DNA of 30,136 bases, taken from IMG/VR virus record IMGVR_UViG_3300017782_000123, positions 1-30,136 of that record; one strand, given 5' to 3'. Every line of letters starts with the position of its first letter. Position 1 is the first letter of the stretch. This document shows, piece by piece, positions 1 through 30,136 of this stretch. The DNA comes from a virus. Below the pieces are notes generated by a model. That model was not told the DNA's origin. It did not search any database and worked only from the letters and a program-made list of their open reading frames with translations. A program made the position numbers and the translations under genes.

Positions 1-4
1 AGCG

Positions 5-10
5 TATAAT
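5..10 (+). promoter_or_regulatory. -10-like hexamer at the left edge
   Basis: A perfect TATAAT lies 29 bases before the ATG at 40. The matching -35 would fall outside the window, so the promoter cannot be confirmed. No clear Shine-Dalgarno sequence is visible between it and the start codon. Confidence 0.35.
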
Positions 11-39
11 ATCATTTTAACACACAATCAACAAACGTT

Positions 40-393
40 ATGGAAAAACAAATCAAAAAGTCTCGCCGAGCAAAAGCTTATTACACTCTTCAAAACGCCA
101 CAGGTAAAGATGTGAGTATCGACCTGAACAATTACAAGATCGTTTGCAACAAGACTGGCAAGACCAAAAGCTTTTATCACAAATACTTGGCCGGCCTGAT
201 CGAGCGTAAGTATGGCAACAACATCGATCGCTTTCGTACAGAGTATGTGAGCAGAGAAGCTGCACCAGACAAGCGTCAAAGAAGAGCCACACTGCTGGTC
301 ACACGCATTCAAAAGCTGTCCATCCAGCTGAGCAATCTCAAAGGCGAGCTGGCAGAGGTTGAATCAGGTGTTGAACACTTTCCAGCCGCGTAA
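40..393 (+). CDS. Unrecognised small basic protein
   Basis: A 117-aa protein that I do not recognise. The first 75 residues are rich in Lys and Arg (starting MEKQIKKSRRAKAYY). A helical, probably coiled-coil stretch follows at about residues 85-110 (LVTRIQKLSIQLSNLKGELAEVE). There is no signal peptide, membrane segment or cysteine cluster. It is a single-gene unit: a -10-like element precedes it and a strong intrinsic terminator follows 25 bases after the stop. Its basic character would suit a nucleic-acid-binding or DNA-packaging accessory role, but that is only a guess. Support for it being real is the upstream TATAAT, the downstream terminator and the codon use, which resembles the following genes. 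Antisense frames across it are shadows. Confidence 0.7.
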   Translation: MEKQIKKSRRAKAYYTLQNATGKDVSIDLNNYKIVCNKTGKTKSFYHKYLAGLIERKYGNNIDRFRTEYVSREAAPDKRQRRATLLVTRIQKLSIQLSNLKGELAEVESGVEHFPAA

Positions 394-418
394 CTTTCCA
401 TTCCATAACTGATCCAGG

Positions 419-452
419 ACGGGGGTTCCGAATCGGGCCCCCGTTCTCTTTT
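419..452 (+). terminator. Rho-independent terminator after the first gene
   Basis: The stem ACGGGGG / CCCCCGT (419-425 and 438-444) can extend inward by G-T and C-G pairs and is followed by TCTCTTTT. It ends the transcript of the 40-393 gene. The loop slightly resembles a tRNA T-arm, but no other tRNA part is present. Confidence 0.85.
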
Positions 453-601
453 GCACACCCGCTCTCTGAGCTGACCCGCTGTCTAGAACACAGGCGTGCG
501 AGAAAACAAATAGTCTAGAGCAAACACCGTTAACGGCAGATATGCATGCTCAAAATTTTTTTGCGCGTGGCCCCCCACATTTGCCATATACGACCCACAG
601 G
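453..601. other. Non-coding gap with short repeats and a palindrome
   Basis: About 150 bases with no convincing gene. It holds two copies of GTCTAGA (481-487 and 513-519) about 32 bases apart and the perfect 10-base palindrome CCGTTAACGG (527-536). These could be protein-binding sites for the next gene, but nothing ties them to a known operator. Confidence 0.3.
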
Positions 602-608
602 CTAAATA
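602..608 (+). promoter_or_regulatory. T4-late-like promoter element
   Basis: CTAAATA (GCTAAATA as an octamer) matches the T4 late -10 consensus TATAAATA except at its first bases. Five bases separate it from the ATG at 614, so the expected transcript start would coincide with the start codon. Confidence 0.5.
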
Positions 609-613
609 CTCAC

Positions 614-955
614 ATGAGTCGAGATTTCATACCAGTGTTGAATCTGATGTTGTTCGTGCTTATCACATTGTGGGTGTTCATGACATGTGCCGGATGCACC
701 ATCTCACGAGGCCCTGCGAAGCAGACAACAAAAACAACATCTTCCCAAATGCAGATTGTCAGCTCGGTGCCAACATCCACAATAGATACAGATGGAGATG
801 GCACCATAACTGCACAAGAGAGCAACAAGCTCATGTTGCAGCACCAGGGTGTGTTGCCCACATTCATCAGCATCGTGGCGGCTGTGGTGGTGGTGTGCAT
901 CATGAGCTCCTGGATCAGCAATCGTTCCAAGCGCCCACCACCTGAAACCAGCTAG
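614..955 (+). CDS. Two-TM membrane protein with a single EF-hand loop
   Basis: A 113-aa protein of unknown function. Residues 6-27 form an N-terminal membrane segment ending in a cysteine-rich patch (MTCAGC) that only weakly resembles a lipobox. A Ser/Thr-rich linker follows. Residues 58-69 (DTDGDGTITAQE) are a textbook 12-residue EF-hand calcium loop, with acidic residues at positions 1, 3, 5 and 12, Gly at 6 and Ile at 8. A second membrane segment covers about residues 79-98, then a short basic, Pro-rich tail. The loop would sit between the two membrane passes, probably on the periplasmic side. I chose ATG 614 over an in-frame ATG at 542 because the late-type promoter element lies between them and the extra N-terminus is low complexity. 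Role in lysis, membrane remodelling or superinfection exclusion is possible but not shown. Confidence 0.65.
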   Translation: MSRDFIPVLNLMLFVLITLWVFMTCAGCTISRGPAKQTTKTTSSQMQIVSSVPTSTIDTDGDGTITAQESNKLMLQHQGVLPTFISIVAAVVVVCIMSSWISNRSKRPPPETS

Positions 956-960
956 AGTTG

Positions 961-1045
961 CACACGGCGTTGTGTCGGCATGCGTGTCATGTCGGTGGGA
1001 TCCGGCGGAGCCTGCGGCTCAACCGCGGAAGCGCCTGCGGCGCTT
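961..1045 (+). terminator. Cluster of GC-rich hairpins, possible weak terminator
   Basis: Two perfect hairpins with the same TGC loop stand in a row: GAGCC-TGC-GGCTC (1008-1020) and AAGCGCC-TGC-GGCGCTT (1029-1045). A weaker CACA/TGTG stem lies at about 962-974. The last hairpin is followed by GTATTGATTTAT, a poor T-tract, so termination would be partial. The shared core GCCTGCGGC suggests duplication of one hairpin. Confidence 0.45.
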
Positions 1046-1069
1046 GTATTGATTTATGTTGTTAGTGAG

Positions 1070-1077
1070 CATAAATA
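1070..1077 (+). promoter_or_regulatory. T4-late-like promoter CATAAATA
   Basis: CATAAATA matches the late consensus at seven of eight positions. It lies exactly five bases before the ATG at 1083, which puts the expected transcript start on the A of that ATG. Confidence 0.6.
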
Positions 1078-1082
1078 AGCAT

Positions 1083-1271
1083 ATGGAGAGATGGCAGATA
1101 GACAAGGTCAATGAACTGTATCAACAGATAGACCAATTACAAGCACAACTGAAGTCACGTGACGAGCAGCAGGAGTTGTTGGTCAGCAAGCTGGATGATA
1201 TTGATTGCAAATTGCAACAGCTGGTGGATCGCGCGAAAACAACCAAGACCACTCGTAGCAAGGGCAAATGA
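1083..1271 (+). CDS. Small coiled-coil protein, unknown function
   Basis: A 62-aa, highly polar helical protein. Residues 5-48 show heptad spacing of Val, Leu and Ile (VNELYQQIDQLQAQLKS, then ELLVSKLDDIDCKLQQLV), as in a coiled coil. The C-terminus is basic (about residues 49-62). A longer reading from ATG 1056 adds nine residues, but CATAAATA lies between the two ATGs, so I chose 1083. The stop codon overlaps the ATG of the next gene (ATGA at 1268-1271), so the pair is probably translationally coupled. I do not recognise a family; scaffold or core-like, or a chaperone-like accessory, are guesses only. Confidence 0.6.
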   Translation: MERWQIDKVNELYQQIDQLQAQLKSRDEQQELLVSKLDDIDCKLQQLVDRAKTTKTTRSKGK

Positions 1272-1804
1272 ACTTTGAGCTCAAGATCTTGAGTGTGAGC
1301 CGTATCAAGGAACGTAACCTGTTGAAGCCAAGCGAGCGTGCTATGGTCAAGCCTGACACAGGTGTGGAGATCAAGAACAAGAGCGCTTATTATGTGATCA
1401 GAGATTGTGCCACCTTGGCTCATGACTATATACCTCACAAGTGTTACTCCAGCCTGGACGACCCGATAGCAGCATTGCAAGGCGCGTTCACCATGGATGA
1501 TATTGAGGATTTTGTCAACAGATGTTCCAATCAATCACACACCAGACAGTTGCTCAACATAATATTTAGTGACATATACAGAAAAGAGGCCGAGCAATGG
1601 AAACCACCAGAACCTGAAGCACCACAGGTGTTGGAGATAGATGCAGACGCGGATGGTGAGGATATATATCAGGACTATGGGTACAGTGATGCTCAAGACT
1701 CCACCGTGACACATGTGGAAATACCTGTTGAAGCACCTATGGATCTGAATGACAGTGACGCTGTGTCTGTCAAGTTGGCACAAGCGTTTGGTCTGAACGT
1801 TTAA
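1268..1804 (+). CDS. Unrecognised acidic-tailed protein
   Basis: A 178-aa soluble protein with no family I can name. The first 110 residues look globular (basic N-terminus, then mixed helix and strand). From about residue 110 on it is rich in Glu, Asp and Pro, with a strongly acidic stretch (EIDADADGEDIYQDYGYSD) that is probably disordered. The start codon overlaps the previous stop, which points to a two-gene operon with the coiled-coil protein. Its stop codon shares a TTAA with the stop of the convergent holin-like gene, so the two transcripts meet tail to tail with no intergenic space. Confidence 0.65.
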   Translation: MNFELKILSVSRIKERNLLKPSERAMVKPDTGVEIKNKSAYYVIRDCATLAHDYIPHKCYSSLDDPIAALQGAFTMDDIEDFVNRCSNQSHTRQLLNIIFSDIYRKEAEQWKPPEPEAPQVLEIDADADGEDIYQDYGYSDAQDSTVTHVEIPVEAPMDLNDSDAVSVKLAQAFGLNV

Positions 1805-2235
1805 CGACTCTTGCTTGGCACGGCGTAAAATCCAATCACCATGAAACACAAGTCGAAGAAGCTTGTGAGCAACAAACCACCAGTCATTTGCACCAGATCC
1901 CACTCTCTGGCTCCAAACACCCAGCTGAATATGCCCCATTTGGCTGAATCACCCTTGGGTACAACCACATCGTACGTGATATGAGGATTCATCGCGTAAT
2001 ACAACATCAAGAAACACAACGTGAACGTGATGCTCAAAAACAACACACGCCGAGTGCTCTGCACGAATGGATCGCTGGCTTGTTTGGTTTGATTGTCTAT
2101 GAGTGCTTGCAACATGGTGTTGTCACGTGCCGCTAGAATCATTTGATCTTGTCTTTTTTGCTCCAACCAACAGTTTATCAGATTGACACCGAGCTTGATA
2201 CCAGCGCCTATTATTGTGTTTAATATTGGTCCCAT
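1801..2235 (-). CDS. Holin-like multi-pass membrane protein
   Basis: A 144-aa protein with three hydrophobic stretches: residues 3-23 (Gly-rich, possibly amphipathic), 63-81 (LFLSITFTLCFLMLYYAM) and 117-139 (GGLLLTSFFDLCFMVIGFY). A charged linker of about 40 residues (LEQKRQDQMILAARDN) follows the first. This arrangement resembles the three-TM holin-type proteins found in many environmental phages and gene-transfer agents, but no specific signature was identified. A holin would form membrane lesions to start lysis. No endolysin is adjacent, which weakens the call. It converges with the 1268-1804 gene (overlapping stops) and diverges from the gene at 2252 with only 16 bases between the starts. 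Confidence 0.45.
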   Translation of the reverse strand: MGPILNTIIGAGIKLGVNLINCWLEQKRQDQMILAARDNTMLQALIDNQTKQASDPFVQSTRRVLFLSITFTLCFLMLYYAMNPHITYDVVVPKGDSAKWGIFSWVFGAREWDLVQMTGGLLLTSFFDLCFMVIGFYAVPSKSR

Positions 2236-2242
2236 ATAAATA
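2235..2242 (+). promoter_or_regulatory. Perfect T4-type late promoter TATAAATA
   Basis: An exact match to the T4 late promoter octamer, nine bases before the ATG at 2252. The expected transcript start, five to six bases downstream, leaves a leader of about four bases. It overlaps the start codon of the divergent holin-like gene. Confidence 0.7.
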
Positions 2243-2251
2243 CTTATTCAT

Positions 2252-2548
2252 ATGGTGTGTTTCAACTTGAGATTGTATGATTATCTAGAACAGTATATCA
2301 TGAACAAAGACACAGAGCATGTGGATTGTTGTCCGGTTTGTTATGACAGGCATTTGAATGCCGATCACACAAGACCTGCGGTGCATGACATTGTTGATTG
2401 TTACAAAAACAAATTGTTACAAGATGTTATAGCCGAGTATCGTGTCAAATACAATCATGAACCAGACATCACCGATCACTTCATATACCAAGTGTGGAAG
2501 CATGTGAGCAAAGAGATGATAGATTATCAGAAGCTCAACAAGCGGTGA
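2252..2548 (+). CDS. Small Cys/His protein, unknown function
   Basis: A 98-aa protein with a possible zinc site: Cys26, Cys27 and Cys30 (CCPVC) followed by His34 and His39. The C-terminal half is helical (HFIYQVWKHVSKEMIDYQKL). No family recognised; a small treble-clef or zinc-ribbon-like regulator is conceivable. The start is fixed by the perfect late promoter just upstream. Its last 14 bases overlap the end of the convergent ClpC-like gene. It is not part of any multi-gene unit in this window. Confidence 0.6.
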   Translation: MVCFNLRLYDYLEQYIMNKDTEHVDCCPVCYDRHLNADHTRPAVHDIVDCYKNKLLQDVIAEYRVKYNHEPDITDHFIYQVWKHVSKEMIDYQKLNKR

Positions 2549-5003
2549 ACAGCAGCTTCTCACCATCCACTGTTATTTTGATTTTGTTGATTGGTTCAGG
2601 TGAGTCTATCAACATCTCAGCCAATGGGGTCTCGATTTGATCAACAATCACACGTCTCAATGGCCTGGCACCATATTCATGTTGTTTGTTGGATCGTGCC
2701 ACAAACTCACACACATCACCACTGTAACTTATCATGCATCCATTGTTGGTCCGTGCATTTGATCTCAACTCTCGAAGCAACAGTTTAGCGACCTCTGTCA
2801 ACTCATCATCATTCAACCGATCAAACACAATCAGATTATCCAATCGGTTGATAAATTCTGGTGCGTACATCTTTCTGAGTTCATCTATCACCGCGGTGTG
2901 AGTGTCATACTGTTGGGTGAAACCAACTGTGTTGAGCTTATCAAACTTGTGGGCTCCAACGTTGCTTGTCATCACTATTATGGTGTTTTTAAAATTGACG
3001 CTCAATCCATCACTGTCTGTGAGACATCCATATTCCAACACTTGTAGAAAAACTTGAAGAACATCCGGATGTGCTTTCTCGATCTCATCCAGAAGTAACA
3101 CACTGTATGGGTTGTGTCGTACGAATTCGGTCAGATCGCCACCCTCTCCTGAACCAACATAACCTGGTGGACTGCCGATCAACTTACTTACACTATGCTT
3201 CTCACTAAATTCACTCATGTCATATTGCTTGAAATTGCCATCTGAAAACATCTCTGTACCTAAGATGCGCGCTAGGTGTGTCTTTCCAACTCCAGTGGGT
3301 CCTAGAAATAATAATGAACATATAGGTCTATCTGGATTTGTGAGTCCGGCTCTGCTACGCTTGATCGCAGAGCATATTGTGTCTATTGCAGACCCTTGAC
3401 CTATAACTTGCTTCTTCATGTTACATGCAAGCTCCCTCAAAACCTCTGCTTCTGATCTGTTTATGTTGTTCACAGGCACACCGGTCCGGTCACTCACTAA
3501 TGATCGCACGTGCTCGATGTCAACACGCTCAGCCTTTCCAGGATTATCATACAAATCCTCACGTTCCTTTATCGCAACATTCAGTTCTTCGATGTATTGT
3601 TGTTCTGTTTCTCTGTAGCCTAATGCTGTGTCAAATTCATGTGCCTCGACTGCTCTATTCTTTCGCTTAATCACCTGTTCGATGCTGGCAAGCAAGTCTC
3701 TCACACATTTTGGCTGCAACTTACGCACTTTGATACGTGCTCCAACCTCATCTAGTATATCAATAGCCTTGTCTGGAAAGCGTTTATCAGGTTGATATCT
3801 ATTACACATATCAACAATCTCTCTCAACACGCCTAAATTGTATTTGACATTATGATATGTTTCGTATTTATGCTTGATACCTCTCAATATTTGTAATGTT
3901 TCATCTTGTGTAGGTTCATCTACAAACACATTCTGAAATCTACGATCCAATGCACCATCATTTTCAATAAACTCTTTATATTCCTGTAATGTTGTTGCAC
4001 CAATACAGCTGATTTTGCCTCGAGCTAGTGCAGGTTTAAGTATGTTACTCGCATCCATGCTCCCGGATGTGGAGCCGGCTCCTACAAGCATGTGTAATTC
4101 ATCTATAAACAAAATGATATCTGGTTGTTGTTGAGCGTAGTTTATTACTTCCTTGAGTCTCTCCTCAAATTGACCTCTATATATTGTACCGGCAACCAAT
4201 TGAGCAAGATCCAATGAGTATATTTGTTTATGGAACATGTTGACAGGTACTTGCTGTGAGACGATCCGTTGAGCAAGCAGCTCCACTACAGCTGTTTTAC
4301 CCACTCCTGGTTCACCAACCAATACAGGATTGTTTTTGGTACGGCGACTTAATATCTCTAGCATGTATTTAACATCAGATTCTCTACCGATAACAGGATC
4401 AAGCTGATCTTCATATGCTAATCTAGTCAAATTAGTAGCATACTTTTCTATCACACTTTCTGTGTGATCTGTACTAGTCATGACCTCATCACCACCTCCA
4501 GAAGGTGATGTCTTTTGTTTTGTTTTGCGCTTGCGCCTCTTGGGTAGTGATACTATTCTACTGTATATGTCTTCATATAAGACATCCACATCAATGTTTT
4601 TGAGCTTGAATAAATTGTTACCAGTACCGCTATCACTGACTAAAATACTCAATAACAGATGATCTACACTCACAAACGTTGAATCCATCTCATGTGCTAT
4701 ACTCGCAGCATATGAGACCATAGTCAATACCCGACCGCTCGGTTCAATTTCATCCATCTTAGGCTTTTTATCACCTTTATATTTTTTGAGATTTGAAATA
4801 ACAAAAGATCTGAAGCTATCGATATCAATTGAGTGTATATCTCTCATGATCTGCACACTACTGGGCAGCTTATCATACTCGAATATACTTAACAATATAT
4901 GCTCGGTCGTTATAAAATCATGCAAATAGTCACATGCGATTTGTTTTGCATGTGACATAATTTTTCTACCACTTGGTGACAATTCCGGTTGGTTGTTCAT
5001 CAT
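2535..5003 (-). CDS. clpC: ClpC-type AAA+ unfoldase (Clp ATPase)
   Basis: An 822-aa Hsp100 protein, about the normal length for ClpC. It has an N-terminal Clp repeat domain (residues about 1-145), a basic linker (PKRRKRKTKQKT), NBD1 with Walker A GEPGVGKT (about 229-236) and Walker B ILFIDE, a short middle domain with a UVR-like motif (EAHEFDTALGYRETEQQ), and NBD2 with Walker A GPTGVGKT (about 567) and Walker B VLLLDE. The arginine-rich sensor segment EFINRLDN is intact. A VGF tripeptide near residue 692 sits where ClpC/ClpA carry the loop that docks ClpP, so it probably feeds substrates to a peptidase. No clpP lies in the window; host ClpP is the obvious partner. I chose the Met at 5003 (5000 is also possible) because TATAAATA lies just upstream; the frame is open 15 codons further. 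Full-length Clp ATPases are unusual in phages. Confidence 0.93.
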   Translation of the reverse strand: MMNNQPELSPSGRKIMSHAKQIACDYLHDFITTEHILLSIFEYDKLPSSVQIMRDIHSIDIDSFRSFVISNLKKYKGDKKPKMDEIEPSGRVLTMVSYAASIAHEMDSTFVSVDHLLLSILVSDSGTGNNLFKLKNIDVDVLYEDIYSRIVSLPKRRKRKTKQKTSPSGGGDEVMTSTDHTESVIEKYATNLTRLAYEDQLDPVIGRESDVKYMLEILSRRTKNNPVLVGEPGVGKTAVVELLAQRIVSQQVPVNMFHKQIYSLDLAQLVAGTIYRGQFEERLKEVINYAQQQPDIILFIDELHMLVGAGSTSGSMDASNILKPALARGKISCIGATTLQEYKEFIENDGALDRRFQNVFVDEPTQDETLQILRGIKHKYETYHNVKYNLGVLREIVDMCNRYQPDKRFPDKAIDILDEVGARIKVRKLQPKCVRDLLASIEQVIKRKNRAVEAHEFDTALGYRETEQQYIEELNVAIKEREDLYDNPGKAERVDIEHVRSLVSDRTGVPVNNINRSEAEVLRELACNMKKQVIGQGSAIDTICSAIKRSRAGLTNPDRPICSLLFLGPTGVGKTHLARILGTEMFSDGNFKQYDMSEFSEKHSVSKLIGSPPGYVGSGEGGDLTEFVRHNPYSVLLLDEIEKAHPDVLQVFLQVLEYGCLTDSDGLSVNFKNTIIVMTSNVGAHKFDKLNTVGFTQQYDTHTAVIDELRKMYAPEFINRLDNLIVFDRLNDDELTEVAKLLLRELRSNARTNNGCMISYSGDVCEFVARSNKQHEYGARPLRRVIVDQIETPLAEMLIDSPEPINKIKITVDGEKLLFTAC

Positions 5004-5007
5004 AAAA

Positions 5008-5015
5008 TATTTATA
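5008..5015 (-). promoter_or_regulatory. Perfect T4-type late promoter for the Clp gene
   Basis: TATAAATA on the minus strand, four bases before the first and seven before the second of two adjacent ATG codons. The expected transcript start falls at about 5002, so the mRNA would have almost no leader. It makes the unfoldase a late gene, in contrast to the sigma70-type promoter driving the divergent operon. Confidence 0.7.
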
Positions 5016-5032
5016 TATGTTACACTTTATTG

Positions 5033-5061
5033 TTGATATATGCAACATTTTATCATATAAT
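5033..5061 (+). promoter_or_regulatory. Sigma70-type promoter of the deazaguanine operon
   Basis: TTGATA (5033-5038), a 17-base spacer and TATAAT (5056-5061): eleven of twelve consensus bases with ideal spacing. Six bases separate the -10 from the ATG at 5068, so the expected +1 is the A of the start codon. It should be read by unmodified host RNA polymerase, that is, early in infection. Confidence 0.75.
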
Positions 5062-5067
5062 GTTAAT

Positions 5068-5901
5068 ATGTATATAGAAGTTTCACATGAAAGTCCAATC
5101 AGTATGTTGGAACACTCATTAACGTATAATGATTACGCTTACGCGTTGGTTCATTTATTTGAAACACATCCTAGATATTATAATTTTTTTAAAAACCTCA
5201 AACAGAGTTCAGATATACCAGTATTGTTAGACAACAGTATATTTGAATTGAAAAAGGCTTTTGATCCTAAGAAATATTGTGAATGGATAAGCAAGTTGAA
5301 ACCAAATTATTATATTGTACCGGATGTTCTAGAAGACTTTGAAGGTACACGTGATGCGTGGAACGATTGGATGTTGAAGTATACTGATAACAGTCACTCA
5401 TTAGGTGACGGTGCTCTCAAAATAGGTGTTGTGCAAGGTGTGAATTGGAACGATCTTGTAGAGTGCTATAAGTTTATGGCTGAACACGCTGAATATATAG
5501 CGATAAGCTTTGATTATTCATATTATCAACACACAGGATATAGTGCAAACTCATCATATCCACACAGACTAGCCAAGATGAAATCTGGCAGAATCAGATT
5601 TATACAGCAGTTGATAGATGAAGGTATATGGTGCTGGGAAAAGCCTCACCATTTGTTGGGTTGTAGTTTAGCCAGTGAGTTCAGATGGTATGTTGATAAC
5701 AATGTACACAATATAAAGAGTTGTGACACAAGTAATCCTGTTGTTGCCTCTATTAAAGGTTTGAGATATAATGACGACATGGGATTAAATATCAAGCCAT
5801 CGACGCTGCTAGCAGATTTGATAGATCACGAAATGACTGATGATCAAATTGATGATCTTGAATACAATACTAAGATGTTTAAAAAAATAATAAGAAGATA
5901 G
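5068..5901 (+). CDS. dpdA: DpdA/TGT-like 7-deazaguanine transglycosylase
   Basis: A 277-aa protein that looks like a compact phage member of the tRNA-guanine transglycosylase superfamily, which swaps a guanine for a 7-deazaguanine. Visible landmarks are LLDNSIFE (53-60), IVPDVLED (83-90, position of the substrate-binding acid), IGVVQG (119-124, equivalent to the GIVQG substrate loop of TGT), HLLGCSLASEF (195-205) and SCDTSNP (208-214), whose Asp210 fits the catalytic nucleophile. The zinc-binding Cys cluster of tRNA TGT is not evident, as expected for DNA-acting DpdA. QueF in the same operon and a formyltransferase one base downstream support DNA modification. The frame is open back to 4993, but the promoter overlaps that part, so ATG 5068 is the start. 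A tRNA-acting TGT or another TIM-barrel enzyme remains possible. Confidence 0.72.
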   Translation: MYIEVSHESPISMLEHSLTYNDYAYALVHLFETHPRYYNFFKNLKQSSDIPVLLDNSIFELKKAFDPKKYCEWISKLKPNYYIVPDVLEDFEGTRDAWNDWMLKYTDNSHSLGDGALKIGVVQGVNWNDLVECYKFMAEHAEYIAISFDYSYYQHTGYSANSSYPHRLAKMKSGRIRFIQQLIDEGIWCWEKPHHLLGCSLASEFRWYVDNNVHNIKSCDTSNPVVASIKGLRYNDDMGLNIKPSTLLADLIDHEMTDDQIDDLEYNTKMFKKIIRR

Positions 5902-5902
5902 T

Positions 5903-6457
5903 ATGTTAATAGAAAATAAGAAATGGGTGGCCATGTTTAGCCACACAGGTAATGAGATATACAACATATCAAAAAAGATAGGCAGATTTCCGGATCGTGT
6001 TATAACAAACAAAACACCAGGTGATAAATGTATTAACAAAAATTTATTATCTAAAACAGATGTAGTTTACGTCAAGGACCGACCTGAAGTACAAGATTAT
6101 AATAGAGTGTTGTGGGATGATTGTGTATTGACGCTACATGGGTGGATGAGAGTTTTACCTAAGACTGTTTGCAAGGAATATGAGATTTATAATTTACATC
6201 CAGGTTTAATAACAAAATATTCAGAATTGAAAGGAGCTGACCCACAACGACGTGTTTTCGAGTGTGAGTATCCAGAGCGATATGAACACGTTGGTTGTGT
6301 CATACATCATGTGTCTCCAGAAGTTGATGCAGGAAAAGTTGTAATGGAAAGATCTACATCCAACACATTTACAGGGTGTGGTGTATTGACAGAATATTTA
6401 CACGAGATGGCTACAGACATGTGGGTCGACTTTATGATGATAAACACATCGGATTAA
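5903..6457 (+). CDS. dpdN: PurN-fold formyltransferase, candidate dPreQ1 formyltransferase
   Basis: A 184-aa protein with the core of the 10-formyltetrahydrofolate-dependent formyltransferases (PurN, Fmt, ArnA). The catalytic triad is visible: Asn97 and His99 in IYNLHPGL and Asp142 in VSPEVDAGKV, matching Asn106, His108 and Asp144 of E. coli PurN. VLTLHGWMRVLP (75-86) corresponds to the strand and loop before the triad. It is shorter than PurN (212 aa) and lacks the Fmt C-terminal domain. It starts one base after the dpdA-like stop, so the two are co-transcribed. A formylated preQ1 base has been reported in phage DNA, and DpdN was predicted as its dPreQ1 formyltransferase; this protein fits that role by fold and position. 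Alternatives are formylation of a sugar or nucleotide amine. Confidence 0.68.
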   Translation: MLIENKKWVAMFSHTGNEIYNISKKIGRFPDRVITNKTPGDKCINKNLLSKTDVVYVKDRPEVQDYNRVLWDDCVLTLHGWMRVLPKTVCKEYEIYNLHPGLITKYSELKGADPQRRVFECEYPERYEHVGCVIHHVSPEVDAGKVVMERSTSNTFTGCGVLTEYLHEMATDMWVDFMMINTSD

Positions 6458-6460
6458 ATA
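6453..6460 (+). promoter_or_regulatory. Weak late-type element
   Basis: ATTAAATA overlaps the stop codon of the formyltransferase and lies three bases before the ATG at 6464. It resembles the late octamer but has two mismatches and could be chance in AT-rich DNA. Confidence 0.25.
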
Positions 6461-6463
6461 CTA

Positions 6464-7006
6464 ATGTTATGGAAGTTTAGAGTATTATTTAATGTTCCGA
6501 TTGAGATTGGATCAATTGTGAAATATATAGATAGTAGATCAAAGGACCGTAGAGGTGTTGGTGAGGTTTGTGGTATTATTGGGGCTGGAGAAAATACAAA
6601 ATATGAGATATACATATTGACCAAACGCTTACAACCCAGAATGACAAGCGATGATAAATATATCACACGTAAGATACATTCAAAGTACTGCAAACATATC
6701 GATATTAATAAGACGATAGTTAACAAAAAAGACTTTGAACTAGGGGATATTGTTTGTTATAAATTTTTAACAATTAAAAAGTATGGTGTTATAACTGGAT
6801 TTGTCCATCCGGATGGTCTAGATACAACTTCATATTACTGTGGATATAATGGCACTGACTTGATAGAGTGTGTGCAAATTGATAAAAACAATTTAACACG
6901 ATGTAGAGACGAGCAGAGTAACATCAAGAGATTCACCTCACATAAAAAGAGACTAAAGATATGTGAGGTAGATCTATGGAACGAGAAAGGTGCTAATATT
7001 ATATAA
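6464..7006 (+). CDS. Unrecognised protein in the deazaguanine operon
   Basis: A 180-aa basic soluble protein with no family I recognise. Two similar-looking beta-rich segments open with EIGSIVKYID (about 14-23) and ELGDIVCYKF (about 92-101), suggesting two tandem small barrel domains (SH3- or KOW-like). The C-terminal third is rich in Lys, Arg and Asn. It starts six bases after the formyltransferase stop, and the next gene's ATG follows its stop directly, so it belongs to the operon. Binding of nucleic acid or of a partner enzyme is plausible for such barrels, but nothing shows it. As a gene of unknown function placed among DNA-modification genes it is a candidate accessory factor. Confidence 0.65.
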   Translation: MLWKFRVLFNVPIEIGSIVKYIDSRSKDRRGVGEVCGIIGAGENTKYEIYILTKRLQPRMTSDDKYITRKIHSKYCKHIDINKTIVNKKDFELGDIVCYKFLTIKKYGVITGFVHPDGLDTTSYYCGYNGTDLIECVQIDKNNLTRCRDEQSNIKRFTSHKKRLKICEVDLWNEKGANII

Positions 7007-7216
7007 ATGGCTCCGTGGCGGTTGTTAAATTTTAAAGGAAAATTGTTGGTTGTGGCATGTTGTTTAAATGTATATGTTGCGGGCGTGATTGGTTTTGGTG
7101 GATCATGGTTTGCGGTATTTTCGATTTGTGTAGCAGCACTATGTGGGATGATGACATTCAATAGCAAGTATCAAATAACAACAGCAGAAGATATTAATGA
7201 AAAAAGAAAAAAATAA
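7007..7216 (+). CDS. Small two-TM membrane protein
   Basis: A 69-aa protein with two hydrophobic helices, about residues 12-30 (KLLVVACCLNVYVAGVIGF) and 33-50 (SWFAVFSICVAALCGMMT), joined by a tight Gly-Gly turn, and a charged C-terminal tail (EDINEKRKK) that would be cytoplasmic together with the basic N-terminus. It is a membrane hairpin without a recognised family. The ATG directly abuts the previous stop, and its last 20 bases overlap the MazZ-like gene, so expression is coupled. It could be a small phage membrane effector, for example in exclusion or inhibition of a host membrane enzyme, but this is speculation. Confidence 0.6.
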   Translation: MAPWRLLNFKGKLLVVACCLNVYVAGVIGFGGSWFAVFSICVAALCGMMTFNSKYQITTAEDINEKRKK

Positions 7217-7559
7217 CAGACAGTTTGATTCCGGAGCACAAAGAGATACCGGTGATGGAAAATTGCGCATGAGCTTGTTACCACAACAGGAACTGAAGCG
7301 TGTACTGAAGAGGTATCTAGATGGTGCAGAAAAGTACGGAGAAAATAACTGGATGAAGGGGATGCCTTTGAGTGTGTACTTTGATTGCGCTCATAGACAT
7401 CTTGAGGCTTGGTGGCGGTGTGAAGATTCGGAAGACCATGCTGCAGCTGTAGTATGGAATATACTGTGCGCCATGCATACAGAAACGCGAGCTTCAGAAT
7501 CGGATGCGTTTCCAAAAGAACGTCAACTGGATGATCGTATTAAATATCCAAAAGATTAG
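7197..7559 (+). CDS. MazZ-like dATP/dGTP pyrophosphohydrolase
   Basis: A 120-aa protein matching the small phage family named after the dATP/dGTP diphosphohydrolase N-terminal domain (formerly DUF5664), related to MazG and to MazZ of 2-aminoadenine phages. Signature blocks are FDSGAQRD (10-17), GKLR (21-24), EKYGENNW (45-52), HRHLEAWW (66-73) and EDHAAAVVWN (79-88), where the acidic and His residues would hold magnesium and the triphosphate. Such enzymes cut dNTPs to dNMP and pyrophosphate. No purZ or datZ is in the window, so a full Z-genome pathway is not supported. Placed between deazaguanine genes and next to a kinase-like protein, it more likely adjusts the deoxynucleotide pool. The start overlaps the membrane-protein gene by 20 bases. 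Confidence 0.75.
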   Translation: MKKEKNNRQFDSGAQRDTGDGKLRMSLLPQQELKRVLKRYLDGAEKYGENNWMKGMPLSVYFDCAHRHLEAWWRCEDSEDHAAAVVWNILCAMHTETRASESDAFPKERQLDDRIKYPKD

Positions 7560-7588
7560 TGGATAATATCTTATAGATAGGATATAAT
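7560..7588 (+). promoter_or_regulatory. Internal sigma70-type promoter
   Basis: TGGATA (7560-7565), a 17-base spacer and TATAAT (7583-7588), five bases before the ATG at 7594. The -10 is perfect and the -35 matches at four of six positions. As with the dpdA promoter, the expected start point falls at the start codon. Confidence 0.55.
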
Positions 7589-7593
7589 GTGGT

Positions 7594-8187
7594 ATGTTAA
7601 TTAGTTTCACAGGTGCACAATGTACAGGTAAGACAACACTACTAAAAGAGTGTATGTCGATGTCTCATGAAGGAGAAGATTTTTTTCAATGGAATTTTGT
7701 TAATGAAGTCACGAGGAAAGTCAAACGTAATGGGTTTTCGATTAACGAACAAGGAAACAACGCAACACAATTACACATATTAAGTGAACATTTAATCAAC
7801 CATACACAGTCTGTAGGTAACACTATGTTGGATAGGTGTATATTAGATGGTTATATATATTCATGCTATTTGGCATCTAGGGGTATAGTTGACGAGTGGG
7901 TTTGTGAATATGCAGGCAATTTGATGAACGAGTTAGTCGGGAGACTAGATCATATTTTTTACACACAACCAGAAGATATACAACTTATCGATGACGGGGA
8001 GAGGAGTCTTGATCATGATTTTAGACAAGGCATAATTGATAGGTATGAGGAGTTATTCGCTCAAAAATATTTTTGGTACAACAAGATAGTCAGATTATAT
8101 GGCGATGAGCAAGAGCGAATGCTAACAATTTTACAAACAATAAATGAACATGACAACAGCAACATTAGACAACTCCAGAATATCTAA
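7594..8187 (+). CDS. P-loop NTPase, NadR/nucleotide-kinase-like (AAA_28 type)
   Basis: A 197-aa protein with an N-terminal Walker A (GAQCTGKTT, residues 7-15) and a kinase-like acidic motif (MLDRCILDGYIYSCYL, about 78-93), in which the DR-x-x-x-D pattern is typical of the NadR/thymidylate-kinase-like AAA_28 group. The length fits small phage nucleotide or nucleoside kinases. The substrate cannot be read from sequence; dNMPs, or a modified nucleotide in this operon, are possible. It has its own sigma70-type promoter directly upstream, and its last 44 bases overlap the queF start, so the two are co-expressed. Because the preceding gene makes dNMPs from dNTPs, kinase and pyrophosphohydrolase may act as a pair. 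Confidence 0.75.
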   Translation: MLISFTGAQCTGKTTLLKECMSMSHEGEDFFQWNFVNEVTRKVKRNGFSINEQGNNATQLHILSEHLINHTQSVGNTMLDRCILDGYIYSCYLASRGIVDEWVCEYAGNLMNELVGRLDHIFYTQPEDIQLIDDGERSLDHDFRQGIIDRYEELFAQKYFWYNKIVRLYGDEQERMLTILQTINEHDNSNIRQLQNI

Positions 8188-9088
8188 ACATCTAGGACAG
8201 GTATCACAGTACAAAGATCAATACGACTCATCGTTACTTGTTAGTGAACCTAGACAGAACAATAGAACGCACCTCGATATAAGTGATGATAATTTACCAT
8301 TTATAGGGTACGATACATGGAATGCATATGAAGTAAGCGCGCTCACTAACAATGGATTGCCAGTTGCTGGTGTTGCTAAGATTGTCTATCCGTGCAATAA
8401 CAAGTATATTGTTGAGAGTAAAAGTATAAAATTATATTTCAACTCATTTAATATGTACAAGTGTGGTGATCAACCTGTAGATGTGTTGGATTTTATTGAT
8501 AAAAAGGCATCAGAGGATTTATCCAAATTACTAGGGACAGTTGTTCATGTACACACCCACCCTGCGAGCTTCAGAGCTAAGGGAGAACAAGTTTTAGATC
8601 CATTTGAATATACAACGTTAGAGGACACCTTCTCACAAGAGGAACTAGGTAAGATGCTTTTAGATACATATAGTGAAACTCCAGAGTTGCTTTGGTTAGA
8701 GGAACCTAGAGAAAATGGTGTTGTGTCTGAAGAGGTAAGATGGCATAGTAGTTTGCTCAAGAGTAATTGCCGTGTGACAAGCCAACCGGATTGGGGAGAT
8801 GTGTATATTATGTACAAGGCACAAACACATATATGTCCAGAGAGCCTGTTAGCGTACATTGTATCATTCAGAGATGAATGTCATTTTCATGAAGAAATTT
8901 GCGAGACTATATACAAACGACTATATGACACTTTGTCACCAGAAGAGCTAGTTGTTACATGTTTGTATGCAAGGCGTGGCGGTATTGACATCAACCCTGT
9001 ACGTGCTTCGAATTCTGCTTTGATCGCACGTGAGTGTCAAGATCTTGTAGATCCATTTGTGATGCATGTCAAGACAGCAAAGCAATAA
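8144..9088 (+). CDS. queF: NADPH-dependent 7-cyano-7-deazaguanine (preQ0) reductase
   Basis: A 314-aa long-type (bimodular, E. coli-like) QueF that reduces the nitrile of preQ0 to the aminomethyl of preQ1 with NADPH. The family motif ESKSIKLYFNSF stands at residues 91-102, after GYDTWNAYEVS (55-65). The catalytic Cys209 lies in LLKSNCRVTSQPDWG, with Asp216 seven residues on, the same spacing as Cys190 and Asp197 of E. coli. FHEEIC (His249, Glu250) supplies the substrate-binding pair and YARRGGIDINP closes the second module. All key residues are intact, so it should be active. The enzyme is cytoplasmic. With the dpdA-like gene in the same block it points to preQ1-type DNA modification rather than to queuosine alone. 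Start at 8144 overlaps the kinase gene; ATG 8150 is an alternative. Confidence 0.95.
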   Translation: MNMTTATLDNSRISKHLGQVSQYKDQYDSSLLVSEPRQNNRTHLDISDDNLPFIGYDTWNAYEVSALTNNGLPVAGVAKIVYPCNNKYIVESKSIKLYFNSFNMYKCGDQPVDVLDFIDKKASEDLSKLLGTVVHVHTHPASFRAKGEQVLDPFEYTTLEDTFSQEELGKMLLDTYSETPELLWLEEPRENGVVSEEVRWHSSLLKSNCRVTSQPDWGDVYIMYKAQTHICPESLLAYIVSFRDECHFHEEICETIYKRLYDTLSPEELVVTCLYARRGGIDINPVRASNSALIARECQDLVDPFVMHVKTAKQ

Positions 9089-9092
9089 ACAC

Positions 9093-9137
9093 AAAAAAAA
9101 CGACTCTCCAGCATCACCTGTGAGAGTCGAAAAATTG
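9093..9137 (-). terminator. Terminator between queF and the capsid gene
   Basis: The stem CGACTCTC / GAGAGTCG (9101-9108 and 9122-9129) with a 13-base loop is flanked by eight A on the left, which read as eight T on the minus strand. It is thus a strong intrinsic terminator for the capsid-gene transcript coming from the right. For queF it is weaker (only AAAAATTGTTTTT follows), but it could act in both directions. Confidence 0.85.
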
Positions 9138-9192
9138 TTTTTATCACCGGATATATCATTTCACCGGTTGTTGAGTTGCATCTAACTAACGA

Positions 9193-10626
9193 TCAGAAGT
9201 ACACCGACTGAGTGCCGGGTGTGAACGATTCACCTAAGTCTGAGATTACGATAACATGGTAGTAAAGATCTGCACCAAAGATATTGTCTACAACACCATA
9301 ACGTGTTAATAGTCCAACTCGTGGAGCAAAATCATTAGGACCAACCGTGCGCTGTACCATCACTGGGATGTACGGACAATAAATGATACCTGTGTCGTAA
9401 AACTCAGGTCCTTTATAACCCAATAGAATGTACTCGAGGCGAGATTCGCCACGTTTACCATCTTCATATTGTGCTTCAGTCCGGGTATCGCGATATACAT
9501 TAAACCTTCCACCAAGATTCCCAACACGAGCAATTCCTACTGGTTGGGTGTTTACATTGCCTTGAACCTGCATCCACTGAAATTCAGGGAGCATTTCAAG
9601 AATCGCACAAACGCGAGGTGTAGCAACTAAAAAGTTAGCAGCACCACGACGATTGCGGATAGCGATACGATTCGCTTCAACAATGATCTTAGCATAAAGG
9701 TCACGATTACGTTCGGCCATCCAACGTCCGTCTGCGCTTGCGGGGCTCCAGGTGCTAACACCTTTTCCAGCTCCAGCATTTGCAGCTACTTGAACCATCC
9801 TCATGAGCATTTCCCGGTCGATTTCGGCCTGAATTTCATACGACATAGCGTTTGTCAATTCAGTATCGATATCAATACCGTTCATGTTCTTAAGGTCTTG
9901 TTCAAGTTCAACACTCCAACGAGCAGCAAGTCTACGAGTTCCAGCTTCAACAGCAGTCTTTTCAAATGAAACGACCATCTGTGGAATATTACCGGTTAGC
10001 TCATAGTCTTTGAGCAACTTCGCAACTCCAGCATCTTCATCGATAAAATCGATTCCTGCTCCACCGCTCAATGCGGCAGATGATGCTCCGGTGAAACGTG
10101 TATCAAGAGTTTGATACCCTGCTTCAGTTCCGTCATTTGTGCGAGGTTGTCCATCGTTACCGACAACAGTCGATCCGTACGTGTGTCCGTCGATTCCTGT
10201 CGATCCGAGACTTTCAGTCTCGTACTTGTAACGCATTGCAAAAGCGAGTCCAACTGGACCGCTCATGGGTTGAACGCCTACGATCTCATTAGTGATAAGT
10301 TCAGGGAATGTACGACGAATCATTGGGATCAAGATCTTGGGCAGACGGCTATCTCCTGTGGCATAATGATCTCCTGTTGGAGAAGATTGTCCACCGAGCT
10401 GTCCGAAAGAACTGCCTCCACCAAGTGCACCACCAGCATACGAATTTTCTTTTAAGCACCATGACTCTTGATTTTCCAAGAGAATCGCGGTGTTTAAGCG
10501 AGAATGATCGTCTGTGATAGCCTTGACGTTGTCAGAACTATAGTCCAAAACTGGAGCCCATTTTTCAAGAAGCACTCCTGCGCGTTCTTGATCGATATAT
10601 GATTGTGCGGGTTTTACCTGTGACAT
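9193..10626 (-). CDS. 23: Major capsid protein, T4 gp23-like
   Basis: A 477-aa shell protein of the T4 gp23 family (521 aa in T4). Recognisable parts are the N-terminal start (AGVLLEKWAPVLD), the PMIRRTFPELITNEIVGVQPM block at about residues 97-117, GPVGLAFAMRYKY, and the C-terminal APRVGLLTRYGV region. In T4 the N-terminal about 65 residues are removed by the gp21 protease after an (I/L)-x-E site; here LKE ends at residue 60, before NSYAGG, and is a plausible cleavage point. A Shine-Dalgarno-like AAGGAAA lies upstream, one of few good ones in the window, fitting very high expression. It is last in the head block, 52 bases after gp22 and followed by a strong terminator. No late octamer directly precedes it, so it is probably transcribed from the gp22 or gp21 promoters. 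Confidence 0.95.
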   Translation of the reverse strand: MSQVKPAQSYIDQERAGVLLEKWAPVLDYSSDNVKAITDDHSRLNTAILLENQESWCLKENSYAGGALGGGSSFGQLGGQSSPTGDHYATGDSRLPKILIPMIRRTFPELITNEIVGVQPMSGPVGLAFAMRYKYETESLGSTGIDGHTYGSTVVGNDGQPRTNDGTEAGYQTLDTRFTGASSAALSGGAGIDFIDEDAGVAKLLKDYELTGNIPQMVVSFEKTAVEAGTRRLAARWSVELEQDLKNMNGIDIDTELTNAMSYEIQAEIDREMLMRMVQVAANAGAGKGVSTWSPASADGRWMAERNRDLYAKIIVEANRIAIRNRRGAANFLVATPRVCAILEMLPEFQWMQVQGNVNTQPVGIARVGNLGGRFNVYRDTRTEAQYEDGKRGESRLEYILLGYKGPEFYDTGIIYCPYIPVMVQRTVGPNDFAPRVGLLTRYGVVDNIFGADLYYHVIVISDLGESFTPGTQSVYF

Positions 10627-10678
10627 ATTTCTAATGTTTCCTTTTCTTATTACTCAGGCTAATTTGCCTCAACGTTGA

Positions 10679-11608
10679 TTACCACCGGGTGAGTTCACCC
10701 ATGTAGTTATCAAAAAGTCCTTTATCCTGCATACTATCAGGATTTGTTTGTTCAATTTGCTGTTCGACACTCTCACTCACAACTGGCTTCTTGTCCACTA
10801 CAGGACGGTCAGCAATCTTTTTGGATTGTGTTGCTTGTTGTTTTAGTTCAGTCATTTTTTCAGCTTCTGTCTTTTCGAACATATCTAATGTGTATTGATA
10901 GTTCTCATTTATAAATTTCACACTCTTACCCTCTAATACTTTGTATATGTGTCTTTTTTTAGATGAAGGTAAACCTTCTGTGAGTCTCTCTAATGCTAGA
11001 TTTGCCTCTTTTTTGTTGATCGACTCTTTCAAGATTTTATTTTCTTCTATCAACTTATCATTCACAGCAGATGCTTCATCTATTTGTCTCTTACCATCGA
11101 TGACAGCATCACGTACATGATCGCTCGCTAACGCACTGTCTATACTTAAGTTTTTTCTCAACCCTTCTAAAATTGTAATTGCGTGTCTGTTTCTAACAGC
11201 TTCTTGTATGTCTTTGGTTGGGATGGTCTTTTCCACATACAGGTCGAGATAGTTACTAATATTATCAATTAAACTCTCTTTAAACATATTTGCATCTCCA
11301 TTCATGTCATTCTTGAATTTTTTTACGATTTGTATCAACTTGTCAGAATGTATTTTGTCGAGAGACTCTACCACCTTATGTAGTTTAGAAGTATGATCGG
11401 AGTCGATCGCTTCTAACAATCTCTCTAATTTGATTGCATGGGCTTCATCTTGCTCAACTAACGCCTTCTCGACGCGTAATGCTGCTAGCTCATCTGCTTT
11501 GTTTGATACAGATTCATTAAAAGCGGTTTCAATTTCTTGTAGCACTTCCTCAGATAATACATCAGATGCAACTTTTCTTAATTGTTCGGTTATTGTGTTA
11601 TCACTCAT
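10679..11608 (-). CDS. 22: Prohead core scaffolding protein, T4 gp22-like
   Basis: A 309-aa, almost wholly helical, charged protein (T4 gp22 is 269 aa) located exactly where gp22 belongs, between the protease and the capsid gene. Long coiled-coil stretches occupy about residues 25-110 and 170-235. The stretch from about 245 to 290 is rich in Gln, Lys and Val and probably disordered. The C-terminal end (DNYMGELTRW) is short and hydrophobic, as in scaffolds that contact the shell. It would assemble the inner core of the prohead and be degraded by gp21 during maturation. Its ATG overlaps the stop of the gp67-like gene (ATGA). A late-type CATAAATA lies ten bases upstream, inside that small gene. 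Identification rests mostly on position, composition and length. Confidence 0.82.
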   Translation of the reverse strand: MSDNTITEQLRKVASDVLSEEVLQEIETAFNESVSNKADELAALRVEKALVEQDEAHAIKLERLLEAIDSDHTSKLHKVVESLDKIHSDKLIQIVKKFKNDMNGDANMFKESLIDNISNYLDLYVEKTIPTKDIQEAVRNRHAITILEGLRKNLSIDSALASDHVRDAVIDGKRQIDEASAVNDKLIEENKILKESINKKEANLALERLTEGLPSSKKRHIYKVLEGKSVKFINENYQYTLDMFEKTEAEKMTELKQQATQSKKIADRPVVDKKPVVSESVEQQIEQTNPDSMQDKGLFDNYMGELTRW

Positions 11609-11766
11609 CGTTTAAAAATATTTATGTTCTTGAACTTACTTATTTTATTAATCAGCTTATTTTCTACAGTTTTCTGTAAACTCTTACTGGCTGCTGCGTA
11701 ATTTTTTTCACTCAAACTTTTAATAAAATTGGTGATCTCTGTTCTTTCTTTGTCGTTATTGTTCAT
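11605..11766 (-). CDS. 67: Small prohead core protein, T4 gp67-like
   Basis: A 53-aa protein (MNNNDKERTEITNFIKSLSE..., ending NIFKR). The pattern of a short helix, a polar turn, then small residues and a second helix (IKSLSEKNYAAASKSLQKTV) resembles the N-terminus of T4 gp67 (IKSNDLVAARKLFAEAM), a prohead core component. The acidic tail of T4 gp67 is missing. Its ATG overlaps the stop of the protease gene and its TGA overlaps the ATG of gp22, so it is locked into the operon by ATGA joints on both sides, strong evidence that it is translated. In T4 gp67 and gp68 precede gp21; here the peptide lies between gp21 and gp22. Similarity is weak because of its size. Confidence 0.68.
   Translation of the reverse strand: MNNNDKERTEITNFIKSLSEKNYAAASKSLQKTVENKLINKISKFKNINIFKR
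11619..11626 (-). promoter_or_regulatory. T4-late-like promoter for gp22
   Basis: CATAAATA on the minus strand, ten bases before the gp22 ATG and within the end of the gp67-like gene. It would give gp22 and gp23 their own late transcript with a leader of about five bases. Confidence 0.55.
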
Positions 11767-12443
11767 TTTATTTTTATTGCTTCTATAAATTCGAGTATGT
11801 TTTGCTTGATGTATGTCTCTACATCTTTTCGAGGTAGATCGGAAAGTCCCAATTCTAGATTATGATAAGCTTCTTCATATTCACCGAATGTATTCAATAC
11901 ATATTGTTTACTCTCTAAAATACCATTAACAAATGCTTCACCAAAACTCGGATCCGCTACACAGTCTATCGCTACCAGTCTCATATTCTTAACATGACTG
12001 ACATCAGAACCACCTTCATTAACAAGTTTTCCTAAAGATCTAGTACTCATCCCAACACTACAACCATCTCGGATTAATGATCTAACAATCATACCGGTTG
12101 GTGTTGATAATACCTTTGATTTACCAATATAGACGTTAGGATTACCTTTAGAGGGCTTGAGTTCAGTCACAAGATGGCATGCTCGCTCGAGATCAACATC
12201 TGCACTTGTGGGGTGATTTAACTCTCCTAATGCTCTTTTCGTGTTTATCATTTGCTCATTGTACCTCTTAACTTCAGTCAACATTTCCTTCTCACAATAT
12301 ATACGTTGATTTTTGTTCTTCTCTTTTGCCATCGCATAAGGTCCTTTTATATATACATCTGGATCTGTATTATTATTTTTCTCTTCTATAATATATTCAA
12401 ATTCAGAAGGATCGGTTGTTTCAACTAATAGTTTCGCGTGCAT
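11763..12443 (-). CDS. 21: Prohead core maturation protease, T4 gp21-like
   Basis: A 226-aa serine protease of the T4 gp21 / herpes-assemblin-like fold (T4 gp21 is 212 aa). The catalytic His77 lies in GELNHPTS and the nucleophile Ser133 in SVGMSTRSLG, both in their usual surroundings; LVTELKP and the strand before STPTGMIVRSLI support the fold. It sits inside the prohead, cleaves gp22, gp67-like and gp23 proteins, and then itself. A late-type CATAAATA lies ten bases upstream of the ATG. The stop codon overlaps the start of the gp67-like gene. The N-terminal 20 residues and the C-terminal 60 are the least conserved parts, the latter probably a self-cleaved tail. Confidence 0.92.
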   Translation of the reverse strand: MHAKLLVETTDPSEFEYIIEEKNNNTDPDVYIKGPYAMAKEKNKNQRIYCEKEMLTEVKRYNEQMINTKRALGELNHPTSADVDLERACHLVTELKPSKGNPNVYIGKSKVLSTPTGMIVRSLIRDGCSVGMSTRSLGKLVNEGGSDVSHVKNMRLVAIDCVADPSFGEAFVNGILESKQYVLNTFGEYEEAYHNLELGLSDLPRKDVETYIKQNILEFIEAIKIK

Positions 12444-12453
12444 GATTATTAAG

Positions 12454-12461
12454 TATTTATG
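12454..12461 (-). promoter_or_regulatory. T4-late-like promoter for gp21
   Basis: CATAAATA on the minus strand, ten bases before the gp21 ATG, in the 37-base gap that separates gp21 from the gp4-like gene. It starts the 21-67-22-23 unit. Confidence 0.6.
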
Positions 12462-12480
12462 CTTCTCGGAAGAATTTCTA

Positions 12481-12951
12481 CTACCTAGTAAATAAGTTAA
12501 ATTGTTTTTCTGTAACTAACTGAAATATATAACCATTCTTATCAGCCCAATCCTTGGCAGCGATCCATTTTGCTTGATTTGTCTGCCACGTATAATTTTC
12601 ATGTATGATTGTACTTCTCTTTTTATTTCCATGATTTACTGGTGGTATTGTTTGTTTGTATGGCTTTATCTCGATTAGATATTTAACTAGTTTATCTTTA
12701 CCTTCACGTATGAATACCGTGTTATCTACAATATATTTATGTAGTTTACCATCCACCGGAGATATATACGGTATGTAAACATTCTCACTCGTCCACTGCT
12801 CCACATGTGGATTTCGATCACACCACCGGAAGAACTTCAACTCCCAACTACTCAAATATTTTGGATTCTTACTGCCCTTATATTTGTGTTTGTTTACAGG
12901 TTTATACACACCCTGTCTGTATTCCTTATATTTCTTGTACGGTTTCTTCAC
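12481..12951 (-). CDS. 4: Head completion protein, T4 gp4-like (PD-(D/E)XK fold)
   Basis: A 156-aa protein close in length to T4 gp4 (150 aa), needed to make filled heads stable and joinable to tails. It carries the TnsA-like nuclease pattern: SSWELKFFRWCDRNP (Glu37), YIVDNTVFI (Asp76) and LIEIKPYKQ (Glu94, Lys96), so the nuclease core is complete. The first 30 residues are very basic. It begins with GTG at 12951, whose GTGA overlaps the stop of the SNase gene, so it is translationally coupled. A restriction-like or TnsA-like endonuclease of another role is the alternative, but its place beside gp21 favours the head-completion call. Confidence 0.82.
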   Translation of the reverse strand: MKKPYKKYKEYRQGVYKPVNKHKYKGSKNPKYLSSWELKFFRWCDRNPHVEQWTSENVYIPYISPVDGKLHKYIVDNTVFIREGKDKLVKYLIEIKPYKQTIPPVNHGNKKRSTIIHENYTWQTNQAKWIAAKDWADKNGYIFQLVTEKQFNLFTR

Positions 12952-13292
12952 CTCATGTATACTACAGCATGTCCTTCTTCAACTAACAGATCATTTATAC
13001 TTGTATCAAAGTCTCTCTCAAACAGAACACCGATACATCTTCCGAATTTTCCTTGATCTACTGACTTTAAATACAATTCATTATTTTGAGACTTAACAAT
13101 CTCTATTAATCTCTCTTTAGCTGCAAGGCCTTTTATTTTCTCTTGTTTGTCTCTAGTGCGTGTTTCTGGTGTATCTATACCATATAATCTTATTCTCTTT
13201 TTGAGCTTGATGTTAAATCCTAAGTCAATTTCAGCATCAATGGTATCACCATCAATTACACGTATGACTTTAATTGTATAAATGTAATCCAT
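12948..13292 (-). CDS. Staphylococcal-nuclease-like (SNase) protein
   Basis: A 114-aa OB-fold nuclease of the thermonuclease family. Active-site residues are all present: Asp14 and Asp16 in VIDGDT, Arg35, Asp40 and Glu43 in RLYGIDTPETR, and an Arg85 in KFGRCIG that corresponds to the second catalytic arginine. It hydrolyses DNA or RNA with calcium in known relatives. There is no signal peptide, so it acts in the cytoplasm or in the virion. It lies between neck and head-completion genes with overlapping start and stop codons on both sides. That placement suggests a late role, such as trimming DNA ends or debris at packaging, but host-DNA breakdown is equally possible. Confidence 0.88.
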   Translation of the reverse strand: MDYIYTIKVIRVIDGDTIDAEIDLGFNIKLKKRIRLYGIDTPETRTRDKQEKIKGLAAKERLIEIVKSQNNELYLKSVDQGKFGRCIGVLFERDFDTSINDLLVEEGHAVVYMR

Positions 13293-14284
13293 CAGCCTAC
13301 GAAAAAGAGTGGTGGTTGACCATCACCAAAGCCCGGTACACCTTCATATAATTTTGTCTCAAGCTTTTCCTTCTCTTGATTACCCTCGGATAGCAGTTCA
13401 CTATAATTTGGTACACCACCTCCAAATAGATTTGTACCACTATATTTTCCACGTATCCGACCGATTATGATTTTTGTCAATGCGAGAGTGTATTGATATA
13501 CCCACGGTTCACTCACTAATTGATGCACAGGTCGCTCGACGTACGCTCCAACAATACCATAAAAGTGTGTTCTCCTAGCACCACCACCTGGCTCAGGTGT
13601 TAGAAACATTGTTTGTGTGCGATCATCAAATCTATAATAGTAGTCTTCAGATAGTAATTTTCTTCGTGTGTCAAGCCAATTTTTCATCGTAAACCAACTT
13701 ATCAAGTCAAAGCCATACTTACCTAATGCATAACTAAAATATGTTTGTTGTGCTAATGTTTGTTCCAGTGTGAATAGTGTGTTTATACCACTGCTACTAC
13801 CCTCTTCAAACGCGAATAGATCTATAACCTTTCTGTAATTATCAGTTAAATAATCATACCCTCTCATCGATGGATTTCCATCATTGTACGATACTGCAAA
13901 GTTCTTAGGACTCTCACCTATTGTACTCTTTCCTATCTCATACAAGTCTGTATCTAGTGTAGCCTCATCATCACTTGGTGTTGAATTTTTGAGTTGTTCT
14001 GTTGCGGTAAACAGAACATCCATTCGAAGACCTTTACCGGGCTCATACAACCGGGAATTGAATGTCAAGAGCTCTTCTGTATAACCAGCGAACTTGCTAA
14101 ACATCTCTATAGCGATGCTGATGTTCTCAAATACTTGATTTTGGTGTGCTTCTATATTTATCTGCGGATAGCCGAGTGTGTATGCTATACGAGTAGCGAG
14201 CTTCTCGTAAGAATCTACTATAGGGTTTAAATTGGTACTATAGAATGCGCTCAGTGGTTTTGTTGGTGTTGGTTCTTGGCTCAT
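13292..14284 (-). CDS. 13: Neck protein, T4 gp13-like
   Basis: A 330-aa virion protein. The N-terminal region (RIAYTLGYPQINIEAHQNQ, then IAIEMFSKFAGYTEELL) and the C-terminal block (YTLALTKIIIGRIRGKYSG followed by LFGGGVPNYSELLSEG and EKEKLETKL) follow the pattern of gp13-type neck proteins of environmental T4-like phages (309 aa in T4), which join the filled head to the tail. It lies upstream of the head block and just downstream of fibre genes, with ATGA overlap to the preceding gene and TGATG to the SNase gene. The match is by pattern memory rather than by a catalytic motif, so another connector-type structural protein is possible. No gp14 or tail-sheath genes are visible here. Confidence 0.6.
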   Translation of the reverse strand: MSQEPTPTKPLSAFYSTNLNPIVDSYEKLATRIAYTLGYPQINIEAHQNQVFENISIAIEMFSKFAGYTEELLTFNSRLYEPGKGLRMDVLFTATEQLKNSTPSDDEATLDTDLYEIGKSTIGESPKNFAVSYNDGNPSMRGYDYLTDNYRKVIDLFAFEEGSSSGINTLFTLEQTLAQQTYFSYALGKYGFDLISWFTMKNWLDTRRKLLSEDYYYRFDDRTQTMFLTPEPGGGARRTHFYGIVGAYVERPVHQLVSEPWVYQYTLALTKIIIGRIRGKYSGTNLFGGGVPNYSELLSEGNQEKEKLETKLYEGVPGFGDGQPPLFFVG

Positions 14285-15996
14285 GCTTCATCAGTCACTC
14301 CTACAATTATACCATTCACAATGTGTAATATGTTACCACCAACATTAACATCCTTGGTTATACCAATAACCTTGTCTCCAGTTGTGTTAGTTGTCGCGTA
14401 TGTATCAGAATTTATCTCACCTTCAATATCGAAACTACCAATCGCAGCTAGACTATCACCTTTCACCCAAAAGGCGTCTTTTAAATCTCTACCACCAGAC
14501 AATAACCTAGCGGTCGTGTCAAGGTCACCAGTCATTGTGTCACCATTGACGTTAATATATGTATCATCAAGTTGTTCGATGATTTGCTTCTCTGCAACTG
14601 TCATCCACTTGTTGTCATTATCAACATCAGATATATTATCCGACTCCAGAACTACATGTCCTGTCTGATCATTCACACTTGTTACATAAGCATCAGGTTT
14701 GGCTAGTTTACTATAACCAGAATATGCCTTTATCGATGAGTCGTATGCACCAGATGGGGCATCTATTTTAGCGATCAAATTATCATACGTGCTGGTCACA
14801 ATCACTATATCTCCACGCTGTATACCTTCAGCAGGATTCAAAGTTGCAACCTCTTCTGGATTTTGTACAGTATATGTTTGTGTGATGCTCAATTCCGGAA
14901 TTTGACCTTCCATCAACATACCATCACTATCCAACACAGCCCAATTAGAGCTAACTGTCTTAACATGTGTGTATGTGTCTTCCCAGTCAGCGCTGTTACT
15001 ATTGAGTGTTGTTGTGATGTCTGATACATCAGTTAAATATCCGGCTGCTCCATGATCACCCCATCCATACGCTTGCGACCAGTTGTCAACATTTGTCTGT
15101 GTGATGTTGTTAGCAACATGAGCTGCGAACACTGGATCAGTTTCTGTATAATTTGTTAAATATCCGGCTGCTCCATGATCACCCCATCCGTATGATTGCG
15201 ACCAGTTACCGCTATTACTCTCTACACTTGATTCGATATCTATGAAATCATCTTTTAGTTGAATGAAATCAACGTCTTGTAACAATGAACTGAACATCAA
15301 ACCACCACCGGTTGGTTTGATTGTTACGTATTCTCCTGGATTGCCACTATCATAACTAACAGGTGTATCATCCAACTCAACAAATGTATCTACATGTTGT
15401 CCTTCACCATGCAAATCTTTTGCTGTATACCATGTGTTATCTGCAGCGTTGTATTTTAGTACGTCATTGTTTTCAACTGTCGTCATATCAACGTCCAGCA
15501 AATCAGAAATCTTATTAGTGTTTGTGTCTGTATCAACATCTAATATCCAAGCAGCACTGTTTGTGTTTACAGTGGTGCGTACGTTAGAGAGTTCAGACAA
15601 TATAGAATCAACATTGGTATGATTGGCCCATTCAGCACTGTTCGTCATTACTATAGATGTAGTAGAGTCCCATGTAGAACTAACATTTTCTACTAGAGTT
15701 ACTCGATCCGAGACAGCTTGTATCTCATCACTCTCTTCCCAGGTTGAACGTAGATTGTTGACATCATTATAAACACTGTCTAGCTTGGCTCCGTCAGCGG
15801 ATATATCACGTCCGTTGATAGTTGTATCTGTAATTACTGTACCTTGTACACTCAACACACCAGTTATAGTTGAGTCGGTCAAATGCCGGGTGTTGTGACA
15901 ACTGTCGATCAAGCGAGCAAAATCATCACCGGTGGGGCGATCACCGTCCTCGAATCGCGCTTTTAAATCATCTAAATTTTTGTGTTCTGTCGTCAT
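14281..15996 (-). CDS. Fibre/adhesin protein with WGDH repeats
   Basis: A 571-aa modular tail-fibre-like protein. The N-terminus (DLKARFEDGDRPTGDDFARL, about 10-29) is the kind of anchor seen at the start of phage fibres. Two copies of YGWGDHGAAGYLT, about 41 residues apart (near residues 269 and 310), are typical beta-helix fibre repeats. A VTSVNDQTGHVVL segment follows near residue 432, and the C-terminal third carries LLSGGRDLKDAF, the same LSGG-x-DL motif found near the N-termini of the neighbouring fibres. A late-type CATAAATA lies six bases before the ATG. The stop overlaps the start of the gp13-like gene. It would be virion-associated, in tail fibre or baseplate; the receptor is unknown. 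Confidence 0.78.
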   Translation of the reverse strand: MTTEHKNLDDLKARFEDGDRPTGDDFARLIDSCHNTRHLTDSTITGVLSVQGTVITDTTINGRDISADGAKLDSVYNDVNNLRSTWEESDEIQAVSDRVTLVENVSSTWDSTTSIVMTNSAEWANHTNVDSILSELSNVRTTVNTNSAAWILDVDTDTNTNKISDLLDVDMTTVENNDVLKYNAADNTWYTAKDLHGEGQHVDTFVELDDTPVSYDSGNPGEYVTIKPTGGGLMFSSLLQDVDFIQLKDDFIDIESSVESNSGNWSQSYGWGDHGAAGYLTNYTETDPVFAAHVANNITQTNVDNWSQAYGWGDHGAAGYLTDVSDITTTLNSNSADWEDTYTHVKTVSSNWAVLDSDGMLMEGQIPELSITQTYTVQNPEEVATLNPAEGIQRGDIVIVTSTYDNLIAKIDAPSGAYDSSIKAYSGYSKLAKPDAYVTSVNDQTGHVVLESDNISDVDNDNKWMTVAEKQIIEQLDDTYINVNGDTMTGDLDTTARLLSGGRDLKDAFWVKGDSLAAIGSFDIEGEINSDTYATTNTTGDKVIGITKDVNVGGNILHIVNGIIVGVTDEA

Positions 15997-16002
15997 CCTA
16001 AA

Positions 16003-16010
16003 TATTTATG
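16003..16010 (-). promoter_or_regulatory. T4-late-like promoter for the 571-aa fibre gene
   Basis: CATAAATA on the minus strand, six bases before the ATG at 15996. The predicted transcript start is one base before the ATG. Confidence 0.6.
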
Positions 16011-16011
16011 C

Positions 16012-19000
16012 TCACAACAAGCCAGGTATCACACTTGTGTTGTTTTTGATTGTTTGTACATCTGATTTGACTGTGGTCATGTCAGACCCGCTAGCTAAAT
16101 CAGCTCCACCCACCGCGTTCTCCACTTGTGGTGTGATGTACTGCAACAGGAAACCTGTATCGTGTGTGAAGCTACCGGTGCCAGCTCCGGTGGTAGGGTT
16201 GGTGTCTATCACACTGGTGTTATCGTCTCTGTACAATCTACCGCCTTTGAGTATGGTGTCAACTGTGGTTGTGTTTTGTATTTTCAGGTCAACAACATCT
16301 GTGTTGATACGGTAATTCATACCATCAATTGGAGTGATTGCTCCGAAGAAATTGTCTATACCAGTGGATGTTGTGACACTGTATGCGTAAAAGGCATATA
16401 TCTCTTGTACGGTCACAACACCATCTGTTTCAGATGAATCGATCTGTAGATTTGTATAGTCGGCTGTAAATTCACTTGTTATAGTGCTGTGACTACCATC
16501 AATACCATTACCATTGTACACGGTGTCTTCTCGCTGATTCGCCTTGAAACTGATACCGCTTGACTGTGCCACACCAAACGTTTCATAAGGGAGCATTGCA
16601 GATGTGCCGCTTTGACATGTGACTCGCAATCGTATCTCATCACCTGGTTCAGCGAGATTGTTTGCATATGTACCGGTGTGTGTCACTTTTTCACCAGCAG
16701 TGCCTGTGACTGTTGTGTTCACAATCTGCCCGAGTCTGTCGGTCTCCATGTTGTACAATTGTATGGTACTACCAGCTTCTATGTTGGTCAATGTGTATGG
16801 CAACACGCTTATGTCTCCATATGTACCAACAATCTTAGAGTCATTTTGTAAAGTTATATCACCGTTACTCGTACCTATGTTGCCTACATACGTTTCAGAT
16901 TTGACTGTTATGGTACCATCAACTGTTGTTCCTAACAATTCTAATTCCTGTACTGCTAACATTGTACCACTCACCACTTCCGGAAAGAGCACTTTGTAGC
17001 TTGTGTATCTTGTGGTGTTGTCAAAATACAATGTTTTGTGCTGCACACCATCTGCGAAATTGTTTATGGTAGCAAATGTAGAAACACCTGCAGGGTTTGT
17101 GAAAGAACCCAACGGTGTGTCGATGATCTCTGTCCAAGTTGTACCGTTGTTTGATCCGTAAATTATTATTCTCTTGGGGTCACGGTCTCTAACGTCTGAT
17201 GAGAATACTTTAAACCCGGTGACCAAGCAACTATCTAAACCGGAGATGACCACTCCAGTGTCTGAACCAGGATTACTTACTAACCACTTTTCTATGCCTG
17301 TGTCTGTGTTGTTGTTGATCAAATGATCCACTGGATGGGTGCTGTTTGCTGTACCGGTACCAACCGCCTCAATTGTTGCACCTGTGGTCACATCACTTGG
17401 ACTATTTGCTATGTAATTGAACACTGCGGTGGCTTGATCGTCAAACACCACATGATTGTGTTTGGCTAAAATTGTATCGCCTTGTCTGTCAACAATTGGT
17501 TCATGTTGACCAGTGTAATTCTGCTGCAACCAATATTTAGCAACATCATAAAAAATCTCAGGTGTGTCGACTGTCGTGTAACCGCTTGCGGTTGTTTCAT
17601 CAACAGTGATTGTCTGATCATTAATCATCACATTGTTAACAGTCAATACGCCAGTTCCTTCGAGTGATGTTTTGACGGTGTTCAACATTTTTTCATACTT
17701 ACAAAAACAAAACTTGAATATATCATCATCGTTGTTCATCACGCCTCGACGATCCATTCGAAAGTAATTATCAAATCTACTTGTATCATAATTCGAGTAT
17801 GATATACCCGAACCTGTGTCCACATCACGCCACGCTGTTTCAGCACCGTTCAAATCGATCACATAAGGGCCTCCATATGTTCGTGTTGCAAATTTTTGAC
17901 CGGGGTGATATTCTTTCAATGATCCACCAATCATGACCGGAAAGGAGTCTGTCACACCAGTAGAGTCAGTTGATTTGCTGTATGTGCGTGTTGTGGTATG
18001 ATCATATTCAATCGCTGGTACTAATCTATTTGCGTAAAACTTATGTATAGCTCCTCCGGATGTGTACCCATTGTTGGAGCCAGGCCAGTTTGTACTCAAC
18101 ACGACATCAGAACCAGTGATACTATTTATTGTGTGTGTTGATCCATTGAGTGTTGACCCAATACTACCAACAACATCAACAATATATATTTTGTTCCCTA
18201 CTGCAATACCTGTTGTGCTATCAACCGTTATCTTCACTTTCGGTGTCTCGGCACCATTACTAGCAATTGCAGTGATGTTGATGGATAGTGCCTGTGAATG
18301 GTTTACTGTACCAACAACATCAGTACCATCCAGATAATGTAATGTGAGATTGTCTGTATCCACCACCGTGACTTTCTTATACCCATTTATAAAATCACCA
18401 TTACTCGTCCCGGAACTGTTGGCGAAGCCTTGGAGCATCACACAATCACCTGTTGTGTAGCCGTGTGACGGCATGTACACATTGGGTGGAGTTGCAGCTG
18501 TTACGGACACCGGACCTTCATTACTTTTAGGCGACTGGTTTTTTATCGCCGTATGTTTGGCAAATAGTGATGGGTAGTCTCGTGTGTATACCTTCACATT
18601 TCCAATGGGTGTGTTTCCTGAGTCTCTCACATCCATCTGAACATCTTTGTGTATCTCACACGCGTTCTGCAGATTAGTACCAGTTGTCTTTCTCCACATT
18701 GGTCTGAATTTTGTACCATCAGAACAGTTGGTCAATGTCAACAGCACGTGCCCGTGATCACCAGTGGATGTACCGTAATCATAATCGTATGTATTCTCAC
18801 TTATGTCCAGATCTCGGATCGGTAGCTCATAATAACTAGTGTATGTGTTCATCATGGAACCATTGACCAGCTTGAAACCTACAGTGTCTAGAGACTTAAA
18901 ATTCCCGATATCTGTATTGACCAAACTCACATTATTCGTGAGACCGTTACCCATGCTACGTGCCTCAATTTGAAATGAGGGATGTGTGTTTAATATTGTG

Positions 19001-19734
19001 AGATATTTCCAATCAACAGTACCCCCCGCGCTCCAAGGCTTGGAAAAAACTGCTGTGCCACCACGTGCGCGGAAATGTGTTCGAGAACCGGCACTGAAAC
19101 ATGCATCTCTTGGATTCCAGTTGTCACCAGCGTAACCAGTGAAAAACATACCAGTGCCTTTGGAGTACTTGATTCTACCGTTGGCGATATATTCTTTACC
19201 GTACTCGAAGCCTGCATAACTCCGGCAACGTGTACTGCCGGTGGAAGTCAGAGTATCACCTATAGATTTAAACCAAAATGTGACATCATTACCACTGATC
19301 GATTTTATCAAATGTGCTCTGCCATTAAACTTGCCAACACCAGCACTATCACCACCGATACCTTGAAAGTATAATGACACACCTACAATGTATTGGCTTG
19401 GCAGACTACCGCTGAATGTCACAACAACATGACCATCACTATCTGTTGTTATTTGAGTGATACCATACTTCCAACCATCACCTCTCTCTGAGCCAGATAT
19501 ACTCATAGTTGTATCAAAATCTGTTGTATGATCATGATGGAATATCATCACTTCATTCTCCGGATCCACTGACAATCCACCAGTTACCCTCAATCGGTTT
19601 TGACCAAAATCATAATATGTGATACCTTCATCCTCGGTGATTGTCACTCCAGTGTTACCCGCCAGCCCGGAAAGATCGGCGTCTCTACCACTCTGAACAA
19701 TTATTTTATTTGCGTCTGGATTTGCGAAACTCAA
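16012..19734 (-). CDS. Large adhesin with an F5/8 type C (discoidin) domain
   Basis: A 1240-aa virion protein, the largest gene in the window. Residues about 800-935 form a discoidin-like domain: DRDPKRIIIYGSNNGTTW, a middle strand with TRYTSYKVLFPEV, and the closing LAVQELELLG; in other proteins this jelly roll binds sugars or lipids. Residues 1-790 are beta-rich, with GGLSVDPENEVMIFHHD-type segments but no named family. Residues about 1000-1240 are homologous to most of the neighbouring 275-aa protein. It starts at a TTG (19734) whose TTGA overlaps the stop of that neighbour; no nearby ATG fits better, so coupling probably drives translation. Likely a receptor-binding fibre. Confidence 0.8.
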   Translation of the reverse strand: MSFANPDANKIIVQSGRDADLSGLAGNTGVTITEDEGITYYDFGQNRLRVTGGLSVDPENEVMIFHHDHTTDFDTTMSISGSERGDGWKYGITQITTDSDGHVVVTFSGSLPSQYIVGVSLYFQGIGGDSAGVGKFNGRAHLIKSISGNDVTFWFKSIGDTLTSTGSTRCRSYAGFEYGKEYIANGRIKYSKGTGMFFTGYAGDNWNPRDACFSAGSRTHFRARGGTAVFSKPWSAGGTVDWKYLTILNTHPSFQIEARSMGNGLTNNVSLVNTDIGNFKSLDTVGFKLVNGSMMNTYTSYYELPIRDLDISENTYDYDYGTSTGDHGHVLLTLTNCSDGTKFRPMWRKTTGTNLQNACEIHKDVQMDVRDSGNTPIGNVKVYTRDYPSLFAKHTAIKNQSPKSNEGPVSVTAATPPNVYMPSHGYTTGDCVMLQGFANSSGTSNGDFINGYKKVTVVDTDNLTLHYLDGTDVVGTVNHSQALSINITAIASNGAETPKVKITVDSTTGIAVGNKIYIVDVVGSIGSTLNGSTHTINSITGSDVVLSTNWPGSNNGYTSGGAIHKFYANRLVPAIEYDHTTTRTYSKSTDSTGVTDSFPVMIGGSLKEYHPGQKFATRTYGGPYVIDLNGAETAWRDVDTGSGISYSNYDTSRFDNYFRMDRRGVMNNDDDIFKFCFCKYEKMLNTVKTSLEGTGVLTVNNVMINDQTITVDETTASGYTTVDTPEIFYDVAKYWLQQNYTGQHEPIVDRQGDTILAKHNHVVFDDQATAVFNYIANSPSDVTTGATIEAVGTGTANSTHPVDHLINNNTDTGIEKWLVSNPGSDTGVVISGLDSCLVTGFKVFSSDVRDRDPKRIIIYGSNNGTTWTEIIDTPLGSFTNPAGVSTFATINNFADGVQHKTLYFDNTTRYTSYKVLFPEVVSGTMLAVQELELLGTTVDGTITVKSETYVGNIGTSNGDITLQNDSKIVGTYGDISVLPYTLTNIEAGSTIQLYNMETDRLGQIVNTTVTGTAGEKVTHTGTYANNLAEPGDEIRLRVTCQSGTSAMLPYETFGVAQSSGISFKANQREDTVYNGNGIDGSHSTITSEFTADYTNLQIDSSETDGVVTVQEIYAFYAYSVTTSTGIDNFFGAITPIDGMNYRINTDVVDLKIQNTTTVDTILKGGRLYRDDNTSVIDTNPTTGAGTGSFTHDTGFLLQYITPQVENAVGGADLASGSDMTTVKSDVQTIKNNTSVIPGLL

Positions 19735-20558
19735 GATGTGTAAATTGCTGTTATAAGATTTAAATTAGGATCTGATTTGATCGCTGCCACATCTGTTTTG
19801 ACCGTGGCCATGTCTGTGGCACTGGCCATTGTGTTGCCAAGTGCAGCTTCAACTTGTGGTTGTATGAACTGTAACAAAAATCCTGTGTCGTGTGTGATGG
19901 TACCGTAATTCTGATTTGAGTCTGTGTACACAACAGTTGTTTCATTTGACCGGAACAATCTACCACCCATCAGATTAACATCGTTTGCTCCGGTGTTTTG
20001 TATTTTGAGATCAGCATGATCAATATTGACACGAAAATTGAGGCCATCCACCGGTGTGATGGCGTTGTAAAATGTTGTGATACCTGTTGATGTGGTTTGT
20101 AAATATGCAAAATAGCTGTACAGTTGTTGTACGGACACCTGATATGGTGATATCGTGTCAGATAAATTTATCAATATGTTTGTACCGTCAGGTGTCATGG
20201 TCAAGCCGGTAGTGGAGTCTCCATTCGGTCCAGCGAATATACTACCGTCAATACCAATATCATCATACACCGTGTCACTTTGCTGTGATTGCGGAAACGT
20301 CAATCCTGCGCTGTTTATCACACCCACAACCTCCAATGGCAACAATGCAGTCGCACCAGCTTGACATGTGACCCGCATGCGTATTGTGTCACCAGCACTT
20401 ACATTAGCACTTTCCAGATCAACCGTGGTGCTGAATGTGTTGCCTTCAGAAATCGTTGGTTGATCGTTATATAACTCAACACCCACGGTCACATTCCACA
20501 ATTGTATACGCGAACCGTTTTCAATCTCCGGTGCTGTGATGTCTACGAGGGTTGCCAT
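19731..20558 (-). CDS. Fibre-associated protein, paralogue of the adhesin C-terminus
   Basis: A 275-aa protein. Matching blocks with the C-terminal part of the 1240-aa adhesin are QSDTVYDDIGIDGS against REDTVYNGNGIDGS, TTSTGITTFYNAITPVDGL against TTSTGIDNFFGAITPIDGM, THDTGFLLQFIQPQVEAALG against THDTGFLLQYITPQVENAVG, and a final ATDMATVKTDVAAIK. The module was therefore either duplicated out of the big gene or fused into it. The ATG overlaps the stop of the upstream fibre gene (TAATG) and its stop overlaps the TTG of the big adhesin, so all three are coupled. It probably forms a trimeric tip or a connector with its paralogue; this is inference. Confidence 0.75.
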   Translation of the reverse strand: MATLVDITAPEIENGSRIQLWNVTVGVELYNDQPTISEGNTFSTTVDLESANVSAGDTIRMRVTCQAGATALLPLEVVGVINSAGLTFPQSQQSDTVYDDIGIDGSIFAGPNGDSTTGLTMTPDGTNILINLSDTISPYQVSVQQLYSYFAYLQTTSTGITTFYNAITPVDGLNFRVNIDHADLKIQNTGANDVNLMGGRLFRSNETTVVYTDSNQNYGTITHDTGFLLQFIQPQVEAALGNTMASATDMATVKTDVAAIKSDPNLNLITAIYTS

Positions 20559-23206
20559 TAACTATAGCTCCTGGTTGTGGAGCTCAACGCTCCTGTGGTG
20601 GTATATGCTAAATTTTTCGTCAATGTGGCTCGAGTGCTTCCACCTTGTACATCACGTGTGACCACGCTGGTCAATTGACCAGAACCATTGTAAGTTAGAT
20701 CACGCTCGAACAAAGCAGTGCTTTTACTGTCAGTCACCCACACATACACACCAGTCAATTGATTGGTGTTTGAATAAGTCATCTCACTGTAAAAGTTAGT
20801 GTTTGCATAATTGTACAAATCTTCCAATGCGGCCCGGTCTTTCTTGTTCTGCCATTGCTGAGTTGTACCGTTCACATACACCAATACATCTCCACCAGAT
20901 AGTGATGTCATTGAAGTGTCAGTTGCATCAGCAATTGTGGTAACACCTTCACCCGTGTATGCTTCTAATGAAATTGTATTTGTTGTGCCGGTTTCATCTG
21001 TGTACGATAGTGTATCATTCGACAGTGTGAGTGATGTGTTTGTCTCACTTGTCAAATAGTTTTCATCCGCATGGTTGCCCCATGCATGTGCCGACTCCCA
21101 ATCCGCGCTGTTGTTGTTGACCGTGGTTGTGACATGCAATGCGTCTTGATGTTGTGTAACATCGTTCTCAGAAACGCTTGTCAAATAGTTTCCATCCGCA
21201 TGGTTGCCCCAGCCGTGAGCCGACTCCCAATTGCTGCTGGCTGCTAAAACGCTAGCATAAACACTATCCCAACCGGCACTGTTGTTGTTAACTGCTGTGT
21301 ATGTGTTGTCCCAGTTGGATATTTTGGTGTTGTCTTGTGTCCACTTGTCACCAATTTGATTGGTTATGGTGGTTGAAAAATTTGCATCATCACCAAGCGC
21401 GGCAGCTAATTCATTCAAGGTATCTAATGCCGCCGGTGCACTGTCAACAAGATCAGACACTTTATTGTCAACATACGCACTGGTAGCATAATTTTGTGTG
21501 TTGTGATCACCCCACCCGTACGCTGTGTTCCAGTTGGCACTGTTCGTTGAGACTGTACTGGTGGTGCCTTGCCAGTCTTGTATCCTGGTAGAATCTACAT
21601 AATGTGTTGTTTGGTTGCTAGGATAAAAATTGTGTCTTGAATACACTTTACCGAATTGAGCATCAATTTGAAATACTGTGGCGTTGCCGCTATTCTCGAA
21701 AATGAAACTGTTACCCGCTCCGGATGCGGCTCTGTACCTCAACGCATAATTTGTGGAACCGCTTATCCCGGCCGGTGCATATTCGCCTTTTGGATTATTG
21801 GTGTTGTTAGCTAGTGAATTACATAGATAATGTACCCAATTAGTATCATTACTTTGCCAGAAGTATATTCCATGTCCTGTACCGCCATTAGTACCGTTCA
21901 TTACCTCCAGTTTGGCTCCACCAGTGTTTTGTAGTTTACCGGAGAAATTTACCTCTCCTGTGAAAGTGTCACCGGTGGTGGTGGCGTAGTTTTGTGTGCT
22001 ATGATCACCCCATCCATATGCTGTGTCCCAATTGGATATTTTGGTGTCGTCTTGTGTCCATTTTGTACCAATCGCGGATGTTACAGTGGTTGAGAAGTTA
22101 GCATCATCGCCAAGTGCGGCAGCTAATTCGTTCAACGTGTCTAATGTTGCAGGTGCACTGTCAACGAGAGTAGACACCTTATGGTCAACATACGCACTTG
22201 TGGCGTAATTTTGTGTGCTGTGATCATCCCAACCATATGCTTCATTCCAATTGGCACTCGTTGCAACAACACTAGCATGAGTGCTGTCCCAATCTGCACT
22301 GTTCGTTGAGACTGTACTGGTGGTGCCTTGCCAGTCTTGTATCCTGGTAGAATCCACATAATGTGTTGTTTGGTTGCTAGGATAAAAACTATCACGTGAG
22401 TACACTTTACCGTTATTTGATCCGATAGAGAACAGTGCCACATCATCAGAATTTTCGAATATAAATGAATTACTAGAGCGGTTGTCGGAACGGAATCTAA
22501 ACGCATGATTAACACGACCATCTATAGAAGCTACAGTTGTTCCGCCTTCAGGATTAAGCCCTGTACCCACTTTAGCCATGTATTGCACCCAGTCAGGGGT
22601 ACTTGAATCCCACATGTATATGCCGTGTGTAGCTCCGGAGTTGTTGCTTGCGTTCATTACCTCCAGTTTGGCTCCACCGGTGTTTGTTATTTTACCTTCA
22701 AAGCTTACAGCTCCTGTGAAAGTGTCACCGGTGGTGGTGGCGTAGTTTTGTGTGCTATGATCACCCCACCCATGCGCTGTGTCCCAATTGGATATTTTGG
22801 TGTCGTCTTGTGTCCATTTTGTACCAATCGCGGATGTTACAGTGGTTGAAAAATTTGCATCATCACCAAGTGCGGCAGCTAATTCATTCAACGTGTCTAA
22901 TGTTGCAGGTGCACTGTCAACAAGGCTGGAGACTTTGTGATCAACATACGCGCTTGTGGCGTAATTTTGTGTGCTGTGGTCATCCCAACCATATGCTTCA
23001 TTCCAATTACCACTGTTTGATGCGAGTATTGTTTCAATATCAGATAGATCAAACAGATCTCTTAAGTCGCTACCTCCGCTTAATATAGTACCTGTGGTGC
23101 AAGTGATGTCACTACCGCTAAGTGCACCATTCACGTCAAGCACTAAGTGCTTGTTCGAGCCTACGGTCATACCGTTTCTCACATTAAATTCTATATCTGC
23201 TGCCAT
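20558..23206 (-). CDS. Fibre protein with two near-identical 250-residue repeats
   Basis: An 882-aa fibre. The N-terminal anchor (EFNVRNGMTVGSNKH, then ILSGGSDLRDLFDL) is shared with neighbouring fibres. Then two copies, about 252 residues apart, of a unit containing LNELAAALGDDANFSTTV, WDTAHGWGDHSTQNYATTTG, GGAKLEVMN, SFIFENS and THYVDSTRIQDWQGTTSTVS, followed by a shorter third copy, WGNHADGNYLTS repeats and a C-terminal tail rich in Thr and Ser. Inside each unit a variable patch differs (MWDSSTPDWVQYM against FWQSNDTNWVHYL), the likely contact surface. A Shine-Dalgarno-like AGGGGAAAGGGA precedes the ATG. The DNA repeats are so similar that recombination could change the unit number. Confidence 0.82.
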   Translation of the reverse strand: MAADIEFNVRNGMTVGSNKHLVLDVNGALSGSDITCTTGTILSGGSDLRDLFDLSDIETILASNSGNWNEAYGWDDHSTQNYATSAYVDHKVSSLVDSAPATLDTLNELAAALGDDANFSTTVTSAIGTKWTQDDTKISNWDTAHGWGDHSTQNYATTTGDTFTGAVSFEGKITNTGGAKLEVMNASNNSGATHGIYMWDSSTPDWVQYMAKVGTGLNPEGGTTVASIDGRVNHAFRFRSDNRSSNSFIFENSDDVALFSIGSNNGKVYSRDSFYPSNQTTHYVDSTRIQDWQGTTSTVSTNSADWDSTHASVVATSANWNEAYGWDDHSTQNYATSAYVDHKVSTLVDSAPATLDTLNELAAALGDDANFSTTVTSAIGTKWTQDDTKISNWDTAYGWGDHSTQNYATTTGDTFTGEVNFSGKLQNTGGAKLEVMNGTNGGTGHGIYFWQSNDTNWVHYLCNSLANNTNNPKGEYAPAGISGSTNYALRYRAASGAGNSFIFENSGNATVFQIDAQFGKVYSRHNFYPSNQTTHYVDSTRIQDWQGTTSTVSTNSANWNTAYGWGDHNTQNYATSAYVDNKVSDLVDSAPAALDTLNELAAALGDDANFSTTITNQIGDKWTQDNTKISNWDNTYTAVNNNSAGWDSVYASVLAASSNWESAHGWGNHADGNYLTSVSENDVTQHQDALHVTTTVNNNSADWESAHAWGNHADENYLTSETNTSLTLSNDTLSYTDETGTTNTISLEAYTGEGVTTIADATDTSMTSLSGGDVLVYVNGTTQQWQNKKDRAALEDLYNYANTNFYSEMTYSNTNQLTGVYVWVTDSKSTALFERDLTYNGSGQLTSVVTRDVQGGSTRATLTKNLAYTTTGALSSTTRSYS
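21537..22388. repeat. 93-bp near-identical direct repeat in the fibre gene
   Basis: Copies at 21537-21629 and 22296-22388 differ at about one position and are 759 bases apart. They encode the segment ending each large repeat unit (YPSNQTTHYVDSTRIQDW). Confidence 0.85.
21955..22922. repeat. About 212-bp near-identical direct repeat in the fibre gene
   Basis: Copies at 21955-22166 and 22711-22922 are 756 bases apart and differ at only a few positions, while the DNA between copies has diverged much more. They encode the DTLNELAAALGDDANF and WGDHSTQNYATTTG part of the unit. A more diverged third copy starts near 21300. Confidence 0.85.
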
Positions 23207-23234
23207 TTTTTAGGTTCCCTTTCCCCTACATATA

Positions 23235-23242
23235 TACTTATC
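23235..23242 (-). promoter_or_regulatory. Late-type element upstream of the 882-aa fibre gene
   Basis: GATAAGTA on the minus strand, 28 bases before the ATG at 23206; two mismatches to TATAAATA. Unlike most other genes here it leaves room for a leader, which contains AGGGGAAAGGGA. Confidence 0.35.
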
Positions 23243-23277
23243 ATTAAAATTATTTTTTTCCAACAGTTTCATTACAA

Positions 23278-25347
23278 TTATATAACTTTCATTGCGGTTC
23301 CAGTTATCATTATTTTGGTGTACTGTTTGACATTAATTTTCAGCAAATAATACCCATTAGAGATCACACAATCAACATTATTGATCGGATCAATACCAGT
23401 TGTAGCATTACCGTATACAGTACCTCCTATATTCACACCATCACACACATACTCAGCATTTATGGTTGATGTACCGGTTGCATTTGTCGTGAGTATATAA
23501 AATTTTACAGATTGATAATCCGTTGTGAATGTTTGTTGTAATTTGTCGTTTGATGTATTTTGTAGATTTTCCTTTCTCCAGATGTTATCAACTTTATAAA
23601 TTTGCTCTGTATTGCTGATAATCTTATGTTGTGTATGTTCACCGGTGATATTTAAATCAACTGCTACTATATTACCATTTGCATTTATATCTCTAGTGTA
23701 TATAGTTCTCCATCTCCGGCTCAAGCTACCCAAATCATATGTATTTGTCGGATATGGTAATATATCTGAACCAACATCTGCGTGAAATATGATCTCATCT
23801 ACTTGGTCATCTCCGAGATTTATCTGACCAGCTTGACCTCCAAACCCGAAGTATGCATGACCATCAACAACAATACTACCCTTAATATAAACATCTTGAT
23901 CAATCATCACATCACTCAACAAATGTGTATTGCTAGTGACACTCAACTCACCTGTCAATGTTGTATCACCAACAACATTCAGTCCACTCACTGCACTCAC
24001 ATGTCCGGTAAATGTACCATCACCACTAACACTTAAATTATTATCTACAAATATATCATTTGTGGCGCTAACGTCTTGTACATACAGCTCACGCCACTGT
24101 TGTGTGCTTGTACCCAAATCAAACATTATATTATTGTCAGGTATGATATTACTATCTACATCAGCTCGGAACACGACGTTATCGGTATTAGTATCACCTA
24201 CATATATGTTACCATCGACACCAGCGCTCAAGTACGCATTGCCATCAACATACAAGTCACCACAGACACTCAGATCGTCGTGTAATGTTGTGAACTCTCT
24301 GACATCTAGCGTGCCACTCAATGTGGTGTTACCACTGACTGTTGTGTTACTAGTTACAAATAAATTTGAATGTAACTGTGTGTCGAGCTCCACATTTAGA
24401 GTATCATACACATATGTTGCATCATCAACATCCAATGTGCCACTGAGCACCGTGTCGCCACCAACTGTTGTGTGACCACTCACATACATATCATCATGTA
24501 GTGTTGCGGTCCGTTTGACATCTAACGTATCATTTATGTTTGTAGCGTTATCAACATCCAGTGTGCCACTCAACACTGTGTCGCCACCAACTGTTGTGTG
24601 ACCACTCACATGTAAATTAGTACCAATTGTACCATTAGCACTTACATGCAAATCATTACCAACAAAAATATCACTACTTGCACTAATATCATGTACAAAT
24701 AATTCACGCCACTGCTGTGCGATTGTTCCTAAATCAAATGTTGTGTCATGATTTGGTATAAAATTGCTGCTCACATCCGCAACGAACACTATATTATCAT
24801 CGCTCGTAGCACCCACATATACAACCTTAGGATACACTCCTTCAACAGCTAACCAAACATCACCATCCACTCGAAGGTTACCCATCACGTGTGCATCGTT
24901 CTCGACATACATGGCCGCACTCAAATATGTGTGCCCATCAACACTCAAGCTACCTTCTAGGTCTGTATTGTTAACAACATTTAACTCTCCAGAAATACCT
25001 ATACTACCTGTCACAATATCACCAGAAACATTTACATATGTATTCCTGTTATATTCCGTGTCAATTGTGGCACTTTCAGTGTTTATCCAGCTATACATGC
25101 CGTCCCAACCAGGAGCAGATGAAGCAACTTGATCATGTGTGTTGTTCCATGCGTTGGTTGAAACAGGCGGTACACCTTGTGTGCTTATTAGATCATATAA
25201 ATCTACACCAGCACTCAAGTATCTACCTCCAGAGTTTAGCGTGAAATAATTCGCGGTTATTCGACCATCACTATCCAATACCTGGTGCCTACCAGTACCC
25301 ACACTCAATCCATTTTTTATATTAAAATTATTATCTTCAACTGTCAT
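23278..25347 (-). CDS. Fibre protein with tandem VSGHTTVGGDTVLSGTL repeats
   Basis: A fibre of 689 aa from the ATG at 25347 (692 from a GTG at 25356). The N-terminal anchor FNIKNGLSVGTGRHQVLD and LSAGVDLYDLI resembles the neighbours. The middle (about residues 190-400) is a beta-helical array of short units such as VSGHTTVGGDTVLSGTLDVD, repeated every 42 residues and then degenerating. Segments with FDLGTIAQQWRELFVHDISA, FDLGTSTQQWRELYVQDVSA and YDLGSLSRRWRTIYTRDINA are three copies of a motif common in environmental phage fibres. The last 110 residues (about YQSVKFYILTTNATGTS onward) form a beta-sandwich-like tip also hinted at in two other fibres here. AGGGGA stands 11 bases before the ATG, and a late-type element stands upstream. 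Confidence 0.8.
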   Translation of the reverse strand: MTVEDNNFNIKNGLSVGTGRHQVLDSDGRITANYFTLNSGGRYLSAGVDLYDLISTQGVPPVSTNAWNNTHDQVASSAPGWDGMYSWINTESATIDTEYNRNTYVNVSGDIVTGSIGISGELNVVNNTDLEGSLSVDGHTYLSAAMYVENDAHVMGNLRVDGDVWLAVEGVYPKVVYVGATSDDNIVFVADVSSNFIPNHDTTFDLGTIAQQWRELFVHDISASSDIFVGNDLHVSANGTIGTNLHVSGHTTVGGDTVLSGTLDVDNATNINDTLDVKRTATLHDDMYVSGHTTVGGDTVLSGTLDVDDATYVYDTLNVELDTQLHSNLFVTSNTTVSGNTTLSGTLDVREFTTLHDDLSVCGDLYVDGNAYLSAGVDGNIYVGDTNTDNVVFRADVDSNIIPDNNIMFDLGTSTQQWRELYVQDVSATNDIFVDNNLSVSGDGTFTGHVSAVSGLNVVGDTTLTGELSVTSNTHLLSDVMIDQDVYIKGSIVVDGHAYFGFGGQAGQINLGDDQVDEIIFHADVGSDILPYPTNTYDLGSLSRRWRTIYTRDINANGNIVAVDLNITGEHTQHKIISNTEQIYKVDNIWRKENLQNTSNDKLQQTFTTDYQSVKFYILTTNATGTSTINAEYVCDGVNIGGTVYGNATTGIDPINNVDCVISNGYYLLKINVKQYTKIMITGTAMKVI
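24425..24611. repeat. 61-bp tandem-type repeat in the fibre gene
   Basis: Copies at 24425-24485 and 24551-24611, 126 bases (42 codons) apart, encode the VSGHTTVGGDTVLSGTLDVD unit. Only a few bases differ. Confidence 0.75.
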
Positions 25348-25369
25348 TAGGTTCACTGTCCCCTAATAT

Positions 25370-25377
25370 TATTTAGT
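25370..25377 (-). promoter_or_regulatory. Late-type element upstream of the 689-aa fibre gene
   Basis: ACTAAATA on the minus strand lies 22 bases before the ATG at 25347 and directly downstream of a terminator, so a new transcript must start here. The same CTAAATA core occurs in front of the EF-hand gene. Confidence 0.5.
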
Positions 25378-25402
25378 CGCGCATACAGCTTAAAACGTAC
25401 AC

Positions 25403-25437
25403 AAAAAAAAGACCGGTCAATTAAGACCGGTCTTTTT
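25403..25437 (-). terminator. Strong bidirectional intrinsic terminator
   Basis: A perfect stem GACCGGTC (25411-25418 and 25425-25432) with the loop AATTAA, flanked by A8 on the left and T5 on the right. On the minus strand it reads as a hairpin followed by eight T, and it ends the transcript of the 641-aa fibre gene. Confidence 0.92.
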
Positions 25438-25458
25438 AAAGCATTGTTTGGTTATCGT

Positions 25459-27384
25459 TTAGTTGTAATAACCGGTACCGAACACTGTCACTGCAGCTCC
25501 ATCTGTTCCTGTGACTGTGATACCAATGGTGCCATTCTCCGCAGCGATGTCAATATCATCGATTTGTGCTGTCCCTACATCAACCTGACCATATGCAGTA
25601 CCATCCAGCACTCCGGCTTCTGACTGAGCGACCAACAATTCAATAACTGACTTGCCTGTGGCTCCATTATCGACCGATATGATAAACTTAGCGGCATTAA
25701 GATTTGCTACTGATAATGTTTCTGTATAGCTAGCTGCTGCACCTGCTGCAACTGCAGCTCCAACATACACATACTGCTCGCTGCTCGCTGTGGTACCAGC
25801 GCCACTGAGTGCTACTGTGTTGTTGATGGTGGTTTTACCGTCAATCTCAACTGTCCCACTGATTGTGTTTGCACTACCTGTGGAAGTGATATTACCGCTG
25901 ACTGACAATGTGTTTAATTTGGTGTTACCATCAATATCTGCATCACCATCAATATCAACACCTTTGGCACTCAATGTACCACTGGTGACAACATCACCGG
26001 AGGATTGTGTTATTTTAAGTTTTTCTACTCCAGCATCATCCGTACTGATTACAAAATCACCACTGAGACTTGTTGTTCCGTTGATGTCTACATCACCATT
26101 TGTAAAGAGATTACCTGTGGATTGCTGTACTGTGAATTTATTAACTCCGATCGCCAACTGTGTGCCATTGAATGTCAAGTTAGCACTGTCCTCAATTGCT
26201 CCACCTGTACCTGCAAGAACAATTCTGGTGTCAGTAAGATCTTCTATAATCGCGCTAGCGAGTGTAGATTCACCATCAACATGTAAGGTGGTTCCAGCAC
26301 TAACCTCTTTAACAAACGTGGCAGCACCATTGGCGGTCAATGTTGAGCTGAACAGCGATGTTCCACTTACTTCAAGGTTTGTGTTTAAATCTGTTAATGT
26401 ACCATCAACTTTCAAACTACCACCGAGTGTTGTTTGTTTGTCACCAACAACAGTCAATGTGTCGTTCAGTATAGTTGTGCCTTGAATCTCAAGAAAACTA
26501 GATGCACTTAAACCACCAGTGACGTTTACTGATTTGTTGAAATCAAATTCTGATTTGGTAGCATCATATAATATACTAGCGACAGATGAACTTCCGAGAT
26601 CGATCTCAATACCAGCACCATCACCATTCACGGAATCTAACGCTCCTTTGTTGAGTACAATTGTTTTGTCATCAACTTCTAGTGTTGTACTGTTGATTGT
26701 GGTTGTTACACCATCAACCTGAAAATCACCTCTGATTATAACCTTACCAGCTACATCACCATCGTTTTTAGGATCAATGTAAAATGTGTTAGCAGCACTT
26801 AATGTTGCCGAACCGGATGTAAATCCATCACCACTTAACGTGAGGTTTGTGAAGATTGGACTGTCATAACCTTGTACTCCGAGAGCCTCAATTGTAGACC
26901 ACTTACCATTAGATACCCAGTCAGTACCATCATACAAAGCACTACCGTTGTTCTGTGTACGAATTTGTATACTTCCTTGATATGGAGCTTCTAAATCACC
27001 AGCCTCATCTGTTTGCGCTAGACTTGGAATTGTAACTGCTCCGTTAGCGGAGGCTGGTACTGTGTCCCAATCGATGGCAGATCCACCTTGTGTGGGTTCT
27101 CCGAATGTAGATTGCAATCCACCAGCTTCTGCAAGTGCACGTACTGTTAATGTATCATCAGGTGTGATTGAACCACCAGCAACAACTGTTTCTCTGATGG
27201 AATCAATTCCATCACCAATGAACATGCTCAGATCTCTACCACCTGACAATATTGGTCCCCAGGCATCAATCGCTGGGTCTGCGCTAAGGTATGTACCGTC
27301 TCCGATCTGAACAGTGTTTCCGAACAACCCGCTCTGACCGACGGTGATCGTGTCTTTTACTTTGAAGTGTTTATTAAGTGCCAT
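25459..27384 (-). CDS. Structural fibre-like protein with 'TTTINSTTLEVDD' array
   Basis: A 641-aa virion protein. The N-terminus HFKVKDTITVGQSG with ILSGGRDLSMFI is the shared anchor. Residues about 205-265 carry VIIRGDFQVDGVTTTINST, LEVDDKTIVLNKG and GAGIEIDLG, a block typical of structural proteins in environmental T4-like phages. A long array of degenerate units (SGTSLFSSTLTANGAATF, DINGTTSLSGDFVI, DIDGDADIDGNTKL) makes a predicted beta-helix. The C-terminal 105 residues (EQYVYVGAAVAAGAA to FGTGYYN) form a separate Ala-rich beta domain. Codon use is visibly more GC-rich and alanine-rich than its neighbours. It is a single-gene transcript: CATAAGTA stands five bases before the ATG and a strong terminator follows the stop. 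It is probably the most highly expressed fibre component. Confidence 0.8.
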   Translation of the reverse strand: MALNKHFKVKDTITVGQSGLFGNTVQIGDGTYLSADPAIDAWGPILSGGRDLSMFIGDGIDSIRETVVAGGSITPDDTLTVRALAEAGGLQSTFGEPTQGGSAIDWDTVPASANGAVTIPSLAQTDEAGDLEAPYQGSIQIRTQNNGSALYDGTDWVSNGKWSTIEALGVQGYDSPIFTNLTLSGDGFTSGSATLSAANTFYIDPKNDGDVAGKVIIRGDFQVDGVTTTINSTTLEVDDKTIVLNKGALDSVNGDGAGIEIDLGSSSVASILYDATKSEFDFNKSVNVTGGLSASSFLEIQGTTILNDTLTVVGDKQTTLGGSLKVDGTLTDLNTNLEVSGTSLFSSTLTANGAATFVKEVSAGTTLHVDGESTLASAIIEDLTDTRIVLAGTGGAIEDSANLTFNGTQLAIGVNKFTVQQSTGNLFTNGDVDINGTTSLSGDFVISTDDAGVEKLKITQSSGDVVTSGTLSAKGVDIDGDADIDGNTKLNTLSVSGNITSTGSANTISGTVEIDGKTTINNTVALSGAGTTASSEQYVYVGAAVAAGAAASYTETLSVANLNAAKFIISVDNGATGKSVIELLVAQSEAGVLDGTAYGQVDVGTAQIDDIDIAAENGTIGITVTGTDGAAVTVFGTGYYN

Positions 27385-27389
27385 AATAA

Positions 27390-27397
27390 TACTTATG
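27390..27397 (-). promoter_or_regulatory. Late-type promoter for the 641-aa fibre gene
   Basis: CATAAGTA on the minus strand, exactly five bases before the ATG at 27384. It has two mismatches to TATAAATA but the same spacing as the EF-hand and coiled-coil genes. Confidence 0.5.
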
Positions 27398-27436
27398 CAA
27401 GTCTATATGTAATTTGATATATTTTCAGTACATTTA

Positions 27437-30136
27437 TCAGAATAGGTTGGTTCGATTACCTTTAAATGTACACACAGCTTGTGGTGGACGTGATTTGTAT
27501 GCATGATCGTCTGGTAGCTTGTGCTCTAATCCCCACTTCCACGCTAAATATCCTTCCGTGTGCACTCTCTGGTAGTCTTCCAAAACTATAAATTCTGCTA
27601 AATAGCCGTCCGTAAATTGTGAACCTAACCAGTTTGCATTTAATCTGAACATATGCTCTGCTGTTTTTGGAAACTCATAATCACTCTCACCGGTAGCAAC
27701 TAACATACCATTCAAATATATCTTGACACTATTATTAACTGGATTCATCTCCATCTCAAATATATTCCATTGATTGGTTAAGTCGGTGTCACTGAAGCTT
27801 TTAGTCAATGGATATGGTCCATTGCCCAGCTCATTTTCCTTCATCCAAACTTTACCAAAAAACTCATCATTATCTCCCGGTACGATAGCTAGATTCATAC
27901 CTGTTGATTGTTCAAACCAGATCATATAATCATGAAAGTTGTTAACACCTGTTGGTTTGAAAACGAGATACCAAACAACAGGATCATTATTCCACTTATC
28001 TCTAGAATCATTAGAGTCATAAGCTGATTCTAAATAATCACTATCTCCGGTGAATTTAAATACATTCTTGTCATTGAGCAATTCATTACCACTGGTAATA
28101 TACTGCGGTTCTGCTCCTGCATTAGTCCACATATATAAGTCCGTTTTACCACTATTGTTCCATCTAGTGAATGTACCGGAGTTATCAACATCAACTTTAG
28201 TACTATCAGCTGCATCTAACCAAGTGAATGGCTGAGAGCTCAATGCTGCTGGTGACCATAATGTTTGGTCATTTGGTATCTCTTTAAATAACAATTCACA
28301 CTCATTTGTTTGTTGATTTAAATTGACTTCAAACTCAACGAATGGATCATTAGTTGTGTGATTAATACAGTATTCAACTAATGTTGCTTTGTTACCATTT
28401 GTTATCACGCTCACTTCTGTAAACATTATCTCACCAGCACTCTCCACCTCAATTGAATATTTTGCGGTTTTGTATCTTGTAATATCAATCGCATCAAGAG
28501 TTGCACCATCAATTAAATTGGTTCTATAAAATAATGTATTTGGTTTTGAGTTAACTACCACCCAATCACTCACACTCAAGCCATCATTCTTAGCTAATAC
28601 GTAAACTGTATTAGTAGCAGCTATTATAACCGTATCACCTAAGTTTATTGCTCCTGATGTATGTTCATCGTTAATGTACGATTCAAGGCTAGGTTCATAT
28701 GTTAATGTTGAGTTATCGAAATTACTAATTGTATATTGATATAGCGTCTCAACTTTATCTGTCAAAACTTCCGTTTCACCGGTCAATCTAACTGTATGTG
28801 TATATGAATCATTCCAGTTCGCACTAGCATCTGAAACAGATGTTAATACCTCCTGCACACCATCTAGATCGTCTGATGTTAATACAAGATCTCCTAATAC
28901 CAAACTCTCAGTATATACATTATTCCATGTGTTGTTGATGCTTCCTAAATTTCGTGTTGCAGACTGTAGTGGGTAGATGTCACTATCAACAGGGGCTTGA
29001 AACATTATTATATTGTCTGCAGATTCACCAACGTTAACTACATCACCAATACCCGCCAACAACCACACATTACCATCAACACGCAAATCACCTTTGATGT
29101 AAACATTATCTTCAGCGGTAACACCAGTGTTAAATGTTGTATGACCGTCTATGTATAACTCACTGCTCAACATCGTAACACCAGTTATTACAACATCATC
29201 AGTAACACAAAGACTACCTGTTATCGTATCACCACTCAAATTAACAAATGATGTTCTGTTATAATCTGTATTGTTTGTAGCACTATCACTACTCACAAAA
29301 CTGTAAACACTATCCCACAACCCACTATTAGCGTTTACACTTATATATGTTTGATCATGATTATATAAATCATTGCTTGTAACTACCATTGAACCTCTGT
29401 TCCATATCTCTCGGTTGGCGAATCCGTATATATTCCATGTTGAGTTTGGTTCAGGTGAGATTATTATTTCAATGGTAGTATCATTTGCAGTATATGTATA
29501 TTCAAATATTTGACCATCACTTTGATTGTTACTAAATTCGTTTTGATTTACAGGTAATATTTGTGTGCTTGTGGTACTAGAAATTACAGCATTCTTTGGA
29601 ACATTATCTGTGTCCCATGCTTGTGAGAATAATATAAACGCATACTGCTTACCAATTGTCAATCCATGTAGTATTATTCTCTGTTCATCGACTACATACC
29701 TGTAATTATCATCTAATATGTTTGAAATGAATCCACTAGTGGTTGTCGTTTCTGTTGTATTGGATATCCCAGTTGCATTTGTTATCTCCCAATTAACATC
29801 ACTTGTCGATTCTTTACTGAAAGTAACATCGTTGATGTTAACATCCGAATCACCATTTACATTAATCGCATGCGTATAAACATAAGCGCGGGAAACATCT
29901 GTAGAGTCATCGTTTATTAAATTACGTGTGCGTGGGGATGTTACTACAGCTAATGGATCGTCAACCTCTGTGAGTCGTAATATATCTGTTGTCGTTGTAC
30001 CATCTACTCTTAAATCACCATCAATGATATCATATCCACTCAATTCACGTACCTTGATGTCGATGACGTCAACAACACTACTCAGAGCTGTGATGCTCGT
30101 GAACACAGCTGTTGTTCCTGATAGATGGCCTGTTAT
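27437..30136 (-). CDS. Fibre/adhesin with a C-terminal LamG-like lectin domain (5' end off the window)
   Basis: At least 899 aa; the frame is open to the right edge. A GTG at 30106 could start it, but the ten codons before it (ITGHLSGTTA) look like fibre sequence, so the true start is probably outside. The middle holds LYIDGHTTFNTGVTAEDN and LRVDGNVWLLAGIGDVVNVG units and a NLGSINNTWNNVYTESL motif like those in the 689-aa fibre. From about residue 627 (numbered from the GTG) to the end lies a concanavalin A/LamG-like domain: FTWLDAADSTKVD, VFKFTGDSDYLES, VKIYLNGMLVATGE and the family's closing signature EGYLAWKWGLEHKLPDDHAY. Such domains bind glycans, so this is a likely receptor-binding protein. 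Confidence 0.82.
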   Translation of the reverse strand: MTGHLSGTTAVFTSITALSSVVDVIDIKVRELSGYDIIDGDLRVDGTTTTDILRLTEVDDPLAVVTSPRTRNLINDDSTDVSRAYVYTHAINVNGDSDVNINDVTFSKESTSDVNWEITNATGISNTTETTTTSGFISNILDDNYRYVVDEQRIILHGLTIGKQYAFILFSQAWDTDNVPKNAVISSTTSTQILPVNQNEFSNNQSDGQIFEYTYTANDTTIEIIISPEPNSTWNIYGFANREIWNRGSMVVTSNDLYNHDQTYISVNANSGLWDSVYSFVSSDSATNNTDYNRTSFVNLSGDTITGSLCVTDDVVITGVTMLSSELYIDGHTTFNTGVTAEDNVYIKGDLRVDGNVWLLAGIGDVVNVGESADNIIMFQAPVDSDIYPLQSATRNLGSINNTWNNVYTESLVLGDLVLTSDDLDGVQEVLTSVSDASANWNDSYTHTVRLTGETEVLTDKVETLYQYTISNFDNSTLTYEPSLESYINDEHTSGAINLGDTVIIAATNTVYVLAKNDGLSVSDWVVVNSKPNTLFYRTNLIDGATLDAIDITRYKTAKYSIEVESAGEIMFTEVSVITNGNKATLVEYCINHTTNDPFVEFEVNLNQQTNECELLFKEIPNDQTLWSPAALSSQPFTWLDAADSTKVDVDNSGTFTRWNNSGKTDLYMWTNAGAEPQYITSGNELLNDKNVFKFTGDSDYLESAYDSNDSRDKWNNDPVVWYLVFKPTGVNNFHDYMIWFEQSTGMNLAIVPGDNDEFFGKVWMKENELGNGPYPLTKSFSDTDLTNQWNIFEMEMNPVNNSVKIYLNGMLVATGESDYEFPKTAEHMFRLNANWLGSQFTDGYLAEFIVLEDYQRVHTEGYLAWKWGLEHKLPDDHAYKSRPPQAVCTFKGNRTNLF

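Follow-up and report, generated by a model that had tools for sequence, protein, structure and literature searches.

Clp ATPases are common in phages and already known, since the literature describes ClpA from RaK2-like jumbo phages, counts seven Clp proteins for Atu_ph07 and also mentions ClpS and ClpP encoded by phages (Iyer et al.; Attai et al.). Phage adaptors of ClpP are known as well, and in the literature that we found the role of phage Clp unfoldases goes no further than suggestion. Gp53 of phage SPO1 is an adaptor that modulates host ClpC/ClpCP (PMC6873191); the uncultivated T4-like phages considered here would likewise retune ClpP-linked proteolysis, but by bringing the unfoldase itself. 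In form, the phage protein is close to the bacterial ClpC of Staphylococcus aureus and Bacillus subtilis (PDB 6em8, 6em9, 9rai and 3j3s), with which it has in common the domain order, the motors, a short M-domain and a hydrophobic-G-F loop. Here, we describe this 822-residue ClpC-type AAA+ unfoldase, encoded by clpC on the minus strand (2535-5003) of the window, which is an entire IMG/VR record of 30,136 bp. Our literature search, with most subscription journals outside its coverage, returned no paper describing ClpC from marine phages of the T4 type, and we did not find the lineage or its genomic context described in the literature searched. The T4-like ClpC offers a clean case, in which a deep phage-specific lineage and a fixed locus are combined with a docking loop apparently under selection and a diverged substrate-binding end. 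The architecture, the intact motors, the conservation of VGF, the fixed locus and the promoter motifs could all be read directly from the sequence.

The initial annotation had proposed a full-length phage ClpC with both AAA+ domains and a Clp N-domain, and the Pfam, PHROG and PDB matches agree on this. The protein matches Pfam Clp_N, AAA, AAA_lid_9, AAA_2 and ClpB_D2-small; PHROG 4871, annotated as 'ATP-dependent protease', spans residues 7-813 (773 bits, E 6.9e-232), and among solved structures S. aureus ClpC is the best match (621 bits, residues 9-815). The start codon at 5003 is backed by orthologs, and a longer start at an ATG at 5048 was rejected since it would read through the promoter region. 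Identity as ClpA or ClpB was also considered and rejected. The NCBIfam equivalog models for ClpA (TIGR02639, 733 bits, cut-off 993) and ClpB (TIGR03346, 749 bits, cut-off 1232) both score below their cut-offs, the tree sets the protein apart from ClpA, and the VGF ClpP loop speaks against ClpB. An AlphaFold2 model (mean pLDDT 83; pTM 0.56, with domain placement unsure) contains an eight-helix N-domain, a disordered linker at residues 152-181, two AAA+ modules and a two-helix M hairpin, and its closest PDB folds are ClpC within ClpC-ClpP and MecA/ClpC/ClpP complexes.

Both motors are intact in sequence. Module D1 (residues 186-425; 3729-4448, minus strand; Pfam AAA and AAA_lid_9) carries the invariant motifs GEPGVGKT (Walker A), FIDE and RRF (arginine finger), and module D2 with its small domain (residues 520-803; 2595-3446, minus strand; Pfam AAA_2 and ClpB_D2-small) carries GPTGVGKT, LDEIEKAH, NRLD and GARP, likewise invariant. 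Over the phage and bacterial rows of the alignment there is no variation in the Walker A and B, arginine-finger, pore (tyrosine) and sensor residues, and identity to Staphylococcus and Bacillus ClpC reaches 55-56% in D1 and 51-53% in D2. The N-domain (residues 1-150; 4554-5003, minus strand) consists of two Clp repeats, eight helices in the model, with Pfam Clp_N matching repeat 2 only. In the alignment its repeats are just 15-26% identical to bacterial ClpC, versus 51-66% within the phage clade, and the second repeat has D-H where the bacterial proteins have T-E-H. This divergence, far greater than that of the motor domains, is in keeping with the earlier suggestion that the N-domain carries a phage-specific choice, although divergence does not equal function.

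The middle domain (residues 426-495; 3519-3728, minus strand), previously labeled UVR-type, forms antiparallel helices at 432-453 and 457-486. It is half-length, aligning with the M-domains of Bacillus and Staphylococcus ClpC and falling in a gap in E. coli ClpA, and thus belongs with the short M-domains of ClpC rather than with the long ones of ClpB. The label fits insofar as the domain is a two-helix hairpin of ClpC length that keeps the positions of F436 and R443 of S. aureus ClpC; the Pfam UVR model itself, as a further difference from bacterial ClpC, had no match in the 822-residue protein at E <= 0.001. Identity in this domain is low even within the phage clade (30%). F457, corresponding to F436, is kept, with Y in one ortholog, as is R464, corresponding to R443; the position of S. 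aureus D444 is not. In S. aureus ClpC, F436 and R443 hold the repressed resting state (PMC5699869), and the substitutions F436A and R443A make it independent of adaptors. Because these residues are kept in the phage M-domain, a resting state lifted by some adaptor or substrate is, by analogy, a reasonable prediction for phage ClpC.

A phylogeny against bacterial ClpA and ClpC had been recommended as a check. In two trees, the T4-like ClpC rows form one clade (100/100), joined with L141, L146 and L267 (98/97), on the ClpC/ClpB side and split from ClpA at 100/100. This is a phage clade of its own, which lies apart from the bacterial ClpC rows and falls within none of the bacterial phyla sampled. 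The ClpA proteins of jumbo phages (GAP32, CBB, XaC1 and PA5oct-like) are likewise phage-encoded Hsp100 proteins of PHROG 4871, often among structural genes, but they are ~33-38% identical to phage ClpC and group within ClpA, with E. coli ClpA (100/100), apart from the T4-like ClpC clade. The ClpC-like protein of Staphylococcus phage SpP is also a full-length phage ATPase, with LGF in its loop; unlike the T4-like proteins it nests in Bacillota ClpC beside S. aureus ClpC and, judged from its sequence, was acquired separately and more recently, by a phage unrelated to those of the T4-like clade. At least 587 Clp relatives were confirmed in viral contigs, and PHROG 4871 covers the viral relatives tested. 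A second phage Clp clade (L144, L148 and L153) has ClpC-like architecture with gp23 not detected; its M-domain is without the F436/R443 residues, yet its loop has VGF or IGF. A profile search of genome contigs with a phage-only alignment gave no match, and one with a mixed alignment yielded 80 bacterial loci. Several records labeled as phage that had Clp matches, unannotated Listeria and Staphylococcus contigs among them, were set aside as apparent bacterial chromosome and kept solely as bacterial references. These records also include INPHARED CAKLQH020000001, CAKLQH020000034 and CAKLQH020000043, labeled Acinetobacter phage MD-2021a, which carry clpB, clpS-clpA and type VI secretion genes.

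The VGF tripeptide, reported near residue 692, lies one residue off, at 693-695 (2927-2919, minus strand), at the tip of the putative ClpP-docking loop. Its counterpart in the alignment is AGF 671-673 in S. aureus ClpC, a protein in which G672D and F673D abolish ClpP binding (PMC12521514), and the general ClpP-docking motif is (L/I/V)-G-(F/L) (PMC8745299). The claim that the phage protein keeps this loop is borne out by the orthologs, as VGF is present in all 11 distinct full-length T4-like sequences (55-65% identical to the window protein), whereas the flanks at 690-692 and 696-704 vary by many residues and small indels. The VGF codons differ synonymously (GTT, GTG, GTA or GTC; GGN; TTC or TTT), and therefore conservation acts on the residues rather than on the nucleotides. 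VGF also occurs in L141, L146 and L267, at merely 38-41% identity. Because the tripeptide is invariant amid variable flanks and codons and is kept at this distance, there is good evidence at the level of sequence for purifying selection on the ClpP-docking loop and hence for ClpP docking being used. In the AlphaFold2 model the VGF-bearing tip (691-698) is flexible, and relative to bacterial ClpC the phage loop is ~5 residues shorter after VGF.

On balance, we favor a reading in which this ClpC-type unfoldase docks through VGF on ClpP, probably that of the host, and adds a new substrate choice to it during infection. Phage ClpC would assemble into hexamers, recruit substrates with an N-domain of its own and be held in check by the ClpC-like M-domain; docked by its VGF loops, it would thread unfolded protein into a ClpP barrel that is most likely the host's. 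Its gene would be transcribed both from the sigma70-type promoter next to the DNA-modification operon and from a late promoter of the T4 type. No activator for a repressed phage ClpC was identified, which counts against this explanation.

Host ClpP is the likely partner, judging from gene content. The search for clpP beyond the window, suggested earlier, found none in the window, nor in any further T4-like contig with ClpC that was searched, including the largest (G008, 146.8 kb), an answer that applies to fragments, as all of these contigs are. ClpS was likewise absent from the window, G001, G003 and G008. The foremost alternative, to which we give a minor chance, is that a phage-own ClpP lies in an unsequenced part of the genome and ClpC is one half of a complete phage protease instead of a redirector of host ClpP. 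Of 12 large viral contigs (124-385 kb) that have other ClpA/C relatives, 9 encode ClpP (PF00574), and the 146.8-kb contig is itself a fragment; against this, every T4-like ClpC contig, the 146.8-kb one included, is free of it, and so are relatives of 217 and 230 kb (gp23 72-74% identical), though these are without ClpC too. Among the large phages, many with ClpA/C relatives also have a full ClpP (G022-G031), potentially a complete phage Clp protease. We considered G008 as a complete genome and ruled this out, as it is without DNA polymerase B and tblastn gave no match to cyanophage gp17, gp20 or gp55; a Portal_T4 search of it was uninformative, as controls gave no match either.

The setting of clpC is that of a T4-like phage. 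The window has a T4-type head cluster, with gp23 (9193-10626, minus strand), scaffold, gp21 protease and gp4, plus tail-fibre genes. The nearest isolates to its gp23 are cyanophages, at an identity of only ~35%; a search for clues to the host gave no tRNAs and no isolate close to the window. All T4-like ClpC contigs searched carry gp23. clpC adjoins the head genes, including gp23, and is divergent from a DpdA-like/formyltransferase/QueF operon. The divergent arrangement with the DpdA-like operon is found in all seven gp23 relatives of at least 80% identity whose contigs reach the site (L229, L230, L231, L234, L236, L239 and L241), and likewise in L267 and L141. Eight gp23 relatives at 70-75% identity (L254, L275, L277, L278, L280, L288, L299 and L306) hold the operon without clpC beyond its DpdA-like end, in contigs that continue at least 1.7 kb past that end.

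Two sigma70-type promoters stand back to back between the divergent genes. The one toward clpC, TTGCAT-N17-TAACAT (5017-5045, minus strand), was found by pattern and in ortholog loci, most of which have TATAAT as the -10 element; the one toward the DpdA-like gene, TTGATA-N17-TATAAT (5033-5061, plus strand), also recurs in ortholog loci and is the best-scoring sigma70-like site in the window. By pattern, TTGCAN-N17-TAnnAT toward clpC is present in 13 of 15 loci, with weaker hexamers in the other two, and TTGA[C/T]A-N17-TATAAT toward the DpdA-like gene in 15 of 15, some of these loci being near-duplicates. The divergent -35 elements overlap in the palindromic GTTGCATATATCAAC (5032-5046, unstranded), which is conserved in the loci and has no second site within 2 mismatches in the window or G008. 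Across loci the intergenic region reads GTTGCATAT[G/A]TCAAC or a close variant. In the DpdA-like promoter, 6 nt separate the end of TATAAT from the ATG of the gene.

The late promoter that the initial annotation placed upstream of clpC is one part of the picture. A motif search located the T4-type late-promoter octamer TATAAATA (5015-5008, minus strand) 4 nt before the start codon, and NATAAATA precedes clpC in most orthologs. The count of TATAAATA in the window is in no excess (2 versus 1.75 expected), but position relative to ORF starts does show an excess: 5 copies of NATAAATA in the window lie immediately ahead of an ORF start, against an expectation of 0.5, and in G008 24 copies do so, against 3.0, with gp22 and tail genes among the genes preceded. 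Its ATAAATA core ranked 1st of 21 same-composition 7-mers in a permutation test. A late promoter is thus supported but incomplete as an account, since a sigma70-type promoter is conserved too; as sequence features, the conserved back-to-back promoters speak, in addition, for early or middle expression shared with the DNA-modification operon. gp55 was not detected in G008. Because NATAAATA lies so close to the start codon, it could possibly be a translation signal instead. From the end of a NATAAATA motif to the start codon the distance is mostly 4-12 nt (window 5008-5068; G008 loci L035-L042), and if these motifs and the TATAAT site of the DpdA-like gene are promoters, many transcripts of the T4-like ClpC phage group would be nearly leaderless.

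The head-gene neighborhood and the late motif would also suit a ClpP-free role, be it in chaperoning or disaggregating virion proteins or in virion assembly, with VGF as inherited baggage, and Iyer et al. propose assembly or translocation for jumbo-phage ClpA/ClpX. We regard this role as improbable: strict retention of VGF in an otherwise drifting loop is unexpected of baggage, the M-domain is of the ClpC and not the ClpB type, and conservation extends to the sigma70-type promoter. That clpC is a generic spare copy sustaining host protein quality control, without phage-specific targets, is very improbable, for although viral Clp relatives are widespread and Attai et al. propose such stress support for Atu_ph07, the substrate-binding N-domain is the part least like bacterial ClpC yet well conserved within the clade, and the clade, a deep one, does not fall inside the bacterial ClpC sampled.

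The operon divergent from clpC (5068-9088, plus strand) encodes TGT-fold, formyltransferase-domain and dATP/dGTP-diphosphohydrolase-like proteins, a kinase and QueF, and is conserved in many T4-like contigs. Its first gene, DpdA-like and TGT-fold (5068-5901, plus strand; AlphaFold2 pLDDT 88), encodes a protein of PHROG 19058, 'unknown function', and the PDB matches listed for it are all tRNA-guanine transglycosylases. The formyltransferase suggests formylated-preQ1 chemistry in the operon, and some phages are known to have preQ1 in formylated form as a base. Because 7-deazaguanine bases in phage DNA are the products of QueF and the TGT-like DpdA (PMC6884629), the operon is most likely a 7-deazaguanine DNA-hypermodification set. 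It is conceivable, if rather unlikely, that ClpC and the operon form a co-regulated takeover and counter-defence module, in which ClpC would remove host proteins, such as restriction or defence proteins, via ClpP while the operon hypermodifies phage DNA.

Two small genes lie at the far end of clpC. A 98-aa ORF (2252-2548, plus strand) is convergent with clpC and overlaps its end; it has a CxxC...C zinc-hook-like motif, with a weak match to Rad50_zn_hook, and a 100-aa counterpart occupies the same position in L030 (7456-7758). Its product is a possible candidate for a small partner of ClpC. Downstream of clpC on the same strand is a 144-aa protein with hydrophobic segments (1801-2235, minus strand), which has no match in Pfam or PHROG and is 75-81% identical in orthologous loci.

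Follow-up and report, generated by a model that had tools for sequence, protein, structure and literature searches.

A phage formyltransferase linked to DpdA and QueF is a probable preQ1 N-formyltransferase of DNA modification

We suggest that the 184-aa formyltransferase (FT) described here is a DpdN-type, folate-dependent N-formyltransferase that is dedicated to phage DNA modification and would make N-formyl-preQ1. We give this reading a probability of about 0.78. The gene is found in IMGVR_UViG_3300017782_000123, a metagenomic T4-like phage record of 30 kb, the whole of which is referred to as the window. Genes for a T4-like capsid protein, a scaffold and a prohead protease lie in the right part of the window, which marks the record as a fragment of such a phage. 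Cui et al. 2023 reportedly predicted that DpdN formylates preQ1 in phages bearing DpdA, and are said to have seen fdPreQ1 by mass spectrometry in phage DNA. Our full-text literature searches on DpdN and fdPreQ1 returned nothing relevant. As predicted for DpdN, the FT of the window is encoded by a phage together with DpdA and QueF, and it adds to this predicted kind of enzyme rather than founding a new one. The genes of the module are as follows.

5068..5901, plus strand: DpdA3-type DNA guanine transglycosylase, 277 aa, starting at ATG 5068 (phrog_19058, 6.6e-46; TGT fold)
5903..6457, plus strand: formyltransferase, proposed preQ1 N-formyltransferase (DpdN type), 184 aa, triad N97/H99/D142
6464..7006, plus strand: 180-aa protein between FT and kinase, without a family match, kept only in close relatives
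7007..7216, plus strand: small protein of 69 aa, no family match over the cut-off
7197..7559, plus strand: dATP/dGTP diphosphohydrolase N-terminal-like protein (PF18909, 4.4e-21), kept in the close relatives of the window
7594..8187, plus strand: P-loop nucleotide kinase-like protein (AAA_28; phrog_2107, thymidylate kinase)
8144..9088, plus strand: QueF, putative NADPH-dependent nitrile reductase from preQ0 to preQ1, 314 aa, with both halves (PF14819, 4.6e-31; PF14489, 3.9e-22)

Translation confirms the open reading frame at 5903-6457 on the plus strand, and the gene does begin one base behind the transglycosylase gene, as first described (TAG at 5899-5901, spacer at 5902, ATG at 5903), with an AAGAAG stretch directly upstream of its ATG. 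The protein matches Pfam Formyl_trans_N (PF00551) at 1.7e-9, with 38.1 bits against a cut-off of 26.1. The residues proposed for the active site, N97, H99 and D142, align with N106, H108 and D144 of E. coli PurN, which are the catalytic residues of GAR transformylase (PMC7926923), and they are invariant among 50 non-redundant relatives. The C-terminal, tRNA-binding domain of Fmt is absent, since the protein stops where the formyltransferase domain stops. The preliminary description also called the protein shorter than PurN. E. coli PurN, with 212 aa, is indeed longer, but the trait is not distinctive: PurN chains in the PDB are as short as 184 aa (4s1n) and 191 aa (5cjj), and the PurN-like protein of cyanophage P-SSM2 has 174 aa. 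A compact form is nothing unusual for a PurN protein.

The neighbour of the FT gene was identified as a transglycosylase by its fold. Though no Pfam family matches it, a model with a pLDDT of 94.8 has tRNA-guanine transglycosylases for all of its top 50 PDB matches, the best at Z 17.9 and rmsd 3.0 A over 235 residues, and residues D55 and D220 are invariant. The longer reading frame called mechanically for this gene starts at TTG 4993, and the ATG is at 5068. The protein is 42.6% identical to the annotated DpdA of Flavobacterium phage vB_FspM_immuto and about 40% identical to an uncharacterised gene product of Campylobacter phages. We presume that its subfamily is DpdA3, a name from the 2023 DpdN paper. 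A gene for an 837-aa ClpB/ClpA-like ATPase (2535-5048, minus strand) is divergent from the DpdA gene and is unexpected cargo beside a DNA-modification module.

The QueF of the window scores 245 bits against TIGR03138, below the cut-off of 293, and QueF is hard to separate from archaeosine-type QueF-L by similarity alone (Hutinet et al. 2019, PMC6884629). The ESKSxKLY motif, the active-site residue Cys190 and the pair His229 and Glu230 (E. coli numbering) are nevertheless invariant in 90 of the 90 QueFs of such modules. Their conservation argues for nitrile reductases that probably make preQ1 rather than for QueF-L.

In the pathway that we propose, preQ0 would be supplied either by the host or by genes in other parts of the phage genome, and the phage QueF would reduce it to preQ1, which bears a primary aminomethyl amine. 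DpdA3 would swap guanine in DNA for a 7-deazaguanine base, and the FT would use N97, H99 and D142 to formylate the preQ1 amine, with 10-formyl-THF as the donor. The expected product is 7-(formylamino)methyl-7-deazaguanine in DNA, and in this scheme formylation may come either before or after insertion by DpdA3. The donor, the acceptor and the formylated product are what we infer from the fold, the triad, the conserved operon, the dependence on QueF and the loss of the GAR signature, all of them read from sequences and models; folate binding is likewise deduced from conserved alignment columns. A kinase gene and further genes share the operon, and so the formyl group could instead go to a different amine of the pathway. 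For preQ0 supply we assume a source elsewhere in the incomplete genome or in the host. Neither FolE nor QueC was found on the 30 kb window record or on its relatives of 16 to 59 kb (including those of 49 and 59 kb), whereas both are present on all five of the tested FT-carrying contigs of 128 to 193 kb. The window phage may well encode both beyond the fragment.

The kinase-like gene stands beside DpdA3 in nearly every locus, even where QueF and FT are both missing (CP220, CC_R7, L161), and its product may therefore belong to DpdA3 modification in general. Profile matches of these genes (7594-8187 in the window; 8846-9388 in L092; 8799-9341 in L093) are to thymidylate kinase, NadR kinase and deoxynucleoside kinases.

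The FT family is essentially viral. Scans of viral contigs for its relatives gave 227 contigs at first and at least 578 subsequently, whereas 84,980 bacterial and archaeal species genomes yielded a single match, on a phage-like contig in a Clostridiales MAG in which QueF is absent. The common gene order across loci is DpdA, FT, kinase, QueF, and in 61 of 76 non-redundant loci a gap of -7 to +36 bases separates DpdA from FT.

An FT that takes the product amine of QueF as its acceptor would not be expected anywhere without QueF. Among 57 non-redundant loci sampled by their FT, DpdA lies upstream in 46 of the 46 that have at least 1.5 kb of upstream flank, and QueF lies downstream in 46 of the 46 that have at least 3.5 kb of downstream flank. 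Of two contigs that seemed to be exceptions, L056 is uninformative, since it begins 377 bases before the FT; the other is L101, below. From the side of DpdA3, 101 non-redundant loci divide into 75 with FT and QueF, 20 with QueF but no FT, 5 with neither and 1 with FT but no QueF (L101, on a contig that begins 0.8 kb before DpdA). Loci fetched through DpdA alone, and so not picked for an FT, have the same pattern (FT and QueF, 22; FT alone, 0; QueF alone, 20; neither, 2). All of these are counts of contigs and not of independent events. In the DpdA tree, the QueF-bearing loci without an FT fall into about three groups nested among the FT carriers, and a search for the formyltransferase domain across the whole of 20 such contigs, including those of 184 and 209 kb, found none. 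At the locus in Campylobacter phages CP220 and CC_R7, DpdA and the kinase are present but QueF and FT are both absent; dADG has been reported in the DNA of Campylobacter phages (PMC6884629). Thus, the FT tracks QueF, the enzyme making the amine that it would formylate: QueF accompanies the FT in 46 of 46 loci, while 20 loci with DpdA and QueF go without an FT.

The side of the protein that would hold the acceptor has been rewritten. In a comparison of 38 phage FT proteins with 13 PurN sequences, the PurN columns L85, G87, N106, H108, P109, G117, H137, V139, D144 and G146 are kept, most of them in all 38 phage proteins (L85 in 34, V139 in 31). Other PurN columns are replaced. N13, which is Asn in 12/13 PurN sequences, is Glu in 37/38 phage FTs; E173, which is Glu in 13/13, is lost in 38/38 to Ser, Ala or other residues; A86 becomes His in 34/38 and S110 becomes Gly or Ala in 38/38. 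The phage proteins also have a two-residue insertion, Leu-Lys, before a conserved Gly. We take N13, in the phosphate loop, and E173 to be residues of PurN that contact GAR; a literature search for a paper giving the GAR contacts in PurN found none. Since the folate and catalytic columns are kept and the GAR-side columns are replaced, the FT fits an enzyme that joins the conserved donor half of PurN to a putative new acceptor.

The reading closest to our own differs only in the stage at which the FT acts. We divide the weight almost evenly, with about half on preQ1 already in DNA, a little less on the free base and roughly one part in twenty on a nucleotide, which is a slight lean to action at the DNA level. 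It is a tentative proposal, somewhat short of an even chance, that the FT family acts on preQ1 in DNA as the usual last step in preQ1-making DpdA3 phages and that this chemistry is widespread, across hundreds of contigs. The rival, to which we give the same standing, is that the FT formylates free preQ1 before insertion and DpdA3 then uses N-formyl-preQ1. The FT is small and has no DNA-binding extension, and bacterial QueF works on the free base. The Glu in place of the PurN phosphate-loop Asn would also be consistent with an acceptor without a phosphate at that position. Against formylation of the free base, the nesting of FT-less lineages within FT-carrying ones on the DpdA tree has to be considered, and few DpdA columns split the two sets of loci, which is the pattern expected of a DpdA that accepts preQ1 in either set. 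In addition, the DpdA of locus L035 (96-1453) is 85% identical to that of the window, while the FT of the same locus is only 43% identical and groups with the FT of L016, which suggests that FT genes may be exchanged between related phages. The nested lineages and this mosaic locus hint at a DpdA that works independently of the FT, hence the slight lean to action after insertion. A scarcity of basic residues in the FT means little, since DpdA3 is acidic (median pI 5.5) and yet acts on DNA.

Two possible indicators were set aside. Charge was rejected as a sign for or against DNA binding by the FT because DpdA3 is even more acidic, and four DpdA columns that separate FT-carrying from FT-less loci are uninterpretable, given that loci without an FT lie close together on the tree.

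It is improbable that the protein is a phage-borne PurN, that is, a GAR transformylase boosting purine synthesis in the infected cell in the manner of the PurN-like genes of cyanophages. The FT and PurN do have the fold, the catalytic triad and the folate-side residues in common. An AlphaFold2 model of the FT, built from 50 aligned sequences with a mean pLDDT of 93.4, has PurN as its closest solved structures (Z 20.1, rmsd 2.1 A, 170 residues), the cyanophage PurN-like proteins are just as short, and GenBank names the immuto homologue, YP_010114479, phosphoribosylglycinamide formyltransferase (PurN). The score against the PurN equivalog model TIGR00639, however, is 36.4 bits, far below the cut-off of 150.1, and the acceptor residues that are invariant in PurN, including E173, are gone from every one of the phage proteins compared. 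The cyanophage proteins, in contrast, keep the SGNG motif and the PurN Glu and fall across the split from the phage FTs. Nor would a role in purine synthesis give any reason for the strict linkage to DpdA and QueF.

An Fmt-like or sugar-nucleotide formyltransferase serving translation or a glycan is the least probable identity, since the fold is shared (after PurN, the model matches Fmt at Z 18.3, PurU, ArnA at Z 17.3 and sugar enzymes at Z about 16) but the phage FTs form a separate clade with support of 100/99 in a tree with few sugar enzymes, the C-terminal domain is missing and the neighbours are DNA-modification genes rather than sugar genes. A viral structure library gave only two significant matches, both giant-virus formyltransferases.

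The trees took in PurN, PurU, Fmt, ArnA and other formyltransferases, and the phage FTs are one clade outside all of them, with an SH-aLRT of 99 in a quick tree and support of 100/99 in a more careful one, whose bootstrap had not converged completely. Grouping with glycan or sugar-nucleotide enzymes, which the preliminary description had named as the outcome that would count against it, was looked for in these trees and not seen. Profile and fold similarity suggest that the clade is sister to PurN, the tree itself being unrooted.

The immuto homologue, from an isolated phage, is 40% identical to the window FT over 95% of its length and lies inside the same clade, and the order DpdA, FT, kinase, QueF is common to the two phages. 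Unlike in the window, a 50-aa reading frame separates DpdA from FT in immuto, and QueD, QueE and FolE are nearby, none of which the window shows. The window FT is therefore a distant member of one lineage with immuto, and the gene pair is not of independent origin; an independent phage lineage with the pair was what the preliminary description had said would be useful evidence. What stands of the DpdN-type reading is carried by the operon, the dependence on QueF and the rewritten acceptor side; compactness and independent origin drop out of it.

The predicted formylation of preQ1 in phage DNA thereby gains strong comparative support, well beyond a single gene pair: the family is large and confined to phages, it is strictly linked to DpdA and QueF, and its acceptor side is rewritten. 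The PurN annotation of the immuto protein is corrected. If the FT does act on preQ1 in DNA, it would be a formyltransferase that depends on folate and has a base within DNA as its substrate. The DpdA3 phages offer natural contrasts, in which QueF with FT, QueF only and neither predict fdPreQ1, dPreQ1 and neither base in DNA, respectively. With these contrasts, mass spectrometry of isolates that are already available could test the prediction.

Several loci depart from the usual layout. In L165 (8959-14093), DpdA and FT are some 6.3 kb apart, a spacing also found in L145 and L150; by eye, the minus-strand genes in this stretch of L165 resemble those for a CHASE2 adenylate cyclase, a FecR-like protein, a curlin-like repeat protein and a CsgG-like lipoprotein. 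In Rhizobium phage RHph_I1_18 (L094, 6004-7272), a 422-aa protein annotated as DUF3310-domain has a weak DpdA-like match, and a QueD-like gene, a FolE gene and a peptide deformylase are also present. L095 (CAKLQF020000007, labelled Acinetobacter phage MD-2021a) has the bacterial chromosome genes hda, purM, purN and sppA at this place and has the look of host sequence or of a contig with a wrong label. In immuto-like phages, a phosphoribosyltransferase gene (L002, 5890-6285, and relatives) recurs near the module, and its product might salvage the guanine released by DpdA. In L129 (2331-3239), the FT continues into a fused additional C-terminal domain of some 120 aa, which has no Pfam family and matches phrog_1485, of unknown function.
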